This document shows, piece after piece, positions 1-64,000 of a stretch of 64,000 nt of DNA. The stretch comes from Mitsuaria chitosanitabida ATCC BAA-476 = NBRC 102408 (lineage in GTDB: Bacteria > Pseudomonadota > Gammaproteobacteria > Burkholderiales > Burkholderiaceae_C). The DNA lies in the NCBI RefSeq assembly GCF_001598255.1, contig NZ_BCYP01000027.1, positions 1-64,000 of the forward strand. The letters run 5' to 3'. The notes under the pieces were generated by a model, which searched no databases, was not told the origin of the DNA, and worked only from the letters and a program-made list of their open reading frames with translations. Within the stretch, counting starts at the first letter, position 1. Every line of letters starts with the position of its first letter. The translations under genes and the position numbers were made by a program.

Positions 1-1049
1 GGACGCGAGAGTGCTGGTGGGAGTGGACGTGAGAGTGAAAGTGAGAGTGGGAGTGGGAGTGAAAGTGGGAGTGGCTCCTTCTCCCGCAATGTCCGTTCCT
101 CCACTCCCTGTCGCGGCGAGGCGTCTTGCTCCCTCTCCCGCAGGGCGGGAGAGGGCTGGGGTGAGGGTCTTCCGGCGCCCTGCGCCTCGACGTCAAGCTC
201 GACCGGAGAGACTGTCGGCGACTGCGACTGCGACTGCGACTGCGACTGCGACTGCGCTGGCGGCGTCTCGACGACCACGCCGGGCGAGGGCTCCATCGGT
301 GGATTCGAGGCGACCGCCTTCGCGGGCATCGCGGCGAGCCTCACCAGCGCCTCGTTCCGGTTCTCCCGCGCCCGGGCCGACCCCGGATCGATCTTCAGCG
401 CCTCGTCCAGCAGCGCGAGCGCCGGTTGCGGCTGGTCCTTGAGCAGCAGCACATAGGCCAGGTTGTTGCGCGGCCGCGCGCGACCGGGCGAGAGCTCGAC
501 CGCCCGACGCAGCGCCATCTCGGCGGCGTCGAGCCGGCCGGCGGCGGCCAGCATGCGGCCCAGTCCGTCCAGGGCCTCGACGCTGGACGGATCCCGCGCC
601 GACGCCTTCGCATAGGCCTCGGCCGCGCGCGGCCAGTCGCGCGAACCCTCGAAGTAGCGCGCCGTCGCCAGGTAGGCCTCCAGCGGCAGCGGCGCGTCGT
701 CGACATGGAAGACCGGCTCGATCGTCAACGGACGCGGCTTGCCGGAGGCCGGCTCGTCCTGCCACATCGCGCAGCCCACCAGCGTCAGCCCGCAGGCCGA
801 GGCGCAGGCCACCGTCCGCAAGGCCGGCATCCGCGAGGCCGGCGAGGTCCGCCGCCCAAGGCTCGCCGCGAGCGCCACCGGCGCCATGGGCGCGAAGTCC
901 GACGCGGACTCGGCGACGATCCCGCGCCCCGCATCGCGGGCGGCCGACGGGACGCCGCGCAGGCCGGCCGCCTCCACCGGATCCAGGCCGATCTCGATGT
1001 CCACCTCGTCCAGCGGCAGCGGGGGCGGGAAGCGGGATTGCACGCGCAT
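1..1049 (-). CDS. tadD: TPR lipoprotein TadD (3' end cut by window edge)
   Basis: Tetratricopeptide protein of the Tad pilus, in other systems an outer-membrane-associated lipoprotein that helps assemble the secretin. The frame is open from 1049 to the left edge. Residues around 95-200 form TPR helices (motifs such as YLATARYFEGS, SVEALDGLGRML, PRNNLAYVLLL). An Ala/Cys-rich hydrophobic stretch ending in LVGC is a clear lipobox, but lies about 90 residues inside the frame. The start at 1049 has a good AGGAGAC ribosome site 20 bases after the tadC stop, while the ATG at 830 puts the lipobox 20 residues from the N terminus with little ribosome site. Both are possible. The C terminus (below position 260) is a (Gln-Ser) tract from a hexamer repeat, then residues encoded by a palindromic repeat element, then a Leu/Pro/Ser tail. 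The true stop is outside the window. Confidence 0.8.
   Translation of the reverse strand, partial: MRVQSRFPPPLPLDEVDIEIGLDPVEAAGLRGVPSAARDAGRGIVAESASDFAPMAPVALAASLGRRTSPASRMPALRTVACASACGLTLVGCAMWQDEPASGKPRPLTIEPVFHVDDAPLPLEAYLATARYFEGSRDWPRAAEAYAKASARDPSSVEALDGLGRMLAAAGRLDAAEMALRRAVELSPGRARPRNNLAYVLLLKDQPQPALALLDEALKIDPGSARARENRNEALVRLAAMPAKAVASNPPMEPSPGVVVETPPAQSQSQSQSQSQSPTVSPVELDVEAQGAGRPSPQPSPALREREQDASPRQGVEERTLREKEPLPLSLPLPLSLSLSRPLPPALSR
131..167 (-). repeat. Palindromic repeat element, copy 1 (inside tadD)
   Basis: Perfect 11-bp inverted repeat CCCTCTCCCGC / GCGGGAGAGGG at 131-141 and 145-155, followed by CTGGGGTGAGGG at 156-167. The same core and flank recur in the opposite orientation at 24560-24597. 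Here the element lies inside an open reading frame. Confidence 0.8.
221..256. repeat. Six perfect copies of hexamer ACTGCG
   Basis: Six tandem ACTGCG units. Read on the minus strand in the tadD frame they encode alternating Gln and Ser. A change in copy number would lengthen or shorten the tract without a frameshift. Positions 15-75 hold a second, imperfect hexamer array of GTGGGA/GTGAGA/GTGAAA type. Confidence 0.85.
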
Positions 1050-1069
1050 GACGGTCTCCTGGTCGGGGC

Positions 1070-2008
1070 TCAGTTGCCGCCCATGGTGGGCAGCAGCACG
1101 CGATAGATCTGGATCATGGCCGGCCCCATCAGCACGACCATCAACGCGGGGAAGATGCAGAAGATCAACGGGAACAGCAGCTTCAGCGCGATCTTGGACG
1201 CGGCCTCCTCGGCCCGCTGCCGACGGCGCGTTCGCAGCATCTCCGCATGGATCCGCAGGGACGCCGCGATGCTGGTGCCGAAGCGCTCCGCCTGGCTGAT
1301 CATCGTGACGAAACCGTCCACCTCCTCGACGCCAGTGCGGATCGCCAGGTTGCGCAGGGCCCGCTCGCGATCGGCGCCGGCGCGCAGCTCCAGGTTCACC
1401 AGCCTCAGCTCGTCGGCCAGGGCCGGACTCTTGAGCTGCAGGTCGTCCGCCACCCGCAGCATCGCGGCCTCGGTGCCCAGGCCCGCCTCCATGCAGACGG
1501 TCATCAGGTCGAGCGCGTCCGGGAAGGCCTCGAAGATGTCGCGCTGGCGCGTGCTCACCAGCTTGTTCAGCACGATGTTGGGCCCGTAGTAGCCGACCGA
1601 GGCCAGCACCAGCAGCAGCATCGCCAGCGAGGCGCCGCGCGGCGCCTCGCCGCTCATGGACATCAGGACGAATCCCGCCAGCGGCAGCCCCAGCGTCAGC
1701 AGCGTCTTCAGCCCGAAGAAGGCCGCCGGCGCCGCCGGATTGCGGATGCCCGCGTGGGAGAAGCGCAGCTTCAGGCTGGACTGCTCGAAGCCTTCCTCCG
1801 GCATGGACAGCTTGCCGATGGGCTTGGTCAGCTCGGCCACCACCTGCATCGCGCGCTCGCCGCCGCCGCCACGCCGCCGCGCGTCGCCCGTCAGCGCGCG
1901 CAGCCGCTGCCGGGCCGGGTCGGGCCGCACCAGCGCGCCCAGTCCCAGCACCGCGGCCACGGCCACCACGAACACCATCGCCAGCACGCCCATCTGCATC
2001 GCGGTCAT
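1070..2008 (-). CDS. tadC: Tad pilus platform protein TadC
   Basis: Inner-membrane type II secretion F-domain protein, 312 residues, which with TadB forms the platform that couples the TadA motor to pilin extrusion. It has an N-terminal membrane segment (residues 5-25), a pair around 95-145 and a C-terminal pair around 270-305. The F-domain core includes FPDALDLMTVCMEAGLG and VEEVDGFVTMISQAERFG, characteristic of TadC. The start at 2008 has an AGGAGAC ribosome site. It lies 43 bases after tadB in the same transcription unit. Confidence 0.92.
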   Translation of the reverse strand: MTAMQMGVLAMVFVVAVAAVLGLGALVRPDPARQRLRALTGDARRRGGGGERAMQVVAELTKPIGKLSMPEEGFEQSSLKLRFSHAGIRNPAAPAAFFGLKTLLTLGLPLAGFVLMSMSGEAPRGASLAMLLLVLASVGYYGPNIVLNKLVSTRQRDIFEAFPDALDLMTVCMEAGLGTEAAMLRVADDLQLKSPALADELRLVNLELRAGADRERALRNLAIRTGVEEVDGFVTMISQAERFGTSIAASLRIHAEMLRTRRRQRAEEAASKIALKLLFPLIFCIFPALMVVLMGPAMIQIYRVLLPTMGGN

Positions 2009-2051
2009 CGTGCGTCTCCTCGTGTCCCGGGGTTCCGGTGTCCGCGCCCGC

Positions 2052-3026
2052 TCAGACGCGGATGCGGATGATGCGGCGCATCCACAGGATGCCCACGGCC
2101 ATCATGAACAGCGCCACGCCCACCATGCGCAGGCCCAGCGGGTCGCTCCACAGCACCGCCATGAAGTCCGGATTGAGCAGGTTCACCACCATGGCCACGC
2201 CGAAGGGCAGGGCGGTCAGGATCATGGCCGACAGCCGCCCCTCCGCCGACAGCGTGCGGACCTCGCCGAGCAGGCGCAGCCGGTCCCGCACCAGCGCCGA
2301 GATCTTGTCCAGCAGCTCCGCCAGATTGCCGCCCGACTCGCGCTGGATCATCACCGCCACCACGAAGTAGCTGACGTCGGGAATCGGCACCCGCTCCGCC
2401 AGCCGCGTCAGCGCGTCGTTGGCGGGCACGCCGTAGTTGATCTCGTCGAAGAGGATGCGGAAGTCGCGGCCCAGCGGCGCGGGCATCTCCTCGGCCACCA
2501 TGCGGATCGCCGACGGGAAGGCGTGACCGGCGCGCATGGCCCGCCCCATCAGGTCCAGCGCCTCGGGGAACTGGCGCTCCATGCGGGCGGTGCGCTCGGT
2601 GGCGCGCGAGGCCACGCGCCACCACGGCAGCACCGCCAGCCCCAGCGCCAGCCCCAGGCCCACCACCATGGGCTTGCCCAGCAGCATCGGCAGCAGCAGC
2701 CCGCAGGCCCCCAGCGTCAGCGACAGCAGCATCAGCTCCGCCACCGACGCCGTCACCGCCGCGGCCGCCGTCAGGCGCCGCATCTTGCGGCCCGGCCCGG
2801 TGCGGGCCAGCAGCGCGTTCAGGCGCGGCAGCCGCTCCTGCGCCTGGGCGCGCTCGATGCTGCTGCTGGCGCCGGCGGGGTTCTCGCCCGAGAGCGCCGA
2901 CAGCCGCGCGGCGATGCGCTTGGCCTCCGCGCTGTGGCGCGAGGCCCAGAGGATGTACAGCCCCTCGATGGCCAGCAGCACCGCCAGGAAGGCGACGCCG
3001 GAAAACAGGATCAGGCTCAGGTCCAT
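2052..3026 (-). CDS. tadB: Tad pilus platform protein TadB
   Basis: Inner-membrane F-domain protein, 324 residues, partner of TadC. One N-terminal membrane segment (LILFSGVAFLAVLLAIEGL) is followed by a cytoplasmic linker, two mid-protein membrane segments (about 100-150), the F-domain (FPEALDLMGRAMRAGHAF, YFVVAVMIQRESGGNLAELL) and two C-terminal segments. The longer upstream open frame is not used: the ATG at 3026 has GGGAG at a proper distance and begins directly with the membrane anchor. It follows tadA by 28 bases. Confidence 0.92.
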   Translation of the reverse strand: MDLSLILFSGVAFLAVLLAIEGLYILWASRHSAEAKRIAARLSALSGENPAGASSSIERAQAQERLPRLNALLARTGPGRKMRRLTAAAAVTASVAELMLLSLTLGACGLLLPMLLGKPMVVGLGLALGLAVLPWWRVASRATERTARMERQFPEALDLMGRAMRAGHAFPSAIRMVAEEMPAPLGRDFRILFDEINYGVPANDALTRLAERVPIPDVSYFVVAVMIQRESGGNLAELLDKISALVRDRLRLLGEVRTLSAEGRLSAMILTALPFGVAMVVNLLNPDFMAVLWSDPLGLRMVGVALFMMAVGILWMRRIIRIRV

Positions 3027-3054
3027 GATGGGCTCCCGTGCGTCGGACTCGGAC

Positions 3055-4440
3055 TCAGACCTCGACCCGCATCGGCGTGAACAGCGTCTGCGGCAGGTCG
3101 ATGCCGCGCGCCGACAGCCGGTCCCAGCAGCGCGGCCGCACCCCGGTGGCGCTGAAGAAGCCCTGCACCGCGCCATTGGGGCCCACGCCCGTCTGCTTGA
3201 AGGAGAAGATCTCCTGCAGCGTCACCGTGTCGCCTTCCATGCCGGTGACCTCCTGGATGCTGGTGAGCTTGCGGGTGCCGTCGGACAGCCGGTTGGCCTG
3301 CACGATCACGCCGATGGCCGAGGCGATCTGCGCCCGCGCCGCCTTGGCCGGCAGGTCCACGCCCGCCATCGCGATCATGCTTTCCAGCCGCGCCAGCGCG
3401 TCGCGCGGCGTGTTGGCGTGCACCGTGGTCATCGAGCCTTCGTGGCCCGTGTTCATCGCCTGCAGCATGTCCAGCGCCTCGGCGCCGCGGGTCTCGCCCA
3501 GGATGATGCGGTCCGGCCGCATCCGCAGCGCGTTGCGCACCAGCGCGCGCTGGGCCACCTCGCCGCGCCCCTCGATGTTGGGCGGCCGCGTCTCCAGCCG
3601 CACCACGTGCGGCTGCTGCAGCTGCAGCTCGGCCGCGTCCTCGATGGTGACGATGCGCTCGCTGTGCGGGATCGCGCCGCTCAGGATGTTCAGCAGCGTC
3701 GTCTTGCCCGAGCCCGTGCCGCCCGAGATCAGGATGTTGGTCCGCGACTGCGACAGCGCCGCCAGGAAGCGCGCCATCTCCGCCGACATCGAGCGCAGCT
3801 CGATCAGGTTGTCCGCCTTCAGCGGAACCGCCGCGAAGCGCCGGATCGAGAGGATGGGCCCGTCGATGGCCAGCGGCGGAATGATCGCGTTCACGCGCGA
3901 GCCGTCCGGCAGCCGCGCGTCCACCATGGGGCTGGCCTCGTCCACGCGGCGGCCGATGCGCGAGACGATCTTGTCGATGATCTTGAGCAGGTGGTCGTCG
4001 TCGGCGAAGCGCACGTCGGTGAGCTCCAGCCGGCCGCGCCGCTCCACGTAGACCTGCGCATGCGTGTTGACCAGGATGTCCGACACCGTCGGATCCGCCA
4101 GCAGCGGCTCGATCGGGCCGAAGCCCAGCATCTCGTACTGGATGTCGCGCACCAGCGCGCGCCGCTCGGCGGCGTTCAGGACCAGGTTCTCCTCGAACAG
4201 CAGCCGCTCCACCATCTGCCGCAGCTCTTCCTTGAGCGTGTCCGCGCCCAGGCCGTCCATCGCCTCCAGGTCCAGGCGCCCGAGCAGCAGCTGGTGGATG
4301 CGCGTCTTGGTGGCCTGGTAGGCCTGCGTCGGCGCGCCGGCGGCCTCCTCGGGCGGACCGTCGGCGCCGTTCATGCCACCTGGCAGGAAGCCGGCGGCCG
4401 CGGCGCCCAGGCGCTCGCGCAGGGTCATGGATTCCTTCAT
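3055..4440 (-). CDS. tadA: Tad pilus motor ATPase TadA (CpaF family)
   Basis: Hexameric type II/IV secretion ATPase, 461 residues, that powers Flp pilus assembly. The Walker A motif [12 protein letters not shown], the Asp box ([10 protein letters not shown]), Walker B region ([28 protein letters not shown]) and His box (TTVHANTP) are all present. The N-terminal 70 residues are Pro/Ala-rich, before the usual all-helical N domain. The ATG at 4440 overlaps the tadZ stop as ATGA. The same frame stays open far upstream, but that part is the tadZ coding region read out of frame. Confidence 0.95.
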
Positions 4441-5618
4441 GCGGATGCTCCCCGGAACAGGCCCGACAGCCAGCCGCGCTGCGGTGCGGGCGCCTCGGGC
4501 GCGATCTGCTGCGCCAGCTCGCGCAGGGCCTTGGCGATGCTGCTGCCCGGCGCGATGGTCTCGACCGGCACGCCCTGGTTGACCGCCCCGGCGACGGCCT
4601 CGTAGTGGTTGGGCAGCACGATGGGCTCGACGATGCCCAGCGTGCGCCGCAGGTCCTCGAGGCTGAACTGGCTGTCCTTGTGATGGCGGTTGACGATCCA
4701 GCGGACCTTGTCGGCCGGATAGTCCAAGGAGCGGAACACGTCCCGCAGCCGCTTGCCGTCGCGGATGAAGGGCAGCGTCAGCTGCAGCACCGCGAACAGC
4801 TTGTCGGCCTGGTCCAGCGCCGCCAGCGTCACGGCGCTCAGCGAGCGTCCCACGTCCACCACCACGTAATCGAAGCTCTCGCGCGCCTGGCGCAGGATGG
4901 CCTGCACCTGCGCGGGCGTGACGTCGGCCGCGTGGGCCGGATCCTCCGGCGCGGCCAGCACCCACAGGCCCGGGCCGGCCTCGGCCATCGCGGACTGCAG
5001 CAGGTCGGCGTCCAGCCGCGCGATGTTGCGCGCGACGTCGGCCACGTGGCTGGGCGGCGTCTGCGTGCCCAGGAACAGCGCGGCGTCGCCGAACTGCAGG
5101 TTCATGTCGATCAGCGCGACCCGGCGCCGGCCGCCGGCCGCCAGCAGATGCGCCAGGTTGGCCGCGACGAAGGTCGCGCCGCTGCCGCCCTTGCAGGACA
5201 CCAGCGCCAGCAGCTCGCCATTGCGCACCGGCTCGGGCGCGGCCGCCGCGCCGGCCGCGCCGCGCTTGCGACGCAGGCGCTGCAGGGCGGCGAGCACCGC
5301 GTCGCCGGGCGCGGCGGCGGGCAGCACCTCGCGCACGCCGGCCCGCATCGCGCGCATCAGCAGGTCGGGCGAGAGCTCCGGCGCCACCAGCACCACGTCG
5401 ACCTCCGGGTGCTGCGTGGCCAGGCGCTCCAGCGCGAGGAAGTCCTCGGTGGAGGCCGTCTCCGCCAGCAGCAGGTCGGGCCGGCTGCCGTTGACGATGG
5501 CGTTGACCTCGCGCAGCGGCTTCTCCAGGGATCCCACCGCGAAGGCGGGATCGGCGCGCAGGGCCTCCAGCCACGCGCGGGCGTGGGCGGCGTCGGGGGT
5601 GACGATCTTGACTCTCAC
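4437..5618 (-). CDS. tadZ: Pilus localisation ATPase TadZ (CpaE family)
   Basis: 393-residue MinD/ParA-like protein that in other systems places the Tad machine at its cell site. It has an N-terminal receiver-like domain (about 1-115), then a P-loop domain whose loop reads CKGGSGATF: the usual lysine of KGGxGKT is replaced by alanine, a deviation known in the TadZ/CpaE family. Other features are [11 protein letters not shown] and [12 protein letters not shown]. Translation most likely starts at the GTG at 5618, which overlaps the preceding stop as GTGA. The upstream part of the open frame is a shadow of the pilin gene. Confidence 0.9.
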
Positions 5619-6079
5619 TGGCACACCTCGTTGGAAGCGCTGCTCATGTACTCCTTGCGCAGCGTGGTGGCGAAGGCCGGCAGCGTCAGCGTCAGCGGCG
5701 TGAAGGGGATGATGGCCTTGTAGGTGTAGCCGGTCAGCGAGACCATCACCGCCTTGCAGTCCACCGACGTGCAGGTGTTGACCGCGTTGGGCGGGTTCAG
5801 ATAGGACACCGTGATGTTGGCCGTGCCCAGCGTGGGCAGGCGGCCGATCATGCGGGACTTGATGTGGCTGTCGTTCATGTCGCACACCACGGCCAGCCGC
5901 GCGCCGTAGCGCGTGGCCTCGACCGCGGCGTTCCAGGTCCACAGCAGCCGGCCCATCTCCACCGCGCCCATCACCAGCATGCAGAGCAGCACGCTCACCA
6001 GCGCGAACTCGACCGCGGCCGCGCCGCGCTGCGCGCCGCGCGGCGAACGATCCTGGCGGGTGAGGCGACGGGGGTTCAC
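5615..6079 (-). CDS. tadE: TadE-family minor pilin
   Basis: 154-residue pseudopilin. A short basic N terminus is followed by [16 protein letters not shown], the TadE-type prepilin motif (Gly at -1, Glu at +5 relative to cleavage), and a single membrane helix. The exported part carries several cysteines. The GTG start at 6079 overlaps the upstream stop as GTGA. It is probably processed by the prepilin peptidase encoded at 12312-12878. Confidence 0.85.
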
Positions 6080-6618
6080 AGCTGCGCCCTCATGGTCACC
6101 GTGATGGTGTTGAAGTTCATGCTCGGGATCACGAAGCCGACCACCGACGTGTAGGGGTAGCTGTTGATGCTGGCGGTGACCAGGTTGACGGTGCCGCTGC
6201 CGGTGAGCTGGTTGGCGTTGGTCGCCGGGCACAGCGAGGCGTCGCAGATGCTCACCATGGCGGTGGTCAGGCCGGGCAGCAGCGCTGTGCCGCTGCAGTC
6301 GGTGGTGGCGTAGACCGCCAGGCAGCGGGCCTGCGCGGCGATGGTGGCGTCGCCGGGGCCGTGCTGCGAGAGGTGGCGCGCGGCGTCGCGCACCGACTTG
6401 TCCAGCATGTTGTAGCTGAAGACCGCGCGGCCCAGCTCGCTCGCGCCGAAGACCAGCAGCAGCAGCGGCGTCATCAGCAGGCCCAGCTCCACCGCCGCCA
6501 CGCCGCGGCTGCGCGCCCGCCGGCCGACGCGGGCGGGCGCCGCGTCGATGCCGGTCGCCTCGAGGGCCGGACGAGTGTCCGCCTCGACGGTGGGGCGCAT
6601 GGTCGATTCGAGTCGCAT
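6076..6618 (-). CDS. tadF: TadE/TadF-family minor pilin
   Basis: 180-residue protein with the motif SRGVAAVELGLLMTPLLLLVF, i.e. a TadE-like prepilin cleavage site followed by a membrane helix, after a longer than usual (about 40 residues) cytoplasmic leader. The exported domain has four cysteines (RCLAVYATTDC, SICDASLC), suggesting two disulfides. TadE versus TadF naming cannot be settled from sequence alone. It sits 7 bases after tadG. Confidence 0.82.
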   Translation of the reverse strand: MRLESTMRPTVEADTRPALEATGIDAAPARVGRRARSRGVAAVELGLLMTPLLLLVFGASELGRAVFSYNMLDKSVRDAARHLSQHGPGDATIAAQARCLAVYATTDCSGTALLPGLTTAMVSICDASLCPATNANQLTGSGTVNLVTASINSYPYTSVVGFVIPSMNFNTITVTMRAQL

Positions 6619-6625
6619 GCCGGCC

Positions 6626-7891
6626 TCACTGGACGAGCGCCGGGACCATGGGTCCCACGCTGGTGGAATCGCCCGCCACGCCCGAGGACGCGCAGGGGCT
6701 GCCGATGGCGCTGGACAGGCCGATGTACTCCATGTTCAGCGTGTCGTTGGGGCTGTCGATGGGCTGCAGCATCAGCACGCAGGCCCAGCCCTGCACGGTC
6801 GTGGTGTGCGAGCCGCTGGAGAGCGCGCTGCAATCGATGATGGGCGCGATCACCAGCCGGCGGTCCGCGCCGTACTGCGTGTGCTGCGCCACCGTCGTCG
6901 TCGGGTTGTAGGCGTTGCTGATCGACAGCCCGGTGATGGTGTTGCCGGCCGCGACCGTGCTGCCGTAGGGCGTGTGCGAGGCGCGCCGGGTGATGAAGTC
7001 CCCGATCGCGTTCTTGCCCGAGGGCCAGTCGGTCGTCGTGTAGGCGTAGCCGGTGAAGTCCGGCGGCGCATTGGTCACATTGGTCGACCCGGTCTGGTAC
7101 AGGCCGAAGCGCGAGTTCCAGGCCTTGGCCGCGGCGTTGCCCATGTTGCCGGGCTGTCCCACCGGCGTGGTCACGTTCAGCGAGCACATGCCGTTGCCGG
7201 TGAGCAGGGCCGCGAGCTCGCTCTCGCCGCCGCTGGGCGGGCTGAAGTCGATCCAGTTCCAGTTGCCGCCGCCGTCCTTGAAGCGGCCGCTGACCCAGGC
7301 GCCCGCCGTCAGGCCGAAGGGGGGCGAGGAGCTGGCGCTGGAGCCCGCCGCCTTGCACACGCCCAGCGGCACGGCGCAGTTGCTCTGCGCCGGGGTGAGC
7401 GTGGCGGTGGCCAGGGCCTGGACGCTGCTGGCCCCGAGGCCCAGCACCCGCATGAAGTAGGGCGCGAAGCCGCCGCGCGTCAGCGTGCACCGCACGTACT
7501 TGGAGGACGCGGAGGCCGCGCCGGCCGAGCTCCACAGGCTGCCGGCGGCCAACGAGCTGCCGAAGCCGACGGTGATGTCCGCGTCCGTGATCGCGGAGCC
7601 CTGGAAGGCGACGCGGTTCTGCTTGGCGATGGTGCGGCCGGCCGCCTCGGCGCGCGGGAAGGCCGCGGCCGGGATGGTCGGCGCGCCGGTCAGCTCGTAG
7701 CTGGCCGCCAGGGCGCAGGCGTCGGCGGCGTTCTGCAGCTCGGTCTTGGCCAGGTAGAGCCGGCCCCCGTCCACCGCCAGGCCGAGGAACCCCACCATCA
7801 CCGCCAGCAGCAGGCCCACCACGATCGCGACCGCGCCGCGCGAGCGCTCGCGCGAGGCGCGGTGGACACGACGATGCGGGCGGGCGGACAT
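6626..7891 (-). CDS. tadG: TadG-family pilus assembly protein
   Basis: 421-residue protein with an N-terminal RGAVAIVVGLLLAVMVGFLG segment (TadG-like, one membrane helix) followed by the family hallmark AVDGGRLYLAKTELQNAADA and a large Ser/Thr/Gly-rich periplasmic domain with paired cysteines. TadG proteins are thought to anchor the pilus or stabilise the machine in the periplasm. The start at 7891 has a GGGAGA ribosome site. Confidence 0.85.
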   Translation of the reverse strand: MSARPHRRVHRASRERSRGAVAIVVGLLLAVMVGFLGLAVDGGRLYLAKTELQNAADACALAASYELTGAPTIPAAAFPRAEAAGRTIAKQNRVAFQGSAITDADITVGFGSSLAAGSLWSSAGAASASSKYVRCTLTRGGFAPYFMRVLGLGASSVQALATATLTPAQSNCAVPLGVCKAAGSSASSSPPFGLTAGAWVSGRFKDGGGNWNWIDFSPPSGGESELAALLTGNGMCSLNVTTPVGQPGNMGNAAAKAWNSRFGLYQTGSTNVTNAPPDFTGYAYTTTDWPSGKNAIGDFITRRASHTPYGSTVAAGNTITGLSISNAYNPTTTVAQHTQYGADRRLVIAPIIDCSALSSGSHTTTVQGWACVLMLQPIDSPNDTLNMEYIGLSSAIGSPCASSGVAGDSTSVGPMVPALVQ

Positions 7892-7915
7892 GGCGGTCTC
7901 CCTGCGGGCGCGGGC

Positions 7916-8221
7916 TCAGCGGTCCGTGCCGCCGGCGCCCACGCCGATGTTGATGATGTTGCTGGGCGGCGGCGCCTTGTACGAGTCGACAGCTCGCACG
8001 CCGGCCTCGCGCATCAGGCGCCCGTCGGTGCGGGTTGTCAGCGCGGCGTTGCGCGCGGGCGCGTTGGGATCCAGCACCTGCTGCGCGAAGAGCGCGCGCG
8101 TGGCGTCGCTGAACTGACGGTCGGTCTTGGGTGTCGTCGTGGCCGCGCAGCCGCACAGCAGCGCGGCGGCCAGGGCGATCAGGCTCGGCGTCAGGGCGCC
8201 GGGGAGGTCGTCGCGGATCAT
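7916..8221 (-). CDS. Small Tad-locus lipoprotein
   Basis: 101-residue protein starting at 8221 with an AAGGAGT ribosome site two bases after the secretin stop. The N terminus is a signal peptide ending in the lipobox LLCGC. The mature part is hydrophilic and ends in a Pro/Asn/Gly-rich tail. Many Tad loci encode one or two small lipoproteins next to the secretin (RcpB- or CpaD-like); the position suggests that role, but sequence similarity to a named family is not obvious. Confidence 0.7.
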   Translation of the reverse strand: MIRDDLPGALTPSLIALAAALLCGCAATTTPKTDRQFSDATRALFAQQVLDPNAPARNAALTTRTDGRLMREAGVRAVDSYKAPPPSNIINIGVGAGGTDR

Positions 8222-8223
8222 GG

Positions 8224-10044
8224 TCACTCCTTGTCGAAGCCGCCCTTGGCGGGGGACTGGGTCTTCGTCGCCGGCAGGGCGGGCGCGGCGCCGTCGGCCG
8301 CGGCCTTGTCGTCCTTGGCCGGGGGCTTGCCTTCGAGCCGGCCTTGCAGGATCAGCTCGCCGCGCGTGGGCGGTGTGTAGTTGTCGGTGGGCAGGCGGTA
8401 GTCGGGCGGCAGCGGCTTGACCAGGCGCGGCGTGATCACGAAGACCAGCTCCGAGCGGTCGGTCTGGAACTGCGTGCTGCGGAACAGCGCGCCCACCACC
8501 GGGAGCTCGCCCAGGAAGGGGAAGGCCTTGATGTTGGTCGTGGTGTTGTTCTTGATCAGCCCGCCGATGGCGAAGCTCTGGCCGTCCATCAGCTGCACCG
8601 TGGTCTCGGCCTTGCGCGAGGTGAAGGAGGGCAGCACCGAGTTGAGCGAACCCGCGCTGATCTGCACGCCGGTGGCGTTGAGTTCCGACACCTCGGGCCG
8701 CACGCGCAGGTGGATGCGGCTGCCGCCCAGCACGGTGGGCGTGAACTTCACCGAGACGCCGAATTCCTTCTCCTCCAGCGTGACCGTGCTGCCGCCGTTG
8801 CCGCCGTTGTTCTGCACGACGGGGATCAGGATCTTGCCGCCGGCCAGGAAGCTGCCGGTCTGGCCGCTGATGGCCATGACGGTCGGCTCGGCGAGCACCT
8901 TCACCAGGCCGTCGGTCTTCTGCATGTTGAGCTGCGCGTTGGTCGCGTTGCGGCCGGGGACCGTGCCGTAGGTGGTGGTGTAGGTCGGCCGTCCCTGGGT
9001 GTCGTAGGTGACGGTCACGTTGCCGCCGCTGATGCCGCCCAGCGGCACCGTGCCGCCGACCACCGCGTCCACCGAGCTGAAGGGGACGCCGGTCGGGCCG
9101 GTGCCGCTGATCTGGCCCAGCAGCCCGGTGGCGCCGCCGAAGATGCCGCCCAGGAAGCGCACCATCGAGCCGTCGCCCGGCGCGTAGGCGCGCGAGAAGT
9201 CGATGCCGAAGGCGTCCAGCAGCGACTTGGAGACCTCGGCCACCTTGACCTCCAGCATCACCTGCTGAGGCGCGCCGACCTGCAGCATGTTGACCACGCG
9301 CGCCGAGCCGGCCTTGCCGTCGCCGCGCACGTAGGCGGTGGCCAGGTCGATGGCGCGGTTCAGGGCCTCGCTGTCCGAGACCTCGCCGGCGAGCACGATG
9401 GAATCGAAGGCGGCGGACACGCGGATGCCGGGCTCGCCCGGCAGCAACTGGCGCAGCGTGTCCTGCAGCGCGGCGGTGTCCATGCCCACGACCACGTCGA
9501 AGGAGGTGCAGGCGCCGGTGCGGTCCAGCATCACGACGTTGGTCGAGCCGATGCTCTTGCCCAGCAGGTAGATCTCGGTCGGGGCCAGCAGCACCACGTC
9601 GACCTCGGCCACGCCGGGGCGGGTCTCGGGCGCGGCAGTCGGGGCCTTGGCGGCGGCCTCGTCCTTCTTGGGCGCGGTCTCGGCGGGGCGCGCGGCGCGG
9701 GCGTTGTCGGGATTGCCCAGCAGGATGCGGGCGATGGGCTGGGTGGGCTTGACCAGCGTGGACTTGCCGACCGGGACCGTCACCAGCGGCGCCACGTCGA
9801 CCCGCGAGCACACCGGACCGGGCGCGGCGGCCGGACGCGTCGCGGCGATCGCGGCGGAGGTGCCGGCGGCGGGGGGCGCGGCCAGGGCGGCCGCCGACGC
9901 GAGGGCCAAGGTCAGCGCGGCCAGGGCGATCGGCGCCATCGCCAGCGGCGAGGCGGAGGGGACGCGCGGCGTGGTCGTCGCGTCACGCCGCGCGCCCTGG
10001 CGCGAGCGGCGGACCGAGGGCGAGGCGGGCTGGGTCGTGGTCAT
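8224..10044 (-). CDS. rcpA: Tad secretin RcpA (CpaC family)
   Basis: 606-residue outer-membrane secretin that forms the Flp pilus channel. A long leader (about 55 residues including a hydrophobic Ala/Leu stretch) precedes the pilus-formation N domain (VPVGKSTLVKPTQPIARILLGNP, interrupted by an Ala/Pro/Lys-rich insert at about 110-140), a BON-like domain (about 185-260), and the secretin core, with VMLEVKVAEV, VKVLAEPTVMAISGQ, FLAGGKILIPV and the terminal VPVVGALFRST-type signature (here LPVVGALFRST). The C terminus extends some 60 residues past the secretin domain. Ribosome site GGGAGA. Confidence 0.93.
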   Translation of the reverse strand: MTTTQPASPSVRRSRQGARRDATTTPRVPSASPLAMAPIALAALTLALASAAALAAPPAAGTSAAIAATRPAAAPGPVCSRVDVAPLVTVPVGKSTLVKPTQPIARILLGNPDNARAARPAETAPKKDEAAAKAPTAAPETRPGVAEVDVVLLAPTEIYLLGKSIGSTNVVMLDRTGACTSFDVVVGMDTAALQDTLRQLLPGEPGIRVSAAFDSIVLAGEVSDSEALNRAIDLATAYVRGDGKAGSARVVNMLQVGAPQQVMLEVKVAEVSKSLLDAFGIDFSRAYAPGDGSMVRFLGGIFGGATGLLGQISGTGPTGVPFSSVDAVVGGTVPLGGISGGNVTVTYDTQGRPTYTTTYGTVPGRNATNAQLNMQKTDGLVKVLAEPTVMAISGQTGSFLAGGKILIPVVQNNGGNGGSTVTLEEKEFGVSVKFTPTVLGGSRIHLRVRPEVSELNATGVQISAGSLNSVLPSFTSRKAETTVQLMDGQSFAIGGLIKNNTTTNIKAFPFLGELPVVGALFRSTQFQTDRSELVFVITPRLVKPLPPDYRLPTDNYTPPTRGELILQGRLEGKPPAKDDKAAADGAAPALPATKTQSPAKGGFDKE

Positions 10045-10068
10045 GACGTTCTCCCTGGGGCGGCGTGC

Positions 10069-10932
10069 TCAGAAGCACTCCGTGACCTTGTCGAGGCCGC
10101 GGATCAGCTCGACGCAGCTGCCGCGCGAGACGGCGGCCACCGGCGAGGCCACGGGCGCGGCGCGGCGGACCGCGACGGGGTGGGGGGCCGGCGCGGGCGC
10201 CGGAGCGGAGGCCGGGACCGCCTGCGCCTTCAGGCCCAGCAGCGCGGCCTTGGTGGCGCCGGTGCCGGCGGTGATGGTCTTGGGATCGGTCTGGTTGCGC
10301 AGCACCAGGGACAGGGTGCCCACGCTGCGCGCCAGGTCCAGCAGCTCGGCCTCGTCGGGGGAGACCTCCAGCGTCACCGCGTTGACGACCTTGGGCCGCG
10401 TCGTGTCGCGGTCGGCCTCCTGCGCCACCGCCAGGACCAGGATGCGTTCGAGCACGATCTTGGAGATGGAGTGGTCGCGGTCGCCGCGGGCGGCGTTCTC
10501 GTCCTGCGTGTTGACCATCACGTCGACATAGGTGCCGGGCAGCGCGAAGCCGGCGACGCCGACCACGTCGTTGACCCGCACCGCCATCGCGCGCTTGCCG
10601 CTGGGCACCACGGCGGACAGGCCGCCCTTGGTGCCGACGGGCGCCAGGCGCGCCTCGGTCAGCGGCTCGCCGCGCTGCATGGAGACCAGCACCACGCGGC
10701 CCTCCAGCGCGGCCGGATCCTCGAAGGCGCCGGCCGGCACGCTGCCTTGCGGCCAGTCGGTCATGCGGACCATCTCGCGGGAGATGCGGCCGCCGAGCTC
10801 GATGTCGGCGTTCGCCACCGCGATGCGGCCCTGGTTGCCGTTCTGGCCCTGCATCCAGCGGGCGGCCATGATGACCGCGGCCAGACCGGCGATCGCGGCG
10901 ATGAAGAGCATGAGCAGACCACGGGATCTCAT
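10069..10932 (-). CDS. rcpC: Flp pilus assembly protein RcpC (CpaB family)
   Basis: 287-residue periplasmic protein with one N-terminal membrane helix (LLMLFIAAIAGLAAVIMAA), a SAF domain (about 40-105) and an RcpC domain with the motif FALPGTYVDVMV. Known CpaB/RcpC proteins interact with the secretin and may bind peptidoglycan. A Pro/Ala-rich linker (about 240-265) leads to a short tail with two cysteines. The strong AGGAGG ribosome site lies in the end of the upstream ATPase gene, whose stop overlaps this start (ATGA). Confidence 0.9.
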   Translation of the reverse strand: MRSRGLLMLFIAAIAGLAAVIMAARWMQGQNGNQGRIAVANADIELGGRISREMVRMTDWPQGSVPAGAFEDPAALEGRVVLVSMQRGEPLTEARLAPVGTKGGLSAVVPSGKRAMAVRVNDVVGVAGFALPGTYVDVMVNTQDENAARGDRDHSISKIVLERILVLAVAQEADRDTTRPKVVNAVTLEVSPDEAELLDLARSVGTLSLVLRNQTDPKTITAGTGATKAALLGLKAQAVPASAPAPAPAPHPVAVRRAAPVASPVAAVSRGSCVELIRGLDKVTECF

Positions 10933-12302
10933 GACGACCTCCTCGGGGAGTCACTGGCGGCGGCGTCGCGGCGGGCATCGCCGTCGTCGCCGAACAGGGT
11001 GTGCCAGGCCCAGTCCATCAGCCCGGGATCGAGCGAGGGCGGGACCTCCAGGTAGCGGGCCCGGCTGGCGACCAGGCGCAGCAGGTCGCGCGGATGGCAG
11101 GCCAGCAGCGCGCGGCCGCGGCCGCCGTGCAGGGTCTCGATCAGGTGTTCCAGGGCCTCGTCGTCGAGCGGCAGGCCCTCGTCCTCGCAGGCGCTGGCGA
11201 AGATGCGCGCGTAGGCGTGGCTGTCGACCGGACCGACCTCGATCTTGTGGCCGATGCGGCGCAGGAAGGCGTCGTCCAGCGCGCCCGGCGCGAGGTTGGA
11301 CGAGAACACCAGCTGCATCTCGAAAGGCACCTCGACGCGGGCGCCGCCGCGCAGGGTCAGGTGATCGTGGCGGCGCTCCATCGGGACGATCCAGCGGTTC
11401 ATCAGCTCGCGCGGGGTGACGCGCTGGCGGCCCAGGTCGTCGACGATGAACAGGCCGTTGCTGGCCTTCAGGTGGGGCGGCGCCTCGTAGTAGCCGGCGC
11501 GCGGATCGAAGCCCAGGTCCAGCATCTCCAGCGTCAGCTCGCCGCCGCAGGAGACCACCGGCCGCTCGCAGGCGACCCAGCGGGCGTCGGGCCGGGCGCG
11601 GTTGTCCAGCGGCGCGCGCGCGGCCAGCGCGGCGTCGTCGGCATCGAGAGGTCGGTGGCATTGCACGTCGTAGAGGCGGATGACCTCGTCCTGCGCCAGC
11701 ACCGCGTGCGGGATCGCGATCGGACCGGGCAGCAGGCGTTGCAGGCTGCGCGCGATGAAGGTCTTGCCCGACCCCGCCGGGCCGTGCAGCAGCAGGGGCC
11801 GGGCCGAGTTCATCGCGGTGCCCAGCTTGTCGACCAGCTCGTCGGCCAGGATCAGGTCGGCGAAGACGGCGCGCGCCAGCCGCAGGGTGACGGGCTCGGA
11901 CGGGGTCTGCGCGCGTACGCGGGCGGCGTAGTCCTCCAGCGTGACCGGGGCCGGGCCGACGTAGGCGCTGCGGGAGAACGCGTCCAGCGCGCGGGCGCGG
12001 CCGGCCAGCGTCAGCTCGAAGACAACGTCGGATTCCTGCTCGCCGCGGCGCGAGACCTCGAGCAGGCCGTCGCGCCGCATCGCCTGGCAGACCGCGCCGA
12101 CCAGCGCGCCGCCCAGGCACAGCCGGGTGGCGAGCTCGACCAGCTTGGCGCCCGCGGCCTGCAGCAGGGTCTTGGCGACGAGGTCGGCCAGGAAGGGGCC
12201 GGGCAGGCCGGTCTCCTCGAGGGTCTGCGGCGCGCGCGGCAGCAGCGAGGCGATCGAGCTCGTGCGGGGCGCCAGCGCGTGGGGGAAGTGGACCAGTCCC
12301 AT
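10929..12302 (-). CDS. AAA+ ATPase embedded in the Tad operon
   Basis: 457-residue cytoplasmic ATPase. Residues about 20-115 look like a winged-helix-type domain. Residues about 140-400 are an AAA+ core: Walker A GPAGSGKT (Lys180), Walker B IVDDLGRQ (Asp288-Asp289), sensor-1-like FSSNLAPG and DAFLRRIGHKIEVG (probable arginine-finger region). The overall pattern is nearest to MoxR/RavA-like chaperone ATPases. It is not one of the standard Tad components; it lies between tadV and rcpC, 9 bases after the former and overlapping the latter, so it is certainly co-transcribed. A remodelling role in pilus assembly is inferred from position only. Confidence 0.8.
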   Translation of the reverse strand: MGLVHFPHALAPRTSSIASLLPRAPQTLEETGLPGPFLADLVAKTLLQAAGAKLVELATRLCLGGALVGAVCQAMRRDGLLEVSRRGEQESDVVFELTLAGRARALDAFSRSAYVGPAPVTLEDYAARVRAQTPSEPVTLRLARAVFADLILADELVDKLGTAMNSARPLLLHGPAGSGKTFIARSLQRLLPGPIAIPHAVLAQDEVIRLYDVQCHRPLDADDAALAARAPLDNRARPDARWVACERPVVSCGGELTLEMLDLGFDPRAGYYEAPPHLKASNGLFIVDDLGRQRVTPRELMNRWIVPMERRHDHLTLRGGARVEVPFEMQLVFSSNLAPGALDDAFLRRIGHKIEVGPVDSHAYARIFASACEDEGLPLDDEALEHLIETLHGGRGRALLACHPRDLLRLVASRARYLEVPPSLDPGLMDWAWHTLFGDDGDARRDAAASDSPRRSS

Positions 12303-12311
12303 GGCGCGCTC

Positions 12312-12878
12312 CTAGGCCAGCCGGGGCAGCAGCAGCGCCGCGCCCGTGCCCATCGCGATCGCGACGGCATAGGGCAGGCGCGCGGCCGTGCGGGTGAGCG
12401 GGGTGTCGACGGCAGCGGGCGCGGCCTCCGGGTTGGCGCCCGTGAGCGTCACGGGCTTGCCGAGCAGGTTCGCGACGAGGCGGGTGGCGACGCCGGCCTC
12501 GCGCAGGCTGGCCAGCGTCAGCAGACCGCCGGCGAGCATGGTGTAGATGACGGCGAGGGCCACGGTCGGCACGCCGAGGAACAGCCCGACGACGGCCATC
12601 AGCTTGACGTCGGCGGCGCCCATCGCGCGCATCAGGTACAGCGGCAGCATCAGCGTCAGGCCCAGCACGGCGCCGGGCAGCGGCGACCACCAGTGCGGAC
12701 CCGACAGGGCGGGTTGCCCCGCGGCCATCGCGCCGGCGTGCAGCGCGAGCGCGCCCACGGCGCCGGCGGCGAGCCAGCGGTTGGCGACGCGCCGCCGGCG
12801 CAGGTCGCTGGCCGCCGCGCCGGCAAGCAGCGCGGCCAGGGTCGCGAGGGCGACGGCGGTGAAGAGCGAGGCCTGCAT
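12312..12878 (-). CDS. tadV: Prepilin peptidase TadV (CpaA family)
   Basis: 188-residue membrane aspartic protease that matures Flp and TadE/F prepilins. Both catalytic aspartates are visible: one in SDLRRRRVANRW near residue 25 and one in GAADVKLMAVVGLFLG (GxxD-type motif). There are about six hydrophobic segments. It is longer at the C terminus than minimal TadV proteins, with a cytoplasmic or periplasmic loop around 140-165. Confidence 0.92.
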   Translation of the reverse strand: MQASLFTAVALATLAALLAGAAASDLRRRRVANRWLAAGAVGALALHAGAMAAGQPALSGPHWWSPLPGAVLGLTLMLPLYLMRAMGAADVKLMAVVGLFLGVPTVALAVIYTMLAGGLLTLASLREAGVATRLVANLLGKPVTLTGANPEAAPAAVDTPLTRTAARLPYAVAIAMGTGAALLLPRLA

Positions 12879-12912
12879 GGCGGCGTTCCGTCGGGCGGCG
12901 TGGGCCGGGGGA

Positions 12913-13098
12913 TCAGACGGAGATCGCCGCGGCGACCGCGCTGGCGACGGCCGAGAAGATCGCGTCGAGCTTGGAGCCCACGAGGGCGACCGACGCGATG
13001 ATGAAGACCGCGATGAGCGCGGCGATCAGGCCGTACTCGATCGCGGTGACGGCCTCGTCGTCATGGACGAGCGCCTGTAAGCGATGGATCAGGTTCAT
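12913..13098 (-). CDS. flp2: Flp pilin, second copy
   Basis: 61-residue Flp-type prepilin. A short leader is followed by AVTAIEYGLIAALIAV, the Flp motif with the conserved Glu-Tyr, and one hydrophobic helix. The residue before the expected cleavage site is Ala rather than the usual Gly found in the first copy. The helix core is nearly identical to that of flp1, pointing to a tandem duplication. Ribosome site GGAGCT. Confidence 0.9.
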   Translation of the reverse strand: MNLIHRLQALVHDDEAVTAIEYGLIAALIAVFIIASVALVGSKLDAIFSAVASAVAAAISV

Positions 13099-13171
13099 GG
13101 GGAGCTCCTGATGACACGGTGAGGGTGGTGGTGGTCGGCGGTGGGCGTCGCTGGGCGGGCGAGCCGGCGAT

Positions 13172-13203
13172 GGCGCGGTGGCGATGGACCTCGCGACCGC
13201 GCC
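13172..13203 (-). promoter_or_regulatory. Strong hairpin between the two flp genes
   Basis: Arms GGCGCGGT (13172-13179) and ACCGCGCC (13196-13203) are perfect complements. Inside, GCGA and TCGC also pair, giving about 12 base pairs with one mismatch and a 6-base loop. It lies 7 bases beyond the flp1 stop and lacks a T-tract, so it looks like an mRNA-stabilising or attenuating hairpin that would raise flp1 output over downstream genes. Confidence 0.6.
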
Positions 13204-13210
13204 AGGCCGC

Positions 13211-13408
13211 TCAGGTCGCCGCGGCCAGCTGGCTGGCGACGTAGGTGAACAGGGCCGACAGCTTGGAGCCGACCAGGGTGACCGAGGCGATGATGAACAC
13301 CGCGATCAGCGCGGCGATCAGGCCGTACTCGATGGCGGTCACGCCTTCTTCGTCCTGACCGAAGGTCTTGACGGCGCGGACGATCTTGGAGAGGGAGAAG
13401 AGCTGCAT
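13211..13408 (-). CDS. flp1: Flp pilin, first copy (major pilin candidate)
   Basis: 65-residue prepilin. The leader ends in EEG, followed by VTAIEYGLIAALIAVF: canonical Flp cleavage after Gly and the Glu-Tyr pair. It starts at 13408 with a GGAAA ribosome site; the longer open frame upstream has no comparable site. As the first gene of the locus followed by a stable hairpin, it is the likely major structural pilin. Confidence 0.92.
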   Translation of the reverse strand: MQLFSLSKIVRAVKTFGQDEEGVTAIEYGLIAALIAVFIIASVTLVGSKLSALFTYVASQLAAAT

Positions 13409-13460
13409 GACGTTTCCTTCAAAGGGGGAGTGAGGGAAAGCGCACCTGGGCGCGTTGGCT

Positions 13461-13481
13461 GGTTCCATCGGGGCTGGAACC
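13461..13481. promoter_or_regulatory. Inverted repeat upstream of flp1
   Basis: GGTTCC and GGAACC arms, 9 bases apart, about 55-75 bases before the flp1 start in the 175-base gap after the receiver gene. It could be an operator of the Tad operon. No convincing sigma-54 (-24/-12) or sigma-70 boxes were identified here. Confidence 0.3.
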
Positions 13482-13582
13482 GGACCCCGTCGGCCTGTTC
13501 TGGGACGCCGGCCGGCGAAACGCGTCATTCGGGAGTCGGGGACCTCGGGCCGGGCCCGTGTGGCTTGTCCATGGCCCTGACT

Positions 13583-14083
13583 CTAGGCATCGCGCTTGCC
13601 CTGCGCGCCGGAGGATGGCGCCATCGGCAGGGGGGAGCTTGACCCTTGCAGGGGGGGAGTTTTGTCCTGCCCCGCCGGCCGGCCGAGCGCGCCCAGACGC
13701 AGCAGCGCGCCCAGCAGCTCCGCGGCGGGACGGTGCTTCTCGAGGAAGGCGCCGGCGCCCAGGCGCAGCGCGCGGTCGCGGGTGGGGCCGTCGCCATGGC
13801 AGGTCAGCACCAGCACGCGGGCGCGGATCAGCAGCTCGGGCAGCAGGCTCAGGCCGTCCTCCCCGTTGAGATCCACGTCCAGGATGACGATGTCGGGTCG
13901 CAGCGCGCGCGCGGCGCTCAGCGCCTGCGCGCCGGTGGCGGCGGTGCCGACGCAGTGCAGCGATTCCGGCGTGCAGGCGATCAGCCGCGACAGACCGTCG
14001 CGCACGGTCTGCTGGTCGTCGACCAGCAGCACGCCGAAAGGCGGAGCCGCGGCCATCGGCAGGGAGAGCGGGGTCGGACTCAT
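13583..14083 (-). CDS. Receiver-only response regulator
   Basis: 166-residue protein with one CheY-like receiver domain (about 14-130): the acidic pair VDD at 21-23, phosphoacceptor Asp69 in VILDVDLNGEDG, Thr in VLTCHG and Lys in FLEKH. The remaining 35 C-terminal residues are Pro/Ser-rich with no DNA-binding domain. It starts 11 bases after the methyltransferase gene and is the last gene before the flp operon on the same strand. It may act as a phosphate sink or partner of the kinase at 17135-18904; this is inferred. Confidence 0.8.
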   Translation of the reverse strand: MSPTPLSLPMAAAPPFGVLLVDDQQTVRDGLSRLIACTPESLHCVGTAATGAQALSAARALRPDIVILDVDLNGEDGLSLLPELLIRARVLVLTCHGDGPTRDRALRLGAGAFLEKHRPAAELLGALLRLGALGRPAGQDKTPPLQGSSSPLPMAPSSGAQGKRDA

Positions 14084-14094
14084 GGTGGTCCGCC

Positions 14095-15021
14095 TCAATA
14101 GACGAAGGGCAGCAGGCGCCAGGGGACGCGGCGGCGGTACGCGGCGTAGTCGCCCGAGGCCGTGTCGGCCTCGGTGCCCGCGGTGCCGGTGGCGCCGGGG
14201 TCGAGCGGCGTCTGGCTCAGCACCGCCTCCTCGCGCCGGATGCGCACGACCTGCGCGACGTAGAGCACGGCCAGCACCAGCGCGTTGCGTGGCGAGGCGT
14301 TGACCAGCAGGAAGCCGACGTGGCCAATGAGGTAGCCCAGATAGATGGGATGGCGCACCACGCGATAGGGGCCGCGCATGACCAGGCCGCGCTGGGCCGG
14401 CAGCAGGCCGAAGGAGCGGCCCAGCGTGATCTTGGAGGCGAACTGCCAGCACAGGCCCGCCAGCTGCAGCGCGGCGCCGATCCATTCCGGCGCGAAGGCC
14501 CGCGTGCCGTTCGGCGAGAGCAGCGCGACGAAGCTGGTCGCGTAGAGCGTGGCCGCCAGGGCGGGGATCGACAGGTCGCGCTGCGAGGCCCGCCGCGCGA
14601 CCAGCACCAGCATCAGGGTGTAGCCCTCGGCGATGACCAGCAGCAGCAAGGTGCCGCGCGTCGGCTGCTGCCACCAGGCGTAGCCCCAGCGCGACACGAC
14701 GAGCGCCAGGGCCAGCAGCGCGAAGCTGCGCAGCAGCCATTCGGTCAGGCGGCCCTCGCGGCGCGGCGCGGCGGGCGTCCGGCGCGGGGAAGCCGCGGCC
14801 GTCTTCGCATCGCGGGGCGCGGGGCGATCGATGTCCGTCGGTGTCTTGGTCGACCCGGCCATCCCGGGTGCGCCGACCGGGTCGGTCATGTCGGTCGGAG
14901 CGTCGAGGGCGGTCGCGCCGTTCGTGCCGCCCGGCGCGGGCTTGACCAGGCGCAAGGCGGGCGCGCGGCGGCCGGACCGCGGGCGGGGCGTGCCGCCCGG
15001 AGGCGTGAGGGACAGGGACAT
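14095..15021 (-). CDS. ICMT/PEMT-like membrane methyltransferase
   Basis: 308-residue protein. The first 100 residues are Pro/Thr/Arg-rich and poorly ordered, followed by five or so membrane segments and the isoprenylcysteine methyltransferase/phospholipid methyltransferase signature GPYRVVRHPIYLGYLIG, which in that family forms the SAM pocket. The substrate is unknown; bacterial relatives act on lipids or small molecules. Its ATG shares one base with the PAP2 stop (TGATG), so the two are translationally coupled. Confidence 0.75.
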   Translation of the reverse strand: MSLSLTPPGGTPRPRSGRRAPALRLVKPAPGGTNGATALDAPTDMTDPVGAPGMAGSTKTPTDIDRPAPRDAKTAAASPRRTPAAPRREGRLTEWLLRSFALLALALVVSRWGYAWWQQPTRGTLLLLVIAEGYTLMLVLVARRASQRDLSIPALAATLYATSFVALLSPNGTRAFAPEWIGAALQLAGLCWQFASKITLGRSFGLLPAQRGLVMRGPYRVVRHPIYLGYLIGHVGFLLVNASPRNALVLAVLYVAQVVRIRREEAVLSQTPLDPGATGTAGTEADTASGDYAAYRRRVPWRLLPFVY

Positions 15022-16193
15022 CACGAGCTCCTCGGATCGGAGGGGACGGGGCGCGCGGGCGTCGGCCGCCCCGGACGCCAGGCGATGGCGATCAGGGCCA
15101 GCGCGATGCCGGCCAGCACGTCCACCAGGTAGTGACCGCCGCACACCGGCGTGGCCGCCAGCATCAGCAGGTTGAGCAGCAGCGCGGGCCAGCGCAACGG
15201 CGTCGCCCACAGCGCGTGAGCCAGCAGCACCGCCATGGCCGCGTGCAGCGAGGGCATGGAGATCAGTCCCTGCATCTGGCTCAGTGCCAGCGTGCGCAGC
15301 GTGCCGTCGCGCAGCGCCTCGAAATGCCCGAGGTTGGCCGCGCCGGCCGAGTCCGGTCCGACGAAGAACTTCCAGGCACCCGCCGCCGGCATCGGCGCGG
15401 ACAGCAGGATCACCGCCACGGTCACCACCGTGTAGCGCAGCATGAAGTCGCGCAGCGGGTCGCCGCGGAGGCTGAAGCCCAGGTAGAGCACCACCACCAG
15501 GATCTGCGGCAGGCCGCTGTTGTAGCCCAGGCGCAGCGCCGCGCGCACCGCGTCCGGCGCCTGCTCCGTCAGCACGCGCAGCGTGGGCCAGTCGAAGCCC
15601 AGCACCGCGTCCCAGTCCGCCAGCGCCGCGTCGACCAGCGGCGGGGCCAGCGAGACCAGCAGATAGCTCAGGCAGGCCGCGACGGCCTGGAAGAGCAGCA
15701 GCACGACCGCGCTCTCCAGCGTGACGGACAGGCGCGGATCCTGGCGATAGCGGCGCAGGGCCAGCGGCGCCCCCAGCCCGAGCATCGCCAGCCCGACCAC
15801 GGCGAGATCGCGCGGCACCACCTGCCAACCCTCCAGCAGCATCCAGGCCAGGTCGACCGCGGCGAGGGCGAAGGTCAGCAGCCAGACCCAGGCCAGCGGA
15901 TCGGTCGCGGCCGCGCCGGCGGGCACGGCCGCGTCGAGCAGCTCGGCGAAGGCGTCGCGCCGCGAGCGGGCGCAGTAGACGGTGTCGTCGTCCGTCTCAA
16001 GGCCGCTGTCCGCGTACGCGGGCTCGTCGCGCTCGAGGCGTTCGGCGCGCAGGGCGTCAGGGGCGTCGGGGGTGTCGCGGAGGTGGCCGCGCTCGGCGGG
16101 GCGGGACGGCCGGAGCGTCGCGGCCGGGCCCGGGACCGCGGCCGCGGGGGGGCGCGGGGGCCAGAAGGGCGCATGGAGGCGGAGCTGCGGCAT
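15021..16193 (-). CDS. PAP2-family membrane phosphatase/phosphotransferase
   Basis: 390-residue integral membrane protein. About 100 N-terminal residues are Pro/Arg/Asp-rich, followed by six or more membrane segments. The PAP2 (Aur1-like) motifs are SMPSLHAAMA and GGHYLVDVLAG, supplying the catalytic histidines. It probably dephosphorylates or transfers a head group of a lipid phosphate. The gene is coupled to the methyltransferase gene, suggesting a shared lipid-modification role, and sits between a two-component pair and a receiver gene. Confidence 0.78.
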   Translation of the reverse strand: MPQLRLHAPFWPPRPPAAAVPGPAATLRPSRPAERGHLRDTPDAPDALRAERLERDEPAYADSGLETDDDTVYCARSRRDAFAELLDAAVPAGAAATDPLAWVWLLTFALAAVDLAWMLLEGWQVVPRDLAVVGLAMLGLGAPLALRRYRQDPRLSVTLESAVVLLLFQAVAACLSYLLVSLAPPLVDAALADWDAVLGFDWPTLRVLTEQAPDAVRAALRLGYNSGLPQILVVVLYLGFSLRGDPLRDFMLRYTVVTVAVILLSAPMPAAGAWKFFVGPDSAGAANLGHFEALRDGTLRTLALSQMQGLISMPSLHAAMAVLLAHALWATPLRWPALLLNLLMLAATPVCGGHYLVDVLAGIALALIAIAWRPGRPTPARPVPSDPRSS

Positions 16194-16203
16194 GGGGACC
16201 TCG

Positions 16204-16232
16204 CGGAGATCGGGAGTTCATCGTGATCTCCG
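16204..16232. repeat. Inverted repeat in the gap upstream of the PAP2 gene
   Basis: Perfect 8-bp arms CGGAGATC (16204-16211) and GATCTCCG (16225-16232) in the 76-base gap between the LuxR-type regulator and the PAP2 gene. It is a candidate operator or RNA hairpin; no T-tract follows on either strand. Confidence 0.35.
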
Positions 16233-16269
16233 ACCCCGCCAGGCGCCAGGGAGGCGCCGCGCCACCGGC

Positions 16270-17007
16270 CTAGGACATTGCTCCCCCCGCCGCGCGGCAC
16301 GGCGCGGGGCGGTCCAGCCCGTGCGCCGCGGCATAGACGTGCAGTTCCAGCCGGCCGCGCACGCCCAGCTTGGAATAGATCGTCGTCAGGTGGTTGCGCA
16401 GGGTGTGTTCGCTCATGTGCAGCGTGTCGGCGGCCGACAGCAGCTTGGCGCCGGCGTTGCGCAGCAGCACCTCGATGATCTCGCGCTCGCGCGGGGTGAG
16501 GGTGGCAATGCGCTCGGCGTCGGGGTCGCGCGGCTTGGGCGCCGCGCCGCCATCGGTCAAGCGGCTCATCACCTCGCCCAGCAGCGCGCGGTGCAGCCAG
16601 ACCTCGCCGCTGCTCACGCACTCGATGGCGCGCAGGATGGTCGCCGCGGGCGCCGACTTGTGCACCACGCCGCGCGCGCCGCGCATCACCGCGTCGCGAT
16701 GCAGCTCGGCGTCGTCGGCACCCGTCAGCACCAGCACGCGCGCGTCGCCGCGCTGGCGCAGCGCGCCCAGCGCCGCGCCGGCATCCTCGCCGCCCAGGTC
16801 CAGGTCCAGCAGCAGGACATCCGCGCCGGGCAGCTCGTCATGGCGCAACAGCTCGTCCAGCGTCGACGCGCAACCCGCCATCGCCATGCGCGGACGGGAG
16901 GCGTCGATCAGCTGCTGCAGTCCCCACAGCGTGATGTGGTGGTCCTCCGCGACGAAGACGCGGATGGGGCGGGCCGCCAGGGCGGGGGTGCTCAAGCTCA
17001 CGGTCAT
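16270..17007 (-). CDS. NarL/LuxR-type response regulator
   Basis: 245-residue DNA-binding regulator. Receiver domain at about 15-130 with phosphoacceptor Asp68 (VLLLDLDLGG) and Lys in VVHKSAPA; LuxR helix-turn-helix at about 170-232 (TLTPREREIIEVLL, MSEHTLRNHLTTIYSKLGV). It is downstream of, and on the same strand as, the HisKA_3 kinase gene (gap 127 bases), the classic NarX/NarL-like pairing. Being upstream of the Tad locus, it is a candidate pilus regulator. Confidence 0.88.
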   Translation of the reverse strand: MTVSLSTPALAARPIRVFVAEDHHITLWGLQQLIDASRPRMAMAGCASTLDELLRHDELPGADVLLLDLDLGGEDAGAALGALRQRGDARVLVLTGADDAELHRDAVMRGARGVVHKSAPAATILRAIECVSSGEVWLHRALLGEVMSRLTDGGAAPKPRDPDAERIATLTPREREIIEVLLRNAGAKLLSAADTLHMSEHTLRNHLTTIYSKLGVRGRLELHVYAAAHGLDRPAPCRAAGGAMS

Positions 17008-17134
17008 GGCTGTCTCCTTCGAGTCCGTGGCGCCATCCTCCCGGGCGCTCGTGTGATGTGTCGGCTCGAAATCAGGTCGGGATCAGGGGTCGATCCATGG
17101 GCGGCGCCCAGGATCGATCGGGAATCCAGCGGGG

Positions 17135-18904
17135 TCAAGGGTGGATCGGAATACGGAACTGGAGCTCCGTGTCGAGCCCCGCGATGCGCGCGATGGTCAG
17201 GGTGCCGCCAAGCTCGGCCACGCGTTCATGCAGGGAATGGGGGTGGAAGTCCGGCGCCGGACGGCCGCTGACGCTGCCGCTGTCGTCGCCGATGCACAGG
17301 GTGAGATCGCCGTCGTCGCCGCGCAGCACGATGCGCACGTGACGCGCCTGGGTGTGCTTGCGGATGTTGTTCAGCGCCTCGTTGACCAGGTGGAACATCG
17401 CGCCGGCCAGGGCGCGCGAGCTGGGCAGCGACTCCGGGCAGTCGACGTCGACCTCGATGCCGAACAGCAGCGCGAAGCGCCGCGCCTGGCGGCGCACCGC
17501 CGGCACCAGCGCGTTGTCGCCGCCCTGCGTGCCGGTGCGCAGGCCCGAGATCAATTCCCGCAGCGAGGCGACCTCGGCGTTGACCAGGTCGGCCAGCGCG
17601 TCGACCTCGGCGCGCGCCGGGTTGTCCGCCGGGATGCGCAGGGCCACGCACTCGACCGCGTACTTCAGGCCCAGGTAGGGCTGGATCGCGCTGTCGTGCA
17701 GGTCCCGGCCGATGCGGGCGCGCTCGTGCGAGGCGCTCTCGTCCTGGAGCTGGTCGACCAGGGCGGCCTGCTCGATGACGCGCAGCAGCTCGGGCGTGGC
17801 GTCGATCACCGCGTGCAGGTCGTGGCGGTGGCCGCGCAGGCCGCGGTAGCCGATCAGGAAATGGCCGTGCTGGCGGTCGTAGCGGGTCAGCGGCGCGATG
17901 TGCAGGTGACCCACGTCCAGCAGGCGGGCCAGGGCCTCCATCGGTCCGAGCAGCGCGCGCGAGGGGCGCTGGCTGCCATCGCCCTGCAGGCGCGGCCGGG
18001 GGTCCCACCACTGGCGCGCGGTGTAGCTCAGTGCGACCGTGCCGGTCTGCGCCAGGAGCTGCTCCATCGCCTGATGCGCCGAGGCGCTCGCGCGAAAGCC
18101 GCCGTCCTCGCGGCTGGCCACCATGGCCGGGGCGCCGAAGCGGCTGGGCAGCACCAGCGCCAGCACGTCGGACTGCGTGCCCTGGCGCAGGCGCTCGACG
18201 AGCTCGGTGCAGATGGGCTCCAGGCCGCGGCGCGGATCCAGGCCGGCCTCGATCTCGTCGATCAGCGCGATGCGCCGGTGCAGCGCGCGCATGGGCCGGG
18301 CCAGCAGCGCGGCGGCGGGCACCAGGGCCAGCACCAGGTACTGGGCGAAGCCGCCGAGGCGCTCGGCGGTCGGGAGCGGCGCGCGGCCCGCGTCGGGGTC
18401 GAAGGCGATGGCCACCACGCCCAGCGCCGCCATCATCAGGCCGTGGCCGACGCCGTAGCCGATGCTCGCCAGCACGATGGGATGGACCAGGGCCAGCATC
18501 AGCATCATGTTGCCGATGTTGAAGTGCCACATCATGGCGCTGGCCCAGGCCACGTCCAGCCAGTAGGCGGCCAGGCCGGAGACCAGCGGGCGGTCGTGCA
18601 CGTCGGCCCACATGAAGGCGCCGGACCAGGCGATGTAGGCGAGCATGGTCAGCCCCGCGCCCAGGTCCAGGGTCGGCTTGATCGAGATGAGCAGCACGCT
18701 GACCAGCAAGGCCGTGACGACGCGCAGGCCGGCCGAGAAGCGGCGCATTTCCGCGGAGGGGCCGGCGGGGGCGGCCGATCCGGTGGGCAGGGCGGTCGCC
18801 GCGCGACCGCGCGCCGGGGCTGGCGCCTCGGCGATCGCGGCCGGCGGGGCAAGTCCGCCTGGCCCGGCTCCCGAGGGAGCCGCGTCCAACGACTGGCGAA
18901 ACAT
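17135..18904 (-). CDS. Membrane histidine kinase, HisKA_3 (NarX/DegS-like)
   Basis: 589-residue sensor kinase. About 55 Ala/Pro-rich residues are followed by six hydrophobic segments (about 60-210), a GAF-like cytoplasmic region (about 220-385), the HisKA_3 dimerisation helix ERARIGRDLHDSAIQPYLGL with phospho-accepting His403, and a HATPase_c domain (NEALNNIRKHTQARH; HSLHERVAELGGTL). The start at 18904 has AGAAGG upstream. The open frame extends further, but with no better start. It is probably the cognate kinase of the regulator downstream; its signal is unknown. Confidence 0.88.
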   Translation of the reverse strand: MFRQSLDAAPSGAGPGGLAPPAAIAEAPAPARGRAATALPTGSAAPAGPSAEMRRFSAGLRVVTALLVSVLLISIKPTLDLGAGLTMLAYIAWSGAFMWADVHDRPLVSGLAAYWLDVAWASAMMWHFNIGNMMLMLALVHPIVLASIGYGVGHGLMMAALGVVAIAFDPDAGRAPLPTAERLGGFAQYLVLALVPAAALLARPMRALHRRIALIDEIEAGLDPRRGLEPICTELVERLRQGTQSDVLALVLPSRFGAPAMVASREDGGFRASASAHQAMEQLLAQTGTVALSYTARQWWDPRPRLQGDGSQRPSRALLGPMEALARLLDVGHLHIAPLTRYDRQHGHFLIGYRGLRGHRHDLHAVIDATPELLRVIEQAALVDQLQDESASHERARIGRDLHDSAIQPYLGLKYAVECVALRIPADNPARAEVDALADLVNAEVASLRELISGLRTGTQGGDNALVPAVRRQARRFALLFGIEVDVDCPESLPSSRALAGAMFHLVNEALNNIRKHTQARHVRIVLRGDDGDLTLCIGDDSGSVSGRPAPDFHPHSLHERVAELGGTLTIARIAGLDTELQFRIPIHP

Positions 18905-19278
18905 TCTTGTGACCTTCTGGCGTCGCCGATGGGCTCGACTCGCTTGCGCCAAGTCTGACACCGCCAGGGCTGGCGTCACCCCCGGGAACAGGTGACGGCC
19001 TGTCGCGAAATCGCCGCCGGCGCGGGAGTTTTCACGCTTGCCAGCCGCTCGCGGGAGGCGCATGCGCGGCCGATCGCGGGGACGGCGGCCGCGTCGACAC
19101 GTGCCGGGAACCCCGTGGACATCGGACGGAAACCCGCGTCGACGTCCCCCGGACCGGGTCGGTCGCAGGGTGTTGCCGGAAGCCCCGGCAAGGCTGCGAC
19201 AATCCGCCGATTCGACGGCCGCCGTCCCTCTCGGGGACACGGTCCGCGCACCCCAGACAAGACACGAGGATTCCCGCC
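18905..19278. other. Divergent intergenic region, kinase / orn
   Basis: 374 bases without a supported gene. It must carry promoters for the kinase (minus) and orn (plus). Short open frames on both strands lack ribosome sites and family features. Apart from the orn promoter candidate at 19173-19203, nothing else was recognised. Confidence 0.6.
19173..19203 (+). promoter_or_regulatory. Candidate orn promoter
   Basis: TTGCCG (19173-19178) and GACAAT (19198-19203) with a 19-base spacer, about 75 bases before the orn start. The spacing is longer than ideal, so this is tentative. Confidence 0.35.
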
Positions 19279-19845
19279 ATGAGCGACAACCCCGAGCTGC
19301 CGCTGAACGACCAGAACCTGATCTGGATCGACCTGGAAATGACCGGCCTGTACCCGGACAAGGACCGCATCATCGAGATCGCCGTGGTCGTGACCGACCC
19401 CTTCCTGAAGGTGCGCGTCGAGGGCCCGGTCTTCGCGGTGCATCAGAGCGACGCGGCGCTGGACGCCATGGACGCCTGGAACAAGGGCACGCACGGCAAG
19501 AGCGGCCTGATCGACCGCGTCAAGGCGTCGACGGTGGACGAGGCCTCGGCCGAGCAGCAGGTGATCGACTTCCTGAAGGCCTACGTGCCGGCCGGCAAGT
19601 CGCCCATGTGCGGCAATTCGATCTGCCAGGACCGCCGCTTCCTGGCCAACTACATGCCCAAGCTGGAAGACTTCTTCCACTACCGCAACCTGGACGTGTC
19701 CACGCTCAAGGAGCTGGCGCGCCGCTGGAAGCCGGCCGCGATGGACGGTTTCAAGAAGGCCCAGAAGCACACCGCGCTGGCCGACATCCACGAGTCCATT
19801 GACGAGCTGATCCACTACCGCGAGCAGTTCCTCAAGCTGGACTGA
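19279..19845 (+). CDS. orn: Oligoribonuclease
   Basis: 188-residue DEDDh 3'-5' exonuclease that degrades 2-5 nt RNA fragments, including pGpG from c-di-GMP turnover. Motifs: exo [11 protein letters not shown], exo [13 protein letters not shown], exo [14 protein letters not shown] (His/Asp). Length is typical of the family. Ribosome site GAGGAT. It is 80 bases upstream of pabBC in the same direction. Confidence 0.96.
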
Positions 19846-19925
19846 TCCGGCCCCTCGCGACGCCGCGATCCCCGCGATCTCCACGACCCCGATGAGCAAC
19901 GCGCCCCCGCGCGCCTGAGCCGCCC

Positions 19926-21944
19926 ATGGACACCCCGCGTCGCCCGCATCCGCTGTGGGCGGCATTCGACTTTCCGCGCCATCCGCTGGCGCGCGAGGAC
20001 GGCGAACGCGTGCGCGGCGCCTTCTTCGCGCCGCCCGTGGAGCACCTGATCGCGCGCGATCCGGAACGGCTGCGCACCGTGCTGCGCCTGGCGCATGCGG
20101 CGGCGCGGGCCGGCGCCTGGGTGCTGGGCGGCCTGCGCTACGAGGCGGCGGGCGCGCTGGATCCGGTGCTCGCCACCTGGGGCGCGCCGGCCGCGGCCAC
20201 CGCGAGCGGCGGCGCCCGCGCGGTCTCCGCCACGCCGGGTGCGCTCGGCGTCGGTGGCGTCGTCGGCGATCAGGGCCCGGGGGGCGATCCAGGTCCTCCG
20301 CTGGCGGAGTTCCTCGTCTGGGATCAGGCGCCCGCACCCTGGCCCGAGGATCTCGCCGCGGCCGGCGCGGCGCGCGCGCATCCGATGTCCGGCTGGACGG
20401 ATGCGCGTCCCGATGCCGATGGCATGGCCGACGTCGAGCGCATCCGCGAGTACATCCGCGCGGGCGACTGCTATCAGGTCAATCTGACCACCCGCCTGAC
20501 CGCCACCGCGGGCGACGGTTTCGATCCCGAGGCCCATTTCTTCGCGCTGCACGCGGCGCAGCCGGGCGGTTTCGCGCTGTTCCTGCGCACGGGGGAGGGC
20601 ACGGTGGCGAGCGTGTCGCCGGAGCTGTTCTTCGACTGGCGCCCGCTGCCCGAGGCGCCGCAGGCCAGCCACACCTGGCTGGTGTCGGCGCAGCCGATGA
20701 AGGGCACCGCGCCGCGCGGCCGCGACCGCGCCGGCGACGAGGCCGCCCAGGCCTACCTGCGCACCAGCGCCAAGGAGCGCGCCGAGAACCTCATGATCGT
20801 GGACCTGCTGCGCAACGACCTGTCGCGCGTGGCGGTGCCGGGCTCGGTGCGCGTGCCGCGGCTGTTCGAGCTGCACGCGCTGCCCACGGTCTGGCAGATG
20901 ACCTCCACCATCTCCGCGGTCACACGGGCCGGGTTGGCGCTGGACGAGGTGATGACCGCGCTGTTCCCCTGCGGTTCCATCACCGGCGCGCCGAAGAAGC
21001 GCGCCATGGAGGTCATCGTCGAGCTGGAGTCCGGGCCGCGTGGCTGGTACTGCGGCGCGCTGGGCCTGATGCAGCCGGGCGGGGCGGTGACCTTCAACGT
21101 GCCGATCCGCACCGTCGAGCAGCGCGGCGACGCGCTGCGCTGCGGCGTGGGCAGCGGCATCACGCTGGACTCCTCGCCGCGGGACGAGATCGACGAGTGG
21201 CGCGCCAAGGCGCGCTTCCTGTCGCGCGCCGCCGCGCCCATCGAGGCGCTGGAGACGCTGCGCCTGGACGACGGCGTGTTCACGCGTCTGGCGCGCCACC
21301 TGGCCCGGCTGCAGCGCTGCGCGCGGCATTTCGGGCTGGCGTGGTCGGCGGACGCGGTGAAGGCGCACCTGGCCGGCATCGCGCAGGCGCATCCGCTGGG
21401 ATCGTGGCGGGTGCGGCTGACGCTGGCGCGCGACGGCACGCCGGCCCACACGGTGGCCGCGCTGCCGCCGGCCGGCGATGCGGACGCCGACACGCCGCTG
21501 AACGTGGCGCTGGCCCTGGTGCCCATCGACACGCGCGGCCCCGACGCCGAATTCATCCAGCACAAGACGACGCGCCGCGCGCTGTACCAGGCCTTCCTGG
21601 ACGGCAAGCCGGCGGACTGCTTCGACGTGCTGCTGTTCAACCGGGACGGGGAGCTCACCGAGGGCTGCCTGACCAACCTCGCGCTGCGGCTCGAGGCCGA
21701 CGGGCCGTGGCTGACGCCGCGCGCCGACGCCGGCCTGCTGCCGGGCACGCTGCGCGAGGAACTGCTGGAACAGGGCCGGCTGCGCGAGGCGCGGCTGACC
21801 CTGGACGACTTGCGGCGCGCGCATGCGCTCGCCATCTTCAACAGTGTCCGGGGCTGGCGCGAGGCGCGGCTGCGGCACGAGGATCTTCATGACGACCACC
21901 ACCACACGGCGCCGTCCGACGGCGCGCAAGACCCGCGAGGCTGA
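19926..21944 (+). CDS. pabBC: Bifunctional aminodeoxychorismate synthase PabB / lyase PabC
   Basis: 672-residue fusion for p-aminobenzoate (folate) synthesis. Residues about 1-445 are a chorismate-binding PabB domain: QPMKGTAPRGRD, IVDLLRNDLSRVA, PCGSITGAPKKRAMEVI and GVGSGITLDSSPRDE. Residues about 450-670 are a class IV aminotransferase-fold PabC domain with the PLP lysine in FIQHKTTRRALY and LFNRDGELTEGCLTNLAL. The gene for the glutamine amidotransferase subunit is not in the window. The last 56 bases overlap the next gene in another frame, which accounts for the odd His/Asp tail. Confidence 0.93.
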   Translation: MDTPRRPHPLWAAFDFPRHPLAREDGERVRGAFFAPPVEHLIARDPERLRTVLRLAHAAARAGAWVLGGLRYEAAGALDPVLATWGAPAAATASGGARAVSATPGALGVGGVVGDQGPGGDPGPPLAEFLVWDQAPAPWPEDLAAAGAARAHPMSGWTDARPDADGMADVERIREYIRAGDCYQVNLTTRLTATAGDGFDPEAHFFALHAAQPGGFALFLRTGEGTVASVSPELFFDWRPLPEAPQASHTWLVSAQPMKGTAPRGRDRAGDEAAQAYLRTSAKERAENLMIVDLLRNDLSRVAVPGSVRVPRLFELHALPTVWQMTSTISAVTRAGLALDEVMTALFPCGSITGAPKKRAMEVIVELESGPRGWYCGALGLMQPGGAVTFNVPIRTVEQRGDALRCGVGSGITLDSSPRDEIDEWRAKARFLSRAAAPIEALETLRLDDGVFTRLARHLARLQRCARHFGLAWSADAVKAHLAGIAQAHPLGSWRVRLTLARDGTPAHTVAALPPAGDADADTPLNVALALVPIDTRGPDAEFIQHKTTRRALYQAFLDGKPADCFDVLLFNRDGELTEGCLTNLALRLEADGPWLTPRADAGLLPGTLREELLEQGRLREARLTLDDLRRAHALAIFNSVRGWREARLRHEDLHDDHHHTAPSDGAQDPRG

Positions 21945-24537
21945 GGCGATCGAGTCGCCCGCCACCGACGTCGCCGATCTGGCCATCGCGCCCACCGCCG
22001 AGGCCGATCCGGCAGTCGCTGCCGAACGTGCCGTCGCGATCGACGTGGCGCCCGTCGACGCGCCGGCCGAACCGGCGGGCAAGCCCCCGCGCAAGCGCGC
22101 CAGCCGCGCCAAGGCGCCTCGCGCCGCCGCAGCCGCGGTGGCCGACGCCGAGGTCGCCCGCGCTGCCGATGCCGCCGAGGTCGCAGCTGCCAACGACGCT
22201 GCCGCTGCCGCTGATGCTGATGCTGATGCTGGTGCTGATGCTGCGTCTGCCGACGACGTCGCCGCCTCGGTGACCGACGCCGCCAGCACGGCCGCCGAGG
22301 CCGATGCTGTCTTTGCCGACATCCTCGCCGAGGACGCCGCCAACGAGGCCGCCGGCGCCGTCGAAGCGCCCGTGCCGGCGCCCGCGCCGAAAAAGCGCCC
22401 CGCGCGCAAGCGCGCCGCGATCGCCGAGGTCGTGGCCGGGTTGATCGCCGATGTCGCCGCGGAAGCCGCCGCGCCGGTCGTGGCCGTCAGCGAGCTCCAG
22501 ACAGCATCGGGCTCGGCCCAGACCGTCGCGCCGATCGCCTCCGGCGAAGCGTCGGTGGACGCTGACGCCCCCGCCGCGATCGCCGGTGACGCGCTGGCCG
22601 CATCGTCGGAAGGCGCCGAGGCCGACGTCGATGCCGAGGCCTCAGCCGCAGCCGCAGCCGCGGCCGCGGCCGACGCGCCCGCCGGCCGCAAGGGCCGTCG
22701 CCAGCCGAAGGCCGAGCCGGTCGTCGAGGAAGTGCCGGCCGAGCCGCCGCGCTTCACGCTGGGCGCTCGCGAGGACGATGGCGTGTTCGGCGACTACGAG
22801 CTTCGGGACGGCGAGACCGGCGGCACCTTCCGCCTGCGCCTGCTCGGCCGCCAGACCTGGCGCTGCGACTGCGCCGGCTATCTGGCGCAGGGCGAGTGCG
22901 AGCACGGCGCTCACCTGCTGGCGACGCTCGACGAGGCGCAGCAGGCGGCGCTCGACGCCGGCTGGCCGGCGCGCGAGGCCGAGGTCTGGCTGGTTCCCGG
23001 CGCCGAGCGCCGTGTGCAGTGGGTCTGTGGCCGCGACGTGCCGGAGCATCTGCGCCACCAGCCGGGTCTGGACGAACAGCGGCGCCGTGGCGCCGAGGGC
23101 GCGCAGGCCTGGCTGCAGCAGGTGCTGGCCGAGGCGCGCGCGCTGGGCGTGGTCCTGCGCGTGGATGCGCCGGTGTGGCCGCAACTGTGCTGGGGCCGCG
23201 ATGCGCAGGCACGCGTGGAGCGTCTGGAGTCGGCGATGGCCGATGGCGCCGCGATGCGCGCGCTGCTGCGCGACGAGTTGCCGGTGCACGCCTGGGAAGC
23301 GGCGTTGTTCGCCGTCTGCGCCGGCCGCGCCCTGATTGCCGATGACCTGGGCCTGGGCCAGCGCGGCGCCGCGATCGCCGCGATCCGCCTGTGGGGCGAG
23401 CTGTTCGGCGTCAAGCCGGCCGTGGTCATCGCCCCGGAGGCCGCGCACGCCGCCTGGCGCCGCGATCTGCGCCGCTGGCTGGGCGACGAGGCCGCCACGG
23501 TGATGGTCGCCGTGACGCCGCCGGCCAAGCCCATCGCCGCGCTGCTGGTCGTCGATGGCATCGAGGCCGTGGCGCCCGAGGCCCTGGCCGAGCTGCGCGC
23601 CATGCCCGCCGCGCAGCTGCTGCTGATCGCGCATCAGGAGCCGCTGGGCGATGCCCGTCTGAACGACTGGATCGACTGGCTGGACCAGGCCCGCCGCGGC
23701 CCGCTGGCCGCGCTGCAGGCGCTGCCCGCCGACGCCGGCAAGAAGCACAAGCGCGAGGCGCTGGAGGCCGTCGTGCTGTCGCGCCGCAAGCGCGAGCTGG
23801 TCGATCAACTGCCCGAGGCGCTGCTGTCGCCGCTGTGGCTGGAGGCCGCCGGCGCCAGCCTGCCGTCCGCGCCGCTGAAGCAGATCCGTCAGCTGATCGA
23901 GCGCTGGACCGCGCTGCGCTTCCTCGGCAGCGCCGAGCAGCAGCAGCTGCTGGAAGCGCTGGCACTGCTGCCGCCCGCCTCGCGCCAGGCGCTGGCCGCG
24001 AAGGCCGAGGCGGTGCTCGCCCTGCGCCGCGAATGGATCCAGGGCGCCGTGCCGGCCGCCGCGCGACTGCTGATCTGCGCGCGCTCGGAGACGCTGCTGG
24101 ACAGCTTGTCGATGTCGCCGCAGCTGCGCCGCCTGCCGCCGCAGCGCCTGCGCGCCGACGACAGCGCCGAGGTCCGCGACGCCGCGCTGGCGGCCTGGCG
24201 CTCGGCGGAGGCCGGCGTGCTGCTGGCCAGCGACGACGCGCTCGCCAGCCTCGATCTGGACGCGTTGGCCGACGATCGCGTGGCCCTCGTCCATGCGGAC
24301 CTGCCGTGGCAGGCCGGGACGCTGGACCAGCGCGTGCTGTCCGCCGTCGGCGAGGACGCGCGTGGCGTGCCGGCCGCGCTGCTGCTGATCGAGGACTCGC
24401 TCGACGCGGCGGTGCTGCGGGCGCAGCGCGACGGCGTGGCCTTCCCGGCGTGGCTGGATGCCGCGCCGGTCTGGCTGGACGCCGATCAGCTCGCCGAGTT
24501 GATGGGCGTGCTGCCGAAGCTGCTCGAGGGGCTTTGA
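21889..24537 (+). CDS. SNF2-like protein with SWIM zinc finger and degenerate ATPase motifs
   Basis: 882 residues, start at 21889 with AGGAT nearby. Residues about 1-285 are Ala/Asp-rich with Lys/Arg patches (low complexity). A SWIM finger follows: Cys326-x-Cys328, Cys337-x-His339. The rest aligns by eye with SNF2 ATPases, but the key residues are lost: the P-loop DDMGLGKT is DDLGLGQR (Gln491, Arg492), the DEAH box is DGIE (556-559), and the motif VI region keeps DLPWQAGTLDQRV but not the following arginines. It is therefore predicted to be unable to hydrolyse ATP. The frame is intact over 2.6 kb, which argues for selection rather than decay. Possible roles are DNA binding or scaffolding; function unknown. 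Confidence 0.78.
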   Translation: MTTTTTRRRPTARKTREAEAIESPATDVADLAIAPTAEADPAVAAERAVAIDVAPVDAPAEPAGKPPRKRASRAKAPRAAAAAVADAEVARAADAAEVAAANDAAAAADADADAGADAASADDVAASVTDAASTAAEADAVFADILAEDAANEAAGAVEAPVPAPAPKKRPARKRAAIAEVVAGLIADVAAEAAAPVVAVSELQTASGSAQTVAPIASGEASVDADAPAAIAGDALAASSEGAEADVDAEASAAAAAAAAADAPAGRKGRRQPKAEPVVEEVPAEPPRFTLGAREDDGVFGDYELRDGETGGTFRLRLLGRQTWRCDCAGYLAQGECEHGAHLLATLDEAQQAALDAGWPAREAEVWLVPGAERRVQWVCGRDVPEHLRHQPGLDEQRRRGAEGAQAWLQQVLAEARALGVVLRVDAPVWPQLCWGRDAQARVERLESAMADGAAMRALLRDELPVHAWEAALFAVCAGRALIADDLGLGQRGAAIAAIRLWGELFGVKPAVVIAPEAAHAAWRRDLRRWLGDEAATVMVAVTPPAKPIAALLVVDGIEAVAPEALAELRAMPAAQLLLIAHQEPLGDARLNDWIDWLDQARRGPLAALQALPADAGKKHKREALEAVVLSRRKRELVDQLPEALLSPLWLEAAGASLPSAPLKQIRQLIERWTALRFLGSAEQQQLLEALALLPPASRQALAAKAEAVLALRREWIQGAVPAAARLLICARSETLLDSLSMSPQLRRLPPQRLRADDSAEVRDAALAAWRSAEAGVLLASDDALASLDLDALADDRVALVHADLPWQAGTLDQRVLSAVGEDARGVPAALLLIEDSLDAAVLRAQRDGVAFPAWLDAAPVWLDADQLAELMGVLPKLLEGL
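22210..22239 (+). repeat. GCTGAT hexamer array
   Basis: Five hexamers (four GCTGAT, one GCTGGT) encoding Ala-Asp/Gly in the low-complexity N terminus of the SNF2-like protein. It is frame-neutral, so copy number could vary. Confidence 0.7.
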
Positions 24538-24559
24538 CCCGGGCTCTGACATGCGACGG

Positions 24560-24597
24560 CCCTCACCCCGACCCCTCTCCCGCAAGCGGGAGAGGGG
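24560..24597 (+). repeat. Palindromic repeat element, copy 2
   Basis: CCCTCACCCC-GA followed by perfect 12-bp arms CCCCTCTCCCGC (24572-24583) and GCGGGAGAGGGG (24586-24597). It lies in the 108-base gap between two convergent genes, where it could serve as a bidirectional transcription stop. It is the same element as at 131-167, inverted. Confidence 0.8.
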
Positions 24598-24645
24598 CAT
24601 GCGGCATCGCTCCTTCAGAGGGGCGCGCCTTGGCGCCCGCGTCGC

Positions 24646-26190
24646 TCAGCCCAATGACACCGGCCCGCGCGGCGACTTGAACACGCCGGCGGGATCGATG
24701 CTGGCCTTGAGCGCCCGCAGCCTCGTCACGTTGCCGCCGAAGTAGGCCGACGCCGGCAGCGCCGCGTCGGCGTTCGCGTAGTTGACGTAGGCGCCGCCGC
24801 TGGTCCAGGGCTTCATCGTGTCGCGCATGGACTGCGCCCACAGGCCGTCGGCGTGCAGCGTCGCCTCGTCGGCGGTGCCGAGACGGTTCTCCACCACGTA
24901 CTGCGCGCCGAACAACGCGTTGCGGTGCGGGAAGGCCGTCGCGTCCGGCGCCACGCGCGCGATCGCGCCGCCCATCAGGTCCAGCAGTGCCGCGCCCGGC
25001 CGGCCCGCCTTGGACCGCGCCACCATCGCGTCGGTCAGCGCCTGGATGCCGGCCGCCGGCAGGGTCTGGTGGTAGAAGTCGGAGCTCGCCACCATCGCCA
25101 CCCGCGGCAGGACGCCGCCGACGACCTGCGTGGGCAGGTGGCAGGCGGCGTTCGACAAGGTCCCGCAGTTGGCCAGCAGCAGCGACTCGCCGGTCATGTC
25201 GGCGGAGAACTGGTTCTGCGGCGTGCGGCCGCTCGCCGCGAGCAGGCCGTCCCACCAGGGCTTGAACTGGGCGTTGGTCGCCAGCGCGATGCCGATCAGC
25301 GTGATCGCCAGATCCCCCTTGGTGTCGCTGGCGATCGCGAGCTGGGACCAGGCCCACTCGGGCAGCGTCGCCGGCCAGGACTGCCAGGCCGCCAGCAGGG
25401 CCGGCAGGTCGGCCGCGGTGAAGTAGGCGATGGAGCCGCTGAGCGCGCCCATCGGCTGCGTCTGGAAGCGCAGCTCGGTCACGATGCCGAACTGGCCGCC
25501 ACCGCCGCCGCGCAGGCCCCAGAAGAGCTCCGTGTTCTGTGTCGCATCGCAGACGCGGGTCTGGCCGTCGGCGGTGATGACGGTCGCGCCGATCAGCGCG
25601 TCGCAGGCCAGCCCCATGGACCGGTCGAAGTAGCCGACTCCGCCCCCCAGCGTGATGCCGGTGACGCCGACCGTCACGCAACTGCCCGAGGGCAGGATGC
25701 GCCCGGCGCCGAGCACCGCGCGATAGACGTCGGCCAGCTTGGCGCCCGCGCCGACCACCGCCACCGTGCCGTCCATGCGGACGCTGTCCATGGTGCCGGT
25801 GTCGATCAGCAGGCCGCCGTCGCTCGTGGACGCGCCCACATAGCTGTGGGAGCCGCTGCGCAGCGCGAAGCTCATGCCTTTGCTTCGGGCGAAGGCGAAG
25901 GCCGCCGCGACGTCCGCGCCGCCGGCGCAGCGCGCCAGCGCGCGTGGCACGGCGCCGTCGTAGCGCGCGTTGGCGCCGGGGCGCAGGGTGCCGAAGTCGG
26001 CATCTGCGGGCAGGATCAACCGTCCCTGCATCTGCGCGGCCAGCGTCGCGAGTTCCGCGTCGCTGACTCCCTGCGTCGGTGGCACCGGCGTGACCGGCGC
26101 GCCGGGGCTGCCGCCCCCGCCACCACATCCGGCTGTCCAGCTTCCGGCGAGCACACCCATGCCCGCCGCCAGGAATCTCCGTCGGTCCAT
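24646..26190 (-). CDS. Secreted FAD-linked oxidoreductase (berberine-bridge type)
   Basis: 514-residue flavoprotein. The N terminus MDRRRFLAAGMGVLAGSWTAGC combines a Tat-like Arg-Arg motif with a lipobox, suggesting an exported, possibly lipid-anchored enzyme. FAD-binding (PP-loop) motifs: ALRSGSHSYVGAS, whose His is the usual covalent FAD site; a Cys in SGSCVTVGV at the place of the second covalent link in bicovalent relatives; GLACDALIGATVITADG; LRGGGGGQFGIVTEL. The C-terminal BBE segment contains YVNYAN and YFGGNVTRLRALKASIDP. The start at 26190 has GGGAGA; the open frame extends upstream without support. A TACACT box (26244-26249, minus strand) may be its -10. The substrate is unknown (family: sugars, alkaloids, alcohols). 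Confidence 0.85.
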   Translation of the reverse strand: MDRRRFLAAGMGVLAGSWTAGCGGGGGSPGAPVTPVPPTQGVSDAELATLAAQMQGRLILPADADFGTLRPGANARYDGAVPRALARCAGGADVAAAFAFARSKGMSFALRSGSHSYVGASTSDGGLLIDTGTMDSVRMDGTVAVVGAGAKLADVYRAVLGAGRILPSGSCVTVGVTGITLGGGVGYFDRSMGLACDALIGATVITADGQTRVCDATQNTELFWGLRGGGGGQFGIVTELRFQTQPMGALSGSIAYFTAADLPALLAAWQSWPATLPEWAWSQLAIASDTKGDLAITLIGIALATNAQFKPWWDGLLAASGRTPQNQFSADMTGESLLLANCGTLSNAACHLPTQVVGGVLPRVAMVASSDFYHQTLPAAGIQALTDAMVARSKAGRPGAALLDLMGGAIARVAPDATAFPHRNALFGAQYVVENRLGTADEATLHADGLWAQSMRDTMKPWTSGGAYVNYANADAALPASAYFGGNVTRLRALKASIDPAGVFKSPRGPVSLG

Positions 26191-26402
26191 CTCATGTCTC
26201 CCTGAGCGGTGATGGACTGCTGTGGTGAGTCCAGTCAAATACCAGTGTAGGACCGAAGAAATACCGATGAAAAGCCGATTCGCCTCGGTACGAACCCGGT
26301 GTGAAGGAGGTCAGGGGCGAGCACCCGCTCGGGCGTCGGCTTGGGGTGCAGATTTCGGGAGATGGGCCGCAGAAGGGGCTAGGTGGAAACCCGAAAACTG
26401 TT
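26191..26402. other. Gene-free stretch upstream of the oxidoreductase and the helicase leader
   Basis: Together with 26403-26820 this is about 630 bases without a supported gene. The left part is locally less GC-rich (26221-26290). It holds the probable oxidoreductase promoter on the minus strand. Small open frames on both strands show no family features. Confidence 0.6.
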
Positions 26403-26408
26403 TATACT
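26403..26408 (+). promoter_or_regulatory. Candidate -10 box for the helicase transcript
   Basis: TATACT, preceded by TTGT-poor sequence with no clear -35. If used, transcription begins near 26415 and leaves a 5' leader of about 400 bases before the helicase start. Confidence 0.4.
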
Positions 26409-26501
26409 TGCGGGCTTCACCGTTTCCGACGGTGCTTCGTACGTCTCCTCTGACCTCTTGCAGTCCGCTGCGCCGGAGTCCTGAAAACGGGTTCCACGCA
26501 G

Positions 26502-26754
26502 GCTTCGGCGCTCAGCCGAAGCTGATTCCCTCGACGGGAACACGCGCATTTGCATGCCCTCGGGTTCGGTCGGCGGCGATGCCGTCGCTTTGACTGTTCC
26601 CCGGCGCCTCACCAGGCCCCTCGCATCGCGTTTCCACAATGCCCCTGGGCATTGCGTCGCCATGTCGTTTTCTCTGCATTCCTGGTGATCGACGCGAGCT
26701 TTCTCCCAGCGACATCACGGTCCCGCCGCGATTCATTCGTTATCGCGCGGCGGG
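26502..26754 (+). promoter_or_regulatory. Structured 5' leader of the DEAD-box helicase gene
   Basis: Four perfect inverted repeats lie in the non-coding leader: GCTTCGGC/GCCGAAGC (26502-26522), TTCCC/GGGAA (26526-26540), CAATGCCC/GGGCATTG (26637-26654), and CCCGCCGCG/CGCGGCGGG (26722-26754, 15-base loop). No T-tracts follow them. Long structured leaders are known for cold-induced RNA chaperone and helicase genes, so autoregulation or cold control is plausible. Confidence 0.55.
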
Positions 26755-26820
26755 CAGGCGCTCCGGCGCGACGTCCGTCCTGACGGCGTCGGCTTCGGCG
26801 TGCCCCATTTGGATTGCAAG

Positions 26821-28785
<1,965 letters not shown>

Positions 28786-28821
28786 GCCCTCGCGCGACAG
28801 GCTGAAGGGGATCGCTGAGGG

Positions 28822-29568
28822 ATGCGCGTCGAAGGTCGGATCGTGCAGTGGGACGACGCGAAGGGCTACGGCTTCATCGCGCCGTCCGACGGCGGCCCGA
28901 AACGCTTCGCGCACCTGAGCGCCTTCGGCCTGCGGCCTCGCCGACCCTTCGTCGGCGAGCGCGTCAGCTTCGAGGCCGGATCCGATGCGCAGGGCAAGCC
29001 CCGCGCGCTGAAGATCCGCAGCCTCGAGCCCAAGCCGGCGCCCGCCGGCCCCGCACCGAAAGCGGGATCCGGCCGCCCCGCGCGGGCCGCGCCGGCGCCC
29101 CGATCGGGCGCATCGTCTTCCTCCTCCAGATCCTCCACGTCCTCGGCGGGCGGTCCGTCGGCCGACACCGGCGGGGCGCTCTGGCTGGTGCCGGGCTTTG
29201 CGCTGCTGGTGCTGCTCACCGACCTGGCGTGGCCGCTGCCGCGCGGCTTGTGGGGCGTGTACATGGCCATGAGTCTGGCCACCTTCATCGTCTACTTCAT
29301 GGACAAGCGCGCCGCGCGCCTGGGGCAGTGGCGGGTGAAGGAGGCGACGCTGCACGGCCTGGCGCTGCTCTGCGGCTGGCCGGGCGCGCTGCTGGCACAG
29401 CACTTGCTGCGTCACAAGAGCGCCAAGCCCCGCTTCCGGCGCGTGTTCTGGTTGAGCGTGATGCTCAACATCCTCGGTTTCGTTGTTCTCTTCACGCCGT
29501 TGCTGGCGCCGTTCCTGTCCGGTCTCCCCGGTCCCTGGAACGCGCGGGGTGGCGGCGTCTCCGTTTGA
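28822..29568 (+). CDS. Cold-shock domain / DUF1294 membrane fusion protein
   Basis: 248 residues. The N-terminal 70 residues form a cold-shock domain (GRIVQWDDAKGYGFIAPSDGG, RNP1-like KGYGFI), then a Ser/Ala/Pro linker, then a four-helix DUF1294 membrane domain (from about 120; YFMDKRAARLGQWRVKE, LCGWPGALLAQHLLRHK). It presumably tethers RNA-binding activity to the inner membrane. It follows the helicase by 36 bases in the same direction, so co-transcription and a shared cold or RNA-stress role are likely. Confidence 0.88.
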   Translation: MRVEGRIVQWDDAKGYGFIAPSDGGPKRFAHLSAFGLRPRRPFVGERVSFEAGSDAQGKPRALKIRSLEPKPAPAGPAPKAGSGRPARAAPAPRSGASSSSSRSSTSSAGGPSADTGGALWLVPGFALLVLLTDLAWPLPRGLWGVYMAMSLATFIVYFMDKRAARLGQWRVKEATLHGLALLCGWPGALLAQHLLRHKSAKPRFRRVFWLSVMLNILGFVVLFTPLLAPFLSGLPGPWNARGGGVSV

Positions 29569-29577
29569 TCCGGTTTG

Positions 29578-30096
29578 ATGCTGCAGTTGAAAGTGATCGC
29601 CACGGCGGACGTTCCCGCCGTGCTCGCCCTGCAGGCCCAGTGCTACGGGCCTGATTTCCTCGAGAGCGCCGCCGCGTTCGAAGCCAAGCTGAGCGCCGCT
29701 CGTCATCTGCATTGCAGCTACCTGGCGGTGGACGGCGACCAGCCGCTGGCCTACGTGGTGAGCCTGCCGGTCGACGACGACCAGCTCCCCGCCCTGGACG
29801 CCCCGACCGTGGCGCCGGCGCGCGCGCCGCGCACCCTGTACCTGCACGACCTGGCGGTGTCGCCGGCGGGCCGCGCCCGGCAGCTCGGACAGAAGCTGGT
29901 GCGGCAGGTCGTGCAGCGCGCGCAGGACATGGGTCTGGCACAGGTCGCGCTGATCGCGGTGCAGGGCTCGCAGGGCTACTGGGAGCGCCACGGCTTCGCC
30001 GTCGCCGAGGTGGCCGAGGGCTCCGCGACGGCCGGGAAACTGGCCAGTTTCGGCTCGGGGGCGACCCTGATGCGAAGGGCGCTCGGACCGGTGTGA
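29578..30096 (+). CDS. GNAT-family N-acetyltransferase
   Basis: 172 residues. The GNAT fold is recognised by YLHDLAVSPAGRARQLGQKL (beta4 and the acetyl-CoA pyrophosphate loop, with an R/QxxGxx-like element) and GYWERHGFAVAE near the C terminus. It starts at 29578, 9 bases after the preceding stop; an in-frame TTG just before is less likely. Substrate unknown. Confidence 0.8.
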   Translation: MLQLKVIATADVPAVLALQAQCYGPDFLESAAAFEAKLSAARHLHCSYLAVDGDQPLAYVVSLPVDDDQLPALDAPTVAPARAPRTLYLHDLAVSPAGRARQLGQKLVRQVVQRAQDMGLAQVALIAVQGSQGYWERHGFAVAEVAEGSATAGKLASFGSGATLMRRALGPV

Positions 30097-30104
30097 CGGG
30101 GCGC

Positions 30105-30110
30105 GATAAT
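30105..30110 (+). promoter_or_regulatory. -10-like box just before mksF
   Basis: GATAAT ends 8 bases before the mksF ATG, with a C-rich spacer. If this is the -10, the mRNA would be nearly or fully leaderless. No good -35 was seen. Confidence 0.4.
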
Positions 30111-30118
30111 CCCGCCCC

Positions 30119-31744
30119 ATGACAGTGATCCCGGGACGCGCGGACGACGCTCTGCGCGACGATCTCCCCGAACCCTCCTTCGAAGACTATTTCCGCGATG
30201 GCCAGCTGCCGCAGGACTCGCTCCTGTGGTGGCAGCTCGAACGCAACGAGGCCCTGCTGAGCGCGCAGCGCGCGCTGTTCCACGGCCCGGCCTCCCTGGT
30301 GCGTCTGCGCGTCTGGGTGTTCATCGAGCTGATGAGCCTCCCGCAGTCCCGGCTGTCGCGCGACGACCTGAACCGCCACTTCCACGTGCTGCGCGACGAC
30401 GCGCTGGAGCTCGTGCTCAAGCGCCTGCGCGACGCGCAGCTGCTGGCCTGGGACGCGTCCAACCAGCAATACGGCGTGACGCCGCTGGCGCAGCAGCTGA
30501 TGGCCATGGTCTCGCCGCTGACGCAAGGGCAGGGGCTGGACGAGGACAGCGATCTGGCCGGCCTGCTGGCCAACGTGGCCGGCGCGCAGCAGCTGGGCAC
30601 GTTGGAGCCGGCGCAGCTGCAGCATCTGCTGGCGCAGCTCTCGCGGCTGTACAACGAGTTCGCCGACGCGATCGCGTCCGGCTCCGAATTCCACCTGCGC
30701 CGCGCGCGCACGCGTTTCGAGCGGGCGCTCAAGCTGGTCGAGCGCGCCAGCGAGGCGCTGTCCGCGATCATCCAGCAGGCCCAGACCGACGGCAACGCGC
30801 GGCTGGAGCGCCTGGCGCGCGAGCTGGGCCTCGCGCAGGCCCGGCTGCTCGCGATGGCCAGCCAGTTCAACCGCGCGCTGCAGCAGGCCGATCGCCAGCG
30901 CGTGACGCTGGGCTCCACCGGCATCACGACCACCGACGTGCGGCGCTGGCTGCAGGACGTCCCCTTCCTCGAGAACCTGGCGCTGGGCGCGCTGTCGCGC
31001 CCGGTGCATCCGATCTTCGTCGCGCAGCATGAGCTGCTCGACGGCTGCGAGGCCGAGTTCGAGCGCGATCGCCCGGCTCCGCCCACGCCGGAACCGCTGC
31101 CCACCGGCCTGGCCGCGCCCCCGGGCGAGCTCGCGGTGATGAGCCTGCCGCCCGAGATGGGCCAGCTGCAGGCGCTGCTGGGCCGCTGGAGCGGCGACAG
31201 CGTGCCGATGAACGACCTGCGGCCGGCGGTGCTGGGGGGCAGCTACGCGCGCGCCGCGTATCGCGCGCAGCTGCTGCCGCTGCTGGGCGACCCGCAGGCG
31301 CAGCATCTGGCCGGCGCGACCGGCGACATGGCGCGCCAGCCCTGGCGGGTGCGCTGGTCCGCGCAACAGGGCGCGGTCGACGACGAGTTCGTCCGCTGGA
31401 TGAGTCAGGGCGTGCTGCACACCACCGACGTCGAGCCGCCGGTCGAGCCCGAGTTCCAGCCCAAGTGGAAACCGGCCGAGCCGCCCGCGCCGAAGCGTGG
31501 CCGTCGCAAGGCCGCCGTCGAGGCGCCCGCCGACGCCGCGCCGGCGAGCGCCGATCCCGACGCCACGGTCGACGCCAGTGCCCTGGACGTCAGCGCCGAC
31601 ACCGCCGCCGAGATGGCGCCCGCCGCCGCCGCGGCCACCTTCGAGACGACGGCCCAGGCCGCCGATTCCCCCGACACTCCCGCCTCGATCGACGCGCCCG
31701 CGGGCGCGCGGCCGGTCGAGGACGACACGCCTTCCCAGTCATGA
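30119..31744 (+). CDS. mksF: MksF-like kleisin subunit of an SMC complex (JetA-like)
   Basis: 541 residues. It has an N-terminal winged-helix-like region (about 15-130: FEDYFRDGQLPQDSLLWWQLER, VLKRLRDAQLLAWD), a long helical middle part rich in Leu/Ala/Arg (about 140-300), a C-terminal region of mixed structure to about 450, then an Ala/Asp/Pro-rich disordered tail. Length and position as first gene before a small KITE-like gene and an SMC gene match the MksF-MksE-MksB order known from Pseudomonas and JetA-JetB-JetC of Wadjet. The stop overlaps the next ATG (ATGA). The assignment rests mainly on operon context. Confidence 0.65.
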   Translation: MTVIPGRADDALRDDLPEPSFEDYFRDGQLPQDSLLWWQLERNEALLSAQRALFHGPASLVRLRVWVFIELMSLPQSRLSRDDLNRHFHVLRDDALELVLKRLRDAQLLAWDASNQQYGVTPLAQQLMAMVSPLTQGQGLDEDSDLAGLLANVAGAQQLGTLEPAQLQHLLAQLSRLYNEFADAIASGSEFHLRRARTRFERALKLVERASEALSAIIQQAQTDGNARLERLARELGLAQARLLAMASQFNRALQQADRQRVTLGSTGITTTDVRRWLQDVPFLENLALGALSRPVHPIFVAQHELLDGCEAEFERDRPAPPTPEPLPTGLAAPPGELAVMSLPPEMGQLQALLGRWSGDSVPMNDLRPAVLGGSYARAAYRAQLLPLLGDPQAQHLAGATGDMARQPWRVRWSAQQGAVDDEFVRWMSQGVLHTTDVEPPVEPEFQPKWKPAEPPAPKRGRRKAAVEAPADAAPASADPDATVDASALDVSADTAAEMAPAAAAATFETTAQAADSPDTPASIDAPAGARPVEDDTPSQS

Positions 31745-32454
31745 GCAATCAACTCGACGACGCCGCGCAACTCGCGGCTCAACTGCTGGCGCGACGCTGG
31801 CTGCCGCGCAATCAGCCCCTGGTGCGCCGCGCGCTGATCGACCAGGAGCTCTGGCGCGCGGTCAACGAGCGGGTGGCCGCCGTCGGCCTGCGCGTCGTGG
31901 ACAACGTCTACGCCGACCACATCACGCTGGCGATGCTGCGCCCGGCCGAGGTCGCCGTCTTCGGCGAGACCGGCCTGGCCTCCAACAACAACCTGGACTT
32001 GCCCCGCGACGGCGTGGCGCTGCTGGTGGTGCTGTGGGCGCTGATCGTGCTGCCCAAGCGCCAGCGCCAGCTCGCCCGCGCCGAGGAAGCCGCGGAAGGG
32101 CAGGGCGAGATGTTCGCCAAGGACAAGCCGTTGCCCAGCGCCGCGAGCAGCGCCCCCACGCTGTCCTACCGCAGCCTGCTGGCCGACTTCGGCAATCAGC
32201 TGGGCAAGAAGATGCGGCTGGACTCCAACCTCAAGCTGCTCGAGCGCCAGGGCTTCATCACCCGCAAGGGCGAGGACATCTGCGAGGGCCCGCTGCTGGA
32301 CCTGCTGCTGGACTACGACACGCTGGCTCCGCGCATCCTCGACGGGGCGCTGGCCGACGTGCTCGCCCGCAGCACCGACGGCGAGGCCGGCCCGATGCTG
32401 ACCGCCATCCTGGCCGCCCGCCACAACGAAGAATCCGACCTGAGCGACGCCTGA
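31741..32454 (+). CDS. mksE: MksE-like KITE subunit (JetB-like)
   Basis: 237 residues, of the size of MksE. It contains tandem winged-helix-like blocks, including QPLVRRALIDQELWRAVNER at the N terminus, YRSLLADFGNQLGKKMRLDS in the middle, and LKLLERQGFITRKGEDICEGP typical of KITE proteins; the C terminus is acidic. KITE proteins bind the kleisin and regulate the SMC ring. The TGATG junction couples it to the SMC gene. Confidence 0.65.
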   Translation: MSNQLDDAAQLAAQLLARRWLPRNQPLVRRALIDQELWRAVNERVAAVGLRVVDNVYADHITLAMLRPAEVAVFGETGLASNNNLDLPRDGVALLVVLWALIVLPKRQRQLARAEEAAEGQGEMFAKDKPLPSAASSAPTLSYRSLLADFGNQLGKKMRLDSNLKLLERQGFITRKGEDICEGPLLDLLLDYDTLAPRILDGALADVLARSTDGEAGPMLTAILAARHNEESDLSDA

Positions 32455-35273
32455 TGTTTCACCTGCAATCCCTGGAACTGCTGCACTGGGACTACTGCCG
32501 CCGTGTCTCGATGCCGCTGGACGGCAACATCATCACCATCGCCGGGCCCAACGGCTCGGGCAAGACGACGCTGCTGGACGCGATGCGGACGCTGCTGGGC
32601 CTGGAGTGCTCCGGCGGCCGGACCTACAAGACCTACGCCCGTCACGCCAACGCCGAGCATGCTTGGTTGCGGGCGCTCGTCGACAACCGGCCCCGCAGCC
32701 GCCAGAACAGCAGCCGCCCGTTCGCGAGCTCGCTGTTGTACGCGGACCAGGTGACCCTGGCCTGCCGCATCTCGCGCCAGGGCGGCGACTGGGTGCGCCG
32801 CTACATCCTGGTCGACGGCGTCCACGAGATCGAAGAGCTCGACACCAAGGCCGAGAAGGACTGGCTGGGCATAGAAGCCTGGAAGAAGCGCCTGGAGGCC
32901 GCCGGCCTGACACGCGCCATCGGCCGCGTGCTGGCGCTGGAGCAGGGCCAGACCGACCGCCTGTGCGAGCTCTCCTCCAAGGAGCTGCTGCGCCTGGTCT
33001 TCGAGGTCTTCGGCGACCAGGAGGTGCTGGACCGCTACGAGCTCGCCCGCAACCACCAGCAGCAGCTGGTCAAGGAAGTCGAGCAGGCGGCGCATGAGCT
33101 CTCGCATGCGCAGGCGCAGCTGTCGGACCTGTCCAATCGGGTGACCAGCTACCAGCAGTACCAGCTGCGGCTCAAGGAGCGCGAGCGCCTGGCCACCGAG
33201 GTCGTGCCGGTGCTGCAGTGGAGCGAGCAGCGCCAGCGCACCGCGCAGCAGCTGCGCGAGCTGCATCGGCAGCGGCTCTTCGCCCGCTCGGACGAGCGCG
33301 GCATCAGCGACAAGCGCGCCCATCTGCTGGCGCTGTTCAAGGCTCAGGAAGCGGCCAAGGACAAGCTGGCGGACCTGGAGCAGCAGCGCAAGGACGCGCG
33401 CCAGGCCTTTGAGGCCGCGCGTGACGGCGAGCGCCCGATGGAGCAGCTCGCCAAGCGCGAGGAGGATCTGAAGGCGCTGGCCGCGGTGGAGACCGATGGC
33501 GCGGCGCTGACCGCCAAGCTCGAGGAGCTTGGCACGCGCCAGCATCAGCTGCGCGAGAGCTTCACGCGCCAGAACGACCAGCAGCGCAAGGCGCAGGCCG
33601 CGATGGACGAGCTGACCGGCCACCGCCTGCCGCCGCCGCCCGTGGAGGTGACGCGCTTCCGCAAGGCGCTGGACGAGGCGGGCATCGCCCACCACGTGCT
33701 GGCCGACGCGATCGACATCGCCGACGAGCAGTGGCGCGCCGCCGCCGAAGGCTTCCTGCGCCCGTCGCGCTGGGTCGTGGTGCTGGCGCGTGCCAGCGAC
33801 GAGGGGCAGGCCTATCGCCTGGCCTCGCGCGAGCGCTATCGCCATTACGTCGTCGCCGATGGCGAGCACGCGCCGACGGTGAGTCCCAAGGACAGCCTGA
33901 TGTCGGTGCTGCGCTTCAACGCGAAGGCGCCGGGCTGGCTGCTGCGGCAGCTGGCGTCGATCCGCTGCGTGGGCGACACCGACAAGGGCGCGCAGGCCGG
34001 CGGCGAGTGGATCACGCCCGAGGCCTACTACCGCGACGGCCGCGGCGGTCGCAGCCTGTGGGTCGAGCCGCGCGAGTACCAGTTCGGGGACTCCGCGCTG
34101 GATGCGCGTCGCGCGTCGCTCGAGAAGGAGCTCGCCCGCTACGACCTGGAGCTGTCCAAGCTCGCCAAGGAGCAGCTGGAGATCGAGCGCCAGCTCAAGG
34201 ACGCGCAGCGCGCGGCGCAGGGTCACAAGGCGGCGCAGGAGCTGGTCGAGCGGGCCGAGGAGTTCGCCCAGGCGCGCGCCCGCCTGCCGGGTCTGCGTCA
34301 GGCGCGGATCGAGGCGGCGACGCGCATGGGCGCGCTGGACCAGGAGCACGACCGCTCGGTGGCCGCGTCGACGCGGGCCGAGCGCGACTACGAGGCCGCG
34401 CAGGCCGGCCTGAAGGCCAGCGAGGAGAACGTGCTGCGCGCCGAGCGCGACTGGGCCTCCAAGCGCGACGATCTGCTGGGCCTGGCGAAGCACTCGCGCG
34501 AGGCCAAGGACAAGTTCCCGGTCGCGTGGGTGCATCCGATGCGGCTGCAGTCGCTGCGGGACGAGTTCGAGAACGCCAAGCAGGCGGAGATCGCCTCGCG
34601 TCACGTCCAGCAGGAGCTGGACACCGGCGTGTGGGAGACCGATGCCGGCGTGCAGGAGCGTCACGCGCGCATGCAGCTGGCGGTGCTGGAGCAGACCACG
34701 CAGCTGGACGACCGCCGCGCGAGCAACGAGATGGCGCGGATCGCCGCGTTCAACGCGCGCGAGCGCTACATCGACGTGCTGCGCGCGACGGTGCGCCGCT
34801 ACAAGAAGAATGTCCAGGAGCTGGGCGAACTCGCCGGTGTGCATGCGCAGGCCGAGCTGCCGCACCTGGACAACGACGACACGGTGCTGGCGCAGGCCGG
34901 CCTGCACGTGAAGTTCAACTTCGACGGCAAGGGTGAAGTCGGTCTGAACGACGGCGAGGCCTCCGGCGGGCAGCAGGTGCTCAAGAGCCTGATCCTGCTG
35001 GTGGGGCTGATGAAGGACGACGACGCGCCGGGCGGTTTCGTCTTCATCGACGAGCCCTTCGCCCACCTGGACGTGCGCAACATCCAGCTGGTGGGCCACT
35101 TCCTGAAGAGCACGCGCGCGCAGTACCTGCTGACCACGCCGATCACGCACAACGTCGAGGTCTTCGAGCCCTCGGAGATCACGCTGGTCACGAGCAAGAA
35201 GCCGCGCGGCGAGCGCTGGGCCCCGCCGATCGCGGTGCTGGCGCGCCGGCCGGAGGTGTCGGTCTACGACTGA
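32454..35273 (+). CDS. mksB: MksB-like SMC ATPase (JetC-like)
   Basis: 939-residue condensin ATPase. The N-terminal head has Walker A GPNGSGKTT (Lys37). Coiled coil covers roughly 200-400 and 510-780 with many Gln/Glu/Arg heptads. The hinge lies around 410-480 (HHVLADAIDIADEQWRAAAE, YRHYVVADGEH). The C-terminal head has an unusual signature LNDGEASGGQQ (around Ser837) and Walker B FVFIDEPFAHLD (Asp866, Glu867). It is shorter than canonical Smc (about 1170) and matches MksB/JetC length. Expected to entrap or extrude DNA loops; in plasmid-defence versions it acts with a JetD nuclease, which is absent here. Confidence 0.8.
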   Translation: MFHLQSLELLHWDYCRRVSMPLDGNIITIAGPNGSGKTTLLDAMRTLLGLECSGGRTYKTYARHANAEHAWLRALVDNRPRSRQNSSRPFASSLLYADQVTLACRISRQGGDWVRRYILVDGVHEIEELDTKAEKDWLGIEAWKKRLEAAGLTRAIGRVLALEQGQTDRLCELSSKELLRLVFEVFGDQEVLDRYELARNHQQQLVKEVEQAAHELSHAQAQLSDLSNRVTSYQQYQLRLKERERLATEVVPVLQWSEQRQRTAQQLRELHRQRLFARSDERGISDKRAHLLALFKAQEAAKDKLADLEQQRKDARQAFEAARDGERPMEQLAKREEDLKALAAVETDGAALTAKLEELGTRQHQLRESFTRQNDQQRKAQAAMDELTGHRLPPPPVEVTRFRKALDEAGIAHHVLADAIDIADEQWRAAAEGFLRPSRWVVVLARASDEGQAYRLASRERYRHYVVADGEHAPTVSPKDSLMSVLRFNAKAPGWLLRQLASIRCVGDTDKGAQAGGEWITPEAYYRDGRGGRSLWVEPREYQFGDSALDARRASLEKELARYDLELSKLAKEQLEIERQLKDAQRAAQGHKAAQELVERAEEFAQARARLPGLRQARIEAATRMGALDQEHDRSVAASTRAERDYEAAQAGLKASEENVLRAERDWASKRDDLLGLAKHSREAKDKFPVAWVHPMRLQSLRDEFENAKQAEIASRHVQQELDTGVWETDAGVQERHARMQLAVLEQTTQLDDRRASNEMARIAAFNARERYIDVLRATVRRYKKNVQELGELAGVHAQAELPHLDNDDTVLAQAGLHVKFNFDGKGEVGLNDGEASGGQQVLKSLILLVGLMKDDDAPGGFVFIDEPFAHLDVRNIQLVGHFLKSTRAQYLLTTPITHNVEVFEPSEITLVTSKKPRGERWAPPIAVLARRPEVSVYD

Positions 35274-35348
35274 GCGCCACACATCGAGGGTCTGACGCCC
35301 TCGCGCGTTCGGCGCGGCGCCCGCTCCCCGGGCCTATTGCGCATACCG

Positions 35349-35380
35349 AAAGCCACGCTGACGCGTGGCTTTCTTCTTTG
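35349..35380 (+). terminator. Intrinsic terminator after mksB
   Basis: Perfect 10-bp stem AAAGCCACGC / GCGTGGCTTT (35349-35358, 35363-35372) with loop TGAC, followed by CTTCTTTG. It ends the condensin operon 75 bases past the stop. Confidence 0.88.
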
Positions 35381-35509
35381 CGCGTCGCACCCCCGAACGG
35401 GCGGGGGTGGATGACTCGCCGGCCCCCATCGGTGGGCCGCCTTCAGCACGAGATTGCAGCCGGCAACACCTGGCACTGACTGGCATCGCAGCGATGCGAG
35501 GAGGTCAGC

Positions 35510-35944
35510 GTGGCGGCACCGGTGTATGTGGTGGAGGGCTTCAGGCGCTGGATGCGCAAGCAGCCGCTGCGCGAGCTTGATCTGTGTCGCGCTGTCGCGG
35601 AAATGACGCGCGGGCTCGTGGATGCAGATCTGGGTAGTGGTCTCGTGAAGAAGCGGATCGGAAGATCCGGTGCGGGTAAGCGAAGCGGGTATCGGGTGCT
35701 GGTCGCAAGACGAAACGAAGGCCCTTGGTTCTTCGTCGAAGGCTATGCGAAGAATCAGCAAGGGAACGTCGAAGGGGCTGAGCTGCGCGCCTTCCAGCGC
35801 TATGGGCTGGCGCTGATGACCATGAGTTCGCCCGAACTGCTGGCCGCAGTCGGGCAAGGGAAACTGAAAGAGGTGAACTGTGATGAGGAAACGGAAGTCA
35901 GCGCTGGTCAAGCGAATCCTGCGCGAGGGGCGGCTGTGGCATAG
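35510..35944 (+). CDS. RelE-family toxin of a type II toxin-antitoxin pair
   Basis: 144 residues from a GTG start at 35510 with a strong GAGGAGG site. The conserved core resembles the RelE/DUF1044 group: FRRWMRKQPLRELDLCRAVAEM, VKKRIGRSGAGKRSGYRVLV and WFFVEGYAKN. Such toxins are ribosome-dependent mRNA endonucleases. The last 20 residues overlap the antitoxin gene and may be read-through of little importance. GC content is visibly lower than in the neighbours, suggesting recent acquisition. Confidence 0.8.
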   Translation: MAAPVYVVEGFRRWMRKQPLRELDLCRAVAEMTRGLVDADLGSGLVKKRIGRSGAGKRSGYRVLVARRNEGPWFFVEGYAKNQQGNVEGAELRAFQRYGLALMTMSSPELLAAVGQGKLKEVNCDEETEVSAGQANPARGAAVA

Positions 35945-36215
35945 CCTTGGCCTGATCGATGATGGGCAACGGCGCGGCTTCGAGATCGATTGCATGCAGG
36001 CGCCTGAGCAACTGCCTCCGCAGGTGCTTCGTGCGATCCGTGAGCGCGACAGCCTGGGCATCGAGCATTTCGCGGAGCTGATCAACACCTCGGCGCGTGA
36101 GCTGCGCCGATGGGAGCAGGGCTTGAGTCGCCCCCAAGGTGCTGCGCTGCGTCTGCTGCAACTGGTGCGAGATCGAGGGGTGCAAGCCGTATTTCTACCT
36201 GCGCCGTTGCTCTGA
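35883..36215 (+). CDS. Xre-family antitoxin partner
   Basis: 110 residues with a helix-turn-helix in the second half (LGIEHFAELINTSARELRRW, EQGLSRPQGAALRLLQLV), the pattern of antitoxins paired with RelE/DUF1044 toxins. ATG at 35883 with AGAGG upstream; a GTG one codon earlier is also possible. It overlaps the toxin gene by 62 bases. Expected to neutralise the toxin and repress the pair. Confidence 0.8.
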   Translation: MRKRKSALVKRILREGRLWHSLGLIDDGQRRGFEIDCMQAPEQLPPQVLRAIRERDSLGIEHFAELINTSARELRRWEQGLSRPQGAALRLLQLVRDRGVQAVFLPAPLL

Positions 36216-36255
36216 GCGCCGGTGTCCGAGGCAGCGCAGCACCCGCAGAAAATGC

Positions 36256-37026
36256 CTACTTCAGCCCGCCACTCAGGAACGCCTTCAGCCGCTCGCTCTG
36301 CGGCTTGATCAGCACCTCGCGCGGGTCGCCCTGCTCCTCCACACGGCCCTGATGCAGGAACATCGTGTGCGAGGACACCTCCCGCGCGAAGCCCATCTCG
36401 TGCGTGACGACGATCATCGTGCGGCCTTCCGCCGCCAGGTCGCGCATCACCTTGAGCACCTCGCCCACCAGCTCCGGATCCAGCGCCGAGGTCGGCTCGT
36501 CGAAGAGCATGACCTCAGGCTCCACCGCCAGCGCGCGGGCGATCGCCACGCGCTGCTGCTCGCCGCCCGACAGCTGCGCCGGGTACACGTCCTTGCGGTG
36601 CGACACACCGACCCGGGCCAACAGCGCCTCGGCCTTCTCGATGGCCTGCGCGCGCGGCTGCTTCAGCACGTGGATGGGCGCCTCGATGACGTTTTCCAGC
36701 ACCGTGCGGTGGCCCCACAGGTTGAAGTTCTGGAACACCATCGCCAGGCGCGCGCGCCAGCGCTGCAGCTGCGCGGCATCGGCGGCCTTGAAGCTGCCGT
36801 CGCGGTCGCGGACCAGCTTGAGCTCCTCGGCACCCAGCTTCAGCGAGCCCTCGTGCGGCTGCTCCAGCAGGTTCAGGCAGCGCAGGAAGGTGCTCTTGCC
36901 CGAGCCGCTGGACCCGATCAGCGTGATCACATCCCCTGGCTTGGCGGACAGCGACACCCCCTTGAGCACCTCGCGCTCTCCATAGCGCTTGTGCAGGTTG
37001 TCGACAACAAGACTGGCGGCGGACAT
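36256..37026 (-). CDS. aotP: Arginine/ornithine ABC transporter ATP-binding protein
   Basis: 256 residues. Walker [10 protein letters not shown], signature [15 protein letters not shown], Walker [13 protein letters not shown] and the H-loop VVTHEMGFA are all present; length and the [11 protein letters not shown] insert are typical of HisP/AotP. It ends an operon with order binding protein, permease, permease, deacylase-like protein, ATPase, identical to aotJQMOP of Pseudomonas. TGATG coupling with aotO. Confidence 0.9.
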
Positions 37027-38153
37027 CAACGGGCTCCCAACAGTTTTCCAGTGCGGGTCGCCTCGCGACCGGCGACCTTCGCGATCCGCGCCCCGGTGGT
37101 GACCAGGCGCAGCGTGTCGCGGGCAAACAGCAGCCCGTCGACCGGGCTCTTCAATTCGGTGACCGACGCGGTGATCGGATCGATGACGTGCGCGATGACG
37201 TCGCCGGCCTTCACCGTCTCGCCGACCTCGCGCAGGAAGGTCAGCACGCCCGCCACCGGCGAGGCGATCGGCATCGAACCCGCCAGCGGACGCGCGTCGC
37301 CGACCGGCGCCGGCACCGCCGGGACCGCCCCGTCGGGCGCGATCACGCCGCGCCAGGTCAGGAAGTCCACGATGGCCTGCGCGTCCTGGGACGCCAGGTC
37401 GTGGTGCACGTCCTGCTGGCCGCGCAGCTCCACCGTCACCGACAGCGTCGCCTGCGGGATCGGGAAACGGTCGCCGAAATGACGCTTCCACTTCCACCAG
37501 CTCTGCGAGCAGGCCTCGTCGAAAGGGTTGTCGCCCGAGTCGGTCGCCAGCAGCGTCACGCCCGCGCCCAGGAAGGCCGCCAGCGGCTCGCACTGCGACC
37601 AGCACGGGGTCTCGGTGTAGAGATGCATCATGGCCTGCGCGTCGCAGTGCAGGTCCAGCACGACGTCGGCGTCGCAGGCCAGCAGCATCAGGGTCTTGCG
37701 CAGCGCCTTGAGCTCGGTGTCGGCGGGGGCGGCCTGCACCTCGGTGCGCAGCGCGGCGCGCAGCACCGCGACGTTCTGCCGCTCGTCCTGGCCCAGGCGC
37801 GGTTCGGCGGCGCGGGCGGCGGCCTCGATGTACTCGGGGTAGTGGCGGTTGAAGTTCTCGCCCGAGAGGCCCTCGAAGCGGCCCAGGTGCGATTGCAGCC
37901 ACCACTGCGACAGGCCGATCGGGTTGGCCATGGGGACCAGCACGATCTCGCCGCGCAGGCGGCCGGCGGTCTCCAGCGCGTCGAACTGGCGGCGCAGGTG
38001 CCAGGCGGTCAGCATGCCGGGCAGTTCGTCGGCGTGCAGCGAGGCCTGGATGTAGACCTTCTCGCCCTGGCCGGCTTGACCGTAGTGCAGCGAGACCAGC
38101 TCGCGCCGGGTGCCCGGCGCGGGGCTGGGCAGGAGATGTTGTTTGACTTGCAT
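37026..38153 (-). CDS. aotO: AotO-like succinylglutamate desuccinylase/aspartoacylase-family protein
   Basis: 375 residues of the M14-like zinc deacylase family: [10 protein letters not shown] (zinc His and Glu), DVVLDLHCD (third ligand His), NFNRHYPE, and a C-terminal barrel-sandwich part ([20 protein letters not shown]). Its place between the AotM and AotP genes is that of AotO in Pseudomonas. It may release amino acids from N-acylated or otherwise conjugated substrates taken up by the transporter; not proven. Confidence 0.82.
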
Positions 38154-38178
38154 GAAGCGACCTCGGGTCGACGCGGCG

Positions 38179-38865
38179 TCAGCGCGGCATCAGCGGCTTG
38201 AGCCAGCGGGCCTCCGCCTTGTGGAACAGACCCACCAGCACCAGCGTCATCGCGAAGTACAGGACCGCCGCGGTGATGAAGGCCTCGAAGGGGATGTAGT
38301 AGGTGGCGTTGACGTCGCGCGCCACGCCGGTGATGTCCATGATGGTCACGACGCTGGCCAGCGCCGTGCCGTGCAGCATGAAGATGGCCTCGTTGCTGTA
38401 GGCCGGCAACGCGCGGCGCAGCGCATGCGGCAGCACGATGCGGCGCAGCATCACGCCGCGGCTCATGCCCAGCGATTTCGCGGCCTCGATCTCCCCGTGC
38501 GGCAGCGATCGGATCGAGCCCGCGATGATCTCGGTCGTGTAGGCCGCCGTGTTCAGCACGAAGGTCAGGCAGGCGCAGAACCAGGCCGAGCTGAACAGCG
38601 GCCACAGCGCGCTCTGCTGCATCCACTCGAACTGGCCCAGTCCGTAATAGATCAGGAAGAGCTGCACCAGCATGGGCGTGCCGCGGAAGACGTAGGTGTA
38701 GACCCACACGGCGCGCGACAGCCAATTGATGGGCAGGGTGCGCAGCACGGCCAGCGGCACCGCCAGCGCCAGGCCGATCAGCAGGGACAGGATCAGCAGT
38801 TCGGCGGTGGTCAGCGCGCCGTCGAGGTAGCGCGGGAGGTTCTCGACGATGGCGTCCAGATTCAT
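38179..38865 (-). CDS. aotM: Amino-acid ABC transporter permease AotM
   Basis: 228-residue inner-membrane permease with about five membrane segments and the EAA loop EIEAAKSLGMSRGVMLRRIVLPHALRRALP. The HisM/AotM type is inferred from order and length. It lies 75 bases after aotQ. Confidence 0.9.
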   Translation of the reverse strand: MNLDAIVENLPRYLDGALTTAELLILSLLIGLALAVPLAVLRTLPINWLSRAVWVYTYVFRGTPMLVQLFLIYYGLGQFEWMQQSALWPLFSSAWFCACLTFVLNTAAYTTEIIAGSIRSLPHGEIEAAKSLGMSRGVMLRRIVLPHALRRALPAYSNEAIFMLHGTALASVVTIMDITGVARDVNATYYIPFEAFITAAVLYFAMTLVLVGLFHKAEARWLKPLMPR

Positions 38866-38941
38866 GAGAGGTCTCGTTCGATTCGGCGTTCGCGGAGGCG
38901 TTCGATGTCGCGGTGAGGCGCGGCGGCGGAGCGTGCCGGGC

Positions 38942-39634
38942 TCACAGCGACTGACGGCGCACGCCGACGGACAGGCGCTTCTGGAGCTGGTCGAAGAGCA
39001 GCTCCGACACCGAGGTGAAGGCCAGGTAGATCAGCGCCACCGCCAGATAGAAGGCGAAGGGCTCGCGCGTGGCGGCCGCGGCCTGCGAGCCGCGCATCAT
39101 CAGGTCGTGCAGACCGATCACCGACACGATGGCGGTGCTCTTGATCAGCACCAGCCAGTTGTTGGACAACCCCGGCAGCGCATGCCGGATCATCTGCGGC
39201 AGCGTGATGCGCCACACCACCTGGCGCGGGCTCATGCCGAAGGCCAGGCCGGCCTCGCGCTGCCCCGGCGGGACCGCGAGAAACGCGCCGCGGAAGGCCT
39301 CGGTCAGATACGCGCCGAAGATGAAGGCGATGGTCGCCACGCCGGCGACGAAGGGGTTGATGTCGATGTACTCGTCGTGCCCCAGCGAGGCCGCGATCGC
39401 GTTCACCGCGACCTGGCCGCCGAAGAAGATCAGCAGCATCAGCACCAGGTCGGGCACGCCGCGGATCAGGGTGGTGTAGACCGTCGCGACACCGCGCAGC
39501 GCGCGCGATCTCGACAGCTTGGCCAGCGCGCCCAGGAAGCCCAGCACCATGGCCAGCGCCATCGAGCCGACGGCCACGCCCAGGGTCAGTACGGCGCCTT
39601 CGAGCAGGCTGGGCAGGAAGCCGTGCAGGATCAT
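38942..39634 (-). CDS. aotQ: Amino-acid ABC transporter permease AotQ
   Basis: 230-residue partner permease with the EAA loop REAGLAFGMSPRQVVWRITLPQMIRHALPG split across residues about 140-170, and the HisQ-type motif TLIRGVPDLVLMLLIFFGG. It forms a heterodimer with AotM. It follows the binding-protein gene by 79 bases. Confidence 0.9.
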   Translation of the reverse strand: MILHGFLPSLLEGAVLTLGVAVGSMALAMVLGFLGALAKLSRSRALRGVATVYTTLIRGVPDLVLMLLIFFGGQVAVNAIAASLGHDEYIDINPFVAGVATIAFIFGAYLTEAFRGAFLAVPPGQREAGLAFGMSPRQVVWRITLPQMIRHALPGLSNNWLVLIKSTAIVSVIGLHDLMMRGSQAAAATREPFAFYLAVALIYLAFTSVSELLFDQLQKRLSVGVRRQSL

Positions 39635-39713
39635 TCAGCGGTCCTCGTTCATTCAATCGGGAGAGAGGCCCGGCCGGACAGCGTCGGCCGGGCCTCGTGG
39701 GGTCAGGACCGGA

Positions 39714-40511
39714 TCACTTGGCCGAGATGTCGTACTCGAAGTACTTGTCGTTGAGCTTCTTGAAGGTGCCGTTGGCCTTCACCGCCGCGATGGCGTCGTT
39801 GAACTTCTTGCCCAGCGACTTCTCGTCGGCCTTGCGCAGGCCCACGCCGCTGCCCACGCCGAAGTACTTGACGTCGTTGTAGCTCGGGCCCACGAAGGCG
39901 AAGCCCTTGCCGCCCGGCGTCTTCAGGAAGCCGACATCCGCCGCGACCAGGTCGGCCAGCGTGAGGTCGGCGCGGCCGGACTTCAGGTCCAGGAAGGCCT
40001 GGTCCTGCGTGGCGTAGCGGACGATCTCGCTCTGCTTGAAGGTGTCGGTCGCGAACTTCTCATGGATGGTCGCGCGCTGCACCGCGATCTTCTTGCCCTT
40101 GAGGCCGGCGGGCGAGAAGTCGAACTTGGCGTCGGCCTTGGCGGTGAAGCGGGCCGGGGTGTTGTAGTAGGGGTTGGAGAAGGCGATGACCTTCTTGCGC
40201 TCGTCCGTGATCGACATCGAGGCGATCACCGCGTCGATCTTGCGCGACTGCAGCGCCGGGATCAGGCCGTCGAAGTCCTGCTGCACCAGCGTGCACTCGG
40301 CCTTCATCTCGGCGCACAGCGCCATCGCCAGATCGATCTCGAAGCCCTTGAGCTTGCCGTCGGCGCCGACTTCGGAGAACGGGGGGTAGGCGCCCTCGAC
40401 GCCGATGCGGATCTTCTTCCAGTCGGGGGCCTGGGCCTGGGCGGCACCGGCGGTGGCGAGCACGGCGATGGCCGAGAGGATGACGCGGGCGAGCAGTGGT
40501 CGTCGTTGCAT
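39714..40511 (-). CDS. aotJ: Periplasmic arginine/ornithine-type binding protein
   Basis: 265-residue type II solute-binding protein. Signal peptide about 1-26 (VILSAIAVLATAGAAQAQA). Family motifs: IRIGVEGAYPPFSEVGADGKLKGFEIDLA, DFDGLIPALQSRKIDAVIASMSIT (including the ligand-contact region), RATIHEKF. LAO/AotJ-like. Start at 40511 with AAGGAGT; the longer frame lacks a site. First gene of the transport operon. Confidence 0.92.
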   Translation of the reverse strand: MQRRPLLARVILSAIAVLATAGAAQAQAPDWKKIRIGVEGAYPPFSEVGADGKLKGFEIDLAMALCAEMKAECTLVQQDFDGLIPALQSRKIDAVIASMSITDERKKVIAFSNPYYNTPARFTAKADAKFDFSPAGLKGKKIAVQRATIHEKFATDTFKQSEIVRYATQDQAFLDLKSGRADLTLADLVAADVGFLKTPGGKGFAFVGPSYNDVKYFGVGSGVGLRKADEKSLGKKFNDAIAAVKANGTFKKLNDKYFEYDISAK

Positions 40512-40600
40512 GAAGACTCCTTGTGAGTGTCGGTCGTGGGGATCGAACCGCCGATCCGTCGCGTCGCGCGGACCGTCGTGCGGTAAAGCGTCCGATTGTT

Positions 40601-40619
40601 GCCATGCCGCACGCATGGC
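40601..40619. repeat. Inverted repeat upstream of aotJ
   Basis: Arms GCCATGC and GCATGGC with a 5-base spacer, about 90-108 bases upstream of the aotJ start and just past the stop of the alpha/beta hydrolase gene. It could be an operator or a weak hairpin; no T-tract. Confidence 0.3.
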
Positions 40620-40630
40620 GGCCATCAGGG

Positions 40631-41605
40631 TTAAAGAGAGTGCAAAAACTTGTCAGCGGCCTGGACGGTGGACACGGGGTCCTCCTCCTGGGCCAGGTGG
40701 CCGAGCTCGGGGAAGACCTGCATCTGGCTGCCGGGGATGGCGCGGTGGAAGCGCTCGCCGGCCTCGACCGGGATGATCGGGTCCTTGCCGCCCCACAGGA
40801 TCAGCGTCGGGACCTTGATCTTCGTGAGCAGGTCGTCGTGGCTGCCCGGATCGCGTTGCGCCAGCCGCTTGGCCAGCGCGACGCGGTTGCCCTCGCGCAG
40901 GGTGAGTTCGAAGTAGCGGTCGACCAACGCGGCCGAGACCTTGGACGGATCGCCGTACATCCCGCGGATCCCGCGGTCCACCAGCGGTCGGGGCAGGAAC
41001 ACGCCGACCAGTTGATGCAGCGGTGCCCAGTCGGGCATGCGCGCGCCGCGCGGGACGGTGGGGCTGGGCACGTCCAGGCCGTCGGCATCGACCAGGATCA
41101 GGGCCGCCACCTGCTGCGGATGCCGTGCGGTGTAGATCCAGGCGATCTCGCCGCCCAGCGAGTTGCCGCCCAGCACCAGGCGGTTGATCTCGAGCTTGGC
41201 CAGGAACTGCTGGAGGAACTGCTCGTAGGCCTCGTCGCTGTAGTCGTTCAGGGGGGAGGGGCCGGTCAGGCCGAAGCCGGGCAGGTCGAGCGTGATGACG
41301 CGGCGGGTGGCGCTCAGCGACTTCACCCAACCCTCCCAGGTGTGCAGGCTGGACAGCGTCGCATGCATCAGCACGATGGGCGTGGTGTCGGAGCGGGGGC
41401 CCTCGTCGCGGTAATGGACCAACTGGGTCTGGCCGCCGGGCAGCTTCAGCTCCATGAAGTCCGAGGGCGGGGCGCCCCAGCGCGCGATCAGGCTCTCCAG
41501 CGGCCGGTCCGGCGCGCGGAAGGCCATGGCCAGGATGGCCGTGACCAGCACGATGAAGCCCAGCAGCTTCATCAGCCGGGCGCCGAGGGTGGGGCGGTCG
41601 CTCAT
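40631..41605 (-). CDS. Membrane-anchored alpha/beta hydrolase
   Basis: 324 residues. One N-terminal membrane helix (about 12-29) is followed by an alpha/beta-hydrolase fold: oxyanion region VLMHATLSSLHTWEGW, nucleophile elbow LGGNSLGG (Ser149), acid in LWGGKDPIIP, and catalytic His in FPELGHLAQEEDP. Substrate unknown; lipases, esterases and dehalogenase-like enzymes share this plan. It lies 17 bases after trhO on the same strand. Confidence 0.82.
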   Translation of the reverse strand: MSDRPTLGARLMKLLGFIVLVTAILAMAFRAPDRPLESLIARWGAPPSDFMELKLPGGQTQLVHYRDEGPRSDTTPIVLMHATLSSLHTWEGWVKSLSATRRVITLDLPGFGLTGPSPLNDYSDEAYEQFLQQFLAKLEINRLVLGGNSLGGEIAWIYTARHPQQVAALILVDADGLDVPSPTVPRGARMPDWAPLHQLVGVFLPRPLVDRGIRGMYGDPSKVSAALVDRYFELTLREGNRVALAKRLAQRDPGSHDDLLTKIKVPTLILWGGKDPIIPVEAGERFHRAIPGSQMQVFPELGHLAQEEDPVSTVQAADKFLHSL

Positions 41606-41622
41606 GGCGGGGCGGTGGGCGT

Positions 41623-42546
41623 TCAGGCCGGGGTCGTGGGACGTGCCGGGGCCGGCGCCTCGGCCGGGGTCTCGCCCGCGGCGGCCAGCGCGGCCGCCGC
41701 GGCGGCCTCGTGCGGCTCGACGATGGGCGAGGGCGCCAGCGCCGGGTCCAGCGCGCGGCGCTCGTCGAAGACGAAGCAGTTGCCGTGATAGTGGGCGCCG
41801 CCGACTTCCTCGAAGTACTTCAGGATGCCGCCCTCGAGCTGGTAGACGGTGGCGCCCAGGTCCTGCTGGTCCAGGAAGAGCGCGGCCTTCTCGCAGCGGA
41901 TGCCGCCGGTGCAGTAGCTGACGACGGTCTTGCCGGCCAGTTCCTCGCGGTGCGCGCGCACGGCGTCGGGGAACTCGCTGAACTTGGTGATGCGCCAGTC
42001 GATGGCGTGGTCGAAGGCGCCCACGTCGACCTCGAACGCGTTGCGCGTGTCCAGCGTCACCACCGGCCGGCCGTCGTCGTCGTGGCCCTGGTCCAGCCAG
42101 CGCTTGAGCGTGGCGGCGGGCAGGGCGGGCGCGCGTGGCGCCTGGTCCGGACGGATGGTCGGGTGGTTCATGCGGATGATCTCCGGCTTGACCTTGACCA
42201 GCAGCTTGCGGAAGGGCGTGGCCTCGCTCCAGCTCTCCTTGGGCGCCAGCGCGGCGAAGCGCGCGTCGGCGCGCAGCGCGCCGACCCAGGCGTTCACCGC
42301 GGCCGCGGGGCCGGCCAGGAAGAGATTGATCCCCTCCTCGGCGATCAGCACCGTGCCCTTGAGTCCCAGCGCCGACGCGTGCTCGTGCAGCCGCTCGCGC
42401 AGCGCGTGCGGATCGTCGATGCCGACGAAGAGGTAGCAGGAGATGTTCAGGACGGACGCGGCGGCGTCGGCCGGATCGGCCGCGGAGGCGGTCGACTCGG
42501 GGGGCTCGGAAGGACGGACGGAGGACGACATGTCGGGCTGGGTCAT
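41623..42546 (-). CDS. trhO: tRNA uridine(34) hydroxylase TrhO
   Basis: 307-residue rhodanese-domain protein of the YceA/TrhO family, which makes 5-hydroxyuridine at the tRNA wobble position using prephenate-independent oxygen chemistry. N-terminal ferredoxin-like part ([20 protein letters not shown]), rhodanese with catalytic Cys212 in [12 protein letters not shown], and [12 protein letters not shown]. An Ala-rich tail of about 30 residues is lineage specific. A TACAAT box lies about 50 bases upstream. Confidence 0.9.
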
Positions 42547-42660
42547 GCCGGAGCGACGGACCGCGGCCCGCCGGGAATCAGCAAAAACCCGCGATTGTAG
42601 GCGCGGGGCGGGTGTCGCACGCCGGCTTTCCGGTGCCGGCGGCTCTGGGGGCGCGAGGGC

Positions 42661-43791
42661 TCAGCGCTTGAGCTCGGGCGACTTGGGCTCGTTGAGCTTC
42701 ACGTCGCGGTCCATGGGCTTGGCGCGCACCGGCGCGGCGGCGCTGCAGATCTCGGTGTGCTCGGGGCTGTGCACGAACCAGCCGCCGCGGTGGCGGCGCG
42801 CCTCCAGCAGCTCCTTCCAGGTGGCGGTGTCGGTGCGCAGCACCTGCATCGCGGGACGCTGGTCCTCGGGCAGGGCCGAGGCCAGGGCGATCCTCTCGAT
42901 GCCCTGGCGCTGTTCGGGCTTGTCGTAGAAGCCCATCGCGCCGCCGCCGCGCGGCAGCGAGGACAGGAACTCCATGCCCTTGAGCACCCGGCCCACGACG
43001 GTGATGTTCAGGTCCAGGCCGCGCGGGGCGTGGCCGATGACGGTGTAGAGCTCGGCGCCGGTGCTGGAGTCGACCGCGTTGCCGCGGCCCGCGCCGACGG
43101 TGCCGTAGCAGTGCGCCAGCCAGGCCTTGCCGGCCTTGGGGTCGGCGGCGACCGGGAAGCCGTCCACGTGACCGGCGCGCGGCGCCCAGCCGTCGACGTC
43201 GGGCAGGGCGGTCAGCGGCACGCCCTTGAGCGGAATCGAGAACTCGGCCGGCAGGTGGTCCTTGGCGCCGGCGGGGAAGGGCCGGGCCTTGCCCTTGATG
43301 CCGGCGTCCTCGTCGTCGGCGTCCGGGTCGCCCCACTGGGTGACGAAGTTGTCCTGGACGCGGACGACGGCCAGGCCATCCCAGTAGCCGCCGCGGGCCA
43401 GCGCGCGGATGTTGTCGACGTGGGCCGGGGCGAAGCGCGGCGCCAGCTCGATGAGCACCTGGCCCTTGGGCAGCGTCATCACCAGCAGGTTGTCGGGGTC
43501 GACGTCGCGCCAGTCGGCGACCGGGGCGGTGGCGATGATGTCGGCGCTGGTCCGGGTGGTCCTGCCCGCGCCGGCGGCCTTGGCGGCGGCACGGCCCGCT
43601 TCTCCCGCCGCCTTTCCGGCCTTGCCGGCGGCGCGACCCGCCTCGCCCGCGGACCGGCCGGCGGCTCCCGGCGTCATCGCGGGCGTGGCCTTGCCCTCGC
43701 TCGCCGGGGCCGCGGCCGGCGCGGGATCGGCGGCGGTCGCCAGCAGGGGGACGGCAAGGGCCAGCGCGGCCATCAGCGGCAGGGTCTTCAT
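42661..43791 (-). CDS. Periplasmic cyclophilin-type peptidylprolyl isomerase
   Basis: 376 residues with a Sec signal peptide (about 1-21). Residues about 40-80 are an Ala/Gly/Lys repeat ([18 protein letters not shown]). The cyclophilin-like domain follows: [45 protein letters not shown], split here as [10 protein letters not shown] and FVTQWGDP, and [25 protein letters not shown]. It is larger than simple PpiA because of inserts and an additional C-terminal region. Divergent from dnaE with a 57-base gap. The start at 43791 has GGAG upstream. Confidence 0.82.
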
Positions 43792-43836
43792 CCATCGGCT
43801 CCGGGTGTGTTCGATGGGGGAGCAGCATAGCCTCCC

Positions 43837-43842
43837 TACAAT
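43837..43842 (+). promoter_or_regulatory. -10-like box just before dnaE
   Basis: TACAAT ends 6 bases before the dnaE ATG. If it is the -10, transcription would begin at or next to the start codon. No clear -35. Confidence 0.4.
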
Positions 43843-43848
43843 CCCGGG

Positions 43849-46800
43849 ATGGCTTTCGTTCACCTTCGTCTCCACACCGAGTTCTCTGTCGTCGACGGCA
43901 CCTTGCGCATCGACGACGCCGCCAAGGCGGCCGCCAAGGATGGGCAAGTCGCCCTGGGCCTGACCGACCTGGCCAACATGTTCGGCGGGGTGAAGTTCTA
44001 CAACGCCTGCCGCAAGAAGGGCGTCAAGCCCATCCTCGGCGTCGAGGCCTGGCTGGAGGCGGATGCCGCCGACAAGCCGCCCAGCCGCGTGCTGCTGCTG
44101 GTGCAGAACTTCCAGGGCTACCTGAACGTCAGCGAGCTGCTGTCGCGGGCCTGGATCCAGAACGTGCAGCGCAACCAGGCGCTGCTCAAGCTCGAGTGGA
44201 TGCAGGAGCTCAACGAGGGCCTGATCTGCCTGGGCGGTTTCCAGTTCGGCCCGGTCGGCCAGGCGCTGGTCGCCGGCGACGAGGCCAAGGCGCTGGACTG
44301 GGCGCGCCGCCTGTCCGCGATCTACCCGGACCGCTTCTACATCGAGCTGCAGCGCGCCGGCCTCCCGGGCCAGGAAGCGCTGCTGCGCCAGCTGGTGCCG
44401 CTGGCGGCCAAGGCGAAGCTGCCGGTGGTGGCGACGCATCCGGTCCAGTTCCTGGAAGAGGACGACTTCGAGGCGCACGAGGCGCGCGTGTGCGTGGCCG
44501 ACGGCGAGACCCTGGCCAATCCCAAGCGGATCAAACGCTTCCTCCCGAGCCAGCATTTCAAGTCGCAGGCGGAGATGGAGACGCTCTTCGCGGACCTGCC
44601 CAGCGCGATCGCCAACACGGTGGAGATCGCGCGGCGCTGCAGCCTGTCGCTGGTGCTGGGCAAGCCGCAACTGCCCAACTTCCCCACGCCCATCCAGGCC
44701 GACGGCAACCCCATGCCGATGGAGCAGTACTTCCGGATGCTCTCCTACGAGGGCCTGGAGGACCGGCTGAAGCTGCTGTTCCCGGACGAGGCCAAGCGCG
44801 ACGCGGCGCGGCCGCGCTACGTGGAGCGGCTGGAGTTCGAGCTCGCGACCATCATCAAGATGGGCTTCCCCGGCTACTTCCTCATCGTGGGTGACTTCAT
44901 CCGCTGGGCGAAGAACAACGGCTGCCCGGTGGGACCGGGCCGGGGCTCGGGCGCGGGCTCGCTGGTGGCCTACGTGCTGCTGATCACCGACCTGGACCCG
45001 CTGCAGTACAACCTGCTGTTCGAGCGCTTCCTGAACCCCGAGCGGGTCTCGATGCCCGACTTCGACATCGACTTCTGCCAGGGCAACCGCGACCGGGTCA
45101 TCGACTACGTCAAGGACAAGTACGGCCGCCCGGCGGTGAGCCAGATCGCGACCTTCGGCACGATGGCGGCCAAGGGCGCGCTGCGCGACATCGGCCGCGT
45201 GCTGGGCATGGGCTTCGGCCATGTGGACTCGATCGCCAAGCTGGTCCCGGCCCCGCCCGGCAAGACGGTGACGCTGGCCAAGCTCCCTCCCGACTTCGAC
45301 CCCGACAAGGCCAAGATGGTCTACGCGCGGCACGAGTCCCCCGAGATCGAGGAGCGCGAGGCCCAGGACGAGGAAGTCGCCGGCCTGCTGGAGATGGCGG
45401 CGCGGGTGGAGGGCACGGTGCGCTCCATCGGCATGCACGCCGGGGGCGTGCTGATCGCCCCGGGCAAGATCACCGACTTCTGCCCGCAGTACCAGCAGCC
45501 GGGCTCGACCTCGGCGGTCAGCCAGTACGACAAGGACGACGTGGAGGCCATCGGCCTGGTGAAGTTCGACTTCCTGGGTCTGGCGACGCTCACGATCCTG
45601 GAGCTGGCCAAGGACTTCATCGTCGGCCGCTATCCGGAGCAGAAGGACTTCGCCTTCGAGACGATTCCGCTGGACGACAAGCGGACCTACAAGCTGTTCT
45701 CGGACGGGCTGACGGAGTCGGTGTTCCAGTTCGAATCCAGCGGCATGCAGCGCATGCTCAAGGACGCCAAGCCGTCCCGGCTGGAGGACCTGATCGCGCT
45801 GAACGCCTTGTACCGCCCGGGTCCGATGGACCTGATCCCCAGCTTCGTCGCGCGCAAGCACGGCAAGGAAGTGGTCGAGTACCCGCATCCGCTGGTGGAG
45901 CCGGTGCTGTCCGAGACCTACGGGATCATGGTCTACCAGGAACAGGTGATGCAGACCGCCCAGGTGCTGGGCGGTTACTCGCTGGGCGGCGCGGACATGC
46001 TGCGCCGGGCGATGGGCAAGAAGAAGGCCGAAGAGATGGCCATGCACCGCGACCTGTTCCGCAAGGGCGCGGCCGAGAAGGGCATCGATCAGGACAAGGC
46101 CGACGAGGTCTTCGACCTGATGGAGAAGTTCGCCGGCTACGGCTTCAACAAGTCGCATGCGGCCGCGTACTCGCTGCTGGCGTATCACACGGGCTGGCTG
46201 AAGGTGCATTTCACGGCGGAGTTCTTCGCCGCGAACATGACCATTGAATCGGACGACACGGACAAGCTCAAGGTGCTGATGCACGACGCGAAGCTGTTCG
46301 GCATCGAGTTCGAGCCGCCCAACATCAACCTGGGCGTGGGCCGTTTCGAGCCCATGGGCGCGGACGAGGGCACGGTGAAGTCGGTGCCCAAGGACGCCGG
46401 CAAGCCGGGCGTCACGCCGCGCGCGCGCAAGATCAACTACAGCCTGGGCGCGATCAAGGGCACGGGCGCCGGCGCGATCGAGGCCATCGTGCGCGCGCGG
46501 ACCGAGGGCGGCCCCTTCACCAGCTTCTTCGACTTCTGCGCCCGCGTGGACCGCAAGGCGGTCAACAAGCGGGTGGTGGAAGCGCTGATCAAGGCCGGCG
46601 CCTTCGACGCGCTGCATCCGGAGCGGGAGCGGCTGCTCGCCAGCGTGGCGCTGGGCTACACCTACGCGGACAACCTGGCGCAGAACGTCAACCAGGGCGG
46701 CCTGTTCGACTTCGACGACACGCACGGCTCGTCGACCGCGGAGCCTGATTTCGTCGAGGTCCCGCCCTGGGGCATCAAGGAGCGGCTGAGCCTGGAGAAG

Positions 46801-47415
46801 ACCGCGATCGGCTTCTATCTCTCGGGCCACCTGTTCGATCAGGCGGAGACGGAGCTGCGCAAGATGGTCAAGCGCCGCATCGTCGACCTGCAGGACAGCC
46901 GCGAGCCGACGACGGTGGCGGGCATCGTGTCGGACATGCGGGTGATCAACGGCTCGCGCGGCCGGGTGGCGATCTTCAAGATTGACGACAAGACCGATGC
47001 GATCGAGGCGGTGGCCAACGAGGAGCTGCTCAACGCCAACAAGGAGCTGCTGGCCGAGGACGAGCTGATCATCGCGGTCGGCAAGGTGCAGAACGACCGG
47101 TTCTCGGGCGGGCTGCGGATGAACGTGCAGCAGGTCTTCGGGCTGGCGGCGGCGCGGGCGCGCTTCGGGCGCTACCTGCGCACGGCGCCGAACCTGCCGG
47201 CGGCGCAGGTGCTGGATCTGATCAAGAGCTGGCCCGCCAAGCGGGTCGAGACCGAGCAGGGCGTGCTCAGCCAGGGCCTGGAGCTGCGCATCCCGATCAA
47301 GCGCGACGGCGCGGTGGCCGAGCTCGGCCTCGGTGGGGCGGGCAAGTTCTGGCCCAGCGACGAGGCGCTGGAGAAGCTCAAGCCGGCGGAGATCGTGTAC
47401 GACGCGGGCGGGTGA
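43849..47415 (+). CDS. dnaE: DNA polymerase III alpha subunit
   Basis: 1188-residue replicative polymerase. N-terminal PHP domain (FVHLRLHTEFSVVDGTLRI), polymerase palm with catalytic Asp404 and Asp406 in PDFDIDFC and Asp574 in VKFDFLGL, GPGRGSGAGSLVAY, beta-clamp-proximal region with VNQGGLFDF (clamp-binding motif like QxxLF), and an OB domain near the C terminus (TVAGIVSDMRVI). Length is typical of proteobacterial DnaE1. No ribosome site precedes the ATG. Confidence 0.97.
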   Translation: MAFVHLRLHTEFSVVDGTLRIDDAAKAAAKDGQVALGLTDLANMFGGVKFYNACRKKGVKPILGVEAWLEADAADKPPSRVLLLVQNFQGYLNVSELLSRAWIQNVQRNQALLKLEWMQELNEGLICLGGFQFGPVGQALVAGDEAKALDWARRLSAIYPDRFYIELQRAGLPGQEALLRQLVPLAAKAKLPVVATHPVQFLEEDDFEAHEARVCVADGETLANPKRIKRFLPSQHFKSQAEMETLFADLPSAIANTVEIARRCSLSLVLGKPQLPNFPTPIQADGNPMPMEQYFRMLSYEGLEDRLKLLFPDEAKRDAARPRYVERLEFELATIIKMGFPGYFLIVGDFIRWAKNNGCPVGPGRGSGAGSLVAYVLLITDLDPLQYNLLFERFLNPERVSMPDFDIDFCQGNRDRVIDYVKDKYGRPAVSQIATFGTMAAKGALRDIGRVLGMGFGHVDSIAKLVPAPPGKTVTLAKLPPDFDPDKAKMVYARHESPEIEEREAQDEEVAGLLEMAARVEGTVRSIGMHAGGVLIAPGKITDFCPQYQQPGSTSAVSQYDKDDVEAIGLVKFDFLGLATLTILELAKDFIVGRYPEQKDFAFETIPLDDKRTYKLFSDGLTESVFQFESSGMQRMLKDAKPSRLEDLIALNALYRPGPMDLIPSFVARKHGKEVVEYPHPLVEPVLSETYGIMVYQEQVMQTAQVLGGYSLGGADMLRRAMGKKKAEEMAMHRDLFRKGAAEKGIDQDKADEVFDLMEKFAGYGFNKSHAAAYSLLAYHTGWLKVHFTAEFFAANMTIESDDTDKLKVLMHDAKLFGIEFEPPNINLGVGRFEPMGADEGTVKSVPKDAGKPGVTPRARKINYSLGAIKGTGAGAIEAIVRARTEGGPFTSFFDFCARVDRKAVNKRVVEALIKAGAFDALHPERERLLASVALGYTYADNLAQNVNQGGLFDFDDTHGSSTAEPDFVEVPPWGIKERLSLEKTAIGFYLSGHLFDQAETELRKMVKRRIVDLQDSREPTTVAGIVSDMRVINGSRGRVAIFKIDDKTDAIEAVANEELLNANKELLAEDELIIAVGKVQNDRFSGGLRMNVQQVFGLAAARARFGRYLRTAPNLPAAQVLDLIKSWPAKRVETEQGVLSQGLELRIPIKRDGAVAELGLGGAGKFWPSDEALEKLKPAEIVYDAGG

Positions 47416-47424
47416 TGTTGTAGA

Positions 47425-47446
47425 AACTGTTGCCTCAGCAACAGTT
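47425..47446. promoter_or_regulatory. Palindrome upstream of hipB (probable operator)
   Basis: Perfect 9-bp arms AACTGTTGC and GCAACAGTT with a CTCA spacer, 15-36 bases before the -35 box of hipB and 10 bases after the dnaE stop. Low GC, so more like a protein-binding site than a terminator. HipB-type antitoxins bind such palindromes to repress their own operon. Confidence 0.6.
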
Positions 47447-47460
47447 AATCGCCTTGAATG

Positions 47461-47489
47461 TTGTTTTGGCAAGAGTTGTTCGGTATAAC
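47461..47489 (+). promoter_or_regulatory. hipBA promoter
   Basis: TTGTTT (47461-47466) and TATAAC (47484-47489) with an exact 17-base spacer in a locally AT-rich stretch. The start codon is only 9 bases past the -10, implying an mRNA with almost no leader. Confidence 0.7.
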
Positions 47490-47498
47490 GCTTGCCCT

Positions 47499-47822
47499 AT
47501 GAAGAGTCTCAAGACGTTCCCGTTCGTTGTCGAGGACGCGCTCACGGATCTGGGCGAGCGCATCTCGCTCGCCCGTCGCGCGCGCCGGTTGACGCAGCCG
47601 GACCTGGCCGCGAAGGCCGGCATCGGGCTCAGCACCTTGCTCTCGATCGAGAAGGGTCTCCCGACCGTGCAGATCGGCTCGGTGCTGATGGTGCTCTGGG
47701 CCCTGGGCTTGGAGGGGACCTTCGGGACCTTGTCGGAACTGGGCTCGGACAAGGATCTCTCCGAGCTGATGGCGGATGCGGTCCCGCTGAAAGTGCGTAC
47801 CGCGAGGCGCAAGGCCTCATGA
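47499..47822 (+). CDS. hipB: HipB-like antitoxin (Xre family)
   Basis: 107 residues with a helix-turn-helix at about 20-70 (LGERISLARRARRLTQPDLAAKAG, LSTLLSIEKGLPTVQIGSVL). It is followed by hipA with an ATGA overlap, the standard HipBA arrangement. Probably represses its own promoter through the palindrome at 47425-47446 and holds HipA inactive. No ribosome site lies before the ATG at 47499. Confidence 0.85.
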   Translation: MKSLKTFPFVVEDALTDLGERISLARRARRLTQPDLAAKAGIGLSTLLSIEKGLPTVQIGSVLMVLWALGLEGTFGTLSELGSDKDLSELMADAVPLKVRTARRKAS

Positions 47823-49093
47823 GCGCCGACGCGAAGCCCGTCTGGATCTGGCTCCCGGGCGAGTCCACGCCGACCGAGTGCGGTGTGTTCACGCTCAAGG
47901 GGGGGCTGGGGACCTTCGAGTATCGGCAGTCCTATCTGGATGCGGCTGGGGGGCTGGCGCTTGATCCCGTGCACCTGGCCTTGGCCTCCCGCGTGCGGAC
48001 GATCCGGGAGACTCGGCAGGACGGGCTGTTCGGCGTCATTCGAGACGCCAAGCCGGAAGGCTATGGGCTGGATCTGCTCTCGCACATCCGGCGGGTCGAG
48101 GTCGACGATCACATGGCGGTGCTCGAGGAATCGGAAGGCGATTCGGTCGGCGCGATCGCGGTCTGCGACGACATCGATCGCAAGCAGCTTGTCCATGCCC
48201 CTCCGTCCGATGACTTGCTGCAGATCCTGGCAAACGTTCCCGACACCCGCCCCGCGAGCGACGCCGTGCGGGAGGTCAAGGGCATCGTCGGGACCAGCGC
48301 CGGGGGGGGGCGTCCCAAGCTGACGGTCCTCCATGAAGGACAGCTCTGGCTCGCCAAGCTTCAGGATCGCGGCGATCGGCCGCATTCACCCCTGCGAGAG
48401 TTCGTCGCGATGAAGGTCGCGACGGCCCTGGGCGTCAACGCCGCGCAGGTCCAGTTCAAGCGCGTGGATCGGCGCGAGGTGATCCTGGTGCGCCGCTTCG
48501 ACCGGCACCGGGACGAGGCGGGCGCGGTCACGCGGCGGCTGTACGCCAGCGCGCACACGGTGCTGGGGCTGGACAAGCAGCCGCGCGGCAGTCGTGAGCG
48601 GTCCTACGTCGCCCTGGCCCTGGAACTGAGACGCTGGGGCGGACGTCCGGGCCTGGACACGGTCATCGAGGATCAGCGCGAACTGTTCCGACGGCTGGTG
48701 GTCAATGCCGTGCTGGCCAACGGTGACGACCATCCCCGCAACACGGGCCTCCTGTTCGACGGTGTCTCGTGGCGGCTCTCCCCCGCCTTCGACATCGCAC
48801 CGTACGGCCTCGGCTTCAACGGCAATCAGGCGATGGATCTGTCCCGTTCGAAGACGCATGCCGCCTTGGCCTCGACCTTCAATCTGATCGACGCAAGCCC
48901 GGATTACGGCTACGGCGAGGAGGAGGCCCGCGAGTACATCGCCATGGCGAGGCGCAGGGCGCCGGACCTGTGGGCCGAGCAGGTGGCGGCCGCCGGCTAC
49001 GCCGAAGAGGAGCTCCCGTTCCAGACGCCGGACTGGCTCGACATCGTGCCATCGCCCGACGCCGCCCCCCGGCGGCCGCCGCGCCGCCGCTGA
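47819..49093 (+). CDS. hipA: HipA-like serine/threonine kinase toxin
   Basis: 424 residues. HipA family: N-terminal subdomain (VWIWLPGESTPTECGVF, LGTFEYRQSYL), Gly-rich loop VGTSAGGGRPKL, catalytic NGDDHPRNTGLL (Asp304 or Asp303, Asn308) and metal-binding SPAFDIAPY (Asp325). HipA kinases phosphorylate glutamyl-tRNA synthetase or other targets and induce growth arrest. A run of nine G (48302-48310) encodes Gly162-Gly164 in the loop, so slippage there would inactivate the toxin. Confidence 0.88.
   Translation: MSADAKPVWIWLPGESTPTECGVFTLKGGLGTFEYRQSYLDAAGGLALDPVHLALASRVRTIRETRQDGLFGVIRDAKPEGYGLDLLSHIRRVEVDDHMAVLEESEGDSVGAIAVCDDIDRKQLVHAPPSDDLLQILANVPDTRPASDAVREVKGIVGTSAGGGRPKLTVLHEGQLWLAKLQDRGDRPHSPLREFVAMKVATALGVNAAQVQFKRVDRREVILVRRFDRHRDEAGAVTRRLYASAHTVLGLDKQPRGSRERSYVALALELRRWGGRPGLDTVIEDQRELFRRLVVNAVLANGDDHPRNTGLLFDGVSWRLSPAFDIAPYGLGFNGNQAMDLSRSKTHAALASTFNLIDASPDYGYGEEEAREYIAMARRRAPDLWAEQVAAAGYAEEELPFQTPDWLDIVPSPDAAPRRPPRRR
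48302..48310 (+). repeat. Nine-base G tract in hipA
   Basis: Uninterrupted run of nine G within the codons for three glycines of the nucleotide-binding loop. Such tracts are prone to replication slippage. Confidence 0.85.
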
Positions 49094-49166
49094 GCCACCC
49101 CGGGATGCCCTCGGGCATCCCCCATTTGACGGGTGATCCGGTGACATGCGGCGGGCGTGTCCGGCG

Positions 49167-49172
49167 TAAGCT
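49167..49172 (+). promoter_or_regulatory. -10-like box just before the patatin gene
   Basis: TAAGCT ends 7 bases before the ATG at 49180, with a C-rich spacer like that of mksF and coaBC. Confidence 0.3.
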
Positions 49173-49179
49173 CCCGCCC

Positions 49180-50478
49180 ATGCTGGACGCCAAGCCCAAG
49201 ACCGGCCTGATCCTCACGGGAGGGGGGGCGCGCGCCGCCTATCAGGTCGGCGTGCTGGCGGCCATCGCGCAGCTCCGGCGCGACGCCTGCACCACCGGCG
49301 ACAACCCCTTCCAGGTGATCGCCGGCACCTCGGCGGGCTCCATCAACGCGGCCACGCTGGCCTGCCAGGCCGACGACTTCTGCTCCGCCGTCGACGGCCT
49401 GATGTACATCTGGCAGAACATCCACGTCGACCAGGTCTACGCCGCCGATTCCTTCGGCGTCATCCGCACCGGCGCCAAGTGGCTCTCCATGATCAGCCTG
49501 GGCTGGGCGCTGAACCGCTGGCGACGGACGAGGCCGCGCAGCCTGCTCGACAACACGCCCCTGCGCGGTCTGCTCTCGCAGTGGATCCGCATGGACCGGC
49601 TCGACGACATGCTCGCCCAGGGCCACCTCGACGCGCTCGCGGTGACGGGGTCGAGTTACAGCTCCGGCCACCACGTCACCTTCTATCAGACCCACCACCA
49701 GATCGACCCCTGGATCCGCACCCAGCGTCTGGCCGTGCGCGCGCCGCGGCTGTCGATCGAGCACCTGATCGCGTCCTCCGCCATCCCCTTCATCTTCCCG
49801 GCCGAGCCGCTGGAGCTGGCCGGCGAGGTCGAGTGGTTCGGCGATGGCTCGATGCGGCAGACGGCGCCGATCTCGCCGGCCGTGCACCTGGGCGCGGAGA
49901 AGGTGCTGATCATCGGCGCCGGCCGCATGCACGAGAGCGGCGGGGAGGGCAACCACGGCCCCGTCAACACCGGGCACCCCAGCCTGGCCCAGATCGCCGG
50001 CCACGCGATGTCCAACATCTTCCTGGACTCCCTGGCGGTGGACATCGAGCGGCTCAAGCGCATCAACAGCACGCTGGCGCTGCTCCCGCGCGAAGCCCGC
50101 GCCAACACGCCGCTCAAGCCGCTGGAGGCCCTGGTCATCGCGCCGAGCCGGCCGCTGGACAGCCTCGCGGCCGAGCACCAGGGCGCGCTTCCCCCCGCCA
50201 TCCGCGGCCTGCTGCGCGGTGTCGGCGTGCAAGGCGAGGGCGCGACCGCCAGCGGCTCGGCGCTGGTGAGCTACCTGCTCTTCGAGCCGGAGTACACCAA
50301 CGAGCTGATCACCCTGGGCATGGCCGACACGCTGGCCCGTCGCGCCGAGATCCAGCAGTTCTTCGACTGGCCGGCCCAGGCGCCGCAGGTCGATCCGGCC
50401 ACCATGCGCAAGCGCGCCGGCGGCTTCGCGCTGCAGATCCCGCCGCATCCGCCCGGGCCGCCGCGGCTGGTCGCCTGA
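49180..50478 (+). CDS. Patatin-like phospholipase
   Basis: 432 residues. Oxyanion loop LTGGGARAAYQVGVL, nucleophile Ser51 in AGTSAGSIN, catalytic Asp222 in WFGDGSMRQ: a complete Ser-Asp dyad. A C-terminal helical region of about 150 residues is typical of proteobacterial RssA/YjjU-like relatives. No signal peptide, so probably a cytoplasmic or membrane-associated lipid acyl hydrolase. The ATG at 49180 begins the conserved domain within eight residues; the open frame upstream is a shadow of hipA. Confidence 0.88.
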   Translation: MLDAKPKTGLILTGGGARAAYQVGVLAAIAQLRRDACTTGDNPFQVIAGTSAGSINAATLACQADDFCSAVDGLMYIWQNIHVDQVYAADSFGVIRTGAKWLSMISLGWALNRWRRTRPRSLLDNTPLRGLLSQWIRMDRLDDMLAQGHLDALAVTGSSYSSGHHVTFYQTHHQIDPWIRTQRLAVRAPRLSIEHLIASSAIPFIFPAEPLELAGEVEWFGDGSMRQTAPISPAVHLGAEKVLIIGAGRMHESGGEGNHGPVNTGHPSLAQIAGHAMSNIFLDSLAVDIERLKRINSTLALLPREARANTPLKPLEALVIAPSRPLDSLAAEHQGALPPAIRGLLRGVGVQGEGATASGSALVSYLLFEPEYTNELITLGMADTLARRAEIQQFFDWPAQAPQVDPATMRKRAGGFALQIPPHPPGPPRLVA

Positions 50479-50592
50479 CCGCCCCGGGACGCCACGGTCC
50501 CGCCGGCGCGCGCGAGCCGCGGCATCCGGCGGGCGAGGCCCGGTAAACTCTCGCCCCTTGTTTTCGATCGCAGCCCGCCGCGGCTGAGCGCC

Positions 50593-51378
50593 ATGTCCCT
50601 GCCCACCACTCCCCCCGACGAGCCCCTCGACGAGTCCGGCGCTCCCGCGCCCGCCGACGCGGCCGATCCCGGCGAGGGCGCCGAGGGCCAGCACCCGCAT
50701 CCGAAGTCGCGCATCCGCAGCTTCGTGGTGCGCGCCGGCCGCATGGGCACCGGGCAGATCAAGGCGCTGGCCGAGCTCGGTCCGCAGTTCGTGATCCCGT
50801 TCAAGCCCGAGCCGCTGGACTACGAGCGCACCTTCGGCCGCCGGGCGCCGGTGGTCTTCGAGATCGGTTTCGGCATGGGCGGCCCGACCGCCCAGATCGC
50901 CCGCACGCTGCCCGACCACGACTTCATCGGCTGCGAGGTGCACGAGCCCGGCGTGGGCGCGCTGCTCAAGCTGATCGGCGAGCAGGACATCCCCAACATC
51001 CGCATCTTCCAGCACGACGCCGTCGAGGTGCTGGACGCGATGATCGCGCCCGGCTCGCTGGCCGGCGTGCACATCTACTTCCCGGATCCCTGGCACAAGA
51101 AGCGCCACAACAAGCGCCGCCTGGTGCAGTCGCCCTTCATCGCCAAGCTGGTCAAGCACCTGGCCCCGGGCGGCTACCTGCATCTGGCCACCGACTGGGA
51201 GCCCTATGCCCAGCAGATGCTGGAGGTGCTGAGCGCCGATCCGGACCTGGTGAACACCTCCACCCGGGCCGACGGCTACGCGGACAAGCCGGACTACCGG
51301 CCGCTGACCAAGTTCGAGCACCGCGGCCTCAAGCTGGGCCACGGCGTCTGGGACCTGGTGTTCAAGCGCAAGGCCTGA
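50593..51378 (+). CDS. trmB: tRNA (guanine-N7-)-methyltransferase
   Basis: 261 residues. SAM-binding motif [29 protein letters not shown], and the TrmB signature [17 protein letters not shown] are present; it modifies G46 of tRNAs. The first 40 residues are acidic, Pro-rich and outside the conserved domain. A TAAACT box at 50544-50549 may be its -10. Confidence 0.95.
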
Positions 51379-51405
51379 CCGGGCGACCGGTCCGGGGCGC
51401 GCTGG

Positions 51406-51411
51406 TAGAGT
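51406..51411 (+). promoter_or_regulatory. -10-like box just before coaBC
   Basis: TAGAGT ends 8 bases before the coaBC ATG with a C-rich spacer, in the 41-base gap after trmB. Possible leaderless start. Confidence 0.35.
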
Positions 51412-51419
51412 CCCTCCCC

Positions 51420-52649
51420 ATGTCCGAATCCAACTCTCTCGCCGGTCGGCACGTGCTGCTCGGTCTGTCCGGCGGCATCGCCTGCTACAAGATCGCCGAG
51501 CTGACGCGGCTGCTGGTCAAGGCCGGCGCCACGGTGCAGGTGCTGATGACCGAGGCCGCCGAGGCCTTCATCACGCCGGTGACGATGCAGGCGCTGTCCA
51601 ACCGGCCCGTGTTCACCAGCCAATGGGATGCGCGCCCGGACAACAACATGGCGCACATCAACCTGACCCGCGAGGCCGACGTCATGCTGATCGCGCCGGC
51701 GAGCGCCGACATGATCGCCAAGCTGGCGCAGGGGCGGGCGGACGATCTGATGTCGCTGACCGCGTTGGCGCGTCCGGCCCAGCGCTGCGGGCTGCTGCTG
51801 GCCCCCGCGATGAACCGCGAGATGTGGGCCCATCCGGCGACGCAGCGCAACCTGCGCCAGGTCGCCGCGGACGGCTCGGTGGTGCTGGGCGTGGGCAGCG
51901 GCGACCAGGCCTGCGGCGAGATCGGCGACGGGCGCATGCTCGAGCCGCAGCAGTTGCTGGAACACGTGGTCGCGCATTTCCAGCCCAAGGTGCTGGCGGG
52001 CCGCAAGCTGCTGATCACGGCGGGGCCGACCTACGAGGCCATCGACCCGGTGCGCGGCATCACCAACCGATCGAGCGGCAAGATGGGCTTCGCCATCGCG
52101 CGCGCGGCGGCGGAGGCGGGGGCCGAGGTGACGCTGGTCGCCGGCCCGGTGCATCTGCCGACGCCGCTGGGCGTGACCCGCATCGACGTGCAGAGCGCGC
52201 GTCAGATGCTGGACGCGGTGCTGCCGCTGGCGGCGACGCACCAGGCCTTCGTGGCAACGGCGGCCGTGGCCGACTGGCGTCCGGCCACCACGCACGAGCA
52301 CAAGATCAAGAAGAACGCCAAGGCGGGCGAGGCGGTCGCGCCCGCGCTGGACCTGGCGGAGAACCCCGACATCCTGGCCACCGTCGCCGCGCTGCCGCAT
52401 CCGCCGATGTGCGTGGGCTTCGCGGCCGAGAGCCAGGACCTGATCAAGCACGCGCGCGAGAAGCGCCAGCGCAAGAACGTGCCGCTGATCGTGGCCAACG
52501 TGGGCCCGGCGACCTTCGGCCAGGACGACAACGCGCTGACGCTGGTCGACGCCCGCGGGGAGCGCGAGCTCTCCCGCGCCGACAAGCTGACGCTGGCCCG
52601 CGAGCTGGTGCGCGAGATCGCCCAGCGGCTCACGACCTACAACGCCTGA
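51420..52649 (+). CDS. coaBC: Bifunctional phosphopantothenoylcysteine synthetase/decarboxylase
   Basis: 409 residues, coenzyme A pathway. CoaC half (about 1-185): GGIACYKIAELTR, catalytic His in NNMAHINLTREAD, PAMNREMW, active-site Cys in QACGEIGDGRM. CoaB half: ITAGPTYEAIDPVRGITNRSSGKMG, KIKKN and NPDILATVA. Full-length and colinear with the family. Confidence 0.96.
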   Translation: MSESNSLAGRHVLLGLSGGIACYKIAELTRLLVKAGATVQVLMTEAAEAFITPVTMQALSNRPVFTSQWDARPDNNMAHINLTREADVMLIAPASADMIAKLAQGRADDLMSLTALARPAQRCGLLLAPAMNREMWAHPATQRNLRQVAADGSVVLGVGSGDQACGEIGDGRMLEPQQLLEHVVAHFQPKVLAGRKLLITAGPTYEAIDPVRGITNRSSGKMGFAIARAAAEAGAEVTLVAGPVHLPTPLGVTRIDVQSARQMLDAVLPLAATHQAFVATAAVADWRPATTHEHKIKKNAKAGEAVAPALDLAENPDILATVAALPHPPMCVGFAAESQDLIKHAREKRQRKNVPLIVANVGPATFGQDDNALTLVDARGERELSRADKLTLARELVREIAQRLTTYNA

Positions 52650-52739
52650 GACGACGACTTTCCGAGGTCCGGTCACCGGCGCCCGCGAGGCGCGGCGGCG
52701 GGCGGGCCTCTCCCGCAGATTTCTTCCTCCGCTGATTCC

Positions 52740-53189
52740 ATGACCACCATCGATCTGAAGGTGCTCGACCGCCGCATGGCCGAGCAGCTCCCCGCCTACG
52801 CGACGACCGGCAGCGCCGGCCTGGACCTGCGCGCCTGCCTGGACGCGCCGATCACGCTGGCCCCCGGCGACACCGTGCTGGTCCCGACGGGCCTGGCGAT
52901 CCACATCGGCGATCCCGGCCTGGCCGCGATGATCCTGCCGCGCTCGGGCCTGGGCCACAAGCACGGCGTGGTGCTGGGCAATCTGGTCGGCCTGATCGAC
53001 TCGGACTACCAGGGCCAGCTGATGGTCAGCGTGTGGAACCGCGGCAAGGAGGTCTTCACCATCCAGCCGATGGAGCGCATCGCGCAGATGGTGATCGTGC
53101 CGGTCGTGCAGGCGAACTTCCGCGTGGTCGAGGACTTCGACGCCTCGTCGCGCGGCGAGGGCGGTTTCGGGTCGACCGGCAAGGGCTGA
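52740..53189 (+). CDS. dut: dUTP diphosphatase
   Basis: 149-residue trimeric dUTPase. All five motifs are visible: [34 protein letters not shown] and the terminal GGFGSTGKG. It removes dUTP and supplies dUMP. It follows coaBC, the order seen in many proteobacteria. Confidence 0.97.
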
Positions 53190-53217
53190 CCCGCCGGCAT
53201 CGCCCGATGCATGGCTG

Positions 53218-53247
53218 AAGGCCCGCCACTGGCGGGCCTTTTCTCTT
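53218..53247 (+). terminator. Intrinsic terminator after dut
   Basis: Perfect 10-bp stem AAGGCCCGCC / GGCGGGCCTT with loop ACT (53218-53240), followed by TTCTCTT. Confidence 0.9.
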
Positions 53248-53397
53248 GGCGCGTGCGGCACGGGTGCGCTTCCGCATGAAGGTGGGCGGCCCACCGATCG
53301 GAGGGAGTCGTGCGCAGAATGCGACGAATCGAGGCTAGTGCGTGATGTGACCGACGTCTGGAGACTGCTGGCTTTTGTCTCCACAGAGGTTCAGCCG

Positions 53398-54594
53398 ATG
53401 TCCGACGCCAAGCGCCAGCGCCCCCGTTCCCAGCGCGATGACACCACCCAGGTTCCTCCGCCGGGCGAGGCGATGCCCTCGCTCGACGGCCCCGCTGAAG
53501 CGCCCGAGGGGCGTGGATCGGTCGAGGAGGGTGAGGCTTCCGACACCGCCCATCCCGCCATCGGTGACGCGACGAACGAGGCGGAGGCCACGGTCGAGGG
53601 CGGAGCGGCAGTTGGCGCCTCGGGGGTAATGTCCGCGAACGCCACCGGCTGGGTACTGGCAGGCGCCGCGGGCGTTCTGGGTGTGGTGGCCGCCGCGTCT
53701 GGCGGTGGCCACGGATCCAGCGTCCCCGCGATCTCGCAGGTCCTCCAGGAGCCGGTGACGCCTGCTGCACCCAAGCCTGACCAGCCGAAGGCGCAGGACC
53801 TCGATCCCGTCGTGCCGACGCAGGAGCGTCCCAGCCTCGAGGTGTCCGAGTTGCCCACGCCCGTGGAGCCGAAGCCGGAGTCGCCGAATCCCTCGGCCGA
53901 CTTGCCGTCTCCCACTGATCCGGCCCCGGTCCCGGCGCCGGTCCCGAATTCGATCCCGACGCCGACCCTGGCACTGAAGAACGATACGGGGCCCGATCTG
54001 ACCGGACTCGTCGGCGACGTCGGCGACCTGCGGCGCTTCGCGCACGATGGCCTCACACGCGACGGCACGATCGTCGTCAGTGGGCTGCAGGCGGGCGCGA
54101 CCTGGGCCTTCAGCCTGGACAGCGGGCGGACCTGGCAAGCCGGCGTCGGTGCCGAGATCAGCTCACGGCAACTGGGCGCCGATGGCGACAAGCAGGTGTG
54201 GGTCCGCCAGATCGATGGCGCGGGGCAGATCTCCGAGCATGCGGCCCTCGCGCTGCGGCTGGACACGCACGCGGGCCGCATCACCGTCCAGTTGAGCCAC
54301 GACGACGGCCCCAGCGCCACGGATGCCATCACGACCGACCCCACCTTGCGGATCGGTGGATTGGAAGCCGGGGCGCTGCTGGTCTGGTTCGGCGTCACCG
54401 ATCGCGCCTACCACGTCGTCGACGGAGCGCCGGAAATCCGTCTCCCGAGCGCCCTGGGAGACAACTTCTACCCCTTCCTCCGCCAGATCGACGCCGCCGG
54501 CAACGAGGGACCGGAACTCGACGTGTTCCGGTTCACCCTGGTGGCCCTCTCGACGAGCGTCGGGACCCCGTCACCGATCACTCCGGTGATCTGA
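53398..54594 (+). CDS. Small Ig-repeat protein resembling a miniature BapA-type adhesin
   Basis: 398 residues. Acidic N terminus, a hydrophobic segment at about 82-100 ending in SGGGHGSS, a Pro/Glu linker (about 110-190), then two Ig-like repeats (about 190-290 and 295-385) with the hallmark VSGLQAGATWAFSLDSGRTWQ, VWVRQIDGAGQIS and FLRQIDAAGNEG. These repeats normally occur by the dozen in giant type I-secreted biofilm adhesins. Here there is no Sec signal, no calcium repeats and no type I secretion tail. It may be a degenerate or minimal relative. ATG at 53398 chosen; a GTG at 53338 is in frame but has no ribosome site. Confidence 0.6.
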   Translation: MSDAKRQRPRSQRDDTTQVPPPGEAMPSLDGPAEAPEGRGSVEEGEASDTAHPAIGDATNEAEATVEGGAAVGASGVMSANATGWVLAGAAGVLGVVAAASGGGHGSSVPAISQVLQEPVTPAAPKPDQPKAQDLDPVVPTQERPSLEVSELPTPVEPKPESPNPSADLPSPTDPAPVPAPVPNSIPTPTLALKNDTGPDLTGLVGDVGDLRRFAHDGLTRDGTIVVSGLQAGATWAFSLDSGRTWQAGVGAEISSRQLGADGDKQVWVRQIDGAGQISEHAALALRLDTHAGRITVQLSHDDGPSATDAITTDPTLRIGGLEAGALLVWFGVTDRAYHVVDGAPEIRLPSALGDNFYPFLRQIDAAGNEGPELDVFRFTLVALSTSVGTPSPITPVI

Positions 54595-54600
54595 GCTGCG

Positions 54601-57966
<3,366 letters not shown>

Positions 57967-58146
57967 GCGGCACCCTGGGATGAAGAGTGCCGGCAGCATA
58001 GTGGCCGCCTACGGGTCATCCCGACCGGGTTTGCCAGGGCATGACGAATGGCGGTGCGATGCGCGTTCCGCGGGTACGAGCCGGGCCGATGCCGTGGCGT
58101 GCGCGGCGTCGCTGGCTATCATTCCCGCCACCACAAGGAGGCTCGG

Positions 58147-58944
58147 ATGAAGACACGCAGCTGGATGGCGCTCGCGGCGGGCGCGCTTCTGTCCCTGACC
58201 GCGGCGGCCCAGGAGGTCACGCTGACGCGGCTCGAATGCGGCAACGGGACCAACGACGCCCGACGGTTCAGCGATACCTTCGCGTACACGGACCCGGCCA
58301 AGCCCTTCACCTTCAGCTGCTACGTGATCCGGCACGGTGCGGACGTCATGGTGTGGGATACCGGCTACCAGCCGGGCTCGGTGCCCAGCGCGACCAACAA
58401 GCCGCTGGCGGACCTGCTGCGGCAGATGAAGGTCGATCCGGCGGAGGTGAAGGTGGTCGGCATCAGCCACTTCCATGCCGACCACACGGGTCAGCTGGAC
58501 GCGCTCAGGAACGCGACGCTGATGATCGGCAAGCGGGACTGGGACGGCATCACCGCGACCCCGCCCATGGCCGGCGCGAACGCCAAGGGCTTCGAGACCT
58601 GGATCGCGGAGAAGCGCAAGGTCGAGCTGCTGACGGCGGACAAGGACGTCTTCGGCGATGGCACGGTGATGATCCTGCGCGCGCCGGGCCACACGCCCGG
58701 CCACAGCATGCTGCTGGTGCGCCTGAAGGGCATGGGGCCGGTCATCCTGAGCGGCGACGCGGTCCACTTCCACGAGAACTACGACAACGACGGCGTGCCC
58801 GGCTTCAACGACGATCGCGCGCAGACGCTGGCCTCGATCCAGCGCATCAAGGAGATCGCGAAGAACCTCAAGGCGACGCTGATCATCCAGCACGACCCGC
58901 GCGACATCGGCAAGCTGCCGCCGTTCCCCGAGTCGGCGAAGTGA
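58147..58944 (+). CDS. Exported metallo-beta-lactamase-fold hydrolase (lactonase-like)
   Basis: 265 residues with a signal peptide (about 1-20, ALAAGALLSLTAAAQ). Zinc motif SHFHADHTGQ, then APGHTPGHSM, SGDAVHF and IIQHDPRD, the pattern of AiiA/AttM-type N-acyl-homoserine lactonases and related quorum-quenching enzymes. Export is unusual for those, so another lactone or ester is equally possible. Start at 58147 with AAGGAGG. A TATCAT box is at 58117-58122. Confidence 0.83.
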   Translation: MKTRSWMALAAGALLSLTAAAQEVTLTRLECGNGTNDARRFSDTFAYTDPAKPFTFSCYVIRHGADVMVWDTGYQPGSVPSATNKPLADLLRQMKVDPAEVKVVGISHFHADHTGQLDALRNATLMIGKRDWDGITATPPMAGANAKGFETWIAEKRKVELLTADKDVFGDGTVMILRAPGHTPGHSMLLVRLKGMGPVILSGDAVHFHENYDNDGVPGFNDDRAQTLASIQRIKEIAKNLKATLIIQHDPRDIGKLPPFPESAK

Positions 58945-59019
58945 GCGCCTGACCGGAATCCGGCGGGGCGACGACCGGCCGATGCCGGTCGCCTGACGCC
59001 GAGCGGTGGAACGCACCAT

Positions 59020-59047
59020 GAAGAACGGGCCGCGTCTGCGGCCCGTT
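59020..59047 (-). terminator. Intrinsic terminator after fusA
   Basis: Perfect 10-bp stem AACGGGCCGC / GCGGCCCGTT (59024-59033, 59038-59047), read on the minus strand after the fusA stop and followed by CTTC. Only a short T-rich run, but the stem is strong and well placed 27 bases past the gene. Confidence 0.65.
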
Positions 59048-59073
59048 GCACCTCATGCGGCCTCAGCCGCGCA

Positions 59074-61176
59074 TCACTTGGCGCGCGACGTCACGATCGC
59101 GTCGGCGACGTTCTTCGGCGCCTCGGAGTAATGCTTGAACTCCATCGTGTAGGTCGCGCGACCTTGCGTCGCGGACCGCAGCGCGGTGGAGTAGCCGAAC
59201 ATCTCCGACAGCGGCACCTCGGCCTTGATGATCTTGCCGCCGCCGACCATGTCGTCCATGCCCTGCACCATGCCGCGGCGGCTGGACAGGTCGCCCATCA
59301 CCGTGCCGGCGTAGTCCTCGGGCGTCTCGACCTCCACGGCCATCATCGGCTCCAGGATCACCGGGCTGGCGCGGCGGCAGGCTTCCTTGAAGCCCATCGA
59401 GGCGGCCATCTTGAACGCGTTCTCGTTCGAGTCCACGTCGTGGTACGAGCCGAAGGTCAGCGTGACCTTCACGTCCACGACCGGGTAACCCGCCAGCACG
59501 CCGTTGGGCAGCGAGTCGATCACGCCCTTCTCGACGGCCGGGATGTACTCGCGCGGCACCACGCCGCCCTTGATCGCGTCGACGAACTCGAAGCCCTTGC
59601 CAGGTTCCTGCGGGTCCAGCGAGAACACCACGTGGCCGTACTGGCCCTTGCCGCCGGACTGGCGCACGAACTTGCCTTCCACGTCCTGCACCGACTTGCG
59701 CACCGTCTCGCGGTAGGCGACCTGCGGCTTGCCCACGTTGGCCTCGACGCTGAACTCGCGCTTCATGCGGTCCACGATGATTTCCAGGTGCAGCTCGCCC
59801 ATGCCGGAAATGATGGTCTGGCCCGACTCCTCGTCCGTGCGCACGCGGAAGGACGGGTCTTCCGCCGCAAGCCGGCCCAGCGCCAGGCCCATCTTTTCCT
59901 GGTCGGCCTTGGTCTTGGGCTCCACGGCCTGCGAGATCACCGGCTCCGGGAACACCATCTTCTCCAGCGTGATGATGGCGTCCGGGTCGCACAGGGTCTC
60001 GCCGGTGGTGACGTCCTTCAGGCCCACGCAAGCGGCGATGTCGCCGGCCAGGATCTCCTTGATCTCCTCGCGCTGGTTGGCGTGCATCTGCAGGATCCGG
60101 CCGATGCGTTCCTTCTTGCCGCGCGTCGGGTTGTAGACCGAGTCGCCCGACTTCAGGATGCCCGAGTACACCCGCACGAAGGTCAGCTGACCCACGTACG
60201 GGTCGGTCATCAGCTTGAAGGCGAGGGCGCTGAACTTCTCGTTGTCGTCGGCCTTGCGGGTCGTGTCCTTCTCGTCGTCATCGGTGCCGTGCACCGGCGG
60301 GATGTCGATCGGGGAGGGCATGAAGTCGATGACGGCGTCCAGCATGCGCTGCACGCCCTTGTTCTTGAAGGCGGTGCCGCACAGCATGGGCTGGATCTCG
60401 CCGGCGATGGTGCGCTGGCGGATCGCGCGGACGATCTCGGCCTCGGTCAGTTCGCCGGACTCGAGGTACTTGTTCATCAGTTCCTCGTCGGCCTCGGCGG
60501 CGGCCTCGACCATCTTCTCGCGCCATTCCTGCGCCTGGGCCTGCAGCTCGGCGGGGATGTCCTGGTACTCGAAGCGCATGCCCTGCGAGGCCTCGTCCCA
60601 GATGATCGCCTTCATCTTGATCAGGTCGATCACGCCCTTGAACTGGTCCTCGGCGCCGATGGGCAGCACCACCGGCACCGGGTTGGCCTTGAGCCGGTCG
60701 ACCATCATCTGGCGCACGCGATAGAAGTCGGCGCCGACGCGGTCCATCTTGTTCACGAAGGCCAGACGCGGCACCTTGTACTTGTTGGCCTGGCGCCAGA
60801 CGGTCTCGGATTGCGGCTGCACGCCGCCGACCGAGTCGTAGACCATCACCGCGCCGTCCAGCACGCGCATCGAGCGCTCCACCTCGATGGTGAAGTCCAC
60901 GTGCCCGGGGGTGTCGATGATGTTGATGCGGTGCTCCGCATACGAGCGGTCCATGCCCTTCCAGAAGCAGGTCGTGGCGGCGGAGGTGATGGTGATGCCG
61001 CGTTCCTGCTCCTGCTCCATCCAGTCCATGGTCGCGGCGCCGTCGTGCACTTCGCCGATCTTGTGATTGACCCCGGTGTAGAACAGGATGCGCTCCGTCG
61101 TCGTCGTCTTGCCGGCGTCGATGTGCGCCGAGATGCCGATGTTGCGGTAGTGCTCGATGGGGGTCTTGCGGGACAT
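59074..61176 (-). CDS. fusA: Elongation factor G
   Basis: 700-residue translational GTPase, full family length. G1 [16 protein letters not shown]3 DTPGHVDF, G4 NKMDRVG, switch [12 protein letters not shown], domain [13 protein letters not shown], domain [10 protein letters not shown]. Not next to rpsL, rpsG or tuf as in the usual str operon, so possibly a second EF-G copy. The start at 61176 with GGAGAC fits the family N terminus ([13 protein letters not shown]). Confidence 0.95.
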
Positions 61177-61243
61177 GGTGGTCTCCAGTGGCAATGAAGG
61201 ATCGCGGGCGGTCCGAGCGGCCGGCGATCCGGGGAAGCCGACG

Positions 61244-61273
61244 AATGTACCGAGAAGGGATGACGGTTGTCAT
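61244..61273 (-). promoter_or_regulatory. fusA promoter with overlapping palindrome
   Basis: On the minus strand ATGACA (61273-61268) and TACATT (61249-61244), 18-base spacer, about 60 bases of leader before fusA. The palindrome GATGAC/GTCATC (61259-61274) covers the -35 and spacer and could be an operator. Confidence 0.55.
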
Positions 61274-61565
61274 CGACCGTTCGGAAGAGCCCGGCGCCGC
61301 AGGGGATGAGACGCGTGCTTCTGGCGGCGGCGCGTCGGCTGTGCCTGTCCGCCCGGGCGAGACCTGACCCCGGGTGGCCGCTTCCCCTCGGATCCGTCAA
61401 ATCCGGATCCGCGAACGATCGAGACGCCTGGCGCGGCCAGTGGTATTGATCACGAACTTCTGGGGGTAATAGCAAATTCGAGCAGGTCACTGCCGAATGT
61501 GAGTTATTCGCAAGCGCCGACCCCCGCGACACACTGCCGCCCATCAATTGCGATGGATCGTTGTC
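61274..61565. other. Intergenic region between fusA and the small membrane gene
   Basis: No supported gene. The right half (61440-61565) is much poorer in GC than the surroundings. A weak TTGATC (61446) / TAATAG (61467) pair with a short 15-base spacer may belong to the promoter of the plus-strand genes. Confidence 0.5.
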
Positions 61566-61802
61566 ATGAAGAACATGTATGCCATTTCGCTGGGTTTGTC
61601 GGCGGCCGGGATTGCCTGCGTCTGGATCGATCGCGGGGCCTTGGAAACTCCCTCATTTGAACTGACTGCAATCGGTTATCTGCTCGGCGCCGCGGGCCTG
61701 ATGCTGCTGCTGATCTGCCTCGGCGCGACCGTCGAGGAATGCCTGAGATCCCCTCGGCGACGGGCTTTCGCGCCCTTCGGCGCGTTCTGGCGGCGTCGCT
61801 AG
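61566..61802 (+). CDS. Small two-helix membrane protein, unknown
   Basis: 78 residues from ATG at 61566 (an in-frame TTG at 61548 is less likely). Two hydrophobic segments, YAISLGLSAAGIACVWI and AIGYLLGAAGLMLLLICLGA, and a short basic tail. No ribosome site of note and no family recognised. It lies upstream of a two-component pair on the same strand, in a stretch of lower GC. Confidence 0.5.
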   Translation: MKNMYAISLGLSAAGIACVWIDRGALETPSFELTAIGYLLGAAGLMLLLICLGATVEECLRSPRRRAFAPFGAFWRRR

Positions 61803-61828
61803 ATCCGTGCGATCCGCGCCCTTGGGTG

Positions 61829-61856
61829 CCCGAATCTGACGATTCGGGGTTTACTT
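61829..61856 (+). terminator. Terminator-like hairpin after the small membrane gene
   Basis: Perfect 8-bp stem CCCGAATC / GATTCGGG with loop TGAC (61829-61848), then GTTTACTT. Moderate strength; the T-tract is imperfect. Confidence 0.45.
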
Positions 61857-61893
61857 GATTCGGTGATTGCCGGTTGGCCCCATCTCGCGAAAC

Positions 61894-61920
61894 TGTCCCG
61901 GCCCTCGGGGTGCCGGGACA
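61894..61920 (+). promoter_or_regulatory. Inverted repeat just upstream of the regulator gene
   Basis: Perfect 9-bp arms TGTCCCGGC and GCCGGGACA with a 9-base loop, ending 23 bases before the start codon and just before the AGAAGGAGT ribosome site. Candidate operator or leader hairpin. Confidence 0.45.
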
Positions 61921-61943
61921 ACGCGTGAGAAGGAGTCAATCGA

Positions 61944-62612
61944 ATGAGTATCGCCGTGGTGATCATCGAAGACGATCAAACCGTCATGAAACGGTTGGTG
62001 GACGTGATTTCGAACAGCAGTTTCTGCGAGGTAATCGGCGTGGCGAAAAATCGTGGGGAAGCCGTCGCGGCGATTCTCGCGAATCGCGCCGACTTGTATG
62101 TCGTCGACCTGGGTTTGCCGGACGTCGACGGGGTCGACCTGATCCGGCTGGTCAAGGAGAAGTGTTCCGAGGCGCGCTGCGTCGTGGTGAGCACCTTCGG
62201 GGACAGCAAGCATGTGCTGCGCAGCCTGCGGGCAGGGGCCAGCGGCTACCTGCTGAAGGAGGAGATCCAACCCGGCCTGGCCGAGAAGCTGGTCAGCGCC
62301 CACAACGGACAGGCGCCGTTGAGCCCCGCGGTCGCGAAGGTGGTGCTGGATCACCACGCCTCGCTCGAGAACAACGAGCGGCCCCAGTTCGACCGCGAGA
62401 AGGTGCTCAAGGCCTTCGGCATGGGCGAGCGCGAATGGGAAGTGCTGCGCCATCTGGCCGAGGGCTATCCCATCGCCGAGATCGCCCGCCGCCTGAGCAT
62501 CTCCCATCACACCGTCAACCAGCATCTGCGCAGCCTGTACCGCAAGCTGGGCGTGAAGTCCCGCGCGATGGCGGCCAATGCGGCGCGGGTCTACGGGCTG
62601 ATCGATGAATAG
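61944..62612 (+). CDS. NarL/LuxR-type response regulator
   Basis: 222 residues. Receiver with acidic pair Glu9-Asp10-Asp11, phosphoacceptor Asp55 (YVVDLGLPD), and Lys in YLLKEEI; LuxR helix-turn-helix at about 150-215 (MGEREWEVLRHLAEGYPIAEIARRLSI split as EWEVLRHLAEG and IAEIARRLSISHHTV). Strong AGAAGGAGT site. Its stop overlaps the start of the kinase gene by 8 bases, so the two are a coupled two-component system. Confidence 0.9.
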   Translation: MSIAVVIIEDDQTVMKRLVDVISNSSFCEVIGVAKNRGEAVAAILANRADLYVVDLGLPDVDGVDLIRLVKEKCSEARCVVVSTFGDSKHVLRSLRAGASGYLLKEEIQPGLAEKLVSAHNGQAPLSPAVAKVVLDHHASLENNERPQFDREKVLKAFGMGEREWEVLRHLAEGYPIAEIARRLSISHHTVNQHLRSLYRKLGVKSRAMAANAARVYGLIDE

Positions 62613-64000
62613 CGTCCGACGACGGGGCTCGCTGAAGGCGGTGTGCTTCTGGCTCACCGTCTTCGTGCTGCTGTTGCTGGTCGCGGCGACGAGCAGCCTG
62701 GCCACGCGGGTCCACCGGATCGAGGGCGGCCAGGACCTGCAGATCGTGCAGGCGCCGGCCGGTGCCCGCGACGTCGGCCCGGAGCTGTCGCGGTTGCCCG
62801 GGCGTCCCGTCGTCGAGCAGGCGCGCGTCGCGCTCCCGTATTTCCGGGACCTCGGTCAGGTGGGCGGGCTCAAGCGGATCCGGCTACGGGTCGACCTGGA
62901 CCGCTACCTCGCGCGGCCGGCGATCTGCTGCGGCGCGCGCGAGGGCGATCCCGCCGGCGGCGCCTCGCGCAGCCCCGGCGCGAGCCTGCTGATCAGCCAG
63001 GCGCTGGACGGCATGGACGTCTATCTGAACGATGTCTGGATCGCGGGGCTGCCCAAGTCGAACGACCAGGTCCGCTACAAGTGGTACCGGCCACTGCAGG
63101 CGCCGCTGGCGCGGCGGCTGCTCAAGCCCGAGGGCAACGTCCTCACCCTGGAGCTGACGACCTGGGACCCCCAGGTGCAGATCGCCCCGGTCTACGTGGG
63201 CGACATCGACACCATCTCCTACATCTACGAACTGACCTACCTCGTGGGCTCGTCGCTGGCCAGCGCCTCCAACGTGTTCTGTCTGCTGGCGGGCATGTTC
63301 ATGCTGGGTGCCTGGCTGGCCAGTCGCAAGGACGGCGCGGTGTTCCTGCACGCCGGGGCGACGACGGTGCTGTGGTCGCTGCTGTTCTGGCTGATCCTGC
63401 TCCAGCGCGTCCCGTCGTCGCTGATCGAGCTGCGCCTGTGGGCGCAGTACGCCTGCACCGGCGGGGTGGTGGGCGTGCTGACGATGTTCATCTTCGCCTT
63501 CATGGACCAGCCGCTGGGACGCCGGGGGCGCGTCGTGCTGATCGGCGCGGCCTCGTTCGCCGCGCTGACCTACCCCTGGCTGGGCCTGCGGGGGCGCGAA
63601 TGGCTCGACGCCTACTGGCTGCCGGTGCTGCTGCTGTTCCATCTGTACGCCTGCTCGCGCCTGGCCCTGCATGTGGCCCGCACGCGCTCGCGCATGGCGA
63701 TGTCGCTGCTGTTCCAGTCGGTGCTGGCGCAGGTGTTCGCGCTGCGTGATCACAACGCGGCCCTGCAGCTGGTCCGCGTGCAGGTGCCGGACGCGGGCTG
63801 GTCGCTGACGCACCTGCTCGCGACCCCTCTCTTCCTGAGCCACCTGAGCGTGCCACTGCTGCTGTTCGTCGTCGCACAGATCCTGCTGACCAAGTTCCAG
63901 GCCAACGTGAAGCGCATCCGGGACAACAACGTCGTCCTCACCGAGACCCTGCGGCAGCGCGAGCGGGAGCTGCTCGTCAGCTACCACCGGCAGCGTGACA
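62605..64000 (+). CDS. Membrane sensor kinase, 7TM-type (3' end cut by window edge)
   Basis: At least 465 residues, open to the right edge. A signal anchor (about 12-35) is followed by a periplasmic domain (about 36-210), seven or so membrane segments (about 215-435) and the beginning of a coiled coil rich in Arg/Glu (DNNVVLTETLRQRERELL). This plan matches 7TMR-DISM-type sensor histidine kinases, and the adjacent LuxR-type regulator predicts a HisKA_3 kinase domain beyond the edge. The kinase domain itself is not in the window, so the assignment is by architecture and context. Confidence 0.7.
   Translation, partial: MNSVRRRGSLKAVCFWLTVFVLLLLVAATSSLATRVHRIEGGQDLQIVQAPAGARDVGPELSRLPGRPVVEQARVALPYFRDLGQVGGLKRIRLRVDLDRYLARPAICCGAREGDPAGGASRSPGASLLISQALDGMDVYLNDVWIAGLPKSNDQVRYKWYRPLQAPLARRLLKPEGNVLTLELTTWDPQVQIAPVYVGDIDTISYIYELTYLVGSSLASASNVFCLLAGMFMLGAWLASRKDGAVFLHAGATTVLWSLLFWLILLQRVPSSLIELRLWAQYACTGGVVGVLTMFIFAFMDQPLGRRGRVVLIGAASFAALTYPWLGLRGREWLDAYWLPVLLLFHLYACSRLALHVARTRSRMAMSLLFQSVLAQVFALRDHNAALQLVRVQVPDAGWSLTHLLATPLFLSHLSVPLLLFVVAQILLTKFQANVKRIRDNNVVLTETLRQRERELLVSYHRQRD

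Follow-up and report, generated by a model that had tools for sequence, protein, structure and literature searches.

A SWIM-SNF2 homologue with eroded catalytic motifs, retained beside pabBC in nine bacterial genera, as a candidate pseudo-translocase

Introduction

SWIM-SNF2 ATPases are already known, according to the accessible part of one report (PMC5512222), and so are pseudohelicases. Deinococcus radiodurans PriA is a pseudohelicase for which the accessible part of its description gives measured DNA binding that is kept without ATP hydrolysis (PMC4504706). Utp25/Def, a eukaryotic pseudohelicase, belongs to the SSU processome of ribosome assembly, as stated in the accessible part of the corresponding paper (PMC9539457). 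On the other hand, no dead bacterial SNF2 protein or SNF2 pseudoenzyme turned up in the open literature, among the matches listed.

In this study, we analyzed 64,000 nucleotides of DNA from Mitsuaria chitosanitabida (the whole stretch is called the window below), in which a preliminary description had recognized a SNF2-family pseudo-ATPase with a SWIM zinc finger. The protein, here named pseudo-SNF2, resembles PriA in that motifs of a helicase family were eroded across a lineage while the protein was kept. However, PriA serves in replication restart and belongs to another family; its lack of ATPase activity and its retained DNA binding were measured, as far as the accessible part of that report goes (PMC4504706), whereas pseudo-SNF2 is known from its sequence alone. 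With Utp25/Def it shares the retention of a dead helicase-like protein in evolution, but the latter is part of the eukaryotic SSU processome (PMC9539457, accessible part). On the sequence side, pseudo-SNF2 would qualify as a pseudohelicase, with homology to helicases, eroded catalytic motifs and retention over a lineage.

Results

Homology to SWIM-SNF2 ATPases

The gene and its parts are located in the window as follows:

21889..24537, + strand: pseudo-SNF2 gene, 882 aa (ORF list and translation)
21889..22728, + strand: low-complexity Ala-rich N-terminal tail with basic patches (translation)
22864..22905, + strand: residues 326-339, SWIM-type finger of the form CxC...CxH; 33 of 34 window-type rows retain the ligands
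23326..23367, + strand: pseudo Walker A, residues 480-493, with Q for K and R for T (translation, alignment)
23551..23565, + strand: pseudo Walker B VDGIE, residues 555-559, Asp in 34 of 34 rows and Glu in 5 of 34
24295..24348, + strand: pseudo motif VI ADLPWQAGTLDQRVLSAV, residues 803-820; 34 of 34 rows keep its Trp and first Arg, 0 of 34 its last Arg

The frame, in a genome resembling those of Roseateles, runs from an ATG at 21889 to a stop at 24535-24537 and encodes 882 residues. A GAGGA stretch lies shortly 5' of this ATG, and an alternative in-frame ATG upstream, at 21823, is a possible start.

Relatives were collected from a family sample of 299 genomes, 39 of which matched the profile at E 1e-6. 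By motif reading, 22 of these were window-type (nine genera), 9 intact (nine genera) and 5 odd (four g28 and one g75), and three weak matches (G093, G074 and G241) were set aside. With 12 further genomes of the genus the window-type set comprised 34 rows, and with G038 the intact set comprised 10.

When a profile of ten window-type sequences was compared with seven intact SWIM-SNF2 proteins, the match spanned 604 columns, beginning at the SWIM finger and reaching the C terminus (E 1.7e-79), and in this profile-profile comparison the C-terminal 600 residues aligned end to end with the intact ATPases. Thus, the window protein was shown by profile comparison to be a homologue of the SNF2 core, which supports the preliminary assignment. 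The intact bacterial proteins (10 rows, e.g., L086, L085 and L023) have the same SWIM finger, linker and two-lobe order over these 604 columns, and all seven that were compared matched both Pfam SNF2-rel_dom and Helicase_C. Among ten window-type members, SNF2-rel_dom was matched by five and Helicase_C by seven. The single window sequence reached 12.6 bits against SNF2-rel_dom (cut-off 24.9), and its C-terminal part matched no Pfam family at E 0.01. Annotation may therefore name such proteins helicases or hypothetical, because a single sequence falls below the Pfam cut-off. The Pfam SWIM model was matched by one of ten window-type members (E 0.0072) and not by the window protein, nor by any of the seven intact relatives at E 0.001.

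Weaker evidence came from PDB sequences, among which a 13-row profile had 15 matches at E 0.01. CHD1 ranked first (E 5.7e-7 for the whole sequence, with no single stretch significant alone), its ILADEMGLGKT being aligned with the altered P-loop, followed by DEAD-box helicases from 1.4e-5 and, lower, ISWI. An AlphaFold model of the C-terminal part, made with six similar rows, was of low confidence (mean pLDDT 48.9); with this model Foldseek ranked ISW1, RapA and Mot1 at the top and then Rad54, at E 1e-6 to 1e-5 and a TM-score to the query of 0.14-0.19. Lobe 1 modeled alone, again with a weak model (pLDDT 60.2, pTM 0.58), gave no Foldseek match at E 0.001, the first rank being an unrelated COG1565 protein, followed by RapA and ISW1.

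Two other assignments were rejected. Regarding an anti-phage defense helicase (ZorD, DpdE or DrmD), pseudo-SNF2 matched none of the PADLOC families at E 0.001, whereas an intact relative matched 52, and its sole NCBIfam match at E 0.1 scored 16.9 bits against a cut-off of 1100. A plasmid-borne gene was not indicated either, there being no match in the plasmid collection.

Erosion of the catalytic motifs

A SWIM domain is defined by the metal ligands CxCx(n)CxH, which residues 326-339 of the window protein fit with C326, C328, C337 and H339. The finger, described earlier as intact, was borne out by the translation, and among the 34 window-type rows only carrier G022 is without it. The earlier readings of the segment DLPWQAGTLDQR, of GLGQR in place of GLGKT (Q491 for Lys, R492 for Thr) and of DGIE in place of DEAH, within a box II that reads VVDGIE, were also correct. 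Motif VI had been said to lose its arginines; this holds for the later ones, but the first (R815, in 'QR') is retained in the window and in all other window-type rows.

The intact rows read GDEMGLGKT, DEAQR[IV]KN and QRI[GA]R[IV]HRMGQ, with the motif VI arginines present, whereas these motifs are eroded in the window-type rows. The SNF2 patterns GxGKT (Walker A), DExx (Walker B) and QRxGRxxRxGQ (motif VI) are all absent from the window protein. In the alignment, the Walker A Lys is found in 10/10 intact rows and in 0/34 window-type rows. Among the latter, Lys is replaced by Gln in 27 and Thr by Arg in 27, both together in 25; the other nine have His-Arg, Gln-Gln, Gln-His, Leu-Tyr or Met-Gln. 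The second Arg of motif VI is kept in 11/34 rows, and the last, lost from every window-type row, is present in 10/10 intact rows. In SF2 enzymes, hydrolysis should not survive the loss of these two residues, Lys of Walker A and the last Arg of motif VI, to which most rows add the loss of the Walker B Glu. Among the window-type rows, the Glu survives only in the g30/g94 branch, in five of its six rows. Since this branch is sister to the other 28 rows, the distribution suggests that Lys and the last Arg may have been lost first and Glu later.

Column entropy in 17 window-type rows was lowest in the Q-motif/P-loop region (mean 0.80 for residues 461-480 and 1.07 for residues 481-500); other 20-residue blocks had 1.11-2.09, the margin over residues 421-440 being small. 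It was above that of the intact rows in every 20-residue block compared, the two row sets differing in number and spread.

The N-terminal tail, described previously as Ala/Asp/Lys-rich and as a possible binding site for DNA or partners, varies in composition. Counted from the first possible start codon, it is Lys/Ala/Pro-rich in 9/14 regions (Lys+Arg 16-24%, Asp+Glu 4-12%), which corrects that description. In 5/14 regions, all from Roseateles and including the window (five of the six Roseateles regions), it is more acidic than basic, which weakens the idea of a DNA-binding tail for the window protein. In L023, the sole intact protein read at its N terminus, the tail is short, in contrast with the long one of the window protein.

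Distribution and selection

In a tree of 58 rows, the 34 window-type rows formed one clade covering nine genera (SH-aLRT 99) and the intact SWIM-SNF2 proteins a separate one (SH-aLRT 99), with the odd rows branching just outside the window-type clade. This was a quick tree without bootstrap, for which the tool flagged long branches and uneven composition, so the position of the odd rows is unsure. The gene was present in all 16 genomes of the genus that were searched, each with Asp-Asp-Leu-Gly-Leu-Gly-Gln-Arg, and close named homologues were found at five loci (four Roseateles and one Rubrivivax MAG). Of 349 genomes sampled across the order, 11 matched at E 1e-20, and all ten loci read besides the window's own have GLGKT and DEAQ. 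Recent decay in this genome only is ruled out by the clade of nine genera and the 16/16 genus genomes. The homologues with intact GKT and DEAQ, which might have pointed to such decay, group in a clade of their own and are located elsewhere in their genomes. The altered P-loop is thus a conserved property of close homologues, as the preliminary description had proposed to examine, and from this tree the loss of the catalytic site is placed before the split of the nine genera.

The preliminary description had taken the stop-free 2.6 kb frame as a sign of selection. Selection was borne out, but this argument is weak in DNA of 71% GC, the value for the window. Third-position GC is 0.89 in the frame (21823-24537) and 0.79-0.96 in successive 300-base pieces from 21889. 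From base composition alone, 882 open codons would arise by chance with a probability of about 1e-5; however, antisense frames of 652 and 980 aa overlapping the same stretch are also open, so that openness proves little. Conservation and dN/dS are better evidence. None of the 22 window-type genomes has a stop within the matched stretch. In ten pairs of five Roseateles genomes, dN/dS was low (0.23-0.33) and similar to that of pabBC (0.22-0.37). Among the pairs listed, the 22 closest, compared over 589-606 codons (247 in one pair), gave values of 0.10-0.34 in 20 cases and 0.53-0.54 in two. All 325 pairs of 26 rows, mostly distant, had a median of 0.60 and a maximum of 1.14. We took the distant pairs as unreliable, probably because of saturation and extreme GC3, and therefore relied on the close pairs and the pabBC control, which show that pseudo-SNF2 is under purifying selection.

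Genomic neighborhood

Three neighboring genes are considered here:

19926..21944, + strand: pabBC (Pfam chorismate-binding and class IV aminotransferase), directly 5' of pseudo-SNF2
24646-26238, - strand: berberine-bridge-type FAD oxidase, between pseudo-SNF2 and the DEAD-box gene, in some regions only
26800..28785, + strand: DEAD-box helicase, 3' of pseudo-SNF2

We found pabBC directly upstream on the same strand in 15/15 pseudo-SNF2 regions (nine genera). In the window, the start ATG overlaps the end of pabBC by 56 nt, and in all 14 regions measured an ATG start candidate lies -62 to +65 nt from the pabBC stop. The DEAD-box helicase is downstream on the same strand in 14/15 regions (the exception being L004), sometimes past other genes. 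Gene calls in these neighborhoods were crude, being made by script, and in G038 (L106) missed the intact gene itself. The intact relatives are located elsewhere: in seven regions, neither the pabBC-upstream nor the DEAD-box-downstream arrangement was observed, a pabB-like gene in G077 being a convergent neighbor.

Among pabBC regions from non-carriers, pseudo-SNF2 was found in none of the 17 that were readable (18 were taken; L119 ends inside pabBC), the sole profile match being the DEAD-box helicase of L111 (E 2e-4). A DEAD-box gene from the same cluster occurs close to pabBC in 7 of these 17. In a pabBC tree of 31 rows, carriers fell into three groups (supports 90, 88 and 92) that agree with those of the gene tree, and presence of pseudo-SNF2 changes five times. 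This pattern would fit an ancestral gene with about four losses, with ten forks of the pabBC tree being open. The gene is dispensable, because it is missing from the site in about four lineages that belong to the same pabBC clade.

Discussion

Loss of the fuel site before several genera split, with the protein kept beside a folate-pathway gene, suggests that pseudo-SNF2 probably works without burning ATP. The reading we favor, to which we assign roughly an even chance, is that of a pseudo-translocase, i.e., a SWIM-SNF2 homologue without SNF2-type ATP hydrolysis that is kept as an ATP-independent binding scaffold. It is favored by what has been retained, namely the SWIM finger, the helicase parts in their usual order, Asp of Walker B, the first Arg of motif VI and the Q-motif/P-loop, together with a tail that is basic in nine of 14 regions, and it has a precedent in PriA. 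ATP hydrolysis by the SNF2 mechanism would have been lost, and the protein may be tethered through its tail and SWIM finger to a partner or to nucleic acid. Its two putative RecA-like lobes would then act as a fixed clamp or docking surface, not as a motor, in a protein that is probably translated together with pabBC.

The fact that the Q-motif and P-loop are the best-conserved blocks, albeit by a small margin over residues 421-440, gives a hint that the pocket still does something, which counts against a plain scaffold. The main rival to the scaffold or clamp is a switch without hydrolysis, in which a nucleotide or some other phosphate ligand, still bound by the altered pocket, controls the protein. 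The Gln-Arg pair in 25/34 rows and in 16/16 genus genomes and the Walker B Asp in every row are in its favor, but the Walker A Lys is absent throughout, nine rows have other pairs, and conservation of the P-loop may be structural; we regard this switch as rather unlikely. A little less probable again is that pseudo-SNF2 regulates or targets an active enzyme as one of its subunits, this enzyme being either the DEAD-box helicase encoded downstream or an intact SNF2 protein from elsewhere in the genome. It would agree with the DEAD-box gene 3' on the same strand in 14/15 regions and, for SNF2, with Pfam matches outside the pseudo-SNF2 gene in 19/20 carriers searched, the window's genome encoding one with GLGKT and DEAQ. 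However, such matches are equally common in non-carriers (11/12), so that co-occurrence gave no signal of a partnership; carrier G006 has no Pfam SNF2 match at all, and the DEAD-box gene stays near pabBC in 7/17 readable regions that lack pseudo-SNF2.

That pseudo-SNF2 serves pabBC, as a regulator or partner of para-aminobenzoate synthesis, seems improbable to us. Adjacency on one strand in 15/15 regions of nine genera, with overlap or an ATG candidate within 65 nt in the 14 measured, would be expected of such a partner, but pabBC does without it in 17/17 readable non-carrier regions, and unrelated genes are commonly co-transcribed. Hydrolysis of ATP through an unusual arrangement of residues has very little to recommend it: homology is full-length and the Walker B Asp invariant, but all 34 rows are without the Lys of Walker A and the last Arg of motif VI, and 29/34 lack the Walker B Glu. 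We give equally little credence to a slowly decaying remnant without function. Entropy above that of the intact rows in all blocks compared (for row sets of different number and spread), several losses at the locus and the high distant-pair dN/dS (median 0.60 in 325 pairs) would agree with decay; dN/dS among Roseateles like that of pabBC and matches without stops in every carrier argue against it.

A more specific reading may be imagined, though we hold it to be a long shot: in a pseudo-SNF2 that extends over the clade, the mostly conserved Gln-Arg P-loop could have become a ligand sensor or lock on an ATP-free nucleic-acid clamp made in step with the PABA synthase PabBC. If true, such a ligand-locked, ATP-free clamp would be a kind of SNF2-derived regulator that has not turned up in bacteria in the open literature, among the matches listed. 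SNF2 proteins are treated as motors, and a natural family that lost the motor before nine genera diverged, and still looks selected, would show cleanly what an SNF2 frame can do when ATP is not used. The material is unusually complete, since a single bacterial family includes the intact relatives, the eroded clade and a side lineage in which erosion is partial.

Additional observations

A second eroded SNF2 lineage, g28 (L066, L067, L076 and L088, in genomes G173, G256, G324 and G042), was sister to the window-type clade (SH-aLRT 88, unstarred). Its motifs V and VI are eroded or missing, as in window-type proteins, but it differs from them in keeping the Walker A Lys and Walker B Glu and in having no SWIM finger. 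In G173, its gene follows tgt (queuine tRNA-ribosyltransferase), and in G256 and G324 it is likewise preceded by a member of the tgt cluster (3/3 regions looked at). Another odd relative, L078/L099 of genome G089, has GLGKT and QRLSRVHRTDR on a long branch and is without SWIM. An intact-type SWIM-SNF2 in genome G476 (L134) is split over two frames of 423 and 352 residues.

Finally, three overlapping frames in the window (30119-35273, + strand) resemble an SMC/MukB-type condensin set. The 1258 aa frame is SMC-like, with JetC matches of up to about 74 bits; the 541 aa frame has no good family match and the 329 aa frame no PADLOC match. Related genes recur near the locus in some relatives.
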